Below are positions 1 to 64,000 of a stretch of DNA of 64,000 nucleotides, one piece after another. The notes beneath the pieces are model-generated. The model ran no database searches and was not told the DNA's origin. It saw only the letters and a list, made by a program, of their open reading frames with translations. The position numbers were made by a program, and so were the translations under genes. Each line of letters starts with the position of its first letter. Position 1 is the stretch's first letter. Source of the stretch: Schleiferia thermophila (GTDB lineage Bacteria; Bacteroidota; Bacteroidia; Flavobacteriales; Schleiferiaceae); contig NZ_QPJS01000004.1 of the NCBI RefSeq assembly GCF_003337435.1, positions 114,618-178,617 on the forward strand, given 5' to 3'.

Positions 1-3000
1 TTGTTCGGTGCTATCGGCTTTGCAGTTGTAGGGTGAGAGGGCGATGAGTCGGACGATGACGGAGTCGCCGTCGTTGGCGATGGTGTAGTTCAGGGAGTCA
101 GGACCGCTGAAAGAGGCGATGACGGAGTTGTTTTTAATGATTTTCCAGAGGTAGGAGGTGTTGGCATTGGGGAAGAGGAGGGGTTTTACTTTGGAAGTAT
201 CGATGGTAAAGGGGGCGCATTCGACGGAGCTGAGGACGTTGAGTTGAGCATTGGCATTGGGGTGTACGGTGATGGTTTGGGAGGAGGAGTCGGTACATCC
301 GAAGGCATTGGTGACAGTGAGGGAGACGGTGAAGGAGGTATCGTTTGTAGAGGGGTTGGAGAAGGTGACGGAGGGGTTTGCGGAGGTATCGGTTAGTCCG
401 TTGCCAAAGTTCCAGAAGTAGGAGAGTTGGGGCAAGTTGGACTGACCGGAGGAGGAGAGGTTGGTAAAGGAGACGGTGGAGGAGTCGCAGACGGAGGTAT
501 GGGAAGGGGAGAAGGAGGCGATGGGTCGTGGGTAAGCGACGAAGGATTTGGAGATGGAGTCTTTACAGCCGTTGGAGTCGGTGATGGTCAGGGAGATGGT
601 GTAGGTGATGGAGTCTGCTGAGGAGAGGGGCAGCAGGAAGGAGGGGTTAGGGGTATTGAGGTTGGAGGAGGAGACGTTGGAGGATGGGGAGATGGACCAG
701 AGGTAGGAGAGGTTGAGGCCTATTGAGGAGTCAGCGGGAGAGAGGCTGAAGGGGGAGCAGGAGTTGGGAGGCAGGGAGAAGTTGGCGATGGGTCTAGGCA
801 GGAGGGAGATGGAGTGGGAGGAGGTATCGGAGCATCCGTCCTGGGAGGAGACGATGAGGGAGATGGAGTAGGTGATGGGGTTGTTGGATTGGTTGTCCGG
901 GAAGTAGAAGACGGGGATGGGAGCGGAGGGGTTGGAGATGAGGACGGAGGAGTCGCTGACGGTCCAGAGGTATTGGAGGGGTGTTTTACCGGAGGAGAGG
1001 TTGAGGGGGCTCAGGGAGTCGTTGGCACAGAGGGATGGGGGCATGGAGAAGCTGGCCAAGGGTTTTGGTTTGAGGGTGATGGATTGGTAGGCGGTATCGG
1101 TACAACCGGTACCGGCGGTCACTACGAGTCGGATGGAGATGGTGGAGTCGGAGGAGTTGGAGAGGTTGAGGAAGGAGAAGGAGGGGTTTTGAGAGGAGAT
1201 AGGGGTGATGCTGTTGTTGATAGCCCATTGGTACTGGACGTTGGGGGAGGAGTTGTTCAGGACGATGAAGGTAGCCGGGGAGCAGGCCGAGTCGGGCAGG
1301 AGGGTGAAGCTGGCAGAGGGGTTGAGGATGGTGTAGAAGAGGTGTTCGGTGCTATCGGCTTTGCAGTTGTAGGGTGAGAGGGCGATGAGTCGGACGATGA
1401 CGGAGTCGCCGTCGTTGGCGATGGTGTAGTTCAGGGAGTCAGGACCGCTGAAAGAGGCGATGACGGAGTTGTTTTTAATGATTTTCCAGAGGTAGGAGGT
1501 GTTGGCATTGGGGAAGAGGAGGGGTTTTACTTTGGAAGTATCGATGGTAAAGGGGGCGCATTCGACGGAGCTGAGGACGTTGAGTTGAGCATTGGCATTG
1601 GGGTGTACGGTGATGGTTTGGGAGGAGGAGTCGGTACATCCGAAGGCATTGGTGACAGTGAGGGAGACGGTGAAGGAGGTATCGTTTGTAGAGGGGTTGG
1701 AGAAGGTGACGGAGGGGTTTGCGGAGGTATCGGTTAGTCCGTTGCCAAAGTTCCAGAAGTAGGAGAGTTGGGGCAAGTTGGACTGACCGGAGGAGGAGAG
1801 GTTGGTAAAGGAGACGGTGGAGGAGTCGCAGACGGAGGTATGGGAAGGGGAGAAGGAGGCGATGGGTCGTGGGTAAGCGACGAAGGATTTGGAGATGGAG
1901 TCTTTACAGCCGTTGGAGTCGGTGATGGTCAGGGAGATGGTGTAGGTGATGGAGTCTGCTGAGGAGAGGGGCAGCAGGAAGGAGGGGTTAGGGGTATTGA
2001 GGTTGGAGGAGGAGACGTTGGAGGATGGGGAGATGGACCAGAGGTAGGAGAGGTTGAGGCCTATTGAGGAGTCAGCGGGAGAGAGGCTGAAGGGGGAGCA
2101 GGAGTTGGGAGGCAGGGAGAAGTTGGCGATGGGTCTAGGCAGGAGGGAGATGGAGTGAGAGGAGGTATCGGAGCATCCGTCAGGGGAAGTGACGATGAGG
2201 GAGATGGAGTAGGTGATGGGGTTGTTGGATTGGTTGTCCGGGAAGTAGAAGACGGGGTTTGGAGCGGAGGGGTTGGAGATGAGGACGGAGGAGTCGTTGA
2301 CGGTCCAGAGGTATTGGAGGGGTGTTTTACCGGAGGAGAGGTTGAGGGGGCTCAGGGAGTCGTTGGCACAGAGGGATGGGGGCATGGAGAAGCTGGCCAG
2401 GGGTAATGGGTTAATCACCACAGTTCTGCTTATAGAATCACGACATCCCGTGCCTGCAGTTATCACAAGTTTAATGGTAACAAGGCTGTCTTGATTTCCT
2501 GGATTTACCAGGGAAAAACTAGTGTTGTAAGCAGTGCTTATTAATGAGTCGTTTAAATACCATTGGTACATTAATCCTATATCCGAGCTGTTGGAAGTGT
2601 AAATACTTTGACCTGAGCATATTGCAGAGTCAGATAAACTAAAAATTGCATTGGGTTGAGGATTTAAATTAACGTGAACAGTATCATAATTTCTGCACTG
2701 ATATACTGAGTCTTCTACCATCAGATAATACACACTGTTGAGTGTAGGTTTCACCCATAATTGATCCGTTGAGTCTAAAACATTAGAAGAAGAATCAAAC
2801 CATACGTACAACAAACCAGGATTGCCTGGAGAACCAATTAAAACAGAATCGCCGGGGCAGATATTTTTATTGCCGCCTGCATTCACAGGAGGCAAGGGAA
2901 TTATGGGTAGTAAAATCGTATCTGTGACCTGGCAGTTGTTAGCATCCGTTACAGTCACTACATAAAGGCTATCTGCAAGACTGGCTATAAGTGTAGTACT

Positions 3001-5484
3001 TGATGTATTTGTACTGGTAAGTCCGACCGAAGGACTCCACTGATATTGAAAACCACCTCCGCCACCGCTGGCAGTTACCTGAATTTGTATGGTATCAGAT
3101 TGACAAACAAAAGGCGGTGCATTGTTTGATAACTGAATTGGAGGATATGGTACCACATAAAAAGTTGCACTGTCGGTACATCCTTTTTCATCCACAACAA
3201 AATAGTTGATTGAAATCGTATCGGTTATTCCTGTTATAAATACTGTGTTAGAAGTATCTGACTGATTGCAGCTGCAATTCCAATAAGTAAAATAAGGGGG
3301 GTTCCCTGAGGTAACCACTGGTGTAAGGGAGAAATTTTCACCATAACACACATAGTAAACCGAATCAACCTGAATTTTTGGCAACTCAAAGATTTCAACT
3401 TTCTGCGAGTCTGTCACTTCACCACAAATGTTTGAAATTCTTAATTTTACCCAATAAACTCCAGCCGAATCGAAAGAAATCACAGGCACAGAATCGCTTG
3501 GTGTACTTCCTGTAATAAACGACCATCCGACAGGCGGGCTTACACTCCAGAAATACTCCAATGTGCTCAAACTGTCGTAAATAACAGGGATGTGTCCGGA
3601 GTCAAGGCCAAATGCGATGATCTGTGGTCCACAATATGCCATCGCTGGCGGCATTTGCAGAAAAGGCTTGCTGATAATGCGAAATACAGTATCGACAGAA
3701 TCTACACCACAAAAATTTTCCTTGATCATCAGCAATCTGTATTCACCCACTTCATTGATAGTGAGTTGAACAAACCTGGATGCCAGAGAGCCTGAATCCA
3801 CCGTAAAACCGGTCGAGGGCTGTATTTCCCACCTAACGCGGTTGGGCAGGCATGAGTAAATCGAATCTCCCGCATCCTCAAAGCCAACGGAAAATGGTTT
3901 GCAAAATGAAGAATCGTTGTTTATAAATTTAAAATTAATTCCAAGATCGTCAGGTGGTTTTCCTACACATATCACCTTTATGGCTGAATCGGCACCACAC
4001 TCATCCACATTTCCGACAAACTGTTTGATAGTATATAGTCCTGGTTGGTTAAATTGTACTGTAATATTTGAAGTGCCTGATATCCAATCAGCAGGGTCTG
4101 TGGAATTGTTAAACATTATTCCCATGCTGCCAGATAGTACTGTATAGGTGGACGGACTGATACTCCAGACAACTTTTTTATTCGAATCACAAATACTCGG
4201 ACTTTGAATGAAAATTCCGCCTATCGATGTATCCGTGATCTGAACAGCTGAACTAACACACACCGTATCAGGTACAGTAAAACCTGCAGTCACAGCCTCG
4301 TTCAATACAATTCCGTTGACGGAGGCTGTAGTGGAAAAACAGGGGTTTGTCGCTGTGATTGTGACGGTAAACTGATTGGATTTGGTTGGGTCACATGAAT
4401 TCTTATAAAATATGTGAGTAAATGTATCAGGGGGAGGATGTATGTAAGTATATACAGATGGTACGTCGTTTACGACTACTGTATAGGTGGTGCCGGGTGG
4501 ATTGGATTGATAATTGGAGAAAATAAATGAGAAAGCTTGTCCGCTACTGTCTTTTGGCAGGCAACGAATGGTGTTGCCCAGTGAGTTGATCCCAATTGCC
4601 GGATTGGTACCATAAAACAGCTGTATTTTCTTCGAATTGCTGCACCCATTGGCATTGGTCAGCTCAAGAACCACCTCATAAAGTCCCGGACTGGTCAATG
4701 AAATGGGCTTAAAATTCGGTAAAGTGGTTCCGGAGTCGATTACATTGTTGTTAAGATACAGTTTATAAAAGCTGTATATGCTGGATGAAAAGGTTAAATT
4801 GAAAGTCTGATTCTGATTAACTGTGCAGAATTTGTAAGTCGTCAAGCCATTGAATATACTAAATTGTCCGGTCGATATGATGGTATCTATTTTTGGAAGA
4901 TCATGTACCACAAAAGTCATTGAATAGGTACTGATGCATCCAAAAGAATTTGTAATGGTATACGTAATTTGATGCGACCCGACACCAGCCACTGATGGAT
5001 AAAAAACATTGCCGCTTACACCAGGCCCGCTGAAAAATCCTCCAGCCGGATATCCGCCACTCAGAAACAAAGGGTCGTCATTCAGACAGAAAGTCGATTT
5101 TGGAGGATTAAAGTGCACTGAATCAGGAACTCCGATCCAGAAGTATATCGAGTCTAATCGGGTCCCGTTGGTGTCTAAGGTAACTTTGTACACACCGGGA
5201 TTGGAATACTGAACATTGAAAGAAGCAACCGTAGAACTGGATGGAACACCCCCGGAAGCGCTCCAATTCAGTGTACCGGCGTTGATGTTTGTAGAGAGTG
5301 GTATGGCAGTGTTTACACACTGTTTTACGGTATCCGTTTGCGGCTGGCTTTGATTAACCAAAATCCATTGCGGCTGGGAATAAGTTTTTGTAAGAAAAAA
5401 TAAAAGACTTATTGAAAAATTAAAAATCAATGAAGTCGAAGAAAAATTCCTTTTTCTAAAGGAATTCGAGGGTACCTTGTTCAA
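1..5484 (-). CDS. Giant secreted PKD/Ig-like repeat surface protein (partial, C-terminus beyond window)
   Basis: The minus frame is open without a stop from 5484 to the window edge, giving at least 1828 codons. The best start is TTG at 5484, three codons after an in-frame TAG. It gives a signal peptide with a basic N-terminus, then a hydrophobic stretch (SLIFNFSISLLFFL) and a TYSQ cleavage region. The rest is a chain of Ig/PKD-like beta-sandwich domains of about 90 aa, many with a cysteine after an acidic or polar turn. One carries a clear PKD signature (YFWNFGNG). From about residue 1028 the domains start with a P-x-x-x-A-x-F pattern and form a near-identical five-domain repeat. Such proteins are adhesins or gliding/matrix proteins in Bacteroidota, usually exported by T9SS. 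A C-terminal sorting domain is expected outside the window but is not seen. Function is inferred from architecture only. Confidence 0.85.
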   Translation of the reverse strand, partial: MNKVPSNSFRKRNFSSTSLIFNFSISLLFFLTKTYSQPQWILVNQSQPQTDTVKQCVNTAIPLSTNINAGTLNWSASGGVPSSSTVASFNVQYSNPGVYKVTLDTNGTRLDSIYFWIGVPDSVHFNPPKSTFCLNDDPLFLSGGYPAGGFFSGPGVSGNVFYPSVAGVGSHQITYTITNSFGCISTYSMTFVVHDLPKIDTIISTGQFSIFNGLTTYKFCTVNQNQTFNLTFSSSIYSFYKLYLNNNVIDSGTTLPNFKPISLTSPGLYEVVLELTNANGCSNSKKIQLFYGTNPAIGINSLGNTIRCLPKDSSGQAFSFIFSNYQSNPPGTTYTVVVNDVPSVYTYIHPPPDTFTHIFYKNSCDPTKSNQFTVTITATNPCFSTTASVNGIVLNEAVTAGFTVPDTVCVSSAVQITDTSIGGIFIQSPSICDSNKKVVWSISPSTYTVLSGSMGIMFNNSTDPADWISGTSNITVQFNQPGLYTIKQFVGNVDECGADSAIKVICVGKPPDDLGINFKFINNDSSFCKPFSVGFEDAGDSIYSCLPNRVRWEIQPSTGFTVDSGSLASRFVQLTINEVGEYRLLMIKENFCGVDSVDTVFRIISKPFLQMPPAMAYCGPQIIAFGLDSGHIPVIYDSLSTLEYFWSVSPPVGWSFITGSTPSDSVPVISFDSAGVYWVKLRISNICGEVTDSQKVEIFELPKIQVDSVYYVCYGENFSLTPVVTSGNPPYFTYWNCSCNQSDTSNTVFITGITDTISINYFVVDEKGCTDSATFYVVPYPPIQLSNNAPPFVCQSDTIQIQVTASGGGGGFQYQWSPSVGLTSTNTSSTTLIASLADSLYVVTVTDANNCQVTDTILLPIIPLPPVNAGGNKNICPGDSVLIGSPGNPGLLYVWFDSSSNVLDSTDQLWVKPTLNSVYYLMVEDSVYQCRNYDTVHVNLNPQPNAIFSLSDSAICSGQSIYTSNSSDIGLMYQWYLNDSLISTAYNTSFSLVNPGNQDSLVTIKLVITAGTGCRDSISRTVVINPLPLASFSMPPSLCANDSLSPLNLSSGKTPLQYLWTVNDSSVLISNPSAPNPVFYFPDNQSNNPITYSISLIVTSPDGCSDTSSHSISLLPRPIANFSLPPNSCSPFSLSPADSSIGLNLSYLWSISPSSNVSSSNLNTPNPSFLLPLSSADSITYTISLTITDSNGCKDSISKSFVAYPRPIASFSPSHTSVCDSSTVSFTNLSSSGQSNLPQLSYFWNFGNGLTDTSANPSVTFSNPSTNDTSFTVSLTVTNAFGCTDSSSQTITVHPNANAQLNVLSSVECAPFTIDTSKVKPLLFPNANTSYLWKIIKNNSVIASFSGPDSLNYTIANDGDSVIVRLIALSPYNCKADSTEHLFYTILNPSASFTLLPDSACSPATFIVLNNSSPNVQYQWAINNSITPISSQNPSFSFLNLSNSSDSTISIRLVVTAGTGCTDTAYQSITLKPKPLASFSMPPSLCANDSLSPLNLSSGKTPLQYLWTVSDSSVLISNPSAPIPVFYFPDNQSNNPITYSISLIVSSQDGCSDTSSHSISLLPRPIANFSLPPNSCSPFSLSPADSSIGLNLSYLWSISPSSNVSSSNLNTPNPSFLLPLSSADSITYTISLTITDSNGCKDSISKSFVAYPRPIASFSPSHTSVCDSSTVSFTNLSSSGQSNLPQLSYFWNFGNGLTDTSANPSVTFSNPSTNDTSFTVSLTVTNAFGCTDSSSQTITVHPNANAQLNVLSSVECAPFTIDTSKVKPLLFPNANTSYLWKIIKNNSVIASFSGPDSLNYTIANDGDSVIVRLIALSPYNCKADSTEQ
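3..1062 (-). repeat. Direct repeat, second copy in gene order (may continue left of window)
   Basis: Near-identical to 1344-2403. A 281-bp segment (1063-1343) lies between the copies and encodes the fifth domain of a five-domain, 447-residue unit. Only base 1 differs from its partner at the window edge (Gln for His), so the array may extend further left. Confidence 0.9.
1344..2403 (-). repeat. Direct repeat, first copy in gene order (about 1.06 kb, offset 1341 bp)
   Basis: This segment matches 3-1062 almost base for base at an offset of 1341 bp, which is 447 codons, so the frame is kept. The few differences cluster near 2155-2300: about six small substitutions and a short altered patch. It encodes nearly four PKD-like domains starting LASFSMPPSLCANDS. 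The similarity stops abruptly at about 2403, exactly where base composition changes. Confidence 0.9.
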
Positions 5485-5619
5485 GTTGCGCTATTTGGGT
5501 AATGAGACTTAAATCTACCGCAAATTTTAATTCAACACGAAGACTTACGTTAAGAAATTTTCAATTTTGAGTAAAAATATTCTGCATTTCGCCACATGCA
5601 TCTAAACCGCGATCGTTTG

Positions 5620-6234
5620 TCAGGCCACTGAGTGCTGTTGAGCATTTTTCTCAAACAAGTACCTTTGGTAAACAATCATTAGACCTACTCCCACTGTAAT
5701 GGACGCATCTGCAATATTGAAGATCGGCTGAAAAAACAAAAACTCCTTCCCCCCCCAAAAAGGTATCCAATCTGGAAGGGTGGTGTGAATCAGAGGAAAA
5801 TAAAACATGTCCACTACATGCCCAAGCATAAATCCTGCATAACCCCCTCCTTTAGGAAACAAGGTAGCAACCTGATGATAACTATGGTCGAAAAGTAATC
5901 CGTAAAACAGACTGTCTATCAAATTGCCCACCGCACCGGCCAATACCAGAGCAACACTGATCTGTGCCACAGCAGGAACATGGTTTCGATTTAATTTGAC
6001 CAACCAGGTAAATATCCACACTGAGGCTGCTATCCGGAATATCGTCAAGAGATATTTGCCGACGTCACCTCCCCATTCCAGTCCAAAGGCCATGCCCGGA
6101 TTTTCAGTAAAGTGAAGGATAAACCAATCGGTTATTCTATGCTCCTGGCCCAGCATCATTGTCAGTTTTACCCAAATTTTGAGGGCCTGATCTGCCAGCA
6201 GAATCAGAGCTACAATTAATAGATTTTGCCTCAC
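5620..6234 (-). CDS. lspA: Lipoprotein signal peptidase (signal peptidase II)
   Basis: This 204-aa inner-membrane aspartyl protease cleaves the signal peptide of diacylglyceryl-modified prolipoproteins. Family hallmarks are visible: the ENPGMAFGL block near residues 44-52, AGAVGNLID near 99-107, HVVDMFYFP with the first catalytic Asp at about 142, and FNIADASI with the second at about 176. The stretch between GNLID and VVD is longer than in proteobacterial LspA, as is common in Bacteroidota. Four hydrophobic segments are apparent. It overlaps the stop of the upstream TraR/DksA gene by 4 nt, so the two are translationally coupled. The window contains candidate lipoprotein substrates (the S41 protein and perhaps the cytochrome). 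Confidence 0.95.
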   Translation of the reverse strand: MRQNLLIVALILLADQALKIWVKLTMMLGQEHRITDWFILHFTENPGMAFGLEWGGDVGKYLLTIFRIAASVWIFTWLVKLNRNHVPAVAQISVALVLAGAVGNLIDSLFYGLLFDHSYHQVATLFPKGGGYAGFMLGHVVDMFYFPLIHTTLPDWIPFWGGKEFLFFQPIFNIADASITVGVGLMIVYQRYLFEKNAQQHSVA

Positions 6235-6623
6235 TTTGTTCGGTTATTTCTTCCTTCCTTGGCCTCAATACTGAGTGTAGCATGAGGTACCAGCATCAAA
6301 CGCTCTTTCGGAATCAGCCTTCCCGTCTCTCTGCAAATTCCATAAGTCTTATTTTCAATTCTCAGCAAGGCGTTTTTAAGGTCTCTTATAAATTTCTCCT
6401 GACGGGCGGCCAGCTGTGCATTGGCTTCTTTGCTCATGGTTTCCGAACCTTCTTCAAAAGCTTTAAAAGTAGGAGATGTATCATCCGTACCGTTTCCGGC
6501 ACTGTTCGAAATAGCTTCTTTAAGCACCTTAAGATCGTACTCCGCTTTTTCTATTTTTTTTAAAATCAAATCTTTAAAAAATTCCAGTTCTTCGTCACTG
6601 TATCGAAGTTTTTCTTCAAACAT
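6231..6623 (-). CDS. TraR/DksA-family RNA polymerase-binding protein
   Basis: This 130-aa protein has an N-terminal coiled-coil (residues about 1-85, rich in Glu, Lys and Leu) and the C-terminal DksA/TraR motif (YGICRETGRLIPKERL, then VPHATLSIEAK). Family members bind the RNA polymerase secondary channel and tune transcription, often with ppGpp. Only one of the zinc-finger cysteines is left (GICRETG), the usual form in Bacteroidota versions, so zinc binding is doubtful. It is directly upstream of and overlapping lspA, a common pairing in this phylum. A hairpin-forming inverted repeat lies about 45-75 bp upstream of the ATG. Confidence 0.9.
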   Translation of the reverse strand: MFEEKLRYSDEELEFFKDLILKKIEKAEYDLKVLKEAISNSAGNGTDDTSPTFKAFEEGSETMSKEANAQLAARQEKFIRDLKNALLRIENKTYGICRETGRLIPKERLMLVPHATLSIEAKEGRNNRTK

Positions 6624-6668
6624 TGGATTTTACTAACTTTTTTCGGCGCTAAAAATACTCCTTTTTCT

Positions 6669-6696
6669 GCATTTTTACCCCGTGGGTAAAAGATGC
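6669..6696. repeat. Inverted repeat between thiolase end and TraR/DksA gene
   Basis: TTTTACCC (6673-6680), CGT, GGGTAAAA (6684-6691) is a perfect 8-bp stem with a 3-nt loop. Flanking GCAT and ATGC can extend the stem past a bulged base. No U-tract follows it in the thiolase direction, so it may be a U-less terminator of the thiolase gene or an operator for the TraR/DksA-lspA pair. Confidence 0.55.
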
Positions 6697-6702
6697 CTAA
6701 GG

Positions 6703-7878
6703 TTAAAAAATTTCATAAATACCTGCAGCTCCCTGTCCTGTGCCCACACACATGGTCACCATTCCATATTTGGCCTTTCTTCTTTTAGCTTCATTAAAGA
6801 GCTGCACACTTAGTTTGGCCCCGGAGCACCCCAGCGGATGTCCCAGCGCTATGGCTCCTCCGTTTACGTTTGTAATTTCTTCACGGATGCCGAGCTCCCG
6901 GATCACGGCCACTGATTGAGCCGCAAAAGCTTCGTTTAGCTCAATTAAATCGATATCATTCAAATTCAAACCGGCTCTTTTCAGGGCTTTTGGAATGGCT
7001 TCTACCGGACCTATGCCCATGATTCTCGGTTCCACTCCTGCTACATCATAGGTAATTAATCTCGCTAAAGGTTTAAGATTCAGTTCGTTTACCATCTTTT
7101 CACTCATCACCACCACAAATGCTGCACCATCCGACGTCTGCGAGGAATTACCGGCTGTCACGCTGCCTTTTTCGGCAAATACAGGTTTGAGCTTTGCAAG
7201 TGCCTCCAAACTGGTATCCGGCCTTGGCCCTTCATCTATAGAAAAAGTATATGTGCGCTCCTGTCTTTTTTCCCGTTCGTCCAGATATACTTCCCGTACC
7301 GTCAGCGGCACAATTTCATCTTTGAAAAGCCCTTCAGACAGGGCTTTCAGAGCTCTTTGGTGCGATCTATAGGCAAATGCATCCTGGTCCTCGCGAGATA
7401 TCTGATACTTTTTAGCCACAGCCTCAGCGGTCAGACCCATGTTGTTGTAGTAGTCAGCATGCACCTTGGCCAGTTCGTAATTTGGGGTCACTTTCCACCC
7501 GCCCATCGGAATGTAGCTCATGCTTTCCACCCCTCCGGCGATTATGCATTCAGCCAAACCCGCATGTATTTTGGCTGCAGCAATCGCTATGGTTTCCAGG
7601 CCTGATGCACAATACCGGTTCACGGTCATGCCGCCAACCTTTACCGTATCAAGCCCCATGAGAGAAATGAGCCTTCCTACGTTTAGCCCCTGTTCGGCTT
7701 CCGGCATCGCATTGCCCACAATCACGTCGTTGATGCGCTCCCGGTCCAGCTGTGGCAATTCGGCCAAAAGACTTTTAATGACCTCTGCAGCCATATCATC
7801 CGGTCTGAAAAATCTAAGTTTTCCCTTGGGGGCCTTACCTACAGCAGTTCGCTTAGCAGCCACAATGTATGCGTTCAT
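6703..7878 (-). CDS. Acetyl-CoA acyltransferase (thiolase)
   Basis: This 391-aa thiolase catalyses thiolytic cleavage of 3-ketoacyl-CoA, or the reverse condensation of acyl-CoAs. Visible motifs are the acylation cysteine in [30 protein letters not shown], the catalytic His block [16 protein letters not shown], and the second catalytic Cys in [11 protein letters not shown] near the C-terminus. The ATG at 7878 ([14 protein letters not shown]) is chosen over a longer in-frame start at 7935. It fits the family N-terminus and has AAAAGGA about 10 nt upstream. No hydroxyacyl-CoA dehydrogenase or enoyl-CoA hydratase is adjacent. It could serve beta-oxidation, or supply acetoacetyl-CoA to the mevalonate route implied by the HMG-CoA reductase at 14.0-15.4 kb. 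Confidence 0.93.
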
Positions 7879-7989
7879 GGTACGAATTCCTTTTAACTTG
7901 TTTGGAGCGCTAAATATACAAAAAATATTATGCAAGCATAAAAACCTACCCGCATCAGCTACCCTCGCTTATTTATTTTTTTGGATGAG

Positions 7990-8190
7990 GGCGTGCCCTC
8001 TGCGGGCTTTGCTATGTACAATCCACCGCATGCCCGCAGAGGTCGGCGTATTCCGGAGTTCCGTCCCCGCCAAAATGTTTTGGCGGGGACCGCCCCGAAT
8101 GGGGCGTCCTCCATCCGCCTCACGCAGGCTCACGCACCGTTTGTGCTGGTGGTCAGGGTTTCGCGGAATTCCGGGTAATCCGGAAAAAAT
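7990..8190. repeat. G+C-rich multi-hairpin intergenic element
   Basis: This stretch fills most of the gap between the thiolase and the SGNH gene and is much richer in G+C than its flanks. It holds several perfect inverted repeats: CCTCTGCGGGC (7997-8007) with GCCCGCAGAGG (8032-8042); GTCCCCGCCAAAA (8063-8075) with TTTTGGCGGGGAC (8078-8090); and CGCCCC (8091-8096) with GGGGCG (8101-8106). Copies of TTCCGG and CCGGAA lie near both ends. Short ORFs exist on both strands but look like by-products of the palindromes. It may be a dispersed REP- or MITE-like repeat or a structured RNA. Copies elsewhere in the genome cannot be checked here. The rest of the 7879-8273 gap is AT-rich, with no recognised promoter. 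Confidence 0.6.
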
Positions 8191-8273
8191 ACTCTCCTTC
8201 CAGATGCATTGCAATTTATTTGTACTCGTAATTTTACCAGCACGTTTTTGTCTCTGCTCCATTTTCGCACTTA

Positions 8274-9752
8274 ATGAATAAAGATATTACACCGAAAGAT
8301 GTCTTTATCTTCTTTCTAAACGCCGGAGTCATTCTACTGCTGCTCATGGCATGGATTCCTGAACAAGGCTTTACACTCCTTGGCCGCAAGATCTATTTTG
8401 CCACTTTCAGCGATTTTGGATGGGGTACAACAAACCTGTCAAAAACTCCTTCTTCAGTTACAGACTCCCTGCAGCACTCAGGAGCTCCCGATTCTATTGC
8501 CATACAGCCTGCGGCAAGAAAAAAACGCCCGCTATTGCTCTACAGTGGCAAGGTGTCCCCACTGGCCGGATTCTATGAAATTACCACCAAGGGTAATCCC
8601 ATCAAAGGCACAATTCGCGTGATTCATTACGGCGATTCACAGATCGAAAACGATCGCATCTCCTCATACCTGCGCGAGCGCTGGCAATCGTTGATCGGTG
8701 GCGGAGGAATGGGCTATCTGCCCGCTAATGCATGGATACCCCATCTCTCAGCAACACATTCCAACAGCGATAATTGGATGCGATACACAGCATTTGGCAG
8801 GTCACATCCCGATATTACCCATCGAAGGTTTGGACCTTTTCAAAGCTTTGCCCGCTTCACTCCTGCCGATACAGCCCTTTGTCATTCGGTCCAGAACGCC
8901 TGGATTGAGGTATCTGCGTCCAATCGCGGATTTAAAAATACCCTGCATTATAACCAACTAAAAGTCTGGCTCGGCAATAATGCAATGGATTTTGAAATCG
9001 CCGTTTCTCAAAACGGAACTCTTTTACAACATTTCCTAATTCCACCCCTTCTGGAAAAAGATACTGCACTACTTATACCACTGAATGAGATGGGCAGTAC
9101 AGTCAGACTCGAATTCTCGGCCCGTCATAGCCCCGATGTTTATGGTATCAGCCTTGAGTCTTCTACCGGTCTCGTGCTGGACAATGTGCCCATGCGCGGA
9201 GCTGATGGTACCTCCTTTGCCCGTACCGACTTGAAGCAGCTTGCCCATTTCTTCAAAAAAGAAAAAACAGCACTCATCATCCTGCAATTTGGCGGCAATG
9301 CCGTACCCTACCTGAAAGATAGAGAAGCTGCCGGACGTAGTGCAGCCAACATCGCCCGTCAGGTAAGACTTCTCCGAAAACTCTCGGAAAATACTCCCAT
9401 CCTTTTCATCGGACCAAGCGATATGTCTGTGAAGGTAAGAGATGCCTTTGTCACGCATCCATTGCTTTCAGATTACCGAGATTCTCTCATCCTCCACATC
9501 ACATCAGCCGGAGCAGCATATTACGACCTGATGGAAGCCATGGGAGGAGAGGGCAGCATGGTCAGATGGGTAACCTCCGACCCGCCCCTGGCCGCTACCG
9601 ATTACATACACTTTACCCCCGCCGGAGCCCGCCTGGCCGCCGAAAAACTCTATGAAATCCTAGAATCCGACCGGATGCAGCATCTGAAAAATCGAAAAAG
9701 AAAACCCGAACCTCCTAACCATACACATTCCGTGAATGAACCTGGTATATAA
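8274..9752 (+). CDS. Membrane-anchored SGNH/GDSL-fold hydrolase-like protein
   Basis: A 492-aa protein with one N-terminal hydrophobic segment (about residues 10-27), a low-complexity linker, then an SGNH-type domain. Block I is IHYGDSQIEND with the candidate nucleophile Ser at about 122. A block III-like site is ILQFGGNAVPY. Block V is TDYIHFTPAGA with Asp at about 443 and His at about 446. An insert of roughly 200 residues between blocks I and III resembles the beta-rich extra domain of AlgX/AlgJ-type O-acetyltransferases. With the next two genes it looks like the periplasmic part of a polysaccharide O-acylation machine. It overlaps the next gene by 17 nt. It could instead be an esterase acting on the same polymer. 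Confidence 0.75.
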   Translation: MNKDITPKDVFIFFLNAGVILLLLMAWIPEQGFTLLGRKIYFATFSDFGWGTTNLSKTPSSVTDSLQHSGAPDSIAIQPAARKKRPLLLYSGKVSPLAGFYEITTKGNPIKGTIRVIHYGDSQIENDRISSYLRERWQSLIGGGGMGYLPANAWIPHLSATHSNSDNWMRYTAFGRSHPDITHRRFGPFQSFARFTPADTALCHSVQNAWIEVSASNRGFKNTLHYNQLKVWLGNNAMDFEIAVSQNGTLLQHFLIPPLLEKDTALLIPLNEMGSTVRLEFSARHSPDVYGISLESSTGLVLDNVPMRGADGTSFARTDLKQLAHFFKKEKTALIILQFGGNAVPYLKDREAAGRSAANIARQVRLLRKLSENTPILFIGPSDMSVKVRDAFVTHPLLSDYRDSLILHITSAGAAYYDLMEAMGGEGSMVRWVTSDPPLAATDYIHFTPAGARLAAEKLYEILESDRMQHLKNRKRKPEPPNHTHSVNEPGI

Positions 9753-10998
9753 ACGAATTTTTCTGACAATTCTAAACCTTCCTTTCCTGGCCTATGCACA
9801 GCCAATTTCGGAAATGTATGAGCATCTCAATCGCAGTACCCTTATTTCCCATGAACACATCCGGCTGTTGCTTCCCGGGGGTGATTCAACCCTGAAAGCA
9901 TTTGCCCATAAGGTCTCAAAACTGGCAGATGGCAGGATCTCAGACCTCAACCTGGTGCACATTGGAGGTTCTCATGTACAAGGTGGAGTATTGCCCAATA
10001 CAGTACGAAACAATCTTGTCCATCTTCATCCCTCTTTTTTTGGCGATCGGGGCTTGCTTTTTCCCTTCAAATTGGCCGGTACCAACAACCCCCAGGACTT
10101 CAAAATCAACTTCACAGGTAGTTGGATTGGACACAGAACGTCCGTAAATAGCGATTTTGCTGAGTTTGGCATTTGTGGAATCACCGCCACAACCTATGAC
10201 CCCGAAGCCACATTTGCCGTTCAGCTAATGCCTTTCAATGGCCGGGAGTACTTGTATGACCGCATCAGAATTTATCATCCCTTCGGGCCCGAATACATGA
10301 AACCCGTCTGGAATGGAAAGGAAAATCTTCTGATTACATGGGAAAATCCGTCTGCTGGTTTTACTGAATTTGTATTTGAATACCCCATCAGCTCCAACCA
10401 GTTTATTTTGCGAAGCTATCTGGACTCTGCCCAGAAGTTTGTAATACAGGGCATACAGTTTTTTCTAGAAAAACCATCCCTTGTATACCATGCCATCGGA
10501 GTGAATGGAGCCACTACATCCTCTTACCTCAGAAGTGATGCTTTTACAAAACAAATCAGGTATTTGCGTGCCGATATGGTCATCTTTGGAATCGGTATCA
10601 ACGACGCCAACGTACCACAAGGTAAATTTGATCAAGAACTCTTCAAAGCCAACTACGAACGGCTAATGAATGCCTTCAGACGGGGCAACAGAACCGTCTT
10701 CTTCATCTTTCTTACCAATACCGATAGCTATTACCAGCGCAAATATCCCAACAGAAACGCCCTTCTTGCCCGGGAAGCCTTGATGGAACTCGCCGAAAAA
10801 CATCAGGCCGGTGTGATTGACGTGCTGGAAATCATGGGGGGTATCGGCTCGTCGCGTCAGTGGAAACAAGCCGGTCTTATGACAGCCGACATGATACACC
10901 TCACTCCGCGAGGTTACACCCTTGTAGGGCATGCTATCAGCGCTGCGATTATCCGTGCTCTGGCTGAAGTGACAAAGTCAGAACTCAACAACCTTTGA
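9736..10998 (+). CDS. Exported SGNH-fold protein paired with MBOAT
   Basis: A 420-aa protein with a signal peptide (residues 1-22, ending LAYAQP) and a second SGNH-like domain. Block I reads VHIGGSHVQGG: the Ser (about 79) is kept but the usual GDS aspartate is replaced by Gly. Block III is IFGIGINDANV. Block V is ADMIHLTPRGY with Asp at about 385 and His at about 388. The catalytic triad therefore looks complete despite the GGSH variant. The start overlaps the upstream SGNH gene, and the MBOAT gene follows after 10 nt, so the three are probably one transcription unit. The two paralogues may act as a pair, one transferring acyl groups and one binding polymer, as is known for alginate acetylation; this is inference. 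Confidence 0.75.
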   Translation: MNLVYKRIFLTILNLPFLAYAQPISEMYEHLNRSTLISHEHIRLLLPGGDSTLKAFAHKVSKLADGRISDLNLVHIGGSHVQGGVLPNTVRNNLVHLHPSFFGDRGLLFPFKLAGTNNPQDFKINFTGSWIGHRTSVNSDFAEFGICGITATTYDPEATFAVQLMPFNGREYLYDRIRIYHPFGPEYMKPVWNGKENLLITWENPSAGFTEFVFEYPISSNQFILRSYLDSAQKFVIQGIQFFLEKPSLVYHAIGVNGATTSSYLRSDAFTKQIRYLRADMVIFGIGINDANVPQGKFDQELFKANYERLMNAFRRGNRTVFFIFLTNTDSYYQRKYPNRNALLAREALMELAEKHQAGVIDVLEIMGGIGSSRQWKQAGLMTADMIHLTPRGYTLVGHAISAAIIRALAEVTKSELNNL

Positions 10999-11008
10999 TG
11001 TATAATTT

Positions 11009-12667
11009 ATGTGGCAGCGAATAGTAGATTTAATAACTTATGACCCCGCTAACCCCCTTATATTTTCAAGATTTTTCTTTTGGGGTTTTTATTTCATAGT
11101 GCTGGGGTTTTATTCTTTGGTGTACCCTCAGCGCTTGCTGCGCAATGCTTATCTGTTTCTGGTTTCTCTGTTTTTCTATTATAAATCTTCCGGGCTAAGC
11201 ATATTGATCCTCTTATTTTCTACCGTATCAGACTTTTTCATCGGCAAGCAAATTTATCAGACCAAACACCCGGTGCTCAGAAAAGCGTGGGTAGGCCTCA
11301 GTGTTTTTCTCAATCTTTCGGTTTTGGGATATTTTAAGTATGCGTATTTTTTTACAGATAATTTCAATGCGATTTTTAATACAAACTTTCAGGTTATCAA
11401 CCATTTTGCACAGTTTAGCAATTGCTTCTTCGGTACATCCTTCCGCATCGATAAAATACTCCTTCCCGTAGGGATTTCTTTCTATACTTTCCAAACAATA
11501 AGCTATTCGGTCGATATCTATCGCCATCAGGTGCGCCCGGTCAGAAACATTTTGGATTTTGGTTTTTATGTGAGTTTTTTTCCTCAGCTGGTAGCAGGCC
11601 CAATCGTAAGGGCTTCCGAGTTTATTCCTCAGCTTTACAAGCCTTTTCGCCTTACCAGAGAAGAATTTGGACTTGGAATTTTCTGGATTATCAACGGATT
11701 GATCAAAAAAATTGTACTAGCTGACTTTATTGCCGTTAATTTTATTGATAGAGTTTTTGCCGATCCGGAGCGCTACGGAGGCTTCGAAAATCTGATGGCA
11801 CTTTATGGATATACTTTGCAAGTGTATGCTGATTTTTCAGGTTATACCGATATTGCCATAGGTGTTGCTCTTCTCATGGGATTTTATCTGCCACAAAATT
11901 TCTGGTCGCCGTATAAGTCTAAAAATGTAGGCGAATTCTGGAAACGATGGCACATGAGTCTTTCTTCATGGTTGAAAGATTACTTGTACATTCCAATGGG
12001 AGGTAATCGCAGCGGCTCCTTTTTTAGTTATTTTTCAATGTTTAGCATATTGATCTTCATCGCTTTTCTGGCTAGGAGTTTTTTGATTTTCGCCGGATTT
12101 GCAGTCCTTGCACTGGCTGTATGGGCAGTTGGTCGGATTTATCCGGCCTTTAAGCGCGAAGTAGATACCAACATTAACCTGATGATGACAATGTTGCTCG
12201 GCGGCCTTTGGCATGGTGCCAGCTGGAATTTTGTAACGTGGGGAGGTCTCAATGGGCTTGGATTGGTCATCTTCAAACAATGGAAAAAAATTCGCCCCTG
12301 GAAAAATCCCAATCATCCTGTCCTACAGTTCATCGGTATATTGATTACCTTTCATTTTATTACCTTCACCCGCACCTGGTTTAGAGGCGAAGATTGGGAA
12401 AAGTCCATTGCCATGCTCCATCAGATTTACAAGCACTTTACCTTTAGTACCGCACCACAGGTGATCTCTGCTTTTTCTGATGTTTTTTGGGTGATGGCTA
12501 TTGGTTTTGTACTTCATTGGATACCAGAGCGCTGGAAGGTAAACTATCGCAAGAGGTTTTGTCAGGCTCCTGTCTCCCTCCAGCTGTTTGCGTTTGTTTT
12601 GACTGTCTTATTGGTTTATCAGGCGGTATCGGCCGAGCTGACTCCTTTCATTTACTTTGCATTCTGA
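11009..12667 (+). CDS. MBOAT-family membrane O-acyltransferase (AlgI/DltB-like)
   Basis: A 552-aa polytopic membrane protein with about ten or more hydrophobic segments. It carries the MBOAT core: PVGISFYTFQTISYSVDIYR, FFPQLVAGPIVR, FWKRWHMSLSSWLKDYLYIP, and the catalytic-histidine block GGLWHGASWNFVTWGG with His at about 402. AlgI/DltB/PatA-type MBOATs move acyl groups, usually acetyl from acetyl-CoA, across the membrane to a partner that modifies an exported polymer. The two SGNH proteins just upstream are the expected partners. No dltA- or dltC-like gene is present, which favours polysaccharide O-acetylation over teichoic-acid alanylation. The substrate polymer is unknown. Confidence 0.9.
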   Translation: MWQRIVDLITYDPANPLIFSRFFFWGFYFIVLGFYSLVYPQRLLRNAYLFLVSLFFYYKSSGLSILILLFSTVSDFFIGKQIYQTKHPVLRKAWVGLSVFLNLSVLGYFKYAYFFTDNFNAIFNTNFQVINHFAQFSNCFFGTSFRIDKILLPVGISFYTFQTISYSVDIYRHQVRPVRNILDFGFYVSFFPQLVAGPIVRASEFIPQLYKPFRLTREEFGLGIFWIINGLIKKIVLADFIAVNFIDRVFADPERYGGFENLMALYGYTLQVYADFSGYTDIAIGVALLMGFYLPQNFWSPYKSKNVGEFWKRWHMSLSSWLKDYLYIPMGGNRSGSFFSYFSMFSILIFIAFLARSFLIFAGFAVLALAVWAVGRIYPAFKREVDTNINLMMTMLLGGLWHGASWNFVTWGGLNGLGLVIFKQWKKIRPWKNPNHPVLQFIGILITFHFITFTRTWFRGEDWEKSIAMLHQIYKHFTFSTAPQVISAFSDVFWVMAIGFVLHWIPERWKVNYRKRFCQAPVSLQLFAFVLTVLLVYQAVSAELTPFIYFAF

Positions 12668-12692
12668 ATTTCAAATCATATACTTTAGACTA

Positions 12693-13421
12693 TTGATTTT
12701 TAAATATTTTGAAAGGCCGGTCATTGTAATCGGGATGCATCGTTCGGGCACCTCTATGTTGGCGGAAGCACTTCATCATGCCGGCATCCATATGGGGGTC
12801 CACAGAGATCACAATTTCGAAGCTATGCACTTTCTTAGCATCAACCAACGGGCTATGTGGGCGGCCGGGGCCGATTGGGATAGACCAGCGGTACCCGATG
12901 AAGGGCACTTCGATACCTGGTCGGCAAAAGAATTGTACAAAATTCACTTTCAAATTAAAAATCGATTTGAATATATCTTTTCCAGGCTGGCAGACAGACC
13001 ATGGGGCTGGAAAGACCCTCGCAACACCTTCACCCTGCCTCATTGGTTGAAAGTTTTTCCCAAGGCCAGAGTCGTTCATCTTGTCAGACACGGTTGGGAT
13101 GTGGCTTTATCCCTCAGTCGTCGCAATCAGGTACCGGGTGAAGTCTACAGCTCCATGCTTGACGATCCTTTAAATGGATTTCGTCTTTGGAATGTCTACA
13201 TCACTCAGGCTATGAAATACACCAATTGCCAGATACTGCACATACGGTATGAAGACCTCCTGGAGTTCGACATCAATACCATTTCTAGGCTTGAGCATTT
13301 TCTTGAGCGAAAACTTAAAATACACCTAGAAAAGGTCCTGCGAAAAACATTGGTCAGAAATGTGCATTATCCTATTGAAATTGTGGAAAATGAATGGATT
13401 AAAAAGTTTTATCCCCACTGA
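12693..13421 (+). CDS. Sulfotransferase-family protein
   Basis: About 242 aa when started at the TTG at 12693, which lies just after the MBOAT stop; an in-frame TTG at 12657 would overlap that gene. The PAPS-binding 5'-phosphosulfate loop is GMHRSGTSML near residues 14-23. A later RVVHLVRHGWDVALSLSRR segment fits the 3'-phosphate-binding motif, and ILHIRYEDLLE is also typical of bacterial carbohydrate sulfotransferases. It probably sulfates a sugar in the same polymer that the upstream MBOAT cassette acylates; this rests on position. It overlaps the next gene by 32 nt. No PAPS synthesis genes are seen in the window. Confidence 0.82.
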   Translation: MIFKYFERPVIVIGMHRSGTSMLAEALHHAGIHMGVHRDHNFEAMHFLSINQRAMWAAGADWDRPAVPDEGHFDTWSAKELYKIHFQIKNRFEYIFSRLADRPWGWKDPRNTFTLPHWLKVFPKARVVHLVRHGWDVALSLSRRNQVPGEVYSSMLDDPLNGFRLWNVYITQAMKYTNCQILHIRYEDLLEFDINTISRLEHFLERKLKIHLEKVLRKTLVRNVHYPIEIVENEWIKKFYPH

Positions 13422-13956
13422 CTTCTACACCCTTTCCAAAAATGAACTACTGCAAAAGTGCAGAATGCAGTTGTATTATGTACAAAGTACTTTTTACTAC
13501 CATGAAGAAGACCAACTGCGCCATCACGACAAGTATGGGTGGAGCGCTTTGGAATACCTCGAGCATCTGAATGTGATGTTGTACAATTCCAGAGATGCGA
13601 TACAAACAAATGCCTTTAACAGCCGCTTGTTGAAGCCTGTGCTTTGGCTTGCTGACCGTTGGTACTTTCCAATCTGGCGAAAAAAAGCTCAATGCGGCTA
13701 TTTTCTGCGCGCTTTTCAACCCATTTCCAGGCAGTACAGCGCGGTAATTCTCAATCCTCAGAAGGTTTTTCAGGATTACATTTCAGTATCCGAGGAATTA
13801 ATGGAATTATTGACTGGAATAGACGTCTTTTCGCATCCTTTCTCAGATAAGCATTTTGCGTACTTGGCTTCCACAGGAGCAAAAATGTCGTTTTTATTCC
13901 ATTATGCCGAGGCGATTATTCAATATATGGTTGATATAGTCAAAAACCGGGACTAA
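13390..13956 (+). CDS. DinB-like metal-dependent four-helix protein
   Basis: About 188 aa from the ATG at 13390 (MNGLKSFIPTDFY), overlapping the end of the sulfotransferase gene. The pattern YGWSALEYLEHLN with a metal-ligand-type His, the SRLLKP turn, a QDYISVSEELMELL helix and a final FLFHYAEAIIQY helix match the DinB/YfiT-like fold. Members are thiol-dependent or metal-dependent enzymes and stress proteins. The last helix has one His where many members have an HxxxH pair, so the metal site may be incomplete. It is the last gene of the plus-strand cassette and is followed at once by a strong terminator. The link to sulfation is positional only. Confidence 0.6.
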   Translation: MNGLKSFIPTDFYTLSKNELLQKCRMQLYYVQSTFYYHEEDQLRHHDKYGWSALEYLEHLNVMLYNSRDAIQTNAFNSRLLKPVLWLADRWYFPIWRKKAQCGYFLRAFQPISRQYSAVILNPQKVFQDYISVSEELMELLTGIDVFSHPFSDKHFAYLASTGAKMSFLFHYAEAIIQYMVDIVKNRD

Positions 13957-13983
13957 AAAAACCCGGTTTTATCCGGGTTTTTT
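13955..13983. terminator. Bidirectional intrinsic terminator
   Basis: AAAAAACCCGG (13955-13965), a short TTTTATA-type loop, then CCGGGTTTTTT (13973-13983). The stem is flanked by A and T runs on both sides, so it can end transcription of the plus-strand cassette and of the converging HMG-CoA reductase gene. Confidence 0.9.
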
Positions 13984-14002
13984 GTATGGATTCAGCTGTT
14001 TT

Positions 14003-15361
14003 TTACTTGTGATGGATGTTGACGTAGCTTTCAGCAGGTATACCACGTAGTTCACAGAATTTGCGAACGGTTTCTGCGTATGTTACCACTTTATCTTTGA
14101 AGTAGTTAATAAAAAATTTTTTTTCTTCTTCAGTAGCTTCCAGTTGGTTTAGTATGTTGAGCAGATGCATCTTCATATGTCCTTTTTGTATACCTGAAGT
14201 GACAAGTGCGCGAAGGGCAGCAAAGTTTTGAGCCAGCCCGGAAGCAGCTACTATGCCCATCAATTCTGTGGCTGAGGGTTTGCCAAGCAAGGCAAGTGAA
14301 AATCGAACCATCGGATGCAGGGAAGTAAGACCTCCTACCACACCAAGTGCCAGCGGTAGTTCGATCCAAAATCTGAATATGCCGTCTGAAATATCGCAGT
14401 GGGTAAGACTTTTGTATTGCCCATCACGCGAGGCGTATGTGTGTCCTGCTGCCTCCACAGCTCTGAAATCGTTTCCTGTGGCAATGACCACTGCATCAAT
14501 GCCGTTAAAAATCCCTTTGTTGTGCGTGGTGGCTCTGTAGGGTTCGATTTCGGCGATTTTTACTGCTCTGTAAAACTTCTCTGCGAACTCTTGTGGAGTG
14601 ATGTCGTCATCTGCATTAAGCTGTTCGATCGGACATGAGACCTCTGCCTTCACGATACACTCTGGAGTGTAGTTGGACAGGATTCTCATGACAATCTGAA
14701 CGTGTTTCTCACTTTCTGAAAACTCTTGAGATTCTGCTATCAGTATGGTAAGGGTTTTGGCCATCTGTTCGAGGCATGAATTGATGAAGTTGGCACCCAT
14801 TGAGTCGCAGGTTTCAAATTTCGCCTCCAGTTGATAATAACCTTCGAGTTTATGGGTTAGGTTTTTGAGTGCTATTGAGAGTATACCTCCACCACGTGCC
14901 TGCATGTTGGCCGTAATGTGATGGGTGTCTTCGTAGAATTTAGCCAGATGACGCTCTATAAATTTTTTGAGTTTTTCTCCGTCGCCAAAGTACATAAAGT
15001 GTACGTGACCGATTTTGGTGGTGGATAGCACCGTTGTTGTGAATCCGCCCCTCTCGAGCCAGAAGTTGGCCGACTTGGCTGCAGCAGCTACCACAGAGCT
15101 TTCTTCAATGGCCATAGGCAGGGCATAGATCTTTCCATTGATCAGAAAATTTGGTGCTATACCAAGCGGAAGATAGTAGTTTGTGATGGTGTTTTCGATA
15201 AATTCATCATGGAGTTTCTGAATCTTTGCATCTGGATGTAGATAACTTCTCAAAAAGTCGATGTATGATTCATCGCCATCCAGGTATTCGTTAATAAGCC
15301 ATTCGATTTTAGCCTCTTTACTCAGCTTGGAAAATCCTTTTATAGACTGGCCTTTGTTCAT
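14003..15361 (-). CDS. Hydroxymethylglutaryl-CoA reductase, class II type
   Basis: This 452-aa enzyme interconverts HMG-CoA and mevalonate using NAD(P)H. The class II catalytic residues can be placed: Glu at about 86 in LPMAIEESSVVAAA, Lys 282 in THNKGIFNGID, Asp 298 in ATGNDFRA, and His 395 in KGHMKMH. DSMGANFINSCLE is the usual CoA/substrate segment. The length fits the soluble bacterial form with no membrane domain. A biosynthetic role in the mevalonate route to isoprenoids is likely, since several Bacteroidota use that route, but no other mevalonate gene is in the window. It is the last gene of the oxyR-side minus-strand run, 54 nt after dapD. Confidence 0.93.
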   Translation of the reverse strand: MNKGQSIKGFSKLSKEAKIEWLINEYLDGDESYIDFLRSYLHPDAKIQKLHDEFIENTITNYYLPLGIAPNFLINGKIYALPMAIEESSVVAAAAKSANFWLERGGFTTTVLSTTKIGHVHFMYFGDGEKLKKFIERHLAKFYEDTHHITANMQARGGGILSIALKNLTHKLEGYYQLEAKFETCDSMGANFINSCLEQMAKTLTILIAESQEFSESEKHVQIVMRILSNYTPECIVKAEVSCPIEQLNADDDITPQEFAEKFYRAVKIAEIEPYRATTHNKGIFNGIDAVVIATGNDFRAVEAAGHTYASRDGQYKSLTHCDISDGIFRFWIELPLALGVVGGLTSLHPMVRFSLALLGKPSATELMGIVAASGLAQNFAALRALVTSGIQKGHMKMHLLNILNQLEATEEEKKFFINYFKDKVVTYAETVRKFCELRGIPAESYVNIHHK

Positions 15362-15415
15362 GGATTTGTTTTTTTCAATTAACTCAAGTTGAAACGAATT
15401 CTTTCAATTATTGTT

Positions 15416-16231
15416 TTAAACTGCTATGTGATATTCGCGCAATGCTTCGTTGAGCGAGGTCTTGAGATCTGTGCTTTCTTTTCTATGGCCTATGATCAAC
15501 GCGCATGGTACCTGGTAGCTGCCGGCTGGGAATTCTTTAGGAATACTGCCTGGTATCACTACCGAGCGCGGTGGCACATAGCCTTTGTATTCCATTGGCT
15601 TACTGCCACTTACATCTATTATTCTCGTGCTGGCTGTTAGCACCACATTAGCCCCCAAAACTGCTTCGCGCCCGACCCTTACACCTTCCACCACAATACA
15701 TCTGGAGCCTATAAAACAACCATCTTCAATTATGACCGGACTAGCCTGTACAGGTTCAAGGACACCTCCGATGCCTACGCCCCCTGATAAGTGGACATCT
15801 TTGCCAATTTGTGCACAGGAACCAACTGTGGCCCAGGTATCTACCATAGTGCCAGCACCCACATAGGCACCAATGTTTACGTAAGAGGGCATCAGTATTA
15901 CTCCCGGAGCTAAAAAGGCACCATGTCTGGCTACTGCATGAGGAACTACCCGTACACCTAATTGATTATAACCGCGCTTCAGAGGGATTTTGTCGTGAAA
16001 TTCCATAGGCCCAGCTTCCTGAATTTCCATTTGTCTGATGGGAAAATAAAGTATCACTGCTTTTTTTACCCATTGGTTTACAACCCAATCCCCCTCATTG
16101 GGTTGAGCTACGCGTAACTTTCCTTTGTCGAGCAGTTCGATAACCTCTTCGATAGCCTCAGTGGTTGCTTTTTCTTTTAATAGATTTCTGTCGGACCAGG
16201 CTGATTCTATAATGGTTTGTAATTCTGTCAT
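15416..16231 (-). CDS. dapD: Tetrahydrodipicolinate N-succinyltransferase
   Basis: This 271-aa trimeric enzyme of the succinylase branch of lysine/diaminopimelate synthesis moves succinyl from succinyl-CoA to tetrahydrodipicolinate. The left-handed beta-helix built of hexapeptide repeats is plain from about residue 100 (YVNIGAYVGAGTMVDTWATV, then SCAQIGKDVHLSGGVGIGG). The N-terminal helical region and the GFIG-type SRCIVVEGVRVG segment fit DapD. The length matches the family. It supplies the peptidoglycan precursor pathway also served by dapF at 30.1-30.9 kb. A good promoter lies in the 77-bp gap upstream, so it can be transcribed apart from the Smr gene. Confidence 0.96.
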   Translation of the reverse strand: MTELQTIIESAWSDRNLLKEKATTEAIEEVIELLDKGKLRVAQPNEGDWVVNQWVKKAVILYFPIRQMEIQEAGPMEFHDKIPLKRGYNQLGVRVVPHAVARHGAFLAPGVILMPSYVNIGAYVGAGTMVDTWATVGSCAQIGKDVHLSGGVGIGGVLEPVQASPVIIEDGCFIGSRCIVVEGVRVGREAVLGANVVLTASTRIIDVSGSKPMEYKGYVPPRSVVIPGSIPKEFPAGSYQVPCALIIGHRKESTDLKTSLNEALREYHIAV

Positions 16232-16258
16232 TTAAAATATTTTCAGATTCACAGTCCG

Positions 16259-16286
16259 CAAAGGTATTTCGCCTTTATATAAGCAA
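16259..16286 (-). promoter_or_regulatory. Bacteroidota-type promoter for dapD
   Basis: On the minus strand, TTG (16286-16284), a 17-bp spacer, then TACCTTTG (16266-16259), which fits the TAnnTTTG -7 box. The expected transcript start is about 20 nt before the dapD ATG. Confidence 0.55.
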
Positions 16287-16308
16287 CTCTAAATTTTAGT
16301 TTGGGGGT

Positions 16309-16839
16309 TCAATCATTGTCTTTTTTGAAAATTTCTACAGCTGTAGCTCCGAGACCGTATTTGGTATAGTCGGCATCGTAGAAAGTAATCCCATCAAAGG
16401 AGGATAACATTTTTCTCAATTCCTGCTTCAAAATACCATCGCCTACACCGTGAATGAAAATGATTTTTTTTACTCCTGCTTTTCTGGCTTTAAAAAAATG
16501 TTTTTTTGCATGATTGATCTGATAGTTTAAAACATCATTTTTGGTGAATCCTGAATACTTTTCCACCAGTTCGTGAAGATGCAGATCTACTTCCAGATAG
16601 ACTGGCTTTTGTTTTTTGGCAGGGATGATTGTTTTAACCGGTGCGTCTTTTACATTCAAAGGTTTTGACAATAGTGCTTTGGAAAGGCTTCCTGGTCTGG
16701 GAACCAACTTGTTGAGCGGGTATTCGAGTTCAAAGCCATCTTCAGTGAGCAGAAGGGCAAGTTGACCCCTGATTTCCAGTATTTCTGCCGTTCCTTCCTC
16801 ATCCAGAAAACTCACCCGATCCCCCGCTTTGAAGTTCAT
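16309..16839 (-). CDS. Smr-domain protein with DUF2027-like N-terminus
   Basis: A 176-aa protein. The N-terminal part (residues about 1-50, MNFKAGDRVSFLDEEGTAEI) is a small beta-barrel of the DUF2027/MutS2-linker type. The C-terminal part is an Smr domain: VDLHLHELVE (about 84-93) and IIFIHGVGDGILKQELRKML (about 125-144), holding the conserved DLH and HGxG motifs. Smr domains nick DNA or RNA and are found in MutS2 and ribosome-rescue proteins. No MutS ATPase domain is attached. It starts 4 nt after the upstream membrane-protein stop, so the two are likely co-translated. Confidence 0.85.
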   Translation of the reverse strand: MNFKAGDRVSFLDEEGTAEILEIRGQLALLLTEDGFELEYPLNKLVPRPGSLSKALLSKPLNVKDAPVKTIIPAKKQKPVYLEVDLHLHELVEKYSGFTKNDVLNYQINHAKKHFFKARKAGVKKIIFIHGVGDGILKQELRKMLSSFDGITFYDADYTKYGLGATAVEIFKKDND

Positions 16840-16843
16840 GGTT

Positions 16844-17374
16844 CTAAAATTCTTGCTGCATTTCCTGCTTCAGATAGGCGAGTGCCTTTTTGGTAGGTAT
16901 GGACTCCATTTCCATGAAATGGTTGATAATCATTTTGCTGAATTCCAAAGCCGTGGTTTCTTCTCCAGCTTCTGAGGAGAGTTTATTGATGATGCCCACC
17001 ATGGCCGATTTAGCCGTTACAATATATTGCCATGCTTGGTCGCTCACATACATCTGCTGGCTTAGATTGTACTCGTATTCGGACTGAATGGCTTTTACCA
17101 ACAGGTGTCGGTACTGACGTGCATTGAGGTTTTTGGAGGGCAATCGCATCACAAGTTGTGTGGGTGATATTCGTTCCAGGAAAAGAGCCAGTCGCTCATA
17201 TGCCTGGAAACGCAATGGCAGAGCTATTTTACTATTTTCTTTATGAATTGAATATCGCCTTCTCTTTTCTTCATTTTCCATAAAATTAGAGAGCAGCATA
17301 TACGTGAGAATTAACATAAAACCAGAAGGCAATACATATTTCAGTATTTCCAGAATAAGTTCTGTGTTGGTCAT
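16844..17374 (-). CDS. Single-pass membrane protein of unknown function
   Basis: A 176-aa protein with one N-terminal transmembrane segment (about residues 10-29, YVLPSGFMLILTYMLLSNF). A basic cytoplasmic stretch (EEKRRRYSIHKENSK) and a helical domain rich in Leu and Glu follow (LRFQAYERLALFLERI, then QLVMRLPS). It resembles a conserved Bacteroidota family, often next to Smr or ribosome-associated genes, with no assigned role. The gap to the Smr gene is 4 nt and to oxyR 58 nt, all on the same strand. Confidence 0.75.
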   Translation of the reverse strand: MTNTELILEILKYVLPSGFMLILTYMLLSNFMENEEKRRRYSIHKENSKIALPLRFQAYERLALFLERISPTQLVMRLPSKNLNARQYRHLLVKAIQSEYEYNLSQQMYVSDQAWQYIVTAKSAMVGIINKLSSEAGEETTALEFSKMIINHFMEMESIPTKKALAYLKQEMQQEF

Positions 17375-17432
17375 TTTGTTGGCTTCTGCTGGTTGTTGTG
17401 CACAAATGTAATTCTATAAAGTCCTGGCCGAT

Positions 17433-18365
17433 TTACTTTGGCGGGATTACATTTCCCAGATTTTGCAATAGTTTTCTTGGAACAGAAGATTTCACGATTT
17501 CTTCGAGTTTTTGAATGATTTTACTTTTCAATTGATTGCGCGAATACACAAGACTAATTTCCCGTACGGGTCGAGGTTCGGCTATAAGTTTGATATTTTT
17601 TTGATTTTCGCCTTTGATTTCCAGTGCCATCAAATAGGGAATCAGTGTATTTCCAAACCCCTCGTCTACTAATTTAATTACAGTTTCAAAATTTCCGATT
17701 TCAACCATCAATCCTGATTTGGTTTGCTCTTCAGAGTCGTTGCAAATTCTTAGAACACTGTTTCGGAAACAATGACCTTCACTAAGCAACAGCAGTTTTG
17801 AGCTGTTTAGCTCTGAGGTTACTACAAACTCCTCTTTCCATAGAGGGTCAATGGGAGATATATAGGCCATAAAAGGTTCGTAAAAGAGAGGAACTTCCGT
17901 GATATTGGGTTCTTCCAGTGGGGTCGCCAGAATGCCTGCGTCCAGATAGTCGCGGTGAAGTTTATCAATGATGGTGGCCGTCTGCAGCTCTTCAACCACC
18001 AATGTGACCAGTGGAAATGTTTTTCTGAAATTTCCGATAAACCGATGGAGTAGGTATGGCGCTACAGTCGGAATGATTCCCAATCTGAATTCTCCTTCAA
18101 ATCGCTCTTTTGCATCGGCAATGATTAAGTTGATTTTATGGGCCTCTCGAAGGACGTTGCGAGCCTGATCCAATATCTTACGACCTAATTCCGTGGGGAT
18201 TATCGGTTTTTTTGACCGATCGAAAAGCACCACCCCCAGGTCATCTTCCAGTTTTTGCAATTGCATGCTAAGTGTAGGCTGTGTTACATTGCAAGTCTCT
18301 GCTGCTTTGCCAAAATGTCGGTGGTCGTCTACCGCTACCGCATATTCCAGTTGAGTGATGGTCAT
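17433..18365 (-). CDS. oxyR: Peroxide-sensing LysR-type regulator OxyR
   Basis: This 310-aa protein has an N-terminal winged helix-turn-helix (QLEYAVAVDDHRHFGKAAE, then QPTLSMQLQKLEDDLG, residues 5-45) and a periplasmic-binding-like sensor domain. The two redox cysteines fall at residues 199 and 208 (EGHCFRNSVLRICND), the same numbers as the peroxide-reactive pair of E. coli OxyR. It should therefore sense hydrogen peroxide by a disulfide switch. An ATAG-N7-CTAT dyad sits 20 bp upstream of the start and touches a candidate -7 box, which suggests autoregulation. The downstream genes on this strand are not classic peroxide genes, so the main targets are probably elsewhere. Confidence 0.93.
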   Translation of the reverse strand: MTITQLEYAVAVDDHRHFGKAAETCNVTQPTLSMQLQKLEDDLGVVLFDRSKKPIIPTELGRKILDQARNVLREAHKINLIIADAKERFEGEFRLGIIPTVAPYLLHRFIGNFRKTFPLVTLVVEELQTATIIDKLHRDYLDAGILATPLEEPNITEVPLFYEPFMAYISPIDPLWKEEFVVTSELNSSKLLLLSEGHCFRNSVLRICNDSEEQTKSGLMVEIGNFETVIKLVDEGFGNTLIPYLMALEIKGENQKNIKLIAEPRPVREISLVYSRNQLKSKIIQKLEEIVKSSVPRKLLQNLGNVIPPK

Positions 18366-18925
18366 CTTAGAAATTTTGACAAATATAGTGATATTCTATT
18401 GATTCGTTAAAATAATAGAGAAAACAATAGATGTCAAAAAATTCACTTAAATATTAAGATATATTAAATTAAAAGTTAATTATATTTTATAGTTCAAATG
18501 TTTTAAAATTCTTTGTTCTGATATTGGCTTTTGATACAAACTCACATCTGCTGTCAACAGATAAATGTGCTGGTGCTGTTGTCGTTAGATATGGGATTAA
18601 AAGATTGAAAAAAGCTAAACGATGGAAAAAAGTCAAAAAATTTGAGTTTGGAAAGCTGGAATAAAATCATTTTAATGTACTCCCGATATTCAATTAGTAA
18701 CCACAACCCATAAAAAATATTCTATGAATACATCACCATATACTAGCAAAACTTTGATATTATCATAAAAAAGTCAAAAAGATGTTGATTCGAAATTTTT
18801 AAGTAATATATTGAATAATTCGAATCGAAAAAAATTGTAATTCTGTGCTTCTATTGATTAAATAATTTGCTTGCTTTGAGTATACCAAAAGAAAAGTGTA
18901 TATTATGGTTGTAAAAAAATAAATT
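18366..18925. other. AT-rich intergenic region between wecB end and oxyR start
   Basis: Apart from the oxyR control region at its left end, this stretch holds no convincing gene. A 46-codon TTG-started plus-strand ORF (18524-18664), ending in a very basic tail rich in Lys and Arg, has local coding-like composition. It lacks a promoter box or recognised homology and could be a decayed gene end. The remainder is A+T-rich with short runs of A. Confidence 0.5.
18380..18399 (-). promoter_or_regulatory. Candidate oxyR promoter -7 box with overlapping OxyR-type operator
   Basis: Minus-strand TATATTTG (18387-18380) fits TAnnTTTG. It overlaps ATAG-N7-CTAT (18385-18399), the half-site pattern known for OxyR/LysR regulators. 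A longer dyad TTTTGACA (18374-18381) and TGTCAAAA (18432-18439) brackets the site. No clear -33 TTTG is seen, which would fit an activator- or repressor-controlled promoter. Confidence 0.45.
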
Positions 18926-20011
18926 TTACATGAATTTTCTTTTAATTTTTTCTGCTATTATTTCGGTTGAGTGACCATCTCCATACAATTTTCCACTAAA
19001 ATCTCCTTCTTTGCTCATTGATTGAATATATTTTTTAAAAATTTCTTCGGCCTTGTAACCGGCCAGGTGATTGCATCCTGAGGCGACCAATTCTGTCCAT
19101 TCGGTTTGTTCTCTTAGTGTTACACAAGGTTTTGAAAAAAAGTATGCTTCTTTTTGCAATCCGCCACTGTCGGTTAGTACCAGTTTGCAATGTTCTAGCA
19201 ACACAATCATATCAAAATAACCAACTGGTTCAATGATTTTAAACTCGGGCTTTGTATTGATTTTTTGGAGATGCGCTGTAGTTCGTGGATGTAATGGAAC
19301 AACTACCAAAAGCTCCTCATTTACTGAATTCAATCCTTTTACGATCTGCTCAAGTCGGTCTATATCGTCAGTATTTTCCTGTCTGTGAATGGTTGCAAGA
19401 GCAAATTCTTTTTCTTTTAAATGAAGTTTTTCAATGATTGTAGAACTTTTTTTTGCTTTTTCAAGATAGTATAATACTGCATCGTACATTACATCACCAC
19501 AATGTATAATTTCTGTATCAAAATGCTGAAAACCCTCTCTGTAAAGATTTTCCACAGATGTAGCAGTTGGGCAGAACAACAGTGATGACAGTCGGTCTGT
19601 CAGAATTCTGTTGACTTCTTCGGGCATTTTCATGTCAAATGAGCGCAGGCCTGCCTCTACATGTATCACCGGTATGTGGAGTTTTATGGCTGCCAATGCG
19701 CCAGCAAGCGTAGAATTTGTATCGCCATAGACCAGAACTGCATTGGGTCTGTCTTGCATTAATATTTTTTCAATTTCCTCCAACATCCTGCCCGTCATAG
19801 CTCCATGGGGTAGCGAGTGAATATCGAGCTGATAATGTGGTCTGGGAATTTCCATTTCTCTAAAAAATATCTCCGACATTTTCTGATCAAAATGCTGACC
19901 TGTATGGATGATTTTTTCATATACACCGGCCGATTTTAGAGCTCTGCTTACTGCAGCAGCTTTGATAAATTGTGGTCTGGCACCAATTACAGTTGTTATG
20001 AAATTTTGCAT
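18926..20011 (-). CDS. wecB: UDP-N-acetylglucosamine 2-epimerase, non-hydrolysing
   Basis: This 361-aa enzyme converts UDP-GlcNAc to UDP-ManNAc for surface polysaccharide synthesis. Motifs are GARPQFIKAAAVSRAL at the N-terminus, HTGQHFDQKMSEIFF, YGDTNSTLAGALAA, HVEAGLRSFD, MPEEVNRILTDRLS, and the nucleotide-binding segment LTDSGGLQKEAYF near residue 285. The length matches WecB/MnaA. It follows a glycosyltransferase gene with a 16-nt overlap, so the two are co-expressed and probably serve the same glycan. No UDP-ManNAc dehydrogenase (wecC) is nearby, so ManNAc itself or a later derivative may be the unit used. Confidence 0.93.
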   Translation of the reverse strand: MQNFITTVIGARPQFIKAAAVSRALKSAGVYEKIIHTGQHFDQKMSEIFFREMEIPRPHYQLDIHSLPHGAMTGRMLEEIEKILMQDRPNAVLVYGDTNSTLAGALAAIKLHIPVIHVEAGLRSFDMKMPEEVNRILTDRLSSLLFCPTATSVENLYREGFQHFDTEIIHCGDVMYDAVLYYLEKAKKSSTIIEKLHLKEKEFALATIHRQENTDDIDRLEQIVKGLNSVNEELLVVVPLHPRTTAHLQKINTKPEFKIIEPVGYFDMIVLLEHCKLVLTDSGGLQKEAYFFSKPCVTLREQTEWTELVASGCNHLAGYKAEEIFKKYIQSMSKEGDFSGKLYGDGHSTEIIAEKIKRKFM

Positions 20012-21324
20012 TTATATATAGTGTTTTTAATGATTTTTGAAATTTCTTTTGCGAGGTTTTGTCTTGAGTATTTTTCTGTGTTCTGTACTGATGGTTGCAG
20101 CCTATTTTCTTTAAAAAGTTGATACAAGGTTTCTATCTGATGTAAGCCTTTTTCATATGCCTCGAATCCAATAGTTGTTCCCATATTTATTTCACGCAAG
20201 ATAGTATCTAAATCACCTCCTTCGGGGCCTATTGCTAAAATAAACCTTCCGGCAGCCATATATTCATAGAGTTTTCCGGTTAATATTCCTGCTGCATTCG
20301 GTGTATTATTTACAACAAGGAGATTTATTTGAGATAGTTTTTGATATTTTAAGGCTGTTTTTCGTTCTACAAATGGAATATGCTCAAGATAATTTTCCAA
20401 TCCATAAGTTTCAATACTCTCTAAAATACTTTGATCTACCTTTCCTACAAGTCTGATTTTTAAGTGAGCAGAAAATTCACCAGAGCATTCACATAATTTT
20501 TTAAGGATTTTCCACAGAATTATGGGATTTCTCGAGGGAGGTAAGGTCCCTACATGAGTTATCAGAAATTTGTCTTCTGGCTCTACTTGTATTTCTTCAA
20601 AATCCTCACCATCAAATCCATTGGTGATCACATGGATTGGTTTGTGAGTGATTTCGGAGAATTCCCTTTTCATTTGTTCTGAAACCACCAAAATGGCATC
20701 GGCATGGGTAAGTACTTTTTTCTCGAGCTTTCGATGAATGAAATCGCTGATTTTTGTGAGCTTTAATTCTTTGTAAAAATCTATATTGGTCCATGGATCC
20801 CTGAAATCTGCAATCCATGGAATATTTGTTCGTTTTTTCACACCCATTCCAATTAAATGCATGGAATGGGGAGGCCCTGTAGTGATAAGTATATCTACTG
20901 GTTTTTCCTTCAAATATTTCGTCAAAAAATTGATGGAAGGTTTTATCCAAAACGTCCGCGCATCAGGAATGAATAAATTTCCTCGGATCCATATACCAAG
21001 TTCAGATACGAAACTTCTTCTCTGACCACCTTGAGCAAAGCCAAAACCGGTTTTTTTTCTGTCCTGACCCGTAATCCACCGAAAGAACGAATGGGGCTCG
21101 ACAATTTTTCTTTTTAGGATTTCAATGCCTTCCGGTATAAGCTTTTCTGTCGAGGAGTCTTCATAGAGTACTTCAGGATTTTCAGGTGTATACACCACTG
21201 GTATCCATCCGAGCGTTTTCAAATGTCCTGTAAATCTAAGCCATCGCTGTACAGCAATTCCACCTGATGGAGGCCAGTAGTATGTGATAATCAGGATTCT
21301 TCTGGTATCGTTTTTCGTCATCAA
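19996..21324 (-). CDS. Glycosyltransferase family 4-like protein
   Basis: A 442-aa GT-B-fold transferase. The N-terminal domain opens with RRILIITYYWPPSGGIAVQRW, a common opening in Bacteroidota GT4 enzymes. ITTGPPHSMHLIG and ADFRDPWTNIDFY follow in the acceptor domain. The C-terminal donor domain has THVGTLPPSRNPIILW and TGKLYEYMAAGRFILAIGPEGGD, equivalent to the E-x7-E region. It overlaps wecB by 16 nt. The sugar donor and acceptor cannot be told from sequence; ManNAc-containing glycan assembly is a fair guess from the neighbour. Confidence 0.85.
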   Translation of the reverse strand: MMTKNDTRRILIITYYWPPSGGIAVQRWLRFTGHLKTLGWIPVVYTPENPEVLYEDSSTEKLIPEGIEILKRKIVEPHSFFRWITGQDRKKTGFGFAQGGQRRSFVSELGIWIRGNLFIPDARTFWIKPSINFLTKYLKEKPVDILITTGPPHSMHLIGMGVKKRTNIPWIADFRDPWTNIDFYKELKLTKISDFIHRKLEKKVLTHADAILVVSEQMKREFSEITHKPIHVITNGFDGEDFEEIQVEPEDKFLITHVGTLPPSRNPIILWKILKKLCECSGEFSAHLKIRLVGKVDQSILESIETYGLENYLEHIPFVERKTALKYQKLSQINLLVVNNTPNAAGILTGKLYEYMAAGRFILAIGPEGGDLDTILREINMGTTIGFEAYEKGLHQIETLYQLFKENRLQPSVQNTEKYSRQNLAKEISKIIKNTIYKCKIS

Positions 21325-21452
21325 AGATTGGGTTCTTCGAAAACCATTTGATTTAAAATCAAAGTTCTATGTCAAACTGAAATACAAAGGAATATGTATT
21401 CAAGCATGAAAGTGTGTCTGTGCACTTGGCTCTGAAACTACATTGCCAGCTT

Positions 21453-22424
21453 TTAATTGGTTTTCAATAATTCTTTAATGCCTCCAAGTGAACTCAACAC
21501 CCCGGTGGCCTCAAATGGCAGATAGACAGTTTTTGTATCCTCTCCTTTTACCATTTCTTTCAAAGTATCAATGTATTTAATGGCTACCAGGTAGTTGACC
21601 GGATCTCCTTTAGTAGTTGCGATGGCCTCTGACACCAGACGAATGGCTTCAGCTTCAGCTCGTGCTAGCTGTATTTTGGCTTCTGCCTGTCCTTGCGCTT
21701 GCAGGATGGCTGCTTGTTTCTCCCCTTCAGCACGGTTGATTTCGGCCATTTTCTGTCCTTCTGCTTCAAGTATTTGGGCGGTTTTTAACCCTTCTGCTTC
21801 CAGTATCCTTGCTCTTCTATCTCTTTCGGCGCGCATTTGCTTCTCCATCGCATCCCTGATGTCTTTCGGGGGATTGATATCTTGAAGTTCCACACGATTT
21901 ACCTTCACGCCCCATTTGTTGGTGGCATCATCCAGTATACCGCGAAGTTTTGAATTGATGGTATCGCGTGAGGAGAGGGTTTCGTCCAGATCCATTTCAC
22001 CAATCACATTTCGAAGGGTAGTTTGTGTGAGCTTTTCAATGGCTTGAGGAAGGTTTTCTATTTCGTACAAAGCTTTTTCAGGTTCGATGATTTGAAAATA
22101 CAATAATGCATTGATTTCCGTGACTACATTATCACGCGTTATCACATTCTGTTTTGGGAAATCAAAAACCGCTTCTCTCAGATCAATTCTTGGATTTTGC
22201 TTATAAACCGATATGGTTTCACCTCGTGGTCCGACCATACTGTATCTCCAGCTAATGGGACGGGGCTGGTCTATAAAAGGCACTATGATGTTGATACCAG
22301 AATTCAGCGTTTTATGATATTTTCCAAATCGCTCAATGACCATCGTTTCGCTTTGTCTTACAATGATTAGACCTTTGATGGCAATAAAAACCACCAGAAC
22401 AGCCAGAAAGATGAGTACGTACAT
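21453..22424 (-). CDS. SPFH/stomatin-type membrane scaffold protein
   Basis: A 323-aa protein with one N-terminal membrane segment (residues 1-20), then an SPFH/band-7 domain (SETMVIERFGKYHKTLNSGI, then the VITRDNVVTEINALLYFQI region). An Ala/Glu/Gln-rich coiled coil with repeated EAEG units follows (about residues 215-270). Slipin/QmcA-type proteins form large membrane rings that organise lipid microdomains and proteases. The usual partner NfeD/ClpP-like gene is not adjacent. A divergently transcribed glycosyltransferase lies on the other side. Confidence 0.92.
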   Translation of the reverse strand: MYVLIFLAVLVVFIAIKGLIIVRQSETMVIERFGKYHKTLNSGINIIVPFIDQPRPISWRYSMVGPRGETISVYKQNPRIDLREAVFDFPKQNVITRDNVVTEINALLYFQIIEPEKALYEIENLPQAIEKLTQTTLRNVIGEMDLDETLSSRDTINSKLRGILDDATNKWGVKVNRVELQDINPPKDIRDAMEKQMRAERDRRARILEAEGLKTAQILEAEGQKMAEINRAEGEKQAAILQAQGQAEAKIQLARAEAEAIRLVSEAIATTKGDPVNYLVAIKYIDTLKEMVKGEDTKTVYLPFEATGVLSSLGGIKELLKTN

Positions 22425-22487
22425 AAGTTAAAGATTTTGTGCCTGCAATATAGAATTTTGCATGTATACTGGGATAACTTCATCATT

Positions 22488-22495
22488 TACATTTG
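22488..22495 (+). promoter_or_regulatory. Candidate -7 box for glycosyltransferase gene
   Basis: TACATTTG fits TAnnTTTG and lies 20 nt before the TTG start at 22515. The nearest upstream TTTG is 27 bp away, longer than usual, so the -33 element is uncertain. Confidence 0.35.
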
Positions 22496-22514
22496 CCTTT
22501 TAAGCTTTGTTTTT

Positions 22515-23594
22515 TTGAAGATATTAATTCTGATCAGAAGGGGGTATCGGAACTCTCCGGGAGGTGATGCTGTACATGCTTTAAAAACAGCTCATTATCT
22601 CCGTAAAGCTGGTATCGATGCAGAAGTTGTTGAAGCTGGTGAAAACTTAAATCTGTACAAATTTGATCTGTTGCATTTTTTCAACCTGGGTAGACCATAC
22701 GATTTGCTTCCGTACTTAAGCAAGCTAAGGGTACCATTGGTGGTTTCTTCGTTATTTGTTGATTATTTTGAATACGATGTGCGGGGCCGGAGGTGGCCTG
22801 TGAGAGATCTGCTGGCATTGCTGGGTCGAGATGGAACGGAATACATGAAAGCTATTATTAAAATGTTCCTTGGGCAAATTCCCGTCCGCAATCAACCTTA
22901 CTTAAAACTAGGCCATCGGGAATCTGTCCGAAGAATTCTTGACAACTCCCATTGTGTGATTGCAACTACCGGTAGCGAGCTGGAAAGGATATACCAATAT
23001 GCCGGAACCATTCCGTTGAATTCTGAAATCGTACCCCTGGGAATTGACCCTTTGTTTTTTTCCAGAGACTTCAGTTGGCATAAGCGCAAGGGAATCATTT
23101 CTGCCGGTCGGCTTGAAGGTTTTAAAAATATTCATTCTCTCATAAAGGCCTGCGAAACTATAGGAGCAGATTTGACGATTTCCGGACAAAAAGGAAAAAA
23201 TTCAGGGTTTTATCTGAAGTATTTGCAGCTATTGGCAGCTAATAATGTACAATTTACAGGGCATTTAAGGCCTGAAGAGCTACTGATTCAATATCTAAAA
23301 CATCGGGTACATGCTCAGCCTTCGTGGTTTGAAACTTCAGGCCTTTCATCACTTGAGGCCGCTGCTGCAGGCTGTAGGGTGGTCATTACCAACAGGGGTG
23401 ATACTGCTGAAGTGTTTGGAGTATATGCATTCTACGTCGATCCGGCAAACGTAAGCGACATTGCCAGTACTTTGCTGATAGCTCTCGAGACTCCTCCAGC
23501 ACCCGATCAAAGGGATTTTTTTTACGAAACATACAACTGGGAAAGATCAATTTCAAAATTGTCAGATATTTACCGGAAAGTGTTGAATTATTAA
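22515..23594 (+). CDS. Glycosyltransferase family 4 protein
   Basis: About 359 aa if started at the TTG at 22515, giving the typical opening MKILILIRRGYRNSPGGDA. A longer in-frame TTG at 22437 adds 26 mostly hydrophobic residues unlike the family. The GT-B donor domain shows GIISAGRLEGFKNIHSLIKA, VQFTGHLRPEELLIQYL, and HAQPSWFETSGLSSLEAAAAG with the E-x7-E motif, then VVITNRGDTAEVFG. The -7 box at 22488 supports the shorter start. The gene stands alone between the divergent SPFH gene and the converging mgtE, whose stop is 12 nt away. Substrate unknown. Confidence 0.85.
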   Translation: MKILILIRRGYRNSPGGDAVHALKTAHYLRKAGIDAEVVEAGENLNLYKFDLLHFFNLGRPYDLLPYLSKLRVPLVVSSLFVDYFEYDVRGRRWPVRDLLALLGRDGTEYMKAIIKMFLGQIPVRNQPYLKLGHRESVRRILDNSHCVIATTGSELERIYQYAGTIPLNSEIVPLGIDPLFFSRDFSWHKRKGIISAGRLEGFKNIHSLIKACETIGADLTISGQKGKNSGFYLKYLQLLAANNVQFTGHLRPEELLIQYLKHRVHAQPSWFETSGLSSLEAAAAGCRVVITNRGDTAEVFGVYAFYVDPANVSDIASTLLIALETPPAPDQRDFFYETYNWERSISKLSDIYRKVLNY

Positions 23595-23606
23595 TGACAG
23601 CACCTA

Positions 23607-24950
23607 CTACATAATCAACTTGGCTACTGAAAAATAGATAAAAAGCCCAATGACATCGTTGGTAGTAGTTACAAAAGGCCCTGTGGCAACCGCCGGGTCT
23701 ATTTTAAATTTATTGAGTGTTAATGGCACAAAAGTGCCAAACATAGCTGCAAAAACAATAACCGAAATTAAAGCAAGTGAAACAGTTATGCTCAAATTAA
23801 AGGGCTTGCCCAATGCAGCTGTAACAGCAAACATGAGTGAGGCACATACTGTGGCCGTCACAAGCCCCACGCCAAGGTCTTTTAGCAGCTTTTTGATGAT
23901 AGACTCATTAAATGAATCGTTGGCCAGCGACTGTACCACAAGTGCAGCAGACTGCACTCCCACATTGCCACCGGTAGCAGCTATTAAAGGCATAAAAGCT
24001 GCCATTTCCGGATATTGAGAAATATCAAAATAATCGACTACCCTCGAACTGATCACTCCTCCCAGCATTCCAATTAGAAGCCAGGGCAGCCTGGCACGTG
24101 AAAGGGCGAAAATAGAGTCGTCACTTTCTACATCCTGGGTCAGACCTGATGCCATCTGATAGTCGCGCTCTGCTTCTTCCTGCATCACATCCATTACATC
24201 ATCAAAGGTGATACGGCCTACCAATTTTCCATCTTTATCTACGACCGGAATCACCACCAGGTCGTACTTTCGCATCAATCGTGCGACCTCTTCTACGTGT
24301 ACATCAGTCGTGACGCTGATAACTTTGCGGTCGTACACCTCTGCTACAGGAGTTTTGGTAGATGTAGTGAGTAATTTTTTCAGCGATAGGGTCCCCAGTA
24401 GTCGGTCCTCGTCATCGACCACGTAAATGGCATGAACTTGTTCTACTTTCTCCGCCTGACGACGCATTTCGCGTAGACAGCGCATCAGTTTCCAGGAAGC
24501 ATTGACCTTTACGAGCTCTTTGGCCATAATGGAGCCTGCAGTATCCTCTTCGTAGCTGAGCAGGTCAGCAATTTCCCTGGCTTGGTCCGGGTCCTCGAGA
24601 TTTTGGAGAACTTCGTGAATTCGTTCCTGAGGTAGTTCAGAAATAATGTCGGCCGCATCGTCGCTGTCCAAATTTTCAATGACCTCCTGTGCCAGCTCCC
24701 GTACCGAGTAATCCTGAAGTAACTCTGCCCGCCTCTCCTCATCGAGATTGACGATTACTTCTGCAGCCTTTTCTTCAGGAAGGGCATAAAGCAGCAGTTT
24801 GGCATAGGGTAAGTCGAGCCTTTCAAGCAATTCGGCTATGTCCTCCGGGTGAAAATCTTCAAGTTCAGCCAGAACACTTTCTGTAGCTCTACGCTCGAGA
24901 AATTCAGCAATACGGTCTACAGTGGTCTGATTAAGTTTTTTGGTTTGCAA
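23607..24950 (-). CDS. mgtE: Magnesium transporter MgtE
   Basis: This 447-aa Mg2+ channel has the full MgtE layout. The N-terminal helical domain spans about residues 20-130 (HPEDIAELLERLDLPYAKLL). A pair of CBS domains spans about 135-255 (VDDEDRLLGTLSLKKLL; VIPVVDKDGKLVGRITFDDV). Five C-terminal membrane segments include the pore motif region MPLIAATGGNVGVQSAAL. Cytosolic Mg2+ binding between the N and CBS domains gates the channel. The start is TTG at 24950, overlapping the rsmA 3' end by 20 nt, so the two are coupled. Confidence 0.96.
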   Translation of the reverse strand: MQTKKLNQTTVDRIAEFLERRATESVLAELEDFHPEDIAELLERLDLPYAKLLLYALPEEKAAEVIVNLDEERRAELLQDYSVRELAQEVIENLDSDDAADIISELPQERIHEVLQNLEDPDQAREIADLLSYEEDTAGSIMAKELVKVNASWKLMRCLREMRRQAEKVEQVHAIYVVDDEDRLLGTLSLKKLLTTSTKTPVAEVYDRKVISVTTDVHVEEVARLMRKYDLVVIPVVDKDGKLVGRITFDDVMDVMQEEAERDYQMASGLTQDVESDDSIFALSRARLPWLLIGMLGGVISSRVVDYFDISQYPEMAAFMPLIAATGGNVGVQSAALVVQSLANDSFNESIIKKLLKDLGVGLVTATVCASLMFAVTAALGKPFNLSITVSLALISVIVFAAMFGTFVPLTLNKFKIDPAVATGPFVTTTNDVIGLFIYFSVAKLIM

Positions 24951-25713
24951 TGCTTAATGCCTTAGTCAATTTTACAAAATCTTCTGGTGAAAGTTGTTCT
25001 GCCCGGCGCTCAAAAATAGGGTTTTCGCCTAATTCCATGGAGTAGTTCAACATTTTTAGTGCATTCCTAAGGGTCTTACGTCTTTGATTGAAAGCAGCCT
25101 TCACTATTTCTCTTACCCGAGGGAATAACCCCTCCGGACATAAAGGTGTCTCCAGCCGTTGTAATGTGATTACGCCCGAGCGCACCTTAGGAACAGGGTT
25201 GAAATTACCAGGTTCAACAGTGAATTCATAAGTAACACGATAAAATAATTGTGTCAGCACGGAGAGAATTCCATAGTCTTTTCCACCGGGCTTAGCCCCG
25301 ATGCGCAGAGCTACTTCTCTTTGAAACATACCGCCCATCCAAGGAATAAGATGTTGGTGTTCAATAATCTTAAATACTATCTGTGTAGATATATTATATG
25401 GATAATTTCCTATAATTCCATATTCCTCACCTTCGAAGAGCGTATTGAAATCAAACTTTAAAAAATCGCCTTCAATTACCGTTAGCTCCCGGAAATTCGC
25501 TCTTAAATACTGAACTGATTCGCGATCCAACTCGATAGCCTTCAGATAGAAAGAATCAGATATTAAAAAATTGGTCAGAATACCCATTCCCGGCCCGACT
25601 TCGAGCAGATTTTTGCACGGACTATTATGGGCCAGGGCTGCAATGCGCTGTGCCACAGATTTATTGGTCAGAAAGTGCTGGCCCAGAGACTTTTTTGGTC
25701 TGACGAACGACAT
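24931..25713 (-). CDS. rsmA: 16S rRNA dimethyladenosine transferase
   Basis: This 260-aa SAM-dependent enzyme dimethylates two adjacent adenines in helix 45 of 16S rRNA (KsgA). It shows KKSLGQHFLTNKSVAQRIAA at the N-terminus, the SAM motif LLEVGPGMGILTNFL, a later acidic AIELDRE, and the catalytic GNYPYNIST (usual form NLPYNIS). The ATG at 25713 (MSFVRPKKSLGQ) is preferred over an ORF start 123 nt upstream that adds an unrelated hydrophobic leader. It forms an operon with mgtE. Confidence 0.95.
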   Translation of the reverse strand: MSFVRPKKSLGQHFLTNKSVAQRIAALAHNSPCKNLLEVGPGMGILTNFLISDSFYLKAIELDRESVQYLRANFRELTVIEGDFLKFDFNTLFEGEEYGIIGNYPYNISTQIVFKIIEHQHLIPWMGGMFQREVALRIGAKPGGKDYGILSVLTQLFYRVTYEFTVEPGNFNPVPKVRSGVITLQRLETPLCPEGLFPRVREIVKAAFNQRRKTLRNALKMLNYSMELGENPIFERRAEQLSPEDFVKLTKALSIANQKT

Positions 25714-25825
25714 CTGTGCAAAGATGGACTCGAGTAGTTGATAAAAATACAAGAGATTATAAATTATATAAGTCCCTTGGATATAGTAGTAATCAACTAT
25801 AAACAAGCAATAAGAAAAAAGAAAT

Positions 25826-25856
25826 TTTGAAACCATGTACTTTTAAAGTATCTTTG
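25826..25856 (+). promoter_or_regulatory. Bacteroidota-type promoter for exported coiled-coil protein
   Basis: TTTG (25826-25829), a 19-bp spacer, then TATCTTTG (25849-25856). This is a full match to the TTTG-N19-TAnnTTTG consensus, placed 15 nt before the ATG at 25872. Confidence 0.75.
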
Positions 25857-25871
25857 TTCAAAATTCTTATT

Positions 25872-26555
25872 ATGAGAAATTTAGTTTTTTTATTTACGTG
25901 TTTATGTACAATAGCCGGGTATGCACAGACCGAATTAATCCAACTGCGAATTAATGAGTTGGAAAAGCAGAAAACAGCTGTAGAAGGTGAAATTGAACAG
26001 CTTTCTGTACAAATACAAAAACTGGAAGAACAAATAACCAACGAAAAGGCTAAGCGAAGTGACCTTCAGAAAGCTATTGAGCAAAAGAGAGATGTCTACA
26101 AAACAGGTATTTCAGAAATGGAAGGGTATGACATTGATCAAATGACAGAATCCTTAAAATCAATTGAAAAATCAATATCTTCAAACAATAAAAAAATCAG
26201 AAAGTACAACAAAAAAGTTGACCGAAATAACAAGACTATTCAGAAGTTAATGAAACAAAATGATGAATTGAAAGTGGAAATAGCCCTTCTTACCAGTCAA
26301 AACGAAACAGCTGAAAAGGAAGCTAAAGCTATCCAGGAAACGATCAAAACAAAAAATCTCACCCGAAAAGCTAAAAGACTAAGCAGGGCTGAAAAAGATT
26401 TAGCCAGATTACAACAGCAACGCCTCAAGCTAGACGGAAAATTAGAGCATTTGAACAAACAAAAATCAGAAGCCGAAATGAAGCGAAATACTGCTCTTCA
26501 CCGACTAGAAACCATAGTGCAAACTCTCCGTATGGAACAAGCTAAGCTCAATTGA
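25872..26555 (+). CDS. Exported coiled-coil protein of unknown function
   Basis: About 227 aa from the ATG at 25872, giving a clean signal peptide (MRNLVFLFTCLCTIAGYAQ). The upstream promoter supports this start; a longer in-frame ATG at 25827 lies within the promoter. The mature protein is almost wholly coiled coil, rich in Lys, Glu, Gln and Leu, with heptad-like runs (ELEKQKTAVEGEIEQLSVQI; AKRLSRAEKDLARLQQQRLK). The layout resembles EnvC/Omp-chaperone-type periplasmic helical proteins, but no catalytic domain is present. Its end overlaps the converging mltG gene by 8 nt. Confidence 0.8.
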   Translation: MRNLVFLFTCLCTIAGYAQTELIQLRINELEKQKTAVEGEIEQLSVQIQKLEEQITNEKAKRSDLQKAIEQKRDVYKTGISEMEGYDIDQMTESLKSIEKSISSNNKKIRKYNKKVDRNNKTIQKLMKQNDELKVEIALLTSQNETAEKEAKAIQETIKTKNLTRKAKRLSRAEKDLARLQQQRLKLDGKLEHLNKQKSEAEMKRNTALHRLETIVQTLRMEQAKLN

Positions 26556-27570
26556 TTTGTTGAGCAGAAATCCATCTGTGGTAGCGGGAAGCATTTCGCA
26601 GATGCTGACGATAATCGTCAGTAAATAAATGGTAGCCCGGACGTTCGGGGTCAGCGCACATATACAGAAAATTGTGGTCCGAAGGGTTGAGTACGGCCTC
26701 TATGGCTAATTTAGATGGAAATGAAATGGGTCCCGGTGGCAATCCTTTGTGAATATACGTGTTATAAGGAGATTCAATCTTTAAGTCTTTGAAATACACT
26801 CGTTTTGAACGTACTCCCCGCTCTAGTTGGGTGGCAAACACTACGGTGGGATCAGCCTGAAGGAGCATTCCTTTTCTCAATCTGTTGAGATAAAGTCCCG
26901 CAACGACAGGCAATTCATCAGCTTTTTTGGTTTCACTCTCGACAATTGAAGCGAGTATACCAGCTTTTATTGGATCGAGGCCAATTTTTCGGGCTTGTGA
27001 TTTTCTTTCTTCATTCCAAAATTTACCATATTCTTTATGCATTCTTTCAGCAAATTTCTCAGGATTTGTGTTCCAAAACATTTGATATGTATCCGGTAGA
27101 AACATCAAAGCAAAAGTTTCTTTAGTAAACCCATATTTTGCTGCTGTTTCTTTAGTGAGGAAATATCTGGAAAACGTTCCGGAATCAGGTTCTAATTTTT
27201 TACTTAATAGGTGCGAAAGCTCCTCAAAAAAAGATATGTTATGAAACGTAATAAGTACTGGTGCCTGCATCCCGCTTCTCAGCATGGATATAACTTCTTT
27301 GTTTGACATTTCAGACGTTATTTCATATCTGCCTGGTTTTACCAATTTATGATATTTCATCAGTCGTGAGGCCAGATGAAAAGTTGCATTACTTTTCAAC
27401 ATATTTTGATACCTGATACTGTCCAATACCTGATTAAACTCTGCACCTGTGGGTATAAAAAGAATGTGATTTGAGCGAACATTAGGCGAGTCAAAAATAT
27501 ATAAATACATTGAAAAGCTTGCCAGTAGAAGAAAGAATGCTGATGCTCCAACTTTTATTAAAAACTTCAT
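26548..27570 (-). CDS. mltG: Endolytic murein transglycosylase MltG
   Basis: This 340-aa enzyme cuts nascent glycan strands in the periplasm and so sets their length. A single N-terminal membrane anchor (about residues 5-25) is followed by a LysM-like region and the YceG catalytic domain. The catalytic Glu is at about 211 in ILASIVESETKKADELPVV. GLYLNRLRKGMLLQADPTV and the PYNTYIHKGLPPGPI block are also hallmarks. It overlaps the cytochrome gene upstream by 4 nt and is the last gene of the dapF operon. Confidence 0.95.
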   Translation of the reverse strand: MKFLIKVGASAFFLLLASFSMYLYIFDSPNVRSNHILFIPTGAEFNQVLDSIRYQNMLKSNATFHLASRLMKYHKLVKPGRYEITSEMSNKEVISMLRSGMQAPVLITFHNISFFEELSHLLSKKLEPDSGTFSRYFLTKETAAKYGFTKETFALMFLPDTYQMFWNTNPEKFAERMHKEYGKFWNEERKSQARKIGLDPIKAGILASIVESETKKADELPVVAGLYLNRLRKGMLLQADPTVVFATQLERGVRSKRVYFKDLKIESPYNTYIHKGLPPGPISFPSKLAIEAVLNPSDHNFLYMCADPERPGYHLFTDDYRQHLRNASRYHRWISAQQIN

Positions 27571-29519
27571 TGAGTTAAAGAATTAATTTCATTGTATAAT
27601 GAAGGCATCTCCTTTTTGATTTTGTCAAGAAGCTTCTCAATTTTACTTTTTTGCCCCGTATGATTATAGAGCAAAAGCAAATTGCTATATGCTTTAATGT
27701 ATATTGGATTCATTTCTAAAGACTTAAGTAAAAAAGTTTCAGCTTTTTGGAAGTCTTTTTCCATCAGATGCAAATATCCCAAATTGTTGCTCACTTCATA
27801 CAGATAGGGAATTTCGGAGTGAACGTTCTCCATTATGTGGATTGCTTCTCTGACCTGTCCGTTTTTAGCTAAAGCTACTGCATATTTCGATTGAAATTCA
27901 TAGTGAAAAGGCGCCAGGTCTACTGCTTTTTTGTAGTATTTCAATGCTTCTGTAGTGCTGTAGTGTGTTTCCGTGAGATGAGCTACCCGATACCAAAACC
28001 AGGCATTTTCATTGCTCCAGGATGAGAAAGTATAGGTACTATCTGTAATTAGATTTCTTATCGTTGGTAAAATTGATAAATAACTATTTTTTATGTCTTT
28101 TTTCAAATATAAATAATGAATCCACTCTCTCATATATTCCATCTTATTTACTGAAGATAGCAGCAGATATGCGCTATCGAGATACCAGTTATTCGGTTCA
28201 AATCTTTCGTACTGTTGCAAATATGCATTTATTCGACTTTTCAATGTCGGATTGGCATTGTTGATTGAAATTAGAGCTATAATTTTTTCGTTTTTCTGTG
28301 AGTTTGATAGTTTTTTATGAACGGCTATTTTATGATCGTGAATGGTCACATGTGGTATATCGATACTTCCTGAAATAGGCATATGACAACTTACACAACT
28401 GTTGTTTTTTTTGTCTTTTATTGTTGTTTTTTCTCTGCATTCGTTATCGCTATGGCACGATGCACATTTTTCATTAAAAAATGCATCTCCTAGACTCCGA
28501 CTACTGATGTGAGGGTTGTGACACGTGGTGCAATCCATTTTTCCATTGGAATTAGTAAAGCAATTGCTTTGTGATAGTCTGTCTGCATGAGATGCCATAA
28601 TAAAGTGTTCGTCGTTTTCATATTTTGGAAGATAAATATCCATTACGTCGCTAAGCTTCATTCCTGGCCTGAAATCAAAAAATGATTTGCCATTTACTAA
28701 GACAGTATTTCCTTGTAAGTGACATCTTTGGCAAAGTTCGAACCTCAATCTTACGGGTAATCTTTTAGGATTGACGATGCTGTAATCAGGTGAAGCGGAG
28801 GTATCTGTAAAATTACCGCTGAGCATTTTGTTTACATGTCCGCTGCCCGGACCGTGGCATCGCTCACAGTCGATTCCAAGCGGCACCTTGGAATATTTGT
28901 TTTCACTTCCAGCTATAAATCCCGTAGGCATGGCATTGTGACAGCTCATGCATTCGATCCCTATCGGCCTGGAATACCGGCTATTATTTCCCTCTTCAAA
29001 ACCCGGAGGGAGGTCGAGTCTTTCCGACTGCGTGTAATATGTAAATGGTGCCTGAAAAAGATAGCCATTCAGGTTTATGATATGGGAATTGGTATGATGT
29101 CCAGAACCTATGATAAAATCGACCGGTACGTGAAGATTATAGGTAGTGTCACTACCATTCAACCGAAACTCGTGGAGCCACAAATTACCTGCTTTAAAAT
29201 AAGGCCGATAATAAAATCCTGTGTGTGAATCGTAAACATACTGATTTTCAGAGACCGGGATGGCTGACTTTGAGCTATCTGCAAGACCGAAACTTTTACC
29301 CATACCCGTGTGCACAAATGTGGAGTAGATTTCGTAATGACAATTTTTACACGATTCGATACCTACGTAAGAAAGGCTATCACCCAATGCCCACCACTTG
29401 TGGAAGTCATCACCTTTTTCTGAGTTGTCTTCATCAGACTTTTGACAGGATACATATATCCAACCTACACAAAATGGTATGATACCAAGCCAATACTTAA
29501 GAAGACTTTTCCACCTCAT
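27567..29519 (-). CDS. Heptaheme c-type cytochrome with C-terminal TPR repeats (probable lipoprotein)
   Basis: A 650-aa exported protein. The N-terminus is a membrane-type signal ending near VGWIYVSCQ, which looks like a lipobox with Cys 25. Seven CxxCH haem-binding motifs occur: CKNCH (57-61), CMSCH, CERCH, CQRCH, CTTCH, CASCH and CVSCH. Their arrangement resembles cytochrome c554/NrfA-like multihaem proteins. The C-terminal half holds tetratricopeptide units (EALKYYKKAVDLAPFHYEF; DFQKAETFLLKSLEMNP). It probably handles electrons in the periplasm or at the cell surface; the partner is unknown. It overlaps mltG by 4 nt and lies 69 nt after the GNAT gene. Confidence 0.85.
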   Translation of the reverse strand: MRWKSLLKYWLGIIPFCVGWIYVSCQKSDEDNSEKGDDFHKWWALGDSLSYVGIESCKNCHYEIYSTFVHTGMGKSFGLADSSKSAIPVSENQYVYDSHTGFYYRPYFKAGNLWLHEFRLNGSDTTYNLHVPVDFIIGSGHHTNSHIINLNGYLFQAPFTYYTQSERLDLPPGFEEGNNSRYSRPIGIECMSCHNAMPTGFIAGSENKYSKVPLGIDCERCHGPGSGHVNKMLSGNFTDTSASPDYSIVNPKRLPVRLRFELCQRCHLQGNTVLVNGKSFFDFRPGMKLSDVMDIYLPKYENDEHFIMASHADRLSQSNCFTNSNGKMDCTTCHNPHISSRSLGDAFFNEKCASCHSDNECREKTTIKDKKNNSCVSCHMPISGSIDIPHVTIHDHKIAVHKKLSNSQKNEKIIALISINNANPTLKSRINAYLQQYERFEPNNWYLDSAYLLLSSVNKMEYMREWIHYLYLKKDIKNSYLSILPTIRNLITDSTYTFSSWSNENAWFWYRVAHLTETHYSTTEALKYYKKAVDLAPFHYEFQSKYAVALAKNGQVREAIHIMENVHSEIPYLYEVSNNLGYLHLMEKDFQKAETFLLKSLEMNPIYIKAYSNLLLLYNHTGQKSKIEKLLDKIKKEMPSLYNEINSLTQ

Positions 29520-29588
29520 TTGCCCGCACTAACTACTGATTCAAAAATAAGAAAAGCGGTGTGACCAAGTCTAAAATATCCGGTAAAA

Positions 29589-30110
29589 TCAATAACTCAG
29601 AAATTTTTGATAGAAATAAACATCGTGATATTTACCTTTTTTTCTGATCCAGTCTTTTTTCACGCCGTTACGTGTAAATCCACATTTTTCAAACAATCGA
29701 ATACTTGCTTCATTGAATGCAGGAATTTCTGCATATACCTGATGAAGTCCAAGGAAAATCTCTCCCTGCTTAATGATGAGCTCAATGGCTTTTTTTCCGT
29801 ACCCTCTGTTTCTGAAATCCGGATCGATCACTATGCCAATGGCTGCACGCTGGTTCAGAGCGTCGTAATCGTAAAAATCTATAAGACCAATCCTGTGATC
29901 TGGTGTTGACAATACAAATCTTTGCTGTCCTGTGATAGCGATGTCCTGACCTGAGTTTTCTAAGTATTTTTTCAAGGTATAATGACTCCATGGCGAGATG
30001 GTGCCACTGACCCACCAGTTATTCCTGTCATTTTCCAATTTAATGAGAAAAGGCAAATCTGAAGGCTCAGGCGCCCTTAAAATCAGTGCATTTTCTCTCA
30101 AGCCATTCAT
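29589..30110 (-). CDS. GNAT-family N-acetyltransferase
   Basis: A 173-aa acetyltransferase. The acetyl-CoA-binding motif A is IVIDPDFRNRGYGKKAIELI, with the R-x-x-G-x-G/A pyrophosphate loop. The IRLFEKCGFTRNGVKKD segment near the C-terminus is typical of the RimJ/RimL/SpeG branch, which acetylates protein N-termini, ribosomal proteins or polyamines. The true substrate cannot be told. It overlaps the dapF stop by 4 nt and so is translated together with it. Confidence 0.88.
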   Translation of the reverse strand: MNGLRENALILRAPEPSDLPFLIKLENDRNNWWVSGTISPWSHYTLKKYLENSGQDIAITGQQRFVLSTPDHRIGLIDFYDYDALNQRAAIGIVIDPDFRNRGYGKKAIELIIKQGEIFLGLHQVYAEIPAFNEASIRLFEKCGFTRNGVKKDWIRKKGKYHDVYFYQKFLSY

Positions 30111-30886
30111 GACAACCAGTATTTTCCTTCAAATACAAATTTCGCCTGACCTGTTAAAGAAATTTTTTCAAATTTGTCCGAATTTCTTTTAAAACTTATA
30201 CTTAAATCTCCTCCAGGAGTATTTACAGAAATGGAATCGTTTATGCCATACAGATATGAAGTAACCAAAGCAGCAGCTGTTACTCCGGTACCACAGCTTA
30301 GCGTTTCGCTTTCTACGCCTCGCTCGTAGGTTCGTACGTAAATTGTATTTCCTCGCGGCTCAGAGCAAAAATTCACATTGACTCCTCCCTGATTTTCAAA
30401 CGTATTGTCAAAGCGCCATTTTCTGCCCTCAAGATTCACATCTATGGTATCTAGGTCATTTTTAAAAATCACCAAATGAGGTGAACCGGTATCGATGTAA
30501 TACCCGGGCTCTTTCTTCACTGGCAATGAAGTGTCCAACAGTTCAAGACTCACCACATCGTCAATGATCCATGCAGAGTGTATGCCATCTACGGCTCTAA
30601 AAACTGCTCTTTTATCAACAATTCCAATGAATTTTGCAAAAGCTGCTACACAACGACCTCCGTTACCACACATGGTGCTTTCACGACCATCTGAGTTATA
30701 GTACACCATTTTAAAATGTACTTCCTCGTCATTTTCCAACAGTATAAGTCCATCAGCACCAATCCCAAATTTTCTATGACACATATTTTGTATCAATTCC
30801 GTAGTTTTCGGGAATGTAAGCTCTCTGTTGTCGATGATAATGAAATCGTTGCCGGTACCTTGATATTTAAAAAATCTGATGTGCAA
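30107..30886 (-). CDS. dapF: Diaminopimelate epimerase
   Basis: This 259-aa PLP-independent racemase turns LL-DAP into meso-DAP for peptidoglycan and lysine. The two catalytic cysteines are at 73 (STMCGNGGRCV) and 198 (ETLSCGTGVTAA). The N-terminal FFKYQGTGNDFIIIDN is diagnostic. The start codon is TTG at 30886. It is the first gene of a tightly packed minus-strand operon (dapF, GNAT, cytochrome, mltG), which links precursor supply to glycan-strand cutting. Confidence 0.96.
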   Translation of the reverse strand: MHIRFFKYQGTGNDFIIIDNRELTFPKTTELIQNMCHRKFGIGADGLILLENDEEVHFKMVYYNSDGRESTMCGNGGRCVAAFAKFIGIVDKRAVFRAVDGIHSAWIIDDVVSLELLDTSLPVKKEPGYYIDTGSPHLVIFKNDLDTIDVNLEGRKWRFDNTFENQGGVNVNFCSEPRGNTIYVRTYERGVESETLSCGTGVTAAALVTSYLYGINDSISVNTPGGDLSISFKRNSDKFEKISLTGQAKFVFEGKYWLS

Positions 30887-31014
30887 TTTTGAAAAATATA
30901 AGATTTACGCTGCAAATTAAAAAAATCCGAGTAAACCAGATTAAAAAACATTCTTTAATTGGCCAATGTATTTTGTGAACATTGCGCTTTAAAAAATGTA
31001 TTTAAAAGAAAAAT

Positions 31015-31611
31015 ATGAAAAAAGTAAGTATATCGCTCATGATACTAGTGGTTTCCAGCATTTTGTTTTCAGCAGGCATCAAGGACCATCTGGCGAGATT
31101 ATCAAAGGACCATGGTCAATCAAAGCCAGTTTCCTTCTACAGTCTAAAGGCAAAGACCATAGACGGTAAAGATTTTGATTTCTCAACTTTAAAGGGAAAG
31201 AGGGTACTGATAGTAAATGTGGCTTCCGAATGTGGATTTACGCCACAATACAAAAAACTTCAAAAGCTTTTTGATGACTATAAGGATAAAAACTTTGTTA
31301 TACTGGGATTTCCCTGTAACGATTTTGGAGGTCAGGAACCCGGATCAACCAGTGAGATCAAATCTTTTTGTGAGAAAAATTACGGAGTGACCTTTCAATT
31401 AATGGAAAAGGTTTCTATAAAAGGTCCAAATCCACATCCTGTTTATCAATGGCTTACAAAAAAGGAACTCAACGGAAAGTCAAATGCCTCTGTTCGTTGG
31501 AATTTTCATAAATTTCTCATTGACGAAAATGGTCAGTGGGTGGAGGATTATGGCAGTATGACAGATCCCATGTCCGAAAAGATTGTTGCATTTGCAGCCA
31601 GAAAGTCTTAG
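31015..31611 (+). CDS. Exported glutathione peroxidase-like thiol peroxidase
   Basis: A 198-aa protein with an N-terminal hydrophobic leader (residues 1-20), so probably periplasmic or anchored. The peroxidatic Cys is at 73 (VASECGFTPQY). The next block reads FPCNDFGGQEPG, where most family members have Gln at the position of Asp 103. The Trp-Asn pair is kept (VRWNFHKFLI). A Cys at 119 (SFCEKNYGVTF) sits where the resolving Cys of thioredoxin-dependent members lies, so the reductant is likely thioredoxin-like rather than glutathione. A hairpin terminator follows, then bshC. Confidence 0.9.
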   Translation: MKKVSISLMILVVSSILFSAGIKDHLARLSKDHGQSKPVSFYSLKAKTIDGKDFDFSTLKGKRVLIVNVASECGFTPQYKKLQKLFDDYKDKNFVILGFPCNDFGGQEPGSTSEIKSFCEKNYGVTFQLMEKVSIKGPNPHPVYQWLTKKELNGKSNASVRWNFHKFLIDENGQWVEDYGSMTDPMSEKIVAFAARKS

Positions 31612-31636
31612 TTTTTTCATGGTGTGTTGATTTGAG

Positions 31637-31661
31637 TAGCCGACCTCATATGGGTCGGCTA
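31637..31661 (+). terminator. Hairpin terminator after the peroxidase gene
   Basis: A perfect 9-bp stem TAGCCGACC (31637-31645) and GGTCGGCTA (31653-31661) with a 7-nt loop. It is followed by a T-rich stretch. It separates the peroxidase gene from bshC. Confidence 0.75.
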
Positions 31662-31668
31662 TTCTATT

Positions 31669-31676
31669 TACTTTTG
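31669..31676 (+). promoter_or_regulatory. Candidate -7 box for bshC
   Basis: TACTTTTG fits TAnnTTTG and lies 22 nt before the proposed TTG start at 31698. No good -33 element is seen, because the terminator hairpin occupies that place. Confidence 0.35.
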
Positions 31677-31697
31677 GCAGTAAATACAGCAATTACA

Positions 31698-33326
31698 TTG
31701 AATAGTTTACAGTCAGCAGTTATCCAATCAATACCTTTTGCTAAAACAGGTATCCTTCCGTCCATTACCCTGGACTATCTAATACATCCTGAGCGGCTCG
31801 TACCCTATTACAACAGGTATTTTACAAAAGAAGATTTCTACCGTCAGATACTTGAAAAGCAACTCGAATTCACTGATGAGAGACGCAAGATACTCTACCG
31901 TGCATTGAAACGCCAGTATTCAGAGCAGGGCATTGTACTTTCTGCATCTGAGCCTGTAATGACCAATATAGAATTACTGTCTCGAAATGATACATTCACC
32001 ATCACCACAGGTCATCAGCTGTGTCTTCATACCGGTCCTTTGTATTTTATTTACAAGATACTTAGTGCCATCGCTCAGGTACGTAAGCTGAAAGTGTGGT
32101 ATCCGGAATATCACTTTGTACCGGTATTTTGGTTGGCCAGTGAGGATCATGATTTTCAGGAGATAAACCACTTTCATCATCACAGAGTACGATTTCATTG
32201 GAATTACATGCATTCCGGACAGCCAGTTGGTCGCTTGTCGTTGGAAGGATACAGAGAGCTTTTACAAACTTATTCCGAATTTTTAATGCCTCATAACTCC
32301 TCCATTACCGAGTGGCTTAAAATATTGGAATATAGCTATTTGACCAGTATCAATCTCGCTCAGGCAACCCGTAAACTCGTTCACCAGCTGCTCGGACATT
32401 ATGGCATAGTTATAATAGATGGAGACGATCCGGAGCTTAAAAATGCGTTTCGTTTAATCATAAAAGACGAAGTGCTCCGGCAGGTTTCCAATGAACCTTT
32501 GAAGGAAACTTCTGAAGAAATTGGCAGATTGTGGTTTGCCCAGGTAAATCCCAGAGACATTAATTTCTTTTACCTGGGAGACAGCAGGGTAAGAATAGAA
32601 AAGGCTTCGGATGGTACTTACAGAGCTGGTCAAAGAGTTTGGAGTACAAGAGAATTAGAGCGAGAAATTGACAATAGACCCGAAAATTTCAGCCCCAACG
32701 TAGTGACACGTCCTTTGTATCAGGAATTTGTGTTGCCTAACCTGGCTTATATAGGCGGTGCAAATGAAATCGCATACTGGCTTCAGTTAAAAGGTGTCTT
32801 TACAACCCACCAGATGCCGATGCCAATACTTCTGCTGAGAAATTCATTTCTTCAGCTCAATGCCAAAGTAAAGAGGTTTTTGGAAAAGAATGATTTACTC
32901 GAGGAGATTTTGTTCCAACCACCAGCCAAAGTGGTAAAGGACCTGATTCGCAAAACATCACCTACGGATTCCAGATTTGAACACTTTTCAAGCCAAATGA
33001 AAAAACTTTATGCTGAAATTGAAGAGTACAGTGCCAACGTAGACAAGACACTTGCCGCCAGCGCCCGTGCTCGTATGGTAAGGCATCTGAAAGCCATCGA
33101 GTCACTAAAAGCTAAAGTCCTAAGTGCAGAAGCGAGAAAAAACGACCAACTTCTCCGAAAACTCCAGGAAATACACCAAATGGTCTATCCTAACGGGGTG
33201 TTTCAAGAACGCTATGAAAACGTTAGCCAATATTACTGTAAGTATGGACAGGATTGGATTGATGTCCTCATGGCCGAAGCAGATATGCCTTCAACCAACG
33301 CTATTGTACTGTATTGGCCTGACTAG
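31698..33326 (+). CDS. bshC: Bacillithiol biosynthesis cysteine-adding enzyme BshC
   Basis: About 542 aa from the TTG at 31698 (MNSLQSAVIQSIPFAKTG). A longer frame that starts inside the peroxidase gene is rejected because BshC proteins begin near the SIPFxKTG motif. Further hallmarks are FTITTGHQLCLHTGPLYFIYK, PVFWLASEDHDFQEINH, and PNLAYIGGANEIAYWLQLKGVF. A coiled-coil segment lies near residues 430-500. BshC is thought to add Cys to glucosaminyl-malate to make bacillithiol, the low-molecular-weight thiol of Firmicutes and many Bacteroidota. bshA and bshB are not in the window. The neighbouring thiol peroxidase fits a redox role. Confidence 0.92.
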   Translation: MNSLQSAVIQSIPFAKTGILPSITLDYLIHPERLVPYYNRYFTKEDFYRQILEKQLEFTDERRKILYRALKRQYSEQGIVLSASEPVMTNIELLSRNDTFTITTGHQLCLHTGPLYFIYKILSAIAQVRKLKVWYPEYHFVPVFWLASEDHDFQEINHFHHHRVRFHWNYMHSGQPVGRLSLEGYRELLQTYSEFLMPHNSSITEWLKILEYSYLTSINLAQATRKLVHQLLGHYGIVIIDGDDPELKNAFRLIIKDEVLRQVSNEPLKETSEEIGRLWFAQVNPRDINFFYLGDSRVRIEKASDGTYRAGQRVWSTRELEREIDNRPENFSPNVVTRPLYQEFVLPNLAYIGGANEIAYWLQLKGVFTTHQMPMPILLLRNSFLQLNAKVKRFLEKNDLLEEILFQPPAKVVKDLIRKTSPTDSRFEHFSSQMKKLYAEIEEYSANVDKTLAASARARMVRHLKAIESLKAKVLSAEARKNDQLLRKLQEIHQMVYPNGVFQERYENVSQYYCKYGQDWIDVLMAEADMPSTNAIVLYWPD

Positions 33327-33363
33327 GAATTGATTCTGATAGATAACATTTACACCGCCCGGA

Positions 33364-34494
33364 ATGGGTACTTCCGATAGCAAATTTGTTTTGTGGTTTA
33401 CACCTTGGTTTCCTTCCAGAGTTCATAGCACACTTGGGAATTTTATAGAGCGTCATGCCCATGTAGCAGGTTTGGAAGCAGATGTAGAAGTCATTCATTT
33501 TACTACAGAGCCTACAGATTCATGTATCATCAAGCCTATAGAGAAGCAAGGTCTCAATGGGATCCATATTTTTAAACCATCGGGTCTGAAGGGTTGGTAT
33601 CAACTAATCATGATTATCATTAGTCAACTAAACAGAAAGAAGCCTGCAATAATTCATCTCAATATTTTTCACGAAAGTTGGTGGATTGCTTTAATCGCGC
33701 GGATTATTTGTCCAAATTCTGTAATTTTTTGTTCTGAGCATTGGACTGGCTATCACAATGGCGCGTTTGAAGAGCTTTCCTGGTGGAGGCGAAAAGCCAT
33801 TGGATTGGCAGCAAGTCTTGTGGATATATTCCTACCGGTAACTAGGCATTTGGGCCATTCGATGCAGGATACAATTAAAAAAAATATATCTTTTCAGATA
33901 CTTCCGAATGTGGTGGATGATAAAATTTTTACGTTTTGTCCGGAAAAAGACTTAAAGTATACGTTCCTGCATGTTTCAACCCTTGATTTTAATCACAAAA
34001 GACCTGATGTAATTCTTCGGTCTTTTGCTCGTCTTTCGGAAGAGTTTCCTCAAATCACTCTGGCGATAGGGGGAGATGGAGATGTACGACCATTAAAACA
34101 ACTTGCCAGCCGTTTGGGTGTAGAGCATTTGGTTACTTTTTTCGGAGAGAAAACATCCCCTGAAATTGCAGCATTGATGCAGGAATCAGCATTTTTGGTT
34201 CTATACAGCAAATTTGAAAATTTTCCCTGTGTAATAGCTGAGGCATGGATGTGCGGAGTGCCGGTAATCGCTTCAGATGTAGGAGGTATTGCAGAATGGT
34301 TAATTCCTGAAACTGGAATACTCATTAACCCCAAAGAGGAAAGCGAGTTGTATGAGGCGATGAAAAAAGTGGTGACCGGTGAAATTTGTTTCGATCGATT
34401 TCAGATTGCTAAATATGCTACCGAACATTTTAGTTACGGGGCATTGCGTATGCGATTGCATAAACTTTACACCCAACAGCCAGAACAATGTTAA
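33364..34494 (+). CDS. Glycosyltransferase family 4 protein
   Basis: A 376-aa GT-B enzyme. The N-terminal domain opens FVLWFTPWFPSRVHSTLGNFIERHA and includes IFCSEHWTGYHNG. The C-terminal donor domain shows FLHVSTLDFNHKRPDVILRSF, LAIGGDGDVRPLKQLA, and SKFENFPCVIAEAWMCGVPVIASDVGGIAEW with the E-x7-E motif. It overlaps the downstream flippase gene by 7 nt, so the two likely build and export the same glycan. It lies 37 nt after bshC. Donor and acceptor are unknown; it lacks the features of BshA. Confidence 0.88.
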   Translation: MGTSDSKFVLWFTPWFPSRVHSTLGNFIERHAHVAGLEADVEVIHFTTEPTDSCIIKPIEKQGLNGIHIFKPSGLKGWYQLIMIIISQLNRKKPAIIHLNIFHESWWIALIARIICPNSVIFCSEHWTGYHNGAFEELSWWRRKAIGLAASLVDIFLPVTRHLGHSMQDTIKKNISFQILPNVVDDKIFTFCPEKDLKYTFLHVSTLDFNHKRPDVILRSFARLSEEFPQITLAIGGDGDVRPLKQLASRLGVEHLVTFFGEKTSPEIAALMQESAFLVLYSKFENFPCVIAEAWMCGVPVIASDVGGIAEWLIPETGILINPKEESELYEAMKKVVTGEICFDRFQIAKYATEHFSYGALRMRLHKLYTQQPEQC

Positions 34495-35753
34495 AGAAAC
34501 TGTTTCAAACCACCGTCACCAGGGCGTTATCGGCTTTTTTAGGTCTGGTAATTTTATCCATCAATGCCAGATATATCGGCAGTGAGGGTGTTGGAGAAGT
34601 GGCATTATTTAATCTTTGGGTCAGTATTTTTTTGATGTTGTCAAACTTGCCGGGGGGCTCTGCCATGGTGTATTATGCCGTTCGTTACAAGTCATCTGAA
34701 TTGCTCGCGACAGCTTATATCTGGGCTGTTATTGCATTGGTATTGCCAATGGCCGTGTTGTGGATTTTTCCAACATTGCTTCCTTCTCCGGTATTTTTAC
34801 TTATAGTACTTTTTTTTTACTCTACAGGCTGGGCTCATCAATATTTGCTGGTAGGAATCGAAAAGCTGCACTTACACAATGCTGCCTCGCTGGCAGTGAA
34901 TTCCACTTTGATCGGAGCCCTAGTTTACCAATATTCTGTTTTTACACCTAAAGCTGAGCATTACTACCTGGCACTTTCTTTAGGTGCCGGAGCTCAATGG
35001 CTTTTATCGCTAGTTTTTCTTTGGCCAAGGCTCAGATTAGAAGGCTTTGATTTTAAAATTAATGTTCAATTGATCAAGCAGCTTTTGATAAACGGTTTTC
35101 ATATACAGATTGGAAATCTGGTTCAACAACTCAACTACAGGTTTACCTATTTTTTTCTTGAAAAATATCAGGGAACAGGAACCGTTGGAATTTTTGCAGC
35201 TGTGGTACAGCTTGGAGAGGGAATATGGCTACTTGCAAAAAGTGTCAGCTTAGTTGTATATTCTCGAGTGTCACAAAACGGCAGTGACTTTTCGGCCGGT
35301 GTTCTCACGTTCGTCACTGCCCGATGGGTGGCAGTTCTCAGCGGATTGGCCATTCTTTTGCTAGCTATGTTACCGGATGGGGTATACCACAGATTTTTAG
35401 GACCGCAATACATGGGTTTGGGACATTGGATGCTACTGATGACACCAGCGGTGGCAATTCTGGCAGCCGGGATGATCTATTCGCATTTCCTCGCCGGAAA
35501 AGGTCTGTTTTTTATCAATTTTCTTATATCACTTCTCGCTTTCATACCGATAGTATTGCTAGGAGATCTTTTGACATCTCGTTTAGGTTTGTATGGAGCT
35601 GTTCTTCTCAATACATGTTCTTATAGCATCACGGCCGTCGGATCTTTTTTGATTGTTTTGAGACATGTGGATAGCGAAAGCAAAGTATATATGTTCAGAT
35701 TTATCAATGATATTAAAATCCTTCATCAGCAGTTGAAAAAAGGGCAAGATTGA
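34488..35753 (+). CDS. Wzx-like polysaccharide flippase
   Basis: A 421-aa polytopic membrane protein with about 12 hydrophobic segments and the N-terminal RALSAFLGLVILSINARYIGSEGVGEV typical of the polysaccharide-specific transporters of the MOP superfamily. Such proteins move lipid-linked oligosaccharides across the inner membrane. It overlaps the glycosyltransferase gene upstream by 7 nt. No Wzy polymerase or ligase is adjacent, so the rest of the pathway must lie elsewhere. Confidence 0.85.
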   Translation: MLKKLFQTTVTRALSAFLGLVILSINARYIGSEGVGEVALFNLWVSIFLMLSNLPGGSAMVYYAVRYKSSELLATAYIWAVIALVLPMAVLWIFPTLLPSPVFLLIVLFFYSTGWAHQYLLVGIEKLHLHNAASLAVNSTLIGALVYQYSVFTPKAEHYYLALSLGAGAQWLLSLVFLWPRLRLEGFDFKINVQLIKQLLINGFHIQIGNLVQQLNYRFTYFFLEKYQGTGTVGIFAAVVQLGEGIWLLAKSVSLVVYSRVSQNGSDFSAGVLTFVTARWVAVLSGLAILLLAMLPDGVYHRFLGPQYMGLGHWMLLMTPAVAILAAGMIYSHFLAGKGLFFINFLISLLAFIPIVLLGDLLTSRLGLYGAVLLNTCSYSITAVGSFLIVLRHVDSESKVYMFRFINDIKILHQQLKKGQD

Positions 35754-35825
35754 TTTCGCTTGGTATATGGTATAAAACATCAAAATCTTCCCGTTGCGGT
35801 GTGATTTTTGACTTTTTACAAAACC

Positions 35826-35860
35826 TTTGAGTTTGGATGTGGATAATGATTATAAGTTTG
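35826..35860 (+). promoter_or_regulatory. Candidate promoter for CBS-GSCFA gene pair
   Basis: The -7 box TAAGTTTG (35853-35860) is preceded by TTTG at 35826-35829 (spacer 23) and at 35832-35835 (spacer 17), both within the allowed range. The expected transcript start is at or next to the ATG at 35869, implying a leaderless message. Confidence 0.5.
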
Positions 35861-35868
35861 TATTGATA

Positions 35869-36534
35869 ATGACGGGAGAAAATTACATATCACTGAGTTT
35901 AGCACCGCTTCATGCCGGTGACACCATTTCATTTGCCATCGATGAAATGATTCATCAAGGTACCCGTTCGCTGCCGCTTCTAAGCGATGGGCAACTTATT
36001 GGAATTCTTAGACTTGAGGATCTGGAAAATCTAAGCGAAGATTATTTGTCGCTTGGTGATTTGCCACCGCATCTCATAAAGCCAGGATTTATATACGTCG
36101 ATAGTCATGAGCTGGATATTATAGCTTCATTTGGCATTTACAAGTGCGATGTTTTGCCGGTACTCGATAGGGAGAAACAATATCAGGGTGCTGTATTGGC
36201 CTATGATGTATTGACCACTTTTGGCCAATCGCTGAGCTTTAAAATGCCCGGCGGCATTTTGGTACTTGAAATCCCATCATCCGACTATCAGCTAAGCCAG
36301 ATTGCACAAATTGCAGAGAGTGGAGAAGCCCGAATTTTAAGCCTATACTTAAATGAAATACCGGATAGTCAAAGAATTTTAATCACATTAAAACTAAATA
36401 GAGAAAACCTCGACGGCATCATTCAGACTTTTGAACGGTACAACTATGAAGTAAAAGCTATTTTTGGCGAAAGCCAGAGTATTATAGATCTGAAGCACAG
36501 GTATGAGTTGTTGATGAAGTGGATTAATATCTAA
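35869..36534 (+). CDS. CBS-domain protein
   Basis: About 221 aa from the ATG at 35869 (MTGENYISLSLAPL). A TTG 42 nt upstream is possible but lies in the promoter. A CBS pair covers about residues 8-120 (FAIDEMIHQGTRSLPLLSDG; SFGIYKCDVLPVLDREKQY), and a C-terminal ACT-like or ferredoxin-like region follows (ILVLEIPSSDYQLSQIAQIA). AcuB-type proteins of this shape bind adenosyl ligands and act as regulators. Its stop overlaps the GSCFA start by one base, so the two are co-translated and may work together. Confidence 0.8.
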   Translation: MTGENYISLSLAPLHAGDTISFAIDEMIHQGTRSLPLLSDGQLIGILRLEDLENLSEDYLSLGDLPPHLIKPGFIYVDSHELDIIASFGIYKCDVLPVLDREKQYQGAVLAYDVLTTFGQSLSFKMPGGILVLEIPSSDYQLSQIAQIAESGEARILSLYLNEIPDSQRILITLKLNRENLDGIIQTFERYNYEVKAIFGESQSIIDLKHRYELLMKWINI

Positions 36535-37535
36535 TGCAATTTCATCATCCCATTGTTGATTTCCGACCCCCGGAAGTACAAGACGCAGATAAAATAGGAT
36601 TGAGTGACACCATTGTTTTTTTAGGTTCGTGTTTTTCTGAAAATATAGGCGGAGAACTCAGGAGGTTGTATCATCCTGTAGTCATTAATCCACAGGGAAT
36701 TGCTTTTGATCCATTTTCAATCTGCCGCCATTTGACTTTAGCATCAAATACGGAATTTGAAATAAGACCTGTTTCACGTGATGGTTTGTTTTTTTCATGG
36801 GATCATCATAGCAGTCTGTATGCGACCACCATCGAGGGTTTGAAAGATACACTTCAGTCAGCAGTATATTCCACACGACTAGCCCTGGAAAAGGCTACGC
36901 ACGTAGTTATAACTCTCGGAACGGTATACTATTATCGATTGGCCGAAAGTGGGCAACCCGTTGCCAACTGCCACAAAATGCCATCGCATTATTTCAGAAA
37001 ATCCTTTCTTTCAGTAGCGGATACAGTAGAGGTACTTGTAAGAATATATGAAAACATCAATGTCATTAATCCTACTGCCAAATGTATTTTTACCATTAGT
37101 CCTGTAAAGTATCTAAGGGATGGGATAATTGAAAATAGTCGCAGTAAGGCACACTTGATCGCTGCAGTACATGAAGTGGTCAATTCATGCAAGGCCAGTT
37201 ATTTCCCCGCATATGAACTTGTAACCGATGTGCTCCGAAACTACGAATATTATGAGATGGATATGGCTCATCCTAACATACGTGCAATTTGGGCAGTCTA
37301 TAATTTTTTTTGTGAATCATGGGTGTCAGCACCATTACGAGCTGCCTTGCAGGAGATTGATGGATTTCTCCGGATGTTGCATCACGAGTTGCAACATCCG
37401 GAATCTCAAGCCGCTAAGAGGTGGTTTGTAAACCTTTCAACACAATTGGAAAAATTAAGAAATAAATACCCTTTAGAGCTTAGAGAAACTGACAAAGAGC
37501 GATGGGAAAGGCTGTGTGAAATGTTTTCTCCTTAA
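36534..37535 (+). CDS. GSCFA-domain protein
   Basis: A 333-aa protein. The family-naming motif is FLGSCFSENIGG (residues 29-40). IVINPQGIAFDPFSI-type and VANCHKMPSHYFRK segments follow, as in the family. GSCFA proteins have an SGNH-like fold and are widespread in Bacteroidota, where they are linked to glycan or lipid esters, but no reaction is proven. The sequence is cytoplasmic by appearance, with no signal peptide. It converges with the DUF1015 gene with a single base between the stops. Confidence 0.85.
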   Translation: MQFHHPIVDFRPPEVQDADKIGLSDTIVFLGSCFSENIGGELRRLYHPVVINPQGIAFDPFSICRHLTLASNTEFEIRPVSRDGLFFSWDHHSSLYATTIEGLKDTLQSAVYSTRLALEKATHVVITLGTVYYYRLAESGQPVANCHKMPSHYFRKSFLSVADTVEVLVRIYENINVINPTAKCIFTISPVKYLRDGIIENSRSKAHLIAAVHEVVNSCKASYFPAYELVTDVLRNYEYYEMDMAHPNIRAIWAVYNFFCESWVSAPLRAALQEIDGFLRMLHHELQHPESQAAKRWFVNLSTQLEKLRNKYPLELRETDKERWERLCEMFSP

Positions 37536-37536
37536 A

Positions 37537-38766
37537 TCAATGCCAATACAAACCTAAATCGTAGATGGTAAGACCACTTCGAAGCTTGGGTAAGATGAAA
37601 GTACTTTTAGGAGGCATTACCAGATGTGCATCGGCAATCCGTTTTACAGTTTCAAAATTGACTGGAGCTATTTCAAAAGCAATGGAATTTTTATGGTTTA
37701 AGACCCACTCTCTGGCTTTGTCTCTACCCTCAGGAGCCGGCATATAATGCAGCCTTGAATTTTCTTTGGCGCTTTCAACCCCAGCTATGGGATTTAAAAT
37801 GTGATCAAAGAGGATGCTCGCATCCAACTGCTGCATTAGATTTTTTTTCTCATACCAATGTTCCGGAAATTTAAAGGTTTGCCATTCGGCGCCGTAAAAG
37901 ATGGAAAAATAACCCCGATTAGTGACCCAGTTGTCACTCATCCTCTCGCAGTTGGAAAATATGAAATCTAAAATTTTGTTTTTTTCTTCGTCGCTATTGT
38001 TTTCGAGTAATCGATAAAAAGAGTCAACTACCAATTCAGTATCCGGCAGCATCATTGCCATGAAATAGGCTGATTCGGGGGTGGCATTCTTTTCATTCAC
38101 TAGTTTTTTATGCAGCAAAGCCGATGATGCAGAGCGATGATGGCCATCGGCAATGTAGACAGCATCTATCTGAGCGAAGGTCATCTCTATAGTTTCCAGG
38201 CTATTAATGTCGTCAATGATCCATAACTCGTGCAGTACACGGTCAGTAGAAGTAAATTCATATTCCGGTCGGATCAATAGATAACGTTCGAAGACCTTAT
38301 GCAATGAGGACTGCCATGGATAAGTAAGGAGTACAGGTTCGGCGTTAAATCCGGTGTGGTAGAGATAGTCGGCAAACATTTCTTCTCTCTTGGAGAGGGT
38401 ATGTTCGTGGATTTTAACCCGGCCTTCCTCGTAATCCGCCACACTCACAGCACCGATTATTCCAGTGAAGATGTGCTCCTGGGTGGATTGGCGATAAAGG
38501 TAGAAGCACTTTTTTGCTTCAGTGAAGAAAATTCCCTCATCGATAAATTTTTCGAAAGTTTTTCGAACTACTTTATACTTTTCAGACCCTTGTAAATTGT
38601 GGATGCGTGCTTCATCGGGATTGATAACATGAAGAAACGTGTAAGGATTGTTGCTTAATTTGTCTTCCAGAGCTTCTTTTGAATAAGTAACATAAGATCT
38701 GGTGGCCACTAAATAGGCCTTGTCACGTGTCGGCCGAATGGCTTTAAACGGCTTAAAGGAAAGCAT
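37537..38766 (-). CDS. DUF1015-family protein
   Basis: This 409-aa protein matches the DUF1015 family over its length. It has the N-terminal FKAIRPTRDKAYLVA, an LHVINPDEARI segment, and the family core AVYIADGHHRSASSA with DGHHR at about 207-211. The family is found in many bacteria and archaea, often near serine or phosphoserine metabolism genes, and has been tied to HPr-kinase-like sugar or serine phosphorylation in some work. The His-His-Arg centre suggests an enzyme. No serine-pathway gene is next to it here. Confidence 0.88.
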   Translation of the reverse strand: MLSFKPFKAIRPTRDKAYLVATRSYVTYSKEALEDKLSNNPYTFLHVINPDEARIHNLQGSEKYKVVRKTFEKFIDEGIFFTEAKKCFYLYRQSTQEHIFTGIIGAVSVADYEEGRVKIHEHTLSKREEMFADYLYHTGFNAEPVLLTYPWQSSLHKVFERYLLIRPEYEFTSTDRVLHELWIIDDINSLETIEMTFAQIDAVYIADGHHRSASSALLHKKLVNEKNATPESAYFMAMMLPDTELVVDSFYRLLENNSDEEKNKILDFIFSNCERMSDNWVTNRGYFSIFYGAEWQTFKFPEHWYEKKNLMQQLDASILFDHILNPIAGVESAKENSRLHYMPAPEGRDKAREWVLNHKNSIAFEIAPVNFETVKRIADAHLVMPPKSTFILPKLRSGLTIYDLGLYWH

Positions 38767-39192
38767 TACAAATGATGTAAAAAAGTGCCCAAATAAAATA
38801 TATTTACCCGATATTGTAAAAGGTTTAATTAAAATTTGGATGAATTTTCAAATAGTCTGAGAAATAAAAGCATCTATTGTGGAAAGCTCTGTTTCAAAGA
38901 AACCATTTATAAAAATAAAACTTCTTTAAGCATAAATGACTGGATATAAAATTTTACGTATTTCGGATATTTAATGTGATATTATTTATATAAAATTCGT
39001 TTCTTGTATAGTTTTACTTATGTTATTTATTAAATTAATATTTCAATTTTCAAGACAAAAATAAAAGATGGGTAATCAATATAAAAATATACAATTAGTG
39101 GTATTAGAGAGGAAACTTTAAGAAAAAAATTCTATAATTCAGTGTTTAGTTCACACTCAATAAAGTAAATAAAATTATTAAAATGTAGTGTT
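38767..39192. other. AT-rich gap, no gene seen
   Basis: This 426-bp stretch is strongly A+T-rich, with runs of T and A and no ORF of note. It lies upstream of the DUF1015 gene and after the end of the Nramp-like gene. No full TAnnTTTG promoter, hairpin or RNA-like structure was recognised. Confidence 0.5.
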
Positions 39193-40416
39193 TCACCGGA
39201 ATGTAATGAACAGATAGATAATTGTAAAAGCTATTAGGTACAAAAGACCAAGAGATGTGAGTATTTTGTTTATGGAAAAAATCTGTCGGGGAAAAAATCC
39301 TATTTGTCTCAGAAGTTGGGTATTGAACCAGGCTAGTACAGGTGCAGTGATAAAACTGATAACAGTGGCCAATGTAACAAGGTCTTTCATATTGGTTTTA
39401 AAAAATAAGATCACAACCATTCCACTCGTTGCCACTACCCAAAGAACGAATTCGTTCCAGCGATGAAGATTGCCCTTTCCTCTTGCTATGACGATGCTCT
39501 CGGCTATAACCCGAGGATAAGCATCCAAGACAGTAATTACAGTACTGATCATACAGGTGAGGGCAGCTATTTTAATCAAAAGAGAAACAGTAGATCCAAG
39601 CGCTACTTCGTACATGGATATCAGTGAGGCAGCAAACCCCACTGCATCTGCAGGCAACTGATTTTCTGTATTATACAAAGAAAAAAATCCTAGCAATAAA
39701 AACACCACAGCCAGAAAAGCGGTAGCGATAAATCCAATGTTGAAATCAATTTTAAAGATTTTTCGCGCATCAGGTTGTATTTTAAATTTTTCAACTGACC
39801 AGATGCTTTGCCAAATACTAAGGTCTATTGGAGCCGGCATCCAGCCCATTAAAGCAATTAAAAAGGTTATATGCTGGTAATTTCCCCAATCAATTTGGCG
39901 CCAGTATGAATGGCTGGGTGCTTGCCAGAGCAATGCCACTGCAACAACAGTAGAAAGGCTAAGTACAGCAATGATCCATTTAATAAGTCGGTCTAATATG
40001 GCATATCTTCCACGGATTAAAACGAATAGTGCAATTCCTAAAATAAGTGCAGAGCTCAATCTGATATCTGTTTCAATGCCTAAAACTACATTGAAGATAC
40101 CGGCAGTCACCAAAGTAACGGCTCCAAGGATACCTGGTACTGTGGTGGCAGCAATACACAAATTTGTGTAAAAGGGCAGCTTCCCGAGTCGATGGTAGCC
40201 GATTATCAAAGACTCACCTTTGGCTGCAGCATAATAAGGACCAGCGAAAAAGAAAGGCCACTTCAGCAAGTTGGCCAATACGACCGGCACGATCATCAAC
40301 AAACCATATTCAGCACCTGCTCGTGTACTCTGAACAAGATGCGATACACCGACAGCAGCACCGGCATAGAGAAGACCGGGACCTAAATTCTTTATTTTAA
40401 AATTATTACCTATCAT
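39193..40416 (-). CDS. Nramp-like transporter lacking the DPGN motif
   Basis: A 407-aa membrane protein with about 11 segments and the Nramp/LeuT-fold order. It starts LGPGLLYAGAAVGVSHLVQS. Lining up its AGA (33-35) with the same residues of classical Nramp puts G23-V24-S25-H26 where the Mn2+/Fe2+-binding DPGN should be. In TM6 the MPH motif reads MPAP (from Met 193). Two of the key metal ligands are therefore replaced, so another substrate (Mg2+, another cation, or a coupled organic solute) is possible. This variant recurs in Bacteroidota genomes annotated as Nramp, to my knowledge without a proven substrate. It lies upstream of the AT-rich gap and after the SQR-like gene on the same strand. 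Confidence 0.8.
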   Translation of the reverse strand: MIGNNFKIKNLGPGLLYAGAAVGVSHLVQSTRAGAEYGLLMIVPVVLANLLKWPFFFAGPYYAAAKGESLIIGYHRLGKLPFYTNLCIAATTVPGILGAVTLVTAGIFNVVLGIETDIRLSSALILGIALFVLIRGRYAILDRLIKWIIAVLSLSTVVAVALLWQAPSHSYWRQIDWGNYQHITFLIALMGWMPAPIDLSIWQSIWSVEKFKIQPDARKIFKIDFNIGFIATAFLAVVFLLLGFFSLYNTENQLPADAVGFAASLISMYEVALGSTVSLLIKIAALTCMISTVITVLDAYPRVIAESIVIARGKGNLHRWNEFVLWVVATSGMVVILFFKTNMKDLVTLATVISFITAPVLAWFNTQLLRQIGFFPRQIFSINKILTSLGLLYLIAFTIIYLFITFR

Positions 40417-40535
40417 AAATCAAATAGTTTATCCCAATCTTTTACATAATGCGCGGGAAGAGTAAATTTTGTCTAAAATAATTCAATTAGGACATGGACT
40501 CTCTTGAGTATTATAGAATTGTGTTTACAAATAAA

Positions 40536-40560
40536 AAAAGCCACTCATTGAGTGGCTTTT
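40536..40560 (-). terminator. Intrinsic terminator of SQR-like gene
   Basis: AAAAGCCACTC (40536-40546), loop ATT, GAGTGGCTTTT (40550-40560). A longer A-run at 40533-40539 gives a U-tract on the minus strand, directly after the stop at 40582. Confidence 0.9.
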
Positions 40561-40581
40561 GCTGAGGGTAATTAATAAGAT

Positions 40582-41835
40582 TTAAGCAGTTCCTTTCAAT
40601 ATTTTGTTCCAATACAACCATGGAAGAATATGTTTTTTAAGCATCCACATACTCCACCTTTCTTTAGATTGGTCAAAAGGAAAGGTTTCAATGGGCTGAT
40701 TGTTGTAATCAAACTCTGCTAAAATAAGCTTGCCATAACCTGTGACCAAAGGACAAGATCCATATCCATTGTATTTATGCACAGGGGATTTTTTTGACAT
40801 GTAAGTTAAAATATTTCCCACCATTACAGGTACCTGTTTACGTATAGCAGCACCAGTTTTTGCATTTGGAGTATTGGCTGCATCACCACAAGCAAAAACA
40901 TTCGGATACCTATTATGTTGGAGCGTGTATTTATCTACATCGATCCACCCCAGATATCCATCGGAGAATTGACCAGGTATTTTGGGTGTATCGGCAGGCC
41001 AGGCCGTATCTGGTATTGCGAAGGGACTTCGCTTTATAAAATCGGGAGCGCTTTGGGGAGGAGTCACATGGATCATATCAAACGGCTGTTCGACAAGGAA
41101 AGATTTTCCATGTTCGTCAGTGGTTTCAAAGATGGCGATTTTTTCATCGCCTTTTATTTCTACCAGGTTGTGCTTATAATGTAGTTTTATTCCATATCGG
41201 TTTACCACTTCAAGAAGTGATTTTGCGTATTTTTCAACTCCAAAAATGACTCCTCCACCGGAATAGAAGTGAACATTGGTTCTGGATAAGATGCCGTTTT
41301 TTCTAAAATAATCTGAAGCCAGATACATGATTTTCTGAGGAGCCCCTCCACATTTTATTGGAGTATTTGGATTGGTAAAAATTGCATTACCTCTTTTGAA
41401 ATTGCGAATTGTCTCCCATGTGTATGGAGCATATTGAGGCATATAATTGGTGGTCACTCCATTTTTTCCAAGTGATTCTTTAGCGCCTTTGATCTTGTGC
41501 CAATCCAGCTGTATGCCTGGTGTAAGGATAAGCACGTCGTAGGAATATTCGTCACCAGAGGTACATTTGACCACATTGTTATCGGCATCGAAACTTTCAG
41601 CAGCATCTTTAATCCAATCAGCTCCTTTTGGCATGCAGTCCTTTTGATCTCGGATAGTTGCTTCCATTTTATACGCTCCACCACCTACCAAAGTCCATGC
41701 GGGTTGATAGTAATGTTTTTCTGATGGTTCAATGATGCCGATCTTAAGACCCGGTTTTTTTCTCAGCAACTGTGCAGCCGATGATATACCAGCATTTCCC
41801 CCGCCTACCACTAGAATTTCGTAATGCTTGCTCAT
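40582..41835 (-). CDS. Sulfide:quinone oxidoreductase-like flavoprotein (SQOR type)
   Basis: This 417-aa FAD-dependent protein carries GGGNAGISSAAQLLRK at the N-terminal FAD-binding site and a second dinucleotide fold. The two redox cysteines of the SQR family can be placed at 162 (TPIKCGGAPQKIM) and 361 (GYGSCPLVTGYGKL). The latter block is very close to that of mitochondrial-type SQOR, pointing to the type II group. VFACGDAANTPNAKTGAA is the usual FAD/quinone segment. It probably oxidises sulfide to zero-valent sulfur and passes electrons to quinone at the membrane. No persulfide dioxygenase or rhodanese is adjacent. It has its own terminator. Confidence 0.9.
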   Translation of the reverse strand: MSKHYEILVVGGGNAGISSAAQLLRKKPGLKIGIIEPSEKHYYQPAWTLVGGGAYKMEATIRDQKDCMPKGADWIKDAAESFDADNNVVKCTSGDEYSYDVLILTPGIQLDWHKIKGAKESLGKNGVTTNYMPQYAPYTWETIRNFKRGNAIFTNPNTPIKCGGAPQKIMYLASDYFRKNGILSRTNVHFYSGGGVIFGVEKYAKSLLEVVNRYGIKLHYKHNLVEIKGDEKIAIFETTDEHGKSFLVEQPFDMIHVTPPQSAPDFIKRSPFAIPDTAWPADTPKIPGQFSDGYLGWIDVDKYTLQHNRYPNVFACGDAANTPNAKTGAAIRKQVPVMVGNILTYMSKKSPVHKYNGYGSCPLVTGYGKLILAEFDYNNQPIETFPFDQSKERWSMWMLKKHILPWLYWNKILKGTA

Positions 41836-42156
41836 ACTTCTTTTGTATTAATGTTTACGTAAATTTGATATAAATAATACCACAAAACTGTGATTAAAGT
41901 CACCTTTTAAGTGATGGAAATTTTGTAATTAACGTTTTCCACACGCGTGTCAATATCATAAGCAATAGCGTTACATCTACTAATAGTATCCAGGCTAGCC
42001 ATCCGATTAAAAATTAAATTTATCAACAGGTAAAACCACAATATAATTAATGTGGAAACTCCTTTAAAATTCAAAAAAGACACTTTAAACCTGATTGTGG
42101 CTTTCCATTTCTATTAAGGAATATATATTTGTTAACTGAAAAGTTCTATCCAGCCA
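41836..42156 (+). promoter_or_regulatory. Intergenic region with promoter of the T9SS cargo gene
   Basis: This gap between divergent genes is A+T-rich. A clear -7 box TATATTTG lies at 42124-42131, 25 nt before the ATG at 42157. A TTTC at 42102-42105 with an 18-bp spacer may be a weak -33. Nothing else was recognised, and no good promoter for the SQR-like gene was found. Confidence 0.5.
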
Positions 42157-45100
42157 ATGAAAAAAGGATTCTTTACGCTACTTTGGTTTTCGTTCATTGT
42201 CTCTCAGGCTCAGCCGGTTATCTCCACTGCTTATCTTGAAAATTTCGACAGTGCTACCATTAAAGGGACAACTTATAAAGGTATGGGAACTGGTACTGCA
42301 GGGCCAAATTTTCAATGGTCAATCAGCAATCAGCTCCAGGTTTCGACTCCAAATTCTTATACTTCAAAACCGGTAGGAGGAACTCAAGACACTATTTTTT
42401 TTGAAACTGATGCTTTTTCTACTGTTGGAAACACCTTTGCCCGCCTGACATTCAAACATATAGCTAAGATATTATTTGTCGATAGAGCTATTCTTCAAAT
42501 TTCTACGAACAATGGGGCTACCTGGACCACCTTTGTACCAAACAACCCGAATGCCTCCCCTCCTGTCCCGGGAAATGTTGTCTATTTGGGTTTGAGTGAA
42601 TCTTACAGAACACTTGGGTATTTCAATGATTTATCCTATTCAGGAATAAACATAAACAACAGCACAAACATTTGGGATGGCCCTACAGGGAATACGTTTC
42701 CAACCAATAACTGGTGGGTTGAAGAGACTTTTGATATTTCGGCACTGGCATGTGGAACAACTGGATTTCCTCAGGTTAAATTGCGATTTGCCTGTGCTTT
42801 TCCCTTTGGCAACGATGGAAATCCCAACCGCCCTTTAAAAGCCGGTTGGTTTCTGGATGATGTCAAAGTAGAAGTTTCTACCTGTGAGCTTTACAACCCT
42901 ACAGCGACATTCTCTCTTGGAGTATCGCCTCCTTACAACAATCATCCTCTCGCCGGACAATTTGCCCCCGGAAATTACCCCATTGGCATTAGAATTCAGG
43001 ACAATATACGAGCAGATTCAGCTCTACTATATTACAGGATTAATAATGGTCCATGGCAGTTGAAGTTTATGATTCCAGATGCAAGTATGCCGGTGACCAA
43101 CCGAGTCTTCAGAGATACCATTTTCAACCTCACAGTAGGCGATACAGTGGATTATTATATCATCGGCAAGGATACATGTAAAAACGAAGTGCGAATGCCG
43201 GCAAATGCTCCTGTATCATTTTATACTTTTTGGATTATGCCACCTCCCCCAGGAAAATGTATCCCTGGCTGGCAACCCGGAAACCCGGTAAATCCAAATA
43301 TTATTTACCCCACGGCTTCCAATCCATGGGTAGAAAGTTTTGAAAGTGCTGACTGGGTGCCAGGTACCGCTGGAGGCGCAGGTACTACCTACAGGGGAAC
43401 CTTTCCTACCGCAGTAGGGCAAAATTGGTCTGTAACCCCACCCAATAACCAGGCGCCTAACAACTATGCCTGGGCAATCATGGGAGGCAATCAACCTACT
43501 CCAAGTCCGGGAACAGGTCCATCAGGAGCTCAAAACGGATCAAAGTATATTTATACCTGGGGAGAGAGAGGTACCACAGGCCAGCAAACCATATTGGAAA
43601 CTCCATGCATTCAACTTCCATCCGACTCTTGTACAGCTCTGGAATTTTTCTATCACATGTTTGGTACCAACATGGGTTCGTTACGGGTGGATATAGATAC
43701 CAGCTCGGGAACTACTTCTACGTGGATCAATGGAATTTTTACTATTTCAGGTCAGCAACATTCCTCCAAATCAGCTCCTTACACAAGAGCTGTTGTAAAT
43801 ATTAAGCCTTTCACAGGAAAGTTTGTCAAATTTCGTTTTGTAGCTACTCGCGGAAATGGAATATTATCGGATATTGCAATAGATAATGTAAGAATTTACA
43901 ATCCTACCACAGACGATGCACGTCTCATGGAGGTGCTAAAACCACAAAACGGATTCTGTGGATATACCTCTACTGAAGATGTTCAGGTACGTGTACAGTC
44001 ACTGGGTTGCGATACGTTGAAAGCAATTCCCATTGCATTTAGAATCAACAATGGCCCAATTATATGGGATACCATAAAGCAAAACCTGATCACTGCTCAG
44101 CAAATTATTTACACCCTCACACCTAAAGCAAATCTCTCAACGCCCAACACGACCTATAATATAAAGGTTTGGGTGGCAGTACCCGGGGATGTAGATAAAA
44201 CCAATGATACGCTGGATTTAGTGATCTTTCATCCGCCAAGCCATAGCACGTTCCCACTTCTGGTAAATTTTGATGGGACCGGCAATGTCCCTGGAAACTT
44301 TTCGGTGCCTGGAAATTACGGTACATTGGCTACCACCGCATGGGAGAGAATACCCAACCCCACTGGAACATCCTTTAATCAATATGCTTGGGGTGTAGGT
44401 AAGGGCCTGCCACATCCGATTGAAAATACAGGGCCAATATCGGACTGGTCAAATTATGGAAATTATCTTTTTGCCCGTGGTAACTTTCAATTTGGCAGTC
44501 CGGCTACCCTGCAGTCGCTTTGCTTGAATTTTTCCGGGATGACCAATCCGGTTGTTTCATTCTACTACTACATGTATGCACCTGATGTCGACTCGCTGGT
44601 AGTAAAATTTTTGGAAGACGGAGGTAATAACTGGATTACACCAACAGGGGGAAGGATAGTGAATACCGGAGCCAATTCACATACCAATCACACGTCTACA
44701 TGGATTTATCGGGAGTTCAGCATGCAAGCCTTTGCAAATAAATTTGGTAGAATTCAGGTTCAGGCCCACCGTAAAAGTGGAGGCTCGGCTACTTTGGTAG
44801 CTATTGATAATCTGTATGTTTACAACAAAATTGCAAACGATGCAGGCATTGAGAACATTCAACCTCCCGGCTTGGGAGTGCCGGCAGGTACTGGACAGTT
44901 GCCAACTTTTACGATCAGAAATTTCGGAACGCAGACATTGACCTCAATACCCATCACATATACCATAACTCCTTATTGTGGTAGCGGAGCTGGCACACCA
45001 GTGACATACAACGCTACTTGGACAGGAAACCTCGCCCCCAACGCCACGGTGCAGTTTACCCCACAGACTTCTCCGGTATGGCCTACAGGAAGATTTAAAA

Positions 45101-47004
45101 TCTGTGCAACCACCAATCTAACAGGTGATGTCAACACATTTAATAATGAGTATTGCAAGGACGTTACCGGATTTGGCGTACTCCAAGTACCCTACTTTAC
45201 GAACTTTGATGATTGCAACTGGTCAGATAACGGAATTTTCTCTCAGGGAGGATTACGTCAGTGGGAGTTGGGGACACCCACTAAATCCTCCATAAACGCT
45301 GCACAATCAGCCCCCAACGCATGGGTCACTTCACTTTCGAATCCGTACAGAAACAATGCAGAGGAAATTCTCAGATTCCCTCAATTAGCTGGATTTGATA
45401 CCATCAGATTTCCGGAAATCAGATTTGCTCAGAATTTTTCCTTTAACGATGATGATGCCGGAGTGGTGGAATACGAAACGCCTCAAGGCTGGCAAATTTT
45501 AGGTGAATTGCCCTCGGGAGGTTGCAATCAGAATCTCGGTGTCAATTGGTACTGTACTTCACCTAATTTCGGTACAGTCAGCTCGCCGGTTTTCAACGGA
45601 AGACCTGCATTTAGCGGAAACTCAGGCGGCTGGATGAACAGTGCTTTTCCACTAAACATGTTTAACTTTAATCCTGCCCCATTGAATCTTAGGTTCCGAT
45701 TCAGGTCCAATGCTACTGGAACTGGCCAAGGATGGGCGATAGATAACTTCCAGATCTATGTACCTCCCCAAAATAGTGCGGCACCTGTCAATGTGACTAC
45801 TGTGACTCCTCTGATAGTACCCGGTATAAACAACCAGTTTGTAGTAACCATTCAGAATACAGGAGCTAAAAGATTGGATAGCTGTGAGGTACGAGTAAAA
45901 ATTGGCAACAATGTAGGGCCCTGGGAGAAAGTTATTTTCCCTGGCAATGGTCTAGAAGTAGATCAGACATTTAACTACACATATCAGGACCTTTGGATCA
46001 ATCCAACTTCAGGTGCTCATAATGTGTGTGCAGAAACCAGACTTCCCAATGGAAAGGCAGACAATCAGCCTTCAGATGACGAATTTTGCAAAACAATTGT
46101 TGTACTCCAAGAACTCAACATTGTTCAGGCTCCGGATTCATCTTTTTGCAACAATTTTGAAGGTCCAGGGGAGCCGAGCTGGGCAACCTACAATGCATTT
46201 ACCTATGGAAATGGTACTACCATATGGGAATTCGGTACACCTAACAATCCTCCCATTGTTGGTGCTTATTCTGGTACAAATGCATGGATGACAAGATTAA
46301 ACCAAAACTATAGAGACAGAGATAGCTCAGCTTTGTTTACACCTGTATTTCTGGTTGATTCAAATTTGGCTTACGAAATTAGCTTTATGCATTATTTTGT
46401 AACCGAAAAATTCCATGACGGAGGTATTGTAGAAGTATCAATGGACGGTGGTAATTCCTGGAAGCCAGTGGGTGGATTTAAACCACAGTCTTCCTGGTTC
46501 AATCAACCATACATCACTGGTTTGGAACTTATCAACCCTGGCTTTACTGGTAATTCCGGTGGTTGGGTTGAAGCGAAAACCACATTTAATTTCCAATTTT
46601 CTGGTAAAGCGATTTTTAGATTCAGATTTGGAAGTGATCAGAATATAAATGCTCCCGGATGGGCCATAGATGATTTTTGTCTTAAGGTGACCAGTAAAAG
46701 ACCTGAATTTTTTATCGGACTGGAAGATCGCGTCATCGATATAGCAGTAGTCGGAGAATTGTATCCCAATCCTGCATCACAGTTGGCTAATGTACCGGTT
46801 TATTTACCTAAATCCGGTCAGGTGCATGTTGCAGTGTACAATCTAGCAGGGCAGAAGGTTGTTGATTTTTCAGAACACTATTTTGAAGGTAGAGCAGATG
46901 TGCCTATCGGACTGGCAGGCCTTAGAGACGGTACATATGTGGTAAAAATTCATATAGAGGGTACTGAACATACACGAAAATTGGTAGTAAAGTCCAACAG
47001 ATAA
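42157..47004 (+). CDS. Large secreted modular protein with T9SS type A sorting domain
   Basis: A 1615-aa protein with a signal peptide (MKKGFFTLLWFSFIVSQAQ). Five similar modules of about 310 aa follow. Each has a jelly-roll-type domain that ends in a shared motif: WFLDDVKVE (about 231), IAIDNVRIYN (573), VAIDNLYVYN (881), WAIDNFQIYV (1193) and WAIDDFCLKV (1501). Each of the first four is followed by a CARDB/Ig-like linker with LxVxxxxGDxxxxNN-type ends (GDVDKTNDT, GDVNTFNNE). The C-terminal 90 residues hold the sorting signal: GELYPNPAS (Tyr 1536), VAVYNLAGQKVVDF, LRDGTYVVKIHIEGTEHTRKLVV. It should be exported through T9SS and fixed to, or released from, the surface. The ligand is unknown. 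Confidence 0.9.
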   Translation: MKKGFFTLLWFSFIVSQAQPVISTAYLENFDSATIKGTTYKGMGTGTAGPNFQWSISNQLQVSTPNSYTSKPVGGTQDTIFFETDAFSTVGNTFARLTFKHIAKILFVDRAILQISTNNGATWTTFVPNNPNASPPVPGNVVYLGLSESYRTLGYFNDLSYSGININNSTNIWDGPTGNTFPTNNWWVEETFDISALACGTTGFPQVKLRFACAFPFGNDGNPNRPLKAGWFLDDVKVEVSTCELYNPTATFSLGVSPPYNNHPLAGQFAPGNYPIGIRIQDNIRADSALLYYRINNGPWQLKFMIPDASMPVTNRVFRDTIFNLTVGDTVDYYIIGKDTCKNEVRMPANAPVSFYTFWIMPPPPGKCIPGWQPGNPVNPNIIYPTASNPWVESFESADWVPGTAGGAGTTYRGTFPTAVGQNWSVTPPNNQAPNNYAWAIMGGNQPTPSPGTGPSGAQNGSKYIYTWGERGTTGQQTILETPCIQLPSDSCTALEFFYHMFGTNMGSLRVDIDTSSGTTSTWINGIFTISGQQHSSKSAPYTRAVVNIKPFTGKFVKFRFVATRGNGILSDIAIDNVRIYNPTTDDARLMEVLKPQNGFCGYTSTEDVQVRVQSLGCDTLKAIPIAFRINNGPIIWDTIKQNLITAQQIIYTLTPKANLSTPNTTYNIKVWVAVPGDVDKTNDTLDLVIFHPPSHSTFPLLVNFDGTGNVPGNFSVPGNYGTLATTAWERIPNPTGTSFNQYAWGVGKGLPHPIENTGPISDWSNYGNYLFARGNFQFGSPATLQSLCLNFSGMTNPVVSFYYYMYAPDVDSLVVKFLEDGGNNWITPTGGRIVNTGANSHTNHTSTWIYREFSMQAFANKFGRIQVQAHRKSGGSATLVAIDNLYVYNKIANDAGIENIQPPGLGVPAGTGQLPTFTIRNFGTQTLTSIPITYTITPYCGSGAGTPVTYNATWTGNLAPNATVQFTPQTSPVWPTGRFKICATTNLTGDVNTFNNEYCKDVTGFGVLQVPYFTNFDDCNWSDNGIFSQGGLRQWELGTPTKSSINAAQSAPNAWVTSLSNPYRNNAEEILRFPQLAGFDTIRFPEIRFAQNFSFNDDDAGVVEYETPQGWQILGELPSGGCNQNLGVNWYCTSPNFGTVSSPVFNGRPAFSGNSGGWMNSAFPLNMFNFNPAPLNLRFRFRSNATGTGQGWAIDNFQIYVPPQNSAAPVNVTTVTPLIVPGINNQFVVTIQNTGAKRLDSCEVRVKIGNNVGPWEKVIFPGNGLEVDQTFNYTYQDLWINPTSGAHNVCAETRLPNGKADNQPSDDEFCKTIVVLQELNIVQAPDSSFCNNFEGPGEPSWATYNAFTYGNGTTIWEFGTPNNPPIVGAYSGTNAWMTRLNQNYRDRDSSALFTPVFLVDSNLAYEISFMHYFVTEKFHDGGIVEVSMDGGNSWKPVGGFKPQSSWFNQPYITGLELINPGFTGNSGGWVEAKTTFNFQFSGKAIFRFRFGSDQNINAPGWAIDDFCLKVTSKRPEFFIGLEDRVIDIAVVGELYPNPASQLANVPVYLPKSGQVHVAVYNLAGQKVVDFSEHYFEGRADVPIGLAGLRDGTYVVKIHIEGTEHTRKLVVKSNR

Positions 47005-47018
47005 AAACCATCAACTAT

Positions 47019-47057
47019 AAAGCCGTTGCATTTTTTGATGCGACGGCTTTTTGTTTT
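47019..47057 (+). terminator. Intrinsic terminator of T9SS cargo gene
   Basis: AAAGCCGTTGCAT (47019-47031) pairs with ATGCGACGGCTTT (47038-47050), with one T-G wobble, and is followed by a T-rich run to 47057. Confidence 0.88.
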
Positions 47058-47120
47058 TAAAGCTTAAAACCTGTTTTTATACTCTGAAAAATGAGCTGAC
47101 TGTCAATGAAAAGAATCAGC

Positions 47121-48116
47121 TTAGAGCAGTTCCTGAAGTGCTCTTTGGATTATTTCGTCTGTAGTCAGGTCGCTCCAGTCAAAAGCTACTTGGATCTGTG
47201 GGGGTACGCCGTCTTCAGCATAATTATTTCCCTTAAGATCAAGAAGTTGACTTATTGAAAATCGGTATCTCCATCCATTGGGGAGTTGTCCTCCGTTCGG
47301 TAAACCTCCACCACCACCGGTAGTATCTCCCACAAGAGTCACATTTGGCAAGGCAAGTGTTAGCACAGCACAAAATGTGGTGGCACTGTACGAACCCCTG
47401 TCAATTAATATCATTACCGGTTTTAGATATTGAACCTTGCCGGAAGGAGTCAAGAAAAAGTTTTCTTTTGGCCCGAATTGATCGTGTGCTGGCCCATTTC
47501 GTGTAATGGTATATCCAGCCAGAGTTTTTTCTTCAGTAAAACGGCTTAAAAGTTTGGTCACATTGAAAATATTACCTCCTCCATTAGCTCTAAGGTCAAT
47601 GATCAGACCTTTTGTATCCCTGTATCGTTGGAGAACGAAGTCCCATTGTGCATTGGTAAAATCGTTCAGAAAACTCGAATACCGAATATATCCTACTGCT
47701 CCGTCGGCTAAAAAGTCATGCAGAAATGGTCCCGTAGACCATGCATTGGGGATGTAGTGTTCAAGAACTGTACGTCTGTTAAAATTTTCCGGGTGGCGAA
47801 GTGCTACATTATATCGCGAAACATTAAAAGGTGCAATCAAATTGGTGTGATCGTCACGAAGGGTGTTGAGCATTTGTGATAATACATCGAAAAGTTCAAA
47901 CTCTGTACTTTGAGAAGAGAGTTTAGGTTTTAAGGTATCGTAAACGGTTTTCCAGTCAATATTTTTAAGCTGAAAATACGAATATTTTTTATCTACTTCC
48001 GTCCATAAATACTCAAAATTAACCAAAGGATCAGTAGTTGCAAGGTCTTTTTCAAACAGTACTTTTTCGCACGCAAGAAGTGTAAAAAGGCTGAAAAGAG
48101 CAAAAGTCTGCTTCAT
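47121..48116 (-). CDS. S41-family protease-like lipoprotein
   Basis: This 331-aa protein has a lipoprotein signal with lipobox LLAC (Cys 16). The S41 C-terminal-processing-peptidase fold is seen in KGLIIDLRANGGGNIFN (about residues 173-189), the nucleophile block MILIDRGSYSATTFCAVL, and VTLVGDTTGGGGGLPNGGQL. The PDZ domain of CtpA-type proteases is not obvious, as in the tricorn-like/S41B short forms. A cell-envelope processing role is likely. Its start overlaps the upstream exported-protein gene by 4 nt, so the two form a pair. Confidence 0.85.
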   Translation of the reverse strand: MKQTFALFSLFTLLACEKVLFEKDLATTDPLVNFEYLWTEVDKKYSYFQLKNIDWKTVYDTLKPKLSSQSTEFELFDVLSQMLNTLRDDHTNLIAPFNVSRYNVALRHPENFNRRTVLEHYIPNAWSTGPFLHDFLADGAVGYIRYSSFLNDFTNAQWDFVLQRYRDTKGLIIDLRANGGGNIFNVTKLLSRFTEEKTLAGYTITRNGPAHDQFGPKENFFLTPSGKVQYLKPVMILIDRGSYSATTFCAVLTLALPNVTLVGDTTGGGGGLPNGGQLPNGWRYRFSISQLLDLKGNNYAEDGVPPQIQVAFDWSDLTTDEIIQRALQELL

Positions 48117-49018
48117 AGTTGTTTGATTTTTCTTTCGAAATAATACGAAAATCCCATCCGATGAACGGCCATCTGGAAAGCTTCAAACTGACCGGGTGCA
48201 TGGGCCGCATCCCAATGATAAAAAAGCGAAAAAGCATTTCCGTTGTACAAATACCAAAGCCATTCGAGCCGGGTTTGTAATCGCCAGCCATTCATATTCC
48301 AGCGATAATTTTGTAATGCCCAGTTCAGTGGGCTAGTTTCCGTGCCGATGATTTCTCCATCGTAAGCATAGGCATAGCCGGGGCGGTAGTTAAAATTCAG
48401 AATTCCTGAATTTATCTGTACATGTAGCTCACGTCTTCTGGCGGGCAGCATAAATTTGAATAGATAGAAGTTGAGCTTTTTGTCTTTTAACCGGCTGAAA
48501 TCCCTGACCAACGAGGCAGCAATCATCAAATTGGCTATATTCTCAAGTCCGAGAGCATTGTTAAAGAGTCCTTGATTCACTCGAATGTTTTGTGTAGAAT
48601 TAAATGCAGGACCCACTTTAATTCTGAATTGGTCGTTTGAAATTTTTCTAATGAAGAAAAGATGGTGATAATACAGATTTATTGTGTTGAAAACACTAAA
48701 TCCTCCTGACTGCAATACATCGCTGTTTGGTACAGAGGCAAAGGTTGAAAAAATACCGAAGCTAAGTTCGAGTCTCTCATCAGTACGTCCGGACCGATAC
48801 AGGGCATTGGTAGAAACTGATAGTCCGGGGCCATTGTAGAAGAGTGGTGAAGTAGCAAAGTCTCTGAAAGTAGCTAAACTGAAGGCCATTTGTCCTGAAA
48901 AATACATACGTCCGGAGCCGTCATCAAATGCCCCAGAAGGAGGAAAGTGTGCCGCTTGCTGAGCCTGAACACCCAAATAAGAAGCAGTAAAAACCAGATG
49001 CAGAATGCGATGAAACAT
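48113..49018 (-). CDS. Exported protein, probable outer-membrane beta-barrel
   Basis: About 301 aa from the ATG at 49018 (MFHRILHLVFTASYLGVQAQ), which gives a signal peptide; an upstream in-frame ATG at 49075 does not. The mature part alternates polar and aromatic residues in strands of about ten (LELSFGIFSTFA; FRIKVGPAFNSTQ; WRLQTRLEWLWYLYNGN). It ends with an aromatic-rich tail (RMGFSYYFERKIK), as barrel proteins do. No family is recognised with confidence. It shares a 4-nt overlap with the S41 lipoprotein gene. Confidence 0.72.
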   Translation of the reverse strand: MFHRILHLVFTASYLGVQAQQAAHFPPSGAFDDGSGRMYFSGQMAFSLATFRDFATSPLFYNGPGLSVSTNALYRSGRTDERLELSFGIFSTFASVPNSDVLQSGGFSVFNTINLYYHHLFFIRKISNDQFRIKVGPAFNSTQNIRVNQGLFNNALGLENIANLMIAASLVRDFSRLKDKKLNFYLFKFMLPARRRELHVQINSGILNFNYRPGYAYAYDGEIIGTETSPLNWALQNYRWNMNGWRLQTRLEWLWYLYNGNAFSLFYHWDAAHAPGQFEAFQMAVHRMGFSYYFERKIKQL

Positions 49019-49179
49019 GGCAAATTTTTGTAAATTTAAAAAGTTGAACGGCGATTTAAATGCAATTATCTGCATATTTTAATATGTATCAGAGTTTCTG
49101 GTCACTCATTAATAAAAATGAACGAATTTCATCGATACATTTCAAGCACACATATGAACTTGTTGATAGATAGAATCTA

Positions 49180-49680
49180 ATGAAAAGACCAGTTTTAAAA
49201 CTTACACCTAAACCGATGGATTACATCATTCAATTGATAACCTGGTGTTTTCTGTTATTTCTTTGGAGTTTGTTTTTTTATTATTATGGGATTTTACCTG
49301 ATGAAATTCCGGTTCACTTTGATTTTGGGGGTCATCCTGACCAGTATGGTTCCAAGGCTATTTTAATAAGTCTTCCACTTTTAGCTACGCTTTTAGTTGC
49401 AGGCATTTCTGTATTGGTTCGATTTCCGCATTATTTCAATTATTTGGTAGAAATTACACAGGAGAATGCGCGGATTCAATACACTTATGCTACTCGATTG
49501 CTCCGGTTTATAAGTCTTTTACTTGCACTGTTGTTTACTGCTATTTTTTATGAGGTTATTTATGTTTCGCTGTACCGACAAGCCTTTTTTGGTTGGATTA
49601 TATTGGTTGTAGTCCTAGGTTTGTTGCTTGCAATGATGATAGTGTACTTCATCAATGCAAGTAAGGATCCGACAAACTAA
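49180..49680 (+). CDS. DUF1648-domain membrane protein
   Basis: A 166-aa protein with about four membrane segments. The DUF1648 signature is PDEIPVHFDFGGHPDQYGSK (residues about 45-64), which lies between the first two segments. Family members include the SdpI-type immunity/signalling proteins, but this short form has no SdpI-specific partner nearby. The gene stands alone and converges with the glycosyltransferase gene at 49708. Confidence 0.82.
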   Translation: MKRPVLKLTPKPMDYIIQLITWCFLLFLWSLFFYYYGILPDEIPVHFDFGGHPDQYGSKAILISLPLLATLLVAGISVLVRFPHYFNYLVEITQENARIQYTYATRLLRFISLLLALLFTAIFYEVIYVSLYRQAFFGWIILVVVLGLLLAMMIVYFINASKDPTN

Positions 49681-49707
49681 AATTTCTAAGCACTCTATAA
49701 AAGGTGT

Positions 49708-50802
49708 TTATAAAATTTTCCTGTAGAAATGCTCCCAATGGTGGCGGATAATTTCTGGTCTGAAGTTTTCTGCATGGCTTTTGGCTCGTTTGTGTAGCTC
49801 GGAAAGAAGAGTTTTGTCGTTCCACAGTTGAAGTATCAGGTCGGCCAGTTGTTCGGGTGAGCCATCTGTTTGTAATTCTGGGAGTCCGGAAGATTCTGTG
49901 AGACAGGGTGATGGCCCGGTTATACAGGCGCGCCCGGCAGCAGCAGATTCCAAAGGAGGTAGTCCAAATCCCTCTGCTACTGATGGATATACCGTAAATT
50001 CTGAGTGGTAATACCAGGCGGCTATCTCCGCAGGTCTGCTTGCAGTGGTATGAAAAAGTAGATTTTTTTGGCTGAGGCGGCTGAGCAAAGGCTGAACCTT
50101 GTGTTTGTACTTCTTTTTTATCCGGCCAATCAATACAAGCGGAACCCTGGTTTTTTCAACAGCATTTAACAGAGATAGGGTATTTTTTCGAGGCTCAATG
50201 GTCCCCACACATAGAATGAAGTTTTTGTAAGGCGGTTTTATCAGTGATTGACAATTTTCTGCTGAGAAATATTCCGGATGTACACTTTGATACATCACTG
50301 TACAACGGGACCGGTCTATGATGTAGTGTTGGCAGAGCTGATCCAATGTTTCCTGACTGATGCATACAATTTGGTGTGCTGATGCAATGGCCCGCTTCAA
50401 CTTATAGTCATGCATCCAGCGGTCGAATGCAGTGTAGTCATTCGGACGGGTTCGAAACAGAACATCGTGAATGGTCACTACCACTTTCCCTTTGAAATGT
50501 CGGATATCAGCAGGCAATTCGGCCGACAATCCATGAAAGATGTCTGCTTTCACCCGTTGAGCTACTCTTCCCAGGCCAAACCTTCGCCACGCTAATGGTG
50601 CAAGTTGCCATAAGCCTTTTGGCAAAATTGTTTGGATTTTTTCAGTCTTAAGCCTTGTATCTGAGATTTTTATGGAAGGAGTAAGGGCAAAAATTTCTTG
50701 TACATCGGGTAATGAAGCTGTCATTGCCAGATGATTGCGTGCATAGCTGCCCAAGCCTGTAGTATTTACATAAGCTCTTTTGGCCTCAAAAGCGATCGTC
50801 AT
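49708..50802 (-). CDS. Glycosyltransferase family 4 protein
   Basis: A 364-aa GT-B enzyme close to bacterial mannosyltransferases of the WbaZ/WbdA type. It starts MTIAFEAKRAYVNTTGLGSYARN and carries VVTIHDVLFRTRPNDYT. The donor domain has FILCVGTIEPRKNTLSLLNAV, VYPSVAEGFGLPPLESAAAG with the E-x7-E motif, and CLTESSGLPEL. It begins 36 nt after the tolC-like stop on the same strand, so read-through from the efflux operon is possible. A functional link to efflux is not implied. Confidence 0.88.
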   Translation of the reverse strand: MTIAFEAKRAYVNTTGLGSYARNHLAMTASLPDVQEIFALTPSIKISDTRLKTEKIQTILPKGLWQLAPLAWRRFGLGRVAQRVKADIFHGLSAELPADIRHFKGKVVVTIHDVLFRTRPNDYTAFDRWMHDYKLKRAIASAHQIVCISQETLDQLCQHYIIDRSRCTVMYQSVHPEYFSAENCQSLIKPPYKNFILCVGTIEPRKNTLSLLNAVEKTRVPLVLIGRIKKKYKHKVQPLLSRLSQKNLLFHTTASRPAEIAAWYYHSEFTVYPSVAEGFGLPPLESAAAGRACITGPSPCLTESSGLPELQTDGSPEQLADLILQLWNDKTLLSELHKRAKSHAENFRPEIIRHHWEHFYRKIL

Positions 50803-50838
50803 ATTACATGTTGGATGTGCGGTAGCGATGTATCAATA

Positions 50839-52155
50839 TCAGATAGGGAGGTTTTCTGTAATTTGACCGGTATAGAGCATTAATTCCAGGTAGGAAATAA
50901 GGCTTTGCAGATAGGATCGCTCCAATCTTAGTTTGGCATTGAGCAGAGAGGTTTGGGCGTTTCTGTATTCGAGATCGCTTATTTTTCCCTCAATATATTG
51001 TTGTTCAGCTATTTGAGCCTGTAGAGCTACAGATTCCTGGTTTTCAGTCTCAAGATTATACACAGCCAGATTCACGGATAGTTGATGGTATGCGTTTTCA
51101 AAAATTTCGCGAAGCTGAAATTCCAAATTTTTTATTTCCAGAGCAGCGTTTTCTGTTTCCAGTTGCATAGCTTTACGTCGGTTTCGGTCGGCCATACCAT
51201 TAAAGAGGTTCCAGCGGAAAAAGATACCTGTATTGGAGCCATTGCTAATAAGCGATTTCAGGACACCGATTTCATTTTGCTGACGGTTGATACTGTATTC
51301 GCCGAATACGCCAATCTGTGGTAAAAAGTCAGCAAGCTGAGCTTTTTCTGCTTGTTTGGATTGACTTAGTCGCAGGCGTGCCATGGTGAGCTCAGTATTT
51401 TGAGTATAAAGCTGTTCTAGCCAGGTAACCTTAGGAGGAAGTTCGAGCAATGGGAAGGTCGCGGGGTCAATTTCGTTGGGCATAAAAGGCTCACCTGTAA
51501 GCCGTGCGATGTGATTTTGAAATTGCTGGAGGGTAAGCTGCTCCCGCAGGTAGGTTGCACTGTCCTGGTTGAAGTCTTGTTCAGCGAGGAGCAAGTCAAG
51601 TCGGGATACTTTGCCGGATTGGAATTTGGCTCTGGTCAGATGTAGTCTGTTTTTGCTAAGCTGAAGGTTTTGTGCAGAATGAAGCAGAATGTTGCGCTGA
51701 ATCAGATAGCTATAGTATGTGGTGATCAATTCGAAAAGTGAATTTTCCACGGCTGCTCTGAGAGAAGCATCAGCAAGGAGTTCTTGCAGTTTGAGATTGT
51801 TTTTGAGAGCAAACATTCTCAGACCGTCAAATACCAGCCATTCAAGTCTGGCGTTGCTGTTAATGCCCTGGCTTCTGGCATTTTCGGCTGAGCTTTTTTG
51901 GCCTGAAAAAAATTCGAGGTCGGTGTTTTGAATGCTTTGGTTGGCACCGGCCACAATATCAACTACAGGTAGCATGCCTGCTTGTCCGGGATTGTTGAGC
52001 AGATCAGCTATTTTCAGGTTGTTTCTGGCTATTTGAATCCCTGGGTGATTGGTAAGCACTTTTTCCATCAATTGGCGAAGCTCCTCTTTTTGAGCATTTA
52101 GGGATAATGTCAGAAAAAATGCCAAAAGGATAGTGCCGGGTTTAAAGGTTTTCAT
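50839..52155 (-). CDS. TolC-family outer-membrane efflux protein
   Basis: About 438 aa from the ATG at 52155 (MKTFKPGTILLAFFLTLSLNAQ), which gives a signal peptide; a longer frame from 52236 lies inside the pump gene and is rejected. The two halves share long amphipathic helices with the outer-membrane efflux-protein pattern (EKVLTNHPGIQIARNNLKIA; SRLDLLLAEQDFNQDSATYL; ISDLEYRNAQTSLLNAKLRL). It should form the outer-membrane channel for the pump encoded upstream, whose stop it overlaps by 14 nt. Confidence 0.93.
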   Translation of the reverse strand: MKTFKPGTILLAFFLTLSLNAQKEELRQLMEKVLTNHPGIQIARNNLKIADLLNNPGQAGMLPVVDIVAGANQSIQNTDLEFFSGQKSSAENARSQGINSNARLEWLVFDGLRMFALKNNLKLQELLADASLRAAVENSLFELITTYYSYLIQRNILLHSAQNLQLSKNRLHLTRAKFQSGKVSRLDLLLAEQDFNQDSATYLREQLTLQQFQNHIARLTGEPFMPNEIDPATFPLLELPPKVTWLEQLYTQNTELTMARLRLSQSKQAEKAQLADFLPQIGVFGEYSINRQQNEIGVLKSLISNGSNTGIFFRWNLFNGMADRNRRKAMQLETENAALEIKNLEFQLREIFENAYHQLSVNLAVYNLETENQESVALQAQIAEQQYIEGKISDLEYRNAQTSLLNAKLRLERSYLQSLISYLELMLYTGQITENLPI

Positions 52156-55100
52156 TGTTCTTTTTACCGGTGAGTATGAGATATAAAGATGGAATGACAA
52201 ATAGTGTGAGGACCAACGAAAACAGCAATCCACCAATGACTACTACCCCCATAGGAATTCGCGAAGTTGCACCGCTGCCAAGTGCAAATGCAATGGGCAC
52301 TGCACCTAGAATTGTTGCCATCGAAGTCATTAGAATTGGGCGAAGACGTTGAACAGAGGCTTCGAGCACTGCTTTTTTGATGCTTTTGCCTTGGAGTTTC
52401 TTTTGATTGGCAAATTCTACGATAAGAATGCCATTTTTGGTGACGATTCCAATGAGTACTATTATTCCAATCTGACTGAAAATATTGATGGTATGACCGG
52501 TGATGTAAAGCGAGAGCACAGCTCCTGTAATGGCGAGGGGCACTGTAAGCATGATGATCAGTGGGTCGCGAAAACTTTCAAACTGTGCAGCCAATACTAA
52601 ATATACCAGTAACAAAGCAAAAATGAAAGCAAAATTGAGACTTCCGCTGCTTTCTTCAAACTCTTTAGAAGGACCTGCCAGCGTATAGGTAAAGGTATCG
52701 TCCAGAACTTCACGTCCGATTTTTTTCATTGCCTCAATGCCTTGACCCAGGGTAACGCCTGGGGCGGGATTGGCAGATACCGTGGCTGATACATATCTGT
52801 TGAAGCGGTACAATACCGGTGGCGATGCATTTTCTTCGTAACTGATAAGATTTGACAGAGGTATGAGTTGGTCTCGGTTGTTCCGCACATATACCTTTTC
52901 AAAATCGGATGGTTCATCGCGATACAAGCGGTCTGCTTGTCCGATGACCTGATATTGACGGTTGTTCATTATAAAATATCCGAATCGCTGACCGGTAAAC
53001 ATGAGCTGTAGGGTTTGGGCAATGTCGGCAATGGAGACACCAAGCGTGGCAGCTCTTTCGCGGTTGATGGATATGTTCATCTCCGGCTTGTTGAATTTCA
53101 GATTGACATCTACAAACTGAAACATTCCAGAGGAGTTGGCTTTTTCTATAAATTCCGGTAATACCTCTGTCAATCGCTCAAAGTTTGGCGCTTGTATCAC
53201 GTATTGAACGGGAAGTGAAGTGAATCTGTTACCCCCAATTGTCTGGTCCTGAGCTACAAAAGCTCTTGCAAAATTGTATCGTTTGAGGTGTTGGCTTAGC
53301 TCGTCCGCCAGTTGTTGTTGAGATTTTGTTCGTTTCGAAGGGTCTTTGAGTGTAAGTCTAACAAAGCCTGAATTGACTGAAATAGAGGCACCAAATCCAG
53401 GAGAGGTAACACAGAGTAAGTGTTCCTTTTCAGAGAGTGTATCTGTAAGTTCTATAAGGTCTGTCATGTACTCAAACATGCTTTCATAGGAGGTTCCTTC
53501 AGGCGCTGTGGCGATGATTCGAAGCCTGCTTTTATCTTCAAGTGGTGCCAGTTCCGTAGGGGTTTTTGAGCCGATCCATACAATGAGTACTAAACTGACT
53601 ATCAAAATGGCTATGGAGATAGCGGGTTTGTTTAAAAATTTGCCTAATAAATATTGATAGCGTCTGTTCAGCGAAACAAAAAAAGCTTCGGAAACCTTGT
53701 AAAATTGAGATTCACTTTGTCTTCGTCTCAGCAACCGGGAGCTGAGCATGGGTGTGAGGGTGAGGGAAATAAAGGTGGAAATGATGACCGCACCTGATAC
53801 CACAATGGCAAATTCACGGAAAAGTTTACCAGTGATGCCCTGCAGGAAAACAATGGGCATGAATACTGCTACAAGTGTGACAGTGGTCGAGATAATGGCG
53901 AAAAAAATCTCAGCGGCACCTTTATGGGCAGCTTTGATGGGTTTATCTCCTTTTTCAATCTTGGCATAAATGTTTTCCATCATCACAATGGCATCGTCCA
54001 CAACCAAACCGGTAGCCAGCACAATGCCTAACAGAGTGAGAATGTTGATGGTGTAATCGAATATATAAATAACAAAGAAAGTCCCTATCAGGGATACCGG
54101 GATAGCAATGATGGGGATAAATGTGGTGCGCCAGTTTCTCAAAAACAAATATATGACCAATACTACCAACAAGAAGGCAATAATGATGGTGTTTTGCACT
54201 TCCTTTATCGCTTTTCGGACAGGAACGGTACTGTCGAAGGCGATGCCAAGTTTCAGATCATCCGGGAGTTCCTTACTTATTTTTTCAACTTTTTCATAAA
54301 CTCTGTCGGCCAGTTCGATTACATTTACTCCTGGTTGAGGTGTAATGGCAACACCAATCATGGGCTGCCCTCCATTGCCTCTGAGTAAGGAACGTTCGTT
54401 TTCAGGCCTGAGTTCGGCTACTCCAATATCTCTTAAACGTACAATCCGGCTGTTTCTTTCAACGATTATCAGGTCGTTAAATTCTTCGGTGGTGGTCAGT
54501 CTGCCCATGGTTTTTACGGAGAGTTCTGTGCGAAACCCTTCAACTCTTCCTGCAGGAATTTCTACGTTTTGCCTGCTGAGCGCTGATTGGATGTCTTGTG
54601 GAGTTATGCCGTAGTGAGCCATTTTGAGCGGATCGAGAGTCAGTTTCATGGAGTATCTTTTCTCACCCCAGATGTTTATTTCGCTCACTCCGGGAATGTT
54701 TTGGAGTCGTTCTTTGAAGATGTTGATACCTATATCTGTGAGCTCAAGCAGATTGCGCTTGTCGCTTTGTACAGTAATGGAAACTACAGGATCGGCATTG
54801 GCATCTGATTTTACTACTATTGGTGGGTCGCAGTCAGCCGGTAGCCTTCGTATCGCTCTGGATACTCTGTCGCGCACATCATTAGCAGCATCTTCCAGGG
54901 ATACTTCCAGGTCAAATTCGACACTTATGGTACTTCGGCCTTCACTACTTGTAGATGTGATGGATTTGATTCCGGAGATGCCATTAATAGATTCCTCCAA
55001 CGGATCGGTAATTTGGGATTCAATTACCTCGGCATTAGCTCCGGGATAATTTGTAGTGACCGTAACAACCGGCGGATCTACCGAAGGTAGCTCTCTGACA

Positions 55101-55213
55101 CCAAGAAAGGTGAAACTGATAGCACCAAACAGTACAACGATCAGCGTCATCACGGTGGCCAGTACCGGCCTTTCTATACTTAGGGAAGAAAGGGACCTTT
55201 TCTGTTGACTCAT
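52142..55213 (-). CDS. RND-family inner-membrane efflux pump (AcrB/MexB-like)
   Basis: A 1023-aa proton-driven transporter of the hydrophobe/amphiphile efflux-1 group. It has the N-terminal IERPVLATVMTLIVVLFGAI helix and porter-domain segment PVVTVTTNYPGANAEVIESQ. Membrane motifs include ILTLLGIVLATGLVVDDAIVM, with the conserved Asp pair of the proton relay, and SQIGIIVLIGIVTKNGILIVEF near the C-terminus. About 12 membrane segments and two large periplasmic loops fit the fold. It lies between the membrane-fusion protein gene (6-nt gap) and tolC. Substrates are unknown. Confidence 0.95.
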   Translation of the reverse strand: MSQQKRSLSSLSIERPVLATVMTLIVVLFGAISFTFLGVRELPSVDPPVVTVTTNYPGANAEVIESQITDPLEESINGISGIKSITSTSSEGRSTISVEFDLEVSLEDAANDVRDRVSRAIRRLPADCDPPIVVKSDANADPVVSITVQSDKRNLLELTDIGINIFKERLQNIPGVSEINIWGEKRYSMKLTLDPLKMAHYGITPQDIQSALSRQNVEIPAGRVEGFRTELSVKTMGRLTTTEEFNDLIIVERNSRIVRLRDIGVAELRPENERSLLRGNGGQPMIGVAITPQPGVNVIELADRVYEKVEKISKELPDDLKLGIAFDSTVPVRKAIKEVQNTIIIAFLLVVLVIYLFLRNWRTTFIPIIAIPVSLIGTFFVIYIFDYTINILTLLGIVLATGLVVDDAIVMMENIYAKIEKGDKPIKAAHKGAAEIFFAIISTTVTLVAVFMPIVFLQGITGKLFREFAIVVSGAVIISTFISLTLTPMLSSRLLRRRQSESQFYKVSEAFFVSLNRRYQYLLGKFLNKPAISIAILIVSLVLIVWIGSKTPTELAPLEDKSRLRIIATAPEGTSYESMFEYMTDLIELTDTLSEKEHLLCVTSPGFGASISVNSGFVRLTLKDPSKRTKSQQQLADELSQHLKRYNFARAFVAQDQTIGGNRFTSLPVQYVIQAPNFERLTEVLPEFIEKANSSGMFQFVDVNLKFNKPEMNISINRERAATLGVSIADIAQTLQLMFTGQRFGYFIMNNRQYQVIGQADRLYRDEPSDFEKVYVRNNRDQLIPLSNLISYEENASPPVLYRFNRYVSATVSANPAPGVTLGQGIEAMKKIGREVLDDTFTYTLAGPSKEFEESSGSLNFAFIFALLLVYLVLAAQFESFRDPLIIMLTVPLAITGAVLSLYITGHTINIFSQIGIIVLIGIVTKNGILIVEFANQKKLQGKSIKKAVLEASVQRLRPILMTSMATILGAVPIAFALGSGATSRIPMGVVVIGGLLFSLVLTLFVIPSLYLILTGKKNNENL

Positions 55214-55219
55214 CGCTTG

Positions 55220-56299
55220 TTATGAAGGTTCGTAAAGAGCTATTTGTTTGGCTGTCTTCACAGGCATTCCTGGCCTGAGCTGCAGGATTCCTGAGGCAAT
55301 CACAGTATCTCCTTCGTTGATTCCCCTGAGTACTTCCACATATACCGCATCTCTCTTACCCAGATCCACCACATTTGGTTTTACTATACCCCTGTCAATG
55401 GTGTAAATGACCAGCCTGCCCAGTTGTGGTACCACACAATCAGCAGGTACTTTGACTACATCCCTGTAACCCGAAGCTTTTACTCGGGCCTTAACAAATG
55501 CACCGGGTCTGAGAAATGCAGGTGGATTATCGATTCGAGCTCTGATTTTAGAGGAGCGGGTGGCACGATTGACTACTGGCTCTATGGCGTATACTACTGC
55601 TAAAGTACTGTCAGGGCTCACTTCAGAAAACAAGCTGATTTTATCGCCTTCTTTTACCATACCACTTAGTCGCTCAGGCAGGTCAATATCAATTTTTAAA
55701 GGATTGGTCTGCCATAGCTGCAGTAGGGGCTGTTGATTGGTCACAAATGCACCAGGGCTTAAGTCTCTCATTCCTGTAATACCAGTAAAGGGAGCCCTTA
55801 CCGAATGCTTTTCAATCAGAAGGGCTGCTGCTATTCTATCTGCTTTGAGCTGTTGATACCGGCTTTTGGTAGTTTCATACTCTTCAGTGCTGATACCCCC
55901 TGTAGCAATCAACGATTCGGCTCTTCGAAAGGCTCGTTCGGCTTGCTCAAGCTGAGCATCGATGGCCTGAAGTCTGGACTGTGATTCTCTGGCATCGAGC
56001 TGAATGAGCAAATCTCCCTTTTTCACAGTCTTTCCTTCCTGAAAGTGAATAGAAGTGACAATACCGGCCACTTCAGAAGTGATGGTAACTGCCTCATATG
56101 GGAGTATTTCAGCGTTTATTGTGTACTCTTCAGCCGATTTTTCGATTTTGGCCATGAAATAATCTACAGCCAGTACAGGGGAATTATCTGACTTTTGGCT
56201 TTCCTTTCTGGTTTGACAACCAAAATTCATTAGCAGAGCCAGCATAGACATTAAGTTCAACAGACGTATCCCGATGTAAGCTGATTTATTCTTCTGCAT
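55220..56299 (-). CDS. RND membrane-fusion protein (AcrA-like)
   Basis: A 359-aa periplasmic adaptor. The N-terminal leader ends at MNFGCQTRK, which may be a lipoprotein Cys at 28, though the preceding residues are not ideal. The lipoyl-like halves TSEVAGIVTSIHFQEGKTVKKGDLLIQLD and the HSVRAPFTGITGMRDLSPGAFV segment flank a coiled-coil hairpin (about residues 100-155). It bridges the pump and the TolC channel. Its start overlaps the marR stop by 14 nt, placing it in the same operon. Confidence 0.93.
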   Translation of the reverse strand: MQKNKSAYIGIRLLNLMSMLALLMNFGCQTRKESQKSDNSPVLAVDYFMAKIEKSAEEYTINAEILPYEAVTITSEVAGIVTSIHFQEGKTVKKGDLLIQLDARESQSRLQAIDAQLEQAERAFRRAESLIATGGISTEEYETTKSRYQQLKADRIAAALLIEKHSVRAPFTGITGMRDLSPGAFVTNQQPLLQLWQTNPLKIDIDLPERLSGMVKEGDKISLFSEVSPDSTLAVVYAIEPVVNRATRSSKIRARIDNPPAFLRPGAFVKARVKASGYRDVVKVPADCVVPQLGRLVIYTIDRGIVKPNVVDLGKRDAVYVEVLRGINEGDTVIASGILQLRPGMPVKTAKQIALYEPS

Positions 56300-56789
56300 A
56301 GGAAAGGTTAGCTTTTCTGGATTTTTCTTGTTTGTAATTTATTTTTATAGATACTCTTGGCTCTTTTTCTACATTTTCTATTATTCTTTCTAATACTTTG
56401 AAAAATGTTTCTTTTTCTTCTTCAGAAATTCCCTTCAGGCAGATGGAGTTCATTGCTTTGTACGTTTTCTTTATTTCAGGGATTACTTTCTCTCCTTTTG
56501 GAGTGATGTAGAGGTATAGCGATCTGCGGTCTTCGGGATTTACCTCTCGTCTTACATAGCCTATTTTACAAAAATGGTCTACTACTCTGAAAGTAGTGAC
56601 TTTATCGGTTTGAAGAATGTCAGCCAATTGCTGCTGAGTGATCTCAGGCTGGTGGTCGTGAATGGTGATCAGGGTGTAATAGTAGCGATCGATTTCCAGC
56701 GTGTTTAACTTCTTCGACACTGCACCAATGTATAGTTTGGTGAGGTAAGCGAAATTAACGGCTAATGGTTGGTTGGGGTCGATTTTCAT
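56286..56789 (-). CDS. MarR-family transcriptional regulator
   Basis: A 167-aa winged-helix protein. The recognition region is ITQQQLADILQTDKVTTFRVVDHF, and the wing is REVNPEDRRSLYLYITPKGE, the usual MarR DR-x-x-x-L-x-LT pattern. As first gene of the marR-MFP-RND-TolC operon it is probably a repressor released by a pump substrate. A TAnnTTTG box lies about 50 nt upstream. Confidence 0.92.
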   Translation of the reverse strand: MKIDPNQPLAVNFAYLTKLYIGAVSKKLNTLEIDRYYYTLITIHDHQPEITQQQLADILQTDKVTTFRVVDHFCKIGYVRREVNPEDRRSLYLYITPKGEKVIPEIKKTYKAMNSICLKGISEEEKETFFKVLERIIENVEKEPRVSIKINYKQEKSRKANLSYAEE

Positions 56790-56836
56790 AGTTTTGGATT
56801 ATTATTTAGAGATTTTTAGTTACTATATTAATGGTG

Positions 56837-56862
56837 CAAATTTAAATATCTGTACATACAAA
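56837..56862 (-). promoter_or_regulatory. Candidate promoter of the marR efflux operon
   Basis: Minus-strand TAAATTTG (56844-56837) fits the -7 box. TTTG at 56862-56859 is 14 bp away, shorter than usual. The imperfect palindrome around TGTACA (56851-56856) between them could be the MarR operator. The rest of the 246-bp gap to the GH3-fusion gene is A+T-rich and featureless. Confidence 0.4.
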
Positions 56863-57035
56863 TATGAGGCTTACCAGGTATGTGTGTTTGAGCTTCAATA
56901 TATTGACAATGTTATTTGAAAGTTAAAATTTTAATCTATCCATTTAACGTTTTTAAATATTATTCTTTCAAAAAAAATTATCCTATTTATATTACAAATT
57001 ATGATTTTGTTGAAATGCTCTCGATCCAATGAAAA

Positions 57036-59936
57036 TTACTGTTTTAAAGCATCGTAAATAACCTGTTGGATTCGTGTTCTGTAGGCTCCTCTAAGCAGCT
57101 TTTCATTAGTAGCATCAGGATGTACCCTGTTAGACAAGAAGATGTATACAATCTTTTCTTCTGGATCTGCCCATGCCAATGTGCCGGTAAAGCCGGTATG
57201 GCCGAAACTTTCAAAGGACAAACAGCCGCACGTAGGCCCTTGCCCGGATAGTTGTGGCTTGTCAAAGCCGATGCCCCTTCTGTTTCCCTCTGCGCAATAT
57301 TGACAGCGGATAAACTCTTTTATCACCAATGAGTCAAAAATTTGATGGTTGGCATAGATGCCTCCGTTGGTATAAAGCAGCATCATGCGAGCCAGATCAA
57401 CTGCATTTCCAAACAGTCCTGCATGGCCTGCTACACCGCCGAGCATCGCAGCGCCCTGGTCGTGCACATACCCTTGGATCAGTTGATTTCTGAAGCTCTG
57501 ATCCCATTCGGTAGGGGCGATTCGATGGCGATCGAATTTAGTTAAGGGGTTGAAGGACAGTGTATTTGCTCCAATTTTTTGGTATACATTAGCATAGAGC
57601 CATTGGTCGAGAGTCTGGTTGGATGTCTGTTCAAAAATTTCTTTAAGCAGGTAATATCCAAGGTCGCTGTAGAGGTATTTCCCATGTTCACCAAGGGGTG
57701 ATTCGAAAATTTTTTTCAATATAGTGTCCTTGTAATTTCTTGAGATAAACATGCTATCAGCTACTTGATATGGGTATTCAAAAGTTCGCACAGTCGAATA
57801 CACTCCCGGTCTCCATACCTTTTGACTTACAGTAGCTTGATAAAAGGGTATCCATGCTTGCAGCCCGGCTCTGTGTGTCAAAATATCGCGTATGGCAAGG
57901 TGTTCTTTATTGGTGCCTCTGGATTGAGGAAGATAATCACCGATTTTGCCGTCGAGTGAGATTTTTCCGATCTGTACTAAATGCATGATGGCAGGCACAG
58001 ATGCTGCTATTTTAGTAACTGATGCCAGATCGTATAGGGTTTCGGGCGATACAGGTGGGCTACCTTTTGAATACGTTAGATTGCCAAATGTTTTGTAATA
58101 TACAATCTGTCCGTTTCTTGCTACCAGCACCTGACACCCGGGGTAGGCGCCATATCCTATTCCGTCTAATGCAATTTTATCTATCGAATATAGTAAACTT
58201 TGATTAAACCCTGCAATGTTGGGTGTGGCAAATCCTATCACGGGATAGGAGGGTGTTTGGAGTCCATAGCCCATAGGAAAATCAGGGAGAATACGCACAG
58301 GCAATGTTCCGGAAAAGGAACTGTGTCCAAATACTTGGTTGAGTAAGGCCATGCCGGTTTCAAGGTTGTTTTGATAGGTGACTACGACGGCTGAGGTATG
58401 TTTCAGAGCTTCATTGTTCATCAGGTCATAGGGATTGCCCATGTGAATCCAAATAACAGGATTTTGCAGACTGGCCAATGTAATAAACCGGTTAAGCGAT
58501 TCAGGGACTTTAATTTTTACCCAGGGATTTTTGCCGGAGGGAGCTGTGAGGATAAAAACATATTCGTATCTCCAGAGGGTATTTAAGATATACAATGTTG
58601 AAGAAGAGTCAAATTGCTTAACTTCTGTTGGCAAAATAGTATTAAAGTAAGTGAGCATCACAGAGTCTGGCTCCCCGCTGGTCAACATCAGAGCTTTACC
58701 TTTGTAAGGAGGTAGAATTGGAAGTGTCTTTCCGCGATTGATCAGCAATGTGTTGGCTTTGATAGCCGTTTTAAAGCGAATGTTATCAATTTCTTTTGAA
58801 TTAAGGTCCTGGTCCAATTGCTCTGTTGGTACAGGTTTGTAATCATGAAGTCCCATCCAATACTTGGCCTGAAGTATTTTTTTGACCTTTTGGTTGAGAA
58901 CTTCTTGTGGCAGTTTACCACTTTCGATGGCGGCTTTGATGGCAGCAACACCAGCAGGGACATTTTCAGACATTAGCAGTACATCTACTCCGGCCAGTAG
59001 AGCAGTGAGGTCGATGTTTTCACGGAGGCGGGCAGACGTAGCACCCTTCATATTCAATGCGTCAGTAAAGACCAACCCGTCGAATCCCATTTGCTTAATC
59101 AGCAAGTCATTAATCACCTTCGTGGAAAGAGAGCTGGGCGTGCCTGAATCGTCGAGTGAAGGGATGTTGAGGTGAGCTACCATTATGGAGCCAATCCCGG
59201 CATTGGCTAATTGGACGAAAGGACTTAGTTCAGTTGATTTTATTCGGTCAGCTGACTGTATTACAGTAGGCAAGGTAAGATGGCTATCGTCTTTAGTGTC
59301 GCCATGTCCGGGAAAGTGCTTGGCACAGGCCAGGATTCTGAGTCGCTGTTGCCCGTGGGCATATGCCTGTGCCAACATTGCTACCTGTGCAGGATCTTCT
59401 CCAAAAGAGCGGGCATTTATGATGGGATTATAAGGGTTGGTGTTCAGATCTGCTACCGGGCCAAAATTGATGTGCACCCCTAATCTTCGGCATTGTCTGG
59501 CAATTTCGCGTCCCACTTCGAAGGCTATAAGGGTGTCAGCAGTGGCGCCAATGGTCATTGCCCATGGCAGTGCTGACAGAGTTTTCAGACGCATAGCAGC
59601 ACCCCACTCAGCATCCATTGCTACCATCAGAGGGATTTTGGAAATCTGTTGAAGCGCATTGGTCATTTCGACTTGTTTCACCGGTGTTCCTTGAAAAAAA
59701 ATGAGACCACCGATATGATATTTCTCAATCATCTGCCGGAGCTCTTTGAAGTGTTTCTCATCTTTGTTGCTGTAAGCAGCTACCATATAGAGCTGACCAA
59801 TCTTTTGCTCCAGACTCATACTGTTCAATACACTATCGGCCCAGCGCTGATCTTCGTACCAGAAAACAGCTTTTGGATGCTGGGCCTTGGCCGTTAGCAG
59901 AAATAACCAAATAAAAAGTTGAGCTCTGATGTACAT
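57036..59936 (-). CDS. GH3 beta-N-acetylglucosaminidase (NagZ-like) fused to beta-lactamase-family serine hydrolase
   Basis: About 966 aa from the ATG at 59936, giving a signal peptide (MYIRAQLFIWLFLLTAKAQ). The N-terminal half is glycoside hydrolase 3: KHFPGHGDTKDDSHLTLP (about 206-223) holds the His/Asp of NagZ-type enzymes, and FDGLVFTDALNMKG carries the nucleophile Asp. A GH3 C-terminal alpha/beta domain follows. The last third is a class C beta-lactamase/PBP4-like domain with SVTK (Ser 639, Lys 642), YSDLGYYLL in place of Y-x-N, and HTGFTGTLAW for the K/H-T-G box. It probably trims muropeptide sugars and peptides in the periplasm; the fusion recurs in Bacteroidota. It is transcribed alone. 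Confidence 0.9.
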   Translation of the reverse strand: MYIRAQLFIWLFLLTAKAQHPKAVFWYEDQRWADSVLNSMSLEQKIGQLYMVAAYSNKDEKHFKELRQMIEKYHIGGLIFFQGTPVKQVEMTNALQQISKIPLMVAMDAEWGAAMRLKTLSALPWAMTIGATADTLIAFEVGREIARQCRRLGVHINFGPVADLNTNPYNPIINARSFGEDPAQVAMLAQAYAHGQQRLRILACAKHFPGHGDTKDDSHLTLPTVIQSADRIKSTELSPFVQLANAGIGSIMVAHLNIPSLDDSGTPSSLSTKVINDLLIKQMGFDGLVFTDALNMKGATSARLRENIDLTALLAGVDVLLMSENVPAGVAAIKAAIESGKLPQEVLNQKVKKILQAKYWMGLHDYKPVPTEQLDQDLNSKEIDNIRFKTAIKANTLLINRGKTLPILPPYKGKALMLTSGEPDSVMLTYFNTILPTEVKQFDSSSTLYILNTLWRYEYVFILTAPSGKNPWVKIKVPESLNRFITLASLQNPVIWIHMGNPYDLMNNEALKHTSAVVVTYQNNLETGMALLNQVFGHSSFSGTLPVRILPDFPMGYGLQTPSYPVIGFATPNIAGFNQSLLYSIDKIALDGIGYGAYPGCQVLVARNGQIVYYKTFGNLTYSKGSPPVSPETLYDLASVTKIAASVPAIMHLVQIGKISLDGKIGDYLPQSRGTNKEHLAIRDILTHRAGLQAWIPFYQATVSQKVWRPGVYSTVRTFEYPYQVADSMFISRNYKDTILKKIFESPLGEHGKYLYSDLGYYLLKEIFEQTSNQTLDQWLYANVYQKIGANTLSFNPLTKFDRHRIAPTEWDQSFRNQLIQGYVHDQGAAMLGGVAGHAGLFGNAVDLARMMLLYTNGGIYANHQIFDSLVIKEFIRCQYCAEGNRRGIGFDKPQLSGQGPTCGCLSFESFGHTGFTGTLAWADPEEKIVYIFLSNRVHPDATNEKLLRGAYRTRIQQVIYDALKQ

Positions 59937-60134
59937 GGAAAACTCTTGGATGCCAGACAAATCAACTGATTAACGTGCTAAATATTTTAAAAGAAAAAAA
60001 ATTTTTTTCAAAATGCTTTTGTTACATACTTATCCCTTCTTTTGCTTTTAGACGCTCTTGGGAAATCATGAATTTGGACTGGTAATTTAAGTCGTTTGTA
60101 AATGATCGTTACTCCGTTTTGATATGTTAATCTC

Positions 60135-61034
60135 TTATCTGTATCCGTATTTTTTTACTTTTTTTTCATCGCGTCTCCAGTCAGGATCTACTTTTACATA
60201 CAATTCGAGAAAGATTTTTTTTCTGAAGAAGTTTTCCAACGATAGACGAGCTTCCGTACCTGTTTTTTTAAGAGCTTTTCCTCCTTTACCAATGATAATA
60301 GACTTTTGAGTGTCGCGCTCGGTTACGATTACAGCCCGTATCCGAATAATTTGCTCTTCTTCTTTGAATTCCTCTACGTACACTTCCACGGCATACGGAA
60401 TTTCCTCCTTATAATGAAGTAAAATTTTTTCTCTGATGATCTCTGATACAATAAATCTTTCCGATTTATCAGTTAACTGATCTGTGTCAAAGTAGGGGGG
60501 ATGCTCAGGAAGTAGCTCAACCAATCGGTTTTTTAATTCTATGACATTAAATCCATGTAAGGCAGAGAGCAGCCATACTTCGGCTCCCGGCACGGTAGTT
60601 TTCCAGTATTGGTACTCGGTAAGTGCCAGTTCCTGGCTGATGGTATCAATTTTATTAATTCCGATGATCAGAGGTACTTTCAGCTGAACGATTTGATTGA
60701 AAAGATTTTTATTGTTTGGTTCTCTTTCACCAGGAACGGCCAGATACAGGGCAATGTCAGCATCTTCAAGGGCTTCTTTTATGGTATTCATCATTGTTTC
60801 CTGCAGGGCATATTTGGGCTCAATGATACCCGGTGTGTCTGAAAATATCAGCTGGACCCCAGGTTCATTGAGAATACCTAACATGCGTGTCCTTGTGGTT
60901 TGTGCTTTAGGGGTTACAATGGCCAATTGCTCCCCGAGCATAGCATTGAGTAGGGTGGATTTACCAGCATTCGGATTGCCGAAAATATTAACGTAGCCGG
61001 CTTTAAACGGAATGGATTCTTTCACTTTTGACAA
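60135..61034 (-). CDS. era: GTPase Era
   Basis: This 299-aa GTPase is needed for 30S subunit maturation. G1 is GNPNAGKST (19-27), G3 is DTPG (66-69), G4 is NKID (127-130). The C-terminal KH domain has SIIIGKGGKALKKTG, which binds the 3' end of 16S rRNA. It ends 8 nt before the threonine dehydratase region on the same strand and probably shares its transcript. Confidence 0.96.
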   Translation of the reverse strand: MSKVKESIPFKAGYVNIFGNPNAGKSTLLNAMLGEQLAIVTPKAQTTRTRMLGILNEPGVQLIFSDTPGIIEPKYALQETMMNTIKEALEDADIALYLAVPGEREPNNKNLFNQIVQLKVPLIIGINKIDTISQELALTEYQYWKTTVPGAEVWLLSALHGFNVIELKNRLVELLPEHPPYFDTDQLTDKSERFIVSEIIREKILLHYKEEIPYAVEVYVEEFKEEEQIIRIRAVIVTERDTQKSIIIGKGGKALKKTGTEARLSLENFFRKKIFLELYVKVDPDWRRDEKKVKKYGYR

Positions 61035-61041
61035 ACTATGG

Positions 61042-61986
61042 CTACAAAATTAACTTCAGCATATCAGGATCCACATTGCCTCCTGTAAGAATTATCGCTA
61101 CACACTTGTGTTTAAAGGTTTCTTTATGTTTAAGCAATACAGCAACAGGCACAGCACAGCTTGGTTCTACTATTACTTTCAGATGAAATGTAATCCATCG
61201 CCAGGCTTCCAGGATTTCACTTTCAGTCACAGTAAAGATATCGGTTACATGCTTTGAAATGATGGAAAAGGTAAGCTCTCCCAGTGAGGTCCGCAATCCA
61301 TCAGCTATTGTATTGGGCTTATCGACCGGAATAAGCCTGCCAGCTCTCAAGGATCTAAGCGCATCATCTGCATTGGCTGGCTCACATCCAATTACTTTTG
61401 TGGCAGGAGCATAGCGAAGTGCGGCCAAAAGGGTGCCTGAAAGCAAGCCTCCTCCGCCCACCGGTACCAGCAGGTAGTCGGGCTCAATGCCGTGCTGAAA
61501 GATTTCATATGCACACGTGCCTTGCCCTTCGATCACATCCGGATGATTATAAGGATGAATGAAATGAGCACCTGTTTCTGAAACAATCCTTTCCAGTGTC
61601 GATTCTCGTGCCTCGAGCGTAGGAGCACAAAAAGTAATCTTTCCTCCCAGCCATCTGACAGATTCTATTTTTGTCTTTGGAGAATTTTCTGGCATTACTA
61701 CGTAGGATTGTGTGTTGAACAACCTGGCGGCAAGTGCTACTGCCTGCCCGTGATTACCGCTGCTGTGGGTTGCTATACCAAGTTTCAATGTCTTATCAGG
61801 TAGTTTTCTCACGGCATTGATAGCACCTCGTACCTTGAAGGCATGAATTTTCTGAAAATTTTCACATTTGAAAAACACTTTACAGGAGAGACTTTTGTCT
61901 ATAAAATCGTCTGAAAGCAGGGGTGTTTTTGTTATAAAGCACTTTATACCTTCATAAGCTGAAGATACATCCACAATATTCTCCAT
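61042..61986 (-). CDS. PLP-dependent threonine/serine dehydratase
   Basis: About 314 aa from the ATG at 61986 (MENIVDVSSAYEGIK). An ORF start at 62130 lies inside the divergent PAS gene and is rejected. The PLP-binding Lys is in IHAFKVRGAINA. SSGNHGQAVALAA and the glycine-rich phosphate loop VPVGGGGLLSG complete the fold-type II site. There is no C-terminal ACT domain, so it resembles catabolic TdcB/serine-racemase-type enzymes rather than feedback-regulated IlvA. It makes 2-oxobutyrate or pyruvate. Era follows 7 nt downstream. Confidence 0.9.
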   Translation of the reverse strand: MENIVDVSSAYEGIKCFITKTPLLSDDFIDKSLSCKVFFKCENFQKIHAFKVRGAINAVRKLPDKTLKLGIATHSSGNHGQAVALAARLFNTQSYVVMPENSPKTKIESVRWLGGKITFCAPTLEARESTLERIVSETGAHFIHPYNHPDVIEGQGTCAYEIFQHGIEPDYLLVPVGGGGLLSGTLLAALRYAPATKVIGCEPANADDALRSLRAGRLIPVDKPNTIADGLRTSLGELTFSIISKHVTDIFTVTESEILEAWRWITFHLKVIVEPSCAVPVAVLLKHKETFKHKCVAIILTGGNVDPDMLKLIL

Positions 61987-62025
61987 TCTTGAAAAAATTT
62001 TATACACTGCAAATAAATTGAATTC

Positions 62026-62033
62026 TACTTTTG
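62026..62033 (+). promoter_or_regulatory. Candidate -7 box of PAS-protein gene
   Basis: TACTTTTG fits TAnnTTTG, 17 nt before the GTG at 62051. No clear -33 TTTG is visible at the right distance. Confidence 0.35.
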
Positions 62034-62050
62034 TTTTAAAAAAATGATAG

Positions 62051-63367
62051 GTGACTAGCTTTCTTTTGGATAACATCCAAAGTGCACTGATATGTACTCT
62101 GGATATACATGCTAACATTTTGTATTCCAATGCAGCTTTTAAAAAGTTTTTTTTAATTGATGAAACTTACAGGGGGAATTTTTTTGAAGTAATTGATGAT
62201 ACTCAATTTCATCTTCTTAAGGAAATTTTGAAAAGTGTAACCGAGAATAAAAAACACATCAAGGACTTTGTTTTAAGACTTAAAGACAAAGAAAGGCACA
62301 GTGGACAAAAGGTTACATGGGAATTTTTTCTTGAGGATACTAAAAACCAAATATTCTGCATTGGAATAGTAAGCCAATTCGGCGAATATATTCTGTATGC
62401 CGACAATATTTTTAATCTGGAAACAATCCTTACCACAACCAATGAAAGCAGTATTATACTGTCGAAAAATGTAAAAGTAGAATTTTTTAGCAAACAGGCA
62501 TATGAAGATGTAAAAAAATTCTTTGGAAAAGAGATAAAAAAAGGAGACGATTTTGACCAATACATTATTCCGGATTTAAGGGAGCTATTCTATGATAAAT
62601 TTAATGAAGCACTGTCCGGAAATGAAATTTATTATGAAATAAATGTACCCGTTGGACCATCAGAAGGTACATGGTTTTTTATCAAATTCAGTCCCATAAG
62701 GTCAGCAGTTGGAGGAATCACATCTGTCCTGTATTCGGCAAGAAATATAGACGATATTAAGAAATATGAACACGAACTCAGCCAACAGAGATTTTACTTA
62801 AAATCTATGTACGACAGTGTGGATACAGCCATTGGCGTTTTTGATAAAAACTTCAAAGTACTGTATACCAACAAAAGTGCTTCTGATCTCATCCAAAAGA
62901 AATTTGGTAAGAAACCGCGAAAGGGTGATTCGGGATATGAGTTTTTTTATTCAAATAATTTGAATTTTTTTCATTCAAAAATTGAAAATGCTTTAAAAGG
63001 AACTTCGGAAATATTTGAGTATGAAGACGGTAACGAAGTCTGGCGTTTTAAAATATTTCCTATATACAATGAAAACCTAACAATAGTTGGTACCTCAGTA
63101 CATATTTCAGACATTACCAAGCTTAAAGAATACGAACAGAAAATCGTTCAGCAGATAAAATTTTTAAAACAGTTGGCCTGGTCACAGAGCCATGAGCTTA
63201 GAGGTCCACTATCGTCTATCCTTGCCATTTGTGAGAATTTAAATCTGATTGAGGATGAATATCTCAAACAAAATGCCCTTACAAGTATTAAAAAATACTC
63301 TGACCAGATGGATGAGATTATAAAAAACACTGTGGCCAATATCAATCGACTATCAGGTGACAAATAA
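62051..63367 (+). CDS. Multi-PAS sensor protein ending in a histidine-kinase H-box
   Basis: A 438-aa protein, start GTG at 62051 (a TTG at 62066 is also possible). It has no membrane segment. Three PAS-like domains follow: about residues 1-115 (ALICTLDIHANILYSNAAF), 125-240 (SSIILSKNVKVEFFSKQAY) and 255-355 (DTAIGVFDKNFKVLYTNKSA). A helical linker and a HisKA-type dimerisation region end the protein, with the phospho-acceptor motif SHELRGPLSSI and His 381. Only 57 residues follow the His, and no N, G1 or G2 boxes of a HATPase domain are present. It cannot phosphorylate itself and may serve as a phospho-relay or decoy partner for another kinase. Confidence 0.82.
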   Translation: MTSFLLDNIQSALICTLDIHANILYSNAAFKKFFLIDETYRGNFFEVIDDTQFHLLKEILKSVTENKKHIKDFVLRLKDKERHSGQKVTWEFFLEDTKNQIFCIGIVSQFGEYILYADNIFNLETILTTTNESSIILSKNVKVEFFSKQAYEDVKKFFGKEIKKGDDFDQYIIPDLRELFYDKFNEALSGNEIYYEINVPVGPSEGTWFFIKFSPIRSAVGGITSVLYSARNIDDIKKYEHELSQQRFYLKSMYDSVDTAIGVFDKNFKVLYTNKSASDLIQKKFGKKPRKGDSGYEFFYSNNLNFFHSKIENALKGTSEIFEYEDGNEVWRFKIFPIYNENLTIVGTSVHISDITKLKEYEQKIVQQIKFLKQLAWSQSHELRGPLSSILAICENLNLIEDEYLKQNALTSIKKYSDQMDEIIKNTVANINRLSGDK

Positions 63368-63408
63368 GAAATATTTTTATCACACTTTTTATAAAGCCAT
63401 TTAGATGC

Positions 63409-63416
63409 TATGTTTG
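63409..63416 (+). promoter_or_regulatory. Candidate -7 box for small exported protein
   Basis: TATGTTTG fits TAnnTTTG. A T-run about 18 bp upstream may be a weak -33. The expected transcript start is about 34 nt before the ATG at 63457. Confidence 0.4.
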
Positions 63417-63456
63417 CTTTGTTCTAAGGGGTTTATTTGAATGATTGTATATTGAT

Positions 63457-63945
63457 ATGAAAAATTTAAATGTCATAGTTCTTATTTTTTGGGTCCATCT
63501 TTCATTTTCCGCCCGGTTGAATGCTCAGGATCCCAAACTGGAAAGTCAATTTAAGCAGATCGGCATTGATTACAGCTATGACCAAAATGGAAACCGGTAT
63601 AAATTTATATTCGATGTAGGGGATGGGCGGACTCAGCTGGTACTGATGAATGCCAATACTTATGATGTGGCAGGGACTAAAATTCGGGAAATCTATTCCG
63701 TCGCGGCCAATACCCAAAACAGAACGGATTATAGCCAAAGAACCTTATTCAATCTATTGGAAAAAAATTTCAATTACAAAATTGGAGGCTGGCAAATGCA
63801 CGGTGGGGAGCCTCCGTATCAGCTTCAGTTTGCCATCCGTATACCCGCTTATGTAGATGATGATTATCTTCTAGAATTGCTCATACAGGCGGCCAGAGAA
63901 GCCGATCAGATAGAGAAAGAGCTCACCGGTGAGGACGAGTTTTAA
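63457..63945 (+). CDS. Small exported protein of unknown function
   Basis: About 162 aa from the ATG at 63457, giving a signal peptide (MKNLNVIVLIFWVHLSFSARLNAQ). The mature part has a beta-rich pattern (KFIFDVGDGRTQLVLMNANT), then a mixed region and an acidic helical tail (LLIQAAREADQIEKELTGEDEF). The layout resembles YbjN/T3SS-chaperone-like folds, but no family is recognised with confidence. The 55 nt to the window end hold nothing seen. Confidence 0.7.
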   Translation: MKNLNVIVLIFWVHLSFSARLNAQDPKLESQFKQIGIDYSYDQNGNRYKFIFDVGDGRTQLVLMNANTYDVAGTKIREIYSVAANTQNRTDYSQRTLFNLLEKNFNYKIGGWQMHGGEPPYQLQFAIRIPAYVDDDYLLELLIQAAREADQIEKELTGEDEF

Positions 63946-64000
63946 TCTCCATCATCTATAACTTACCCTGGGCTTATACTTGACTGTGAAATGCATAAGC

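Follow-up and report, generated by a model that had tools for sequence, protein, structure and literature searches.

In Flavobacterium johnsoniae, the type IX secretion system exports the giant and highly repetitive gliding adhesin SprB as one of its type B substrates; a PorP-like gene lies alongside the SprB gene, and secretion of SprB requires SprF, which binds it (PMC9143113). The adhesin gene of Schleiferia thermophila described here resembles the SprB/SprF pair in being giant and repetitive and in having a PorP/SprF gene adjacent to it. Unlike the 669-kDa SprB, the adhesin has other repeats and about 2916 codons, and its part in gliding or adhesion is putative. The best structural matches of its 447-residue repeat unit were Ig/PKD-like chains (9flw, 9flp and 9flv) from GhpA, a grappling-hook protein found in Aureispira sp. 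When the unit model was compared with the GhpA fragments using Foldseek, an E value of 2.2e-16, 16-21% identity and TM-scores of 0.28-0.48 on the query were obtained. This likeness is that of a common fold of tandem domains and is no evidence for hook function.

Two further systems bear comparison with the GC-rich elements dispersed in the same genome. As in REP/RAYT systems, these elements are palindromes scattered between genes, and a Y1_Tnp gene adjoins one variant; unlike REP elements, they are longer (about 120-180 bp) and are accompanied by a kilobase-scale composition gradient. The Y1_Tnp gene (IS200-like, RAYT-type; C1:430602-430974, plus strand, L145) is the only one in the S. thermophila genome. 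A further difference from REP/RAYT is that no Y1_Tnp match was found in the relative G001, although it has 11 elements, and a RAYT nickase was rejected on this ground. Diversity-generating retroelements offer an analogy only, in that DNA beside a fixed element is changed locally and directionally; their change is adenine-specific and falls in a short target, whereas here the gain of C is broad and extends over kilobases. No RVT_1 match was found in the S. thermophila genome or in G001, and mutagenesis by a reverse transcriptase was rejected on the S. thermophila result.

The stretch of DNA analysed (the window; 64,000 nucleotides) corresponds to C4:114618-178617 of the 2.6-Mb S. thermophila genome. 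Genes were taken as open reading frames, without the use of a gene finder. The adhesin gene is read from the minus strand; its start is near 5484, and it extends left beyond the window. A hydrophobic stretch was noted by eye at the N-terminus of its product, PKD-type domains are numerous, PKD_4 being matched in window 1-2403 with 113.9 bits (curated cut-off 27), and a Pfam CHU_C domain, of the type IX sorting kind, was found at the C-terminus, left of the window in locus L004 (31.3 bits, cut-off 27). No NCBIfam sorting-domain model matched the adhesin at E 0.001. Directly downstream of the adhesin, also in L004 and left of the window, lies a PorP/SprF-type gene (TIGR03519, 114.3 bits, cut-off 90.55), and SprF-like genes were present at the homologous loci of 12 relatives. 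On the strength of the CHU_C and PKD domains, the adjacent PorP/SprF gene, the SprF-like genes at the 12 loci and the role of SprF in F. johnsoniae, the protein was read as a stalk-bearing, SprB-like (type B) adhesin of type IX secretion, with a putative part in adhesion or gliding.

Within this gene, window positions 2-1062 and 1343-2403 were identical at 1052 of 1061 bases (99.2%), at an offset of 1341 bp (447 codons) that keeps the reading frame. This match exceeds chance by far, and no second tandem repeat of comparable size was found in the ~1 Mb of the S. thermophila genome examined. The repeat had been reported in an earlier, sequence-only reading, to which two corrections apply: the gene is on the minus strand, and the match begins at base 2 rather than 3. 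All nine mismatches lie within 817-1059 (817, 841, 842, 847, 849, 917, 919, 956 and 1059) and are clustered, four of them (841, 842, 847 and 849) falling inside nine bases; 2-816 is 100% identical to 1343-2157. Given the minus strand, the block has its N-terminal edge at position 2403. The following features were distinguished, with C3 denoting C at third codon positions:

Positions 2404-5484, minus strand: N-terminal part of the predicted giant type IX secretion adhesin, 1027 codons of ordinary codon use (ORF 1-5484, minus strand; C3 22%; weak PKD/Ig-like matches).
Positions 2404-2655, minus strand: domain 5 paralogue of ordinary composition in front of the block, ending VVINPLP (C3 change point at codon 1028, interval 1024-1032; protein comparison).
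Positions 1343-2403, minus strand: copy 1, made up of the first four domains of unit 1, C-rich and continuous with the N-terminal part (matches 2-1062 with 99.2% identity at a period of 1341; C3 75%; five-domain model).
Positions 1063-1342, minus strand: the middle domain 5, which belongs to unit 1 and separates the copies, C-rich (C3 74%; 38.8% and 33.3% protein identity to the domain 5 paralogues flanking the block).
Positions 1-1062, minus strand: copy 2, made up of the first four domains of unit 2, C-rich, running on across the scaffold gap into the C-terminal part (repeat match; C3; 97-base overlap and open frame).

An AlphaFold2 model of the 447-residue unit (mean pLDDT 93) contained five beta-sandwich domains, in agreement with the five claimed earlier. 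The P-x-x-x-A-x-F start said to be shared by all of them was seen by eye in four; the fourth domain has HPNANAQL instead. The domains preceding the two copies had been called paralogous in protein and unlike in DNA, and so they are: the one ending VVINPLP (before copy 1) shares 38.8% of residues over 85 with the one ending ITLKPKP (before copy 2). An antisense ORF of 187 aa (814-1377, plus strand) inside the block is probably spurious, because the biased composition leaves few stops on that strand.

The repeat block also marks an abrupt change to coding DNA that is rich in C and poor in G, which was overlooked in the sequence-only reading. Within one ORF, C occupies 74-75% of third positions in both copies and in the middle domain 5, against 22% in the N- and C-terminal parts; third-position G in the block is 5%. 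The best C3 change points were codons 1028 and 1892 (numbering of the gapped ORF), each resolved to about nine codons (log-likelihood gain 358); they fall where unit 1 begins and at the domain 4/5 junction of unit 2. The middle domain 5 is C-rich and its paralogues on both flanks are not. The VVINPLP and ITLKPKP domains differ in DNA because only the latter sits in C-rich DNA. Serine makes up 20-21% of the block units, compared with 7-16.5% of the units of other genomes, and glycine is low. Among the orthologous arrays of relatives that were examined none was comparably C-rich, codon use there being ordinary, and the block was by far the longest and strongest skew island in the ~0.9 Mb scanned.

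Full units were counted in homologous genes, leaving out those relatives whose genes are cut by contig ends. One unit was found in G001, G008 and G019, two in S. thermophila (G000), G013, G021 and G024, three in G016, and four in G003 (a single contig) and G014. Unit number thus ranges from 1 to 4 between genera of the family, which supports, at the level of genera, the length variation that had been proposed. In a tree of the units, most grouped by genome; the exceptions, G016_u1 with G018_u1 and G003_u4 with G021_u2, are what weaker homogenisation of terminal units would produce. In G034, which belongs to a different family, three units were identical and the fourth was 99.6% identical. They belong to a giant ORF of 5591 residues on contig C2 (L037), with four 460-residue units at 99.6-100% and ordinary codon use. 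Compared across genomes, the unit array appears to follow the ordinary concerted evolution of a stalk, as unequal recombination would give. The suggestion of recent unit duplication or gene conversion is supported by the 99.2% identity in S. thermophila, by the 99.6-100% in G034 and by the grouping of most units by genome. Its placement at the growing end of the array does not fit, because the array lies mid-protein, with ~1027 residues before it and more than 1000 after it; it begins at about residue 1010-1045 in eight genomes.

The base composition of the block is shared by genes that adjoin the dispersed elements. The GC-rich palindromic intergenic elements fall into family A (~180 bp), family B (~125-133 bp; ~40 places genome-wide) and a further variant; examples on contig C1 are 144652-144473, 517985-517853, 452147-451967 and 317996-318174 (loci L124-L163). 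No Rfam family reached the gathering threshold in the element loci scanned, and a known RNA family was rejected accordingly. C3 was at least 0.51 in 8 of the 587 ORFs of C1:1-800000, and all eight lie upstream of such an element. Seven of them stop 11-79 bases short of it (~30 in the case of the variant), and the remaining ORF overlaps one of the seven. The base fingerprint of the block at four-fold, two-fold and leucine codons resembled that of element-adjacent genes, with four-fold C/G of.79/.05 in the block,.78/.05 in PhoH and.76/.04 in pyruvate kinase. Around 26 elements, C-over-G skew on the element strand formed a gradient ~6 kb long: it was about 0 at -7 kb and climbed to about +0.32 beside the element; past it, skew fell to about 0 within 2 kb for B and to about +0.1 for A. 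At 442 control gene ends the skew was flat. Opposite-strand genes mirrored the skew, with 50% G at four-fold sites within 1 kb of elements, and the effect is therefore regional and strand-specific rather than one of codon choice. A weaker ramp, from +0.03 to +0.16, was seen around the 11 elements of G001. One of these, on contig C2 of that genome (L122, 5130-5560), has a variable array of ~40-bp repeats and lies behind the adhesin/SprF operon, and this operon is C-rich towards its element.

The link between the gradient and the elements is an association, from which a causal role of the elements is inferred; two lines, one orthologue pair and one young copy, support that direction. The pair is pyruvate kinase, with a C3 of.63 beside an element in S. 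thermophila and.31 in G001, where there is no element, the two proteins being 88% identical. A second orthologue, recA, showed a weak G/C difference only (.28/.22 vs.26/.27 in G001) and was left unused. The young copy, at C1:140514-140760 (L131), is a 247-bp duplicate (99%) of the 3' end of the pyruvate-kinase gene together with the start of element A, and has no ramp. Here about the last 50 codons of pyruvate kinase are appended, in frame, to a different gene, in which C3 is.18-.40 until its last 50 codons and.60 within them, an abrupt onset. This transplanted tail and element show that C-rich DNA can be moved and is then sharp-edged. In principle, the elements could instead have inserted into DNA that was already C-rich.

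We give a slightly better than even chance to the reading that the block is the stalk array of a type IX adhesin, homogenised by recombination and carrying the imprint of an element-linked, strand-asymmetric enrichment in C. Recombination between units adds, removes and homogenises copies of the five-domain, 447-residue unit; the comparison showed the outcome, unit numbers that differ between species and units that resemble each other within a genome. A strand-asymmetric process, linked here to the GC-rich elements, would raise the share of C on one DNA strand and lower that of the other bases. The block has neither an element nearby nor a gradient; the sole A/B element found in C4:78000-178617 is ~17 kb away and in the opposite orientation. 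Because the block is without an element and sharp-edged, its C-rich units would have formed beside an element, in the adhesin array or a paralogous one; unequal recombination, or gene conversion, among homologous units would then have placed or kept them where they are. Copies 1 and 2 would owe their 99% identity to recent homogenisation. No donor array was found for the block, and the best match of the unit outside the S. thermophila genome was ~49%.

A wider proposal, held tentatively and put a little short of an even chance, is that the elements in these Bacteroidota are centres of directional, strand-specific rewriting to C, reaching up to ~6 kb upstream and ~1 kb downstream in genes of either direction. 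Copies of the elements could carry flanks with them, the adhesin block would be rewritten DNA spread by recombination, and its serine-rich, glycine-poor make-up would be a by-product. Taken alone, the repeat is a good but ordinary illustration of how the stalk of a type IX secretion adhesin evolves in length. The strand-asymmetric composition gradient is anchored on dispersed repeats and occurs in two genera; codons are altered by it, as is, apparently, the amino-acid content of the adhesin. If causal, it would represent a local mutation-bias mechanism in bacteria that confounds analyses of codon usage, gene transfer and selection, and some native genes would look foreign for this reason. No repeat-anchored skew gradient was found in the open-access papers searched.

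It is unlikely that the block arose by plain tandem duplication and gene conversion, with C-rich codons in the stalk simply chosen to suit translation or mRNA structure. Concerted evolution is indeed seen family-wide, and the protein part of the finding needs nothing further, but EF-Tu and EF-G have no C bias, orthologous arrays (the near-identical units of G034 included) use ordinary codons, the amino-acid content is shifted as well, with serine up and glycine down, and the bias near elements is independent of gene direction. Translational codon selection was rejected on the evidence of EF-Tu and EF-G, tandem repetition as a cause of C-richness because the G034 array is not C-rich, and Rho-loading (C over G) selection on transcripts because of the mirror image in opposite-strand genes. 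A search of 40 genomes for C-triplet patterns was dropped as unspecific, since Ala/Pro/Ser-rich proteins match.

It is likewise improbable that the C-rich block was imported, the array having been replaced homologously by that of an unrelated organism whose codon use is C-rich. In favour of such an import, the edges of the block are sharp at unit and domain borders, and the array is more diverged from that of G001 (48%) than are the C-terminal part (58%) or SprF (61-62%); against it, 75% C with 5% G at third positions is unlike an ordinary GC-rich genome, no close match of the unit was found among the genomes searched, and native core genes such as pyruvate kinase bear the same fingerprint.

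The repeat was confirmed as real. The left edge of the window is adjoined by 98 N (a scaffold gap), and the last 97 bases that precede these N are exactly window 1-97. When the two sides were joined at this overlap, an open frame of 2916 codons with no internal stops was obtained; on both counts the gap is probably a negative one, at a repeat that the assembler could not resolve. Two distinct partners of the repeat were seen on its N-terminal side (the N-terminal part and the middle domain 5) and two on its C-terminal side (STEH-LFYT and STEQ-LLYT). An assembly artefact, in which one real unit was doubled at the unresolved repeat, is highly improbable in spite of the gap inside the repeat and the exact 97-base overlap of the neighbouring contig ends, since two different junctions per side and nine clustered differences need at least two copies, and four like units occur in the single-contig genome G003. 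The junctions require at least two units in the S. thermophila adhesin, and more identical copies are possible. Further left, ~10 kb from the window, a Bacteroidales-type small SRP RNA was matched on the minus strand (RF04183, 105.9 bits; L004:6595-6701).
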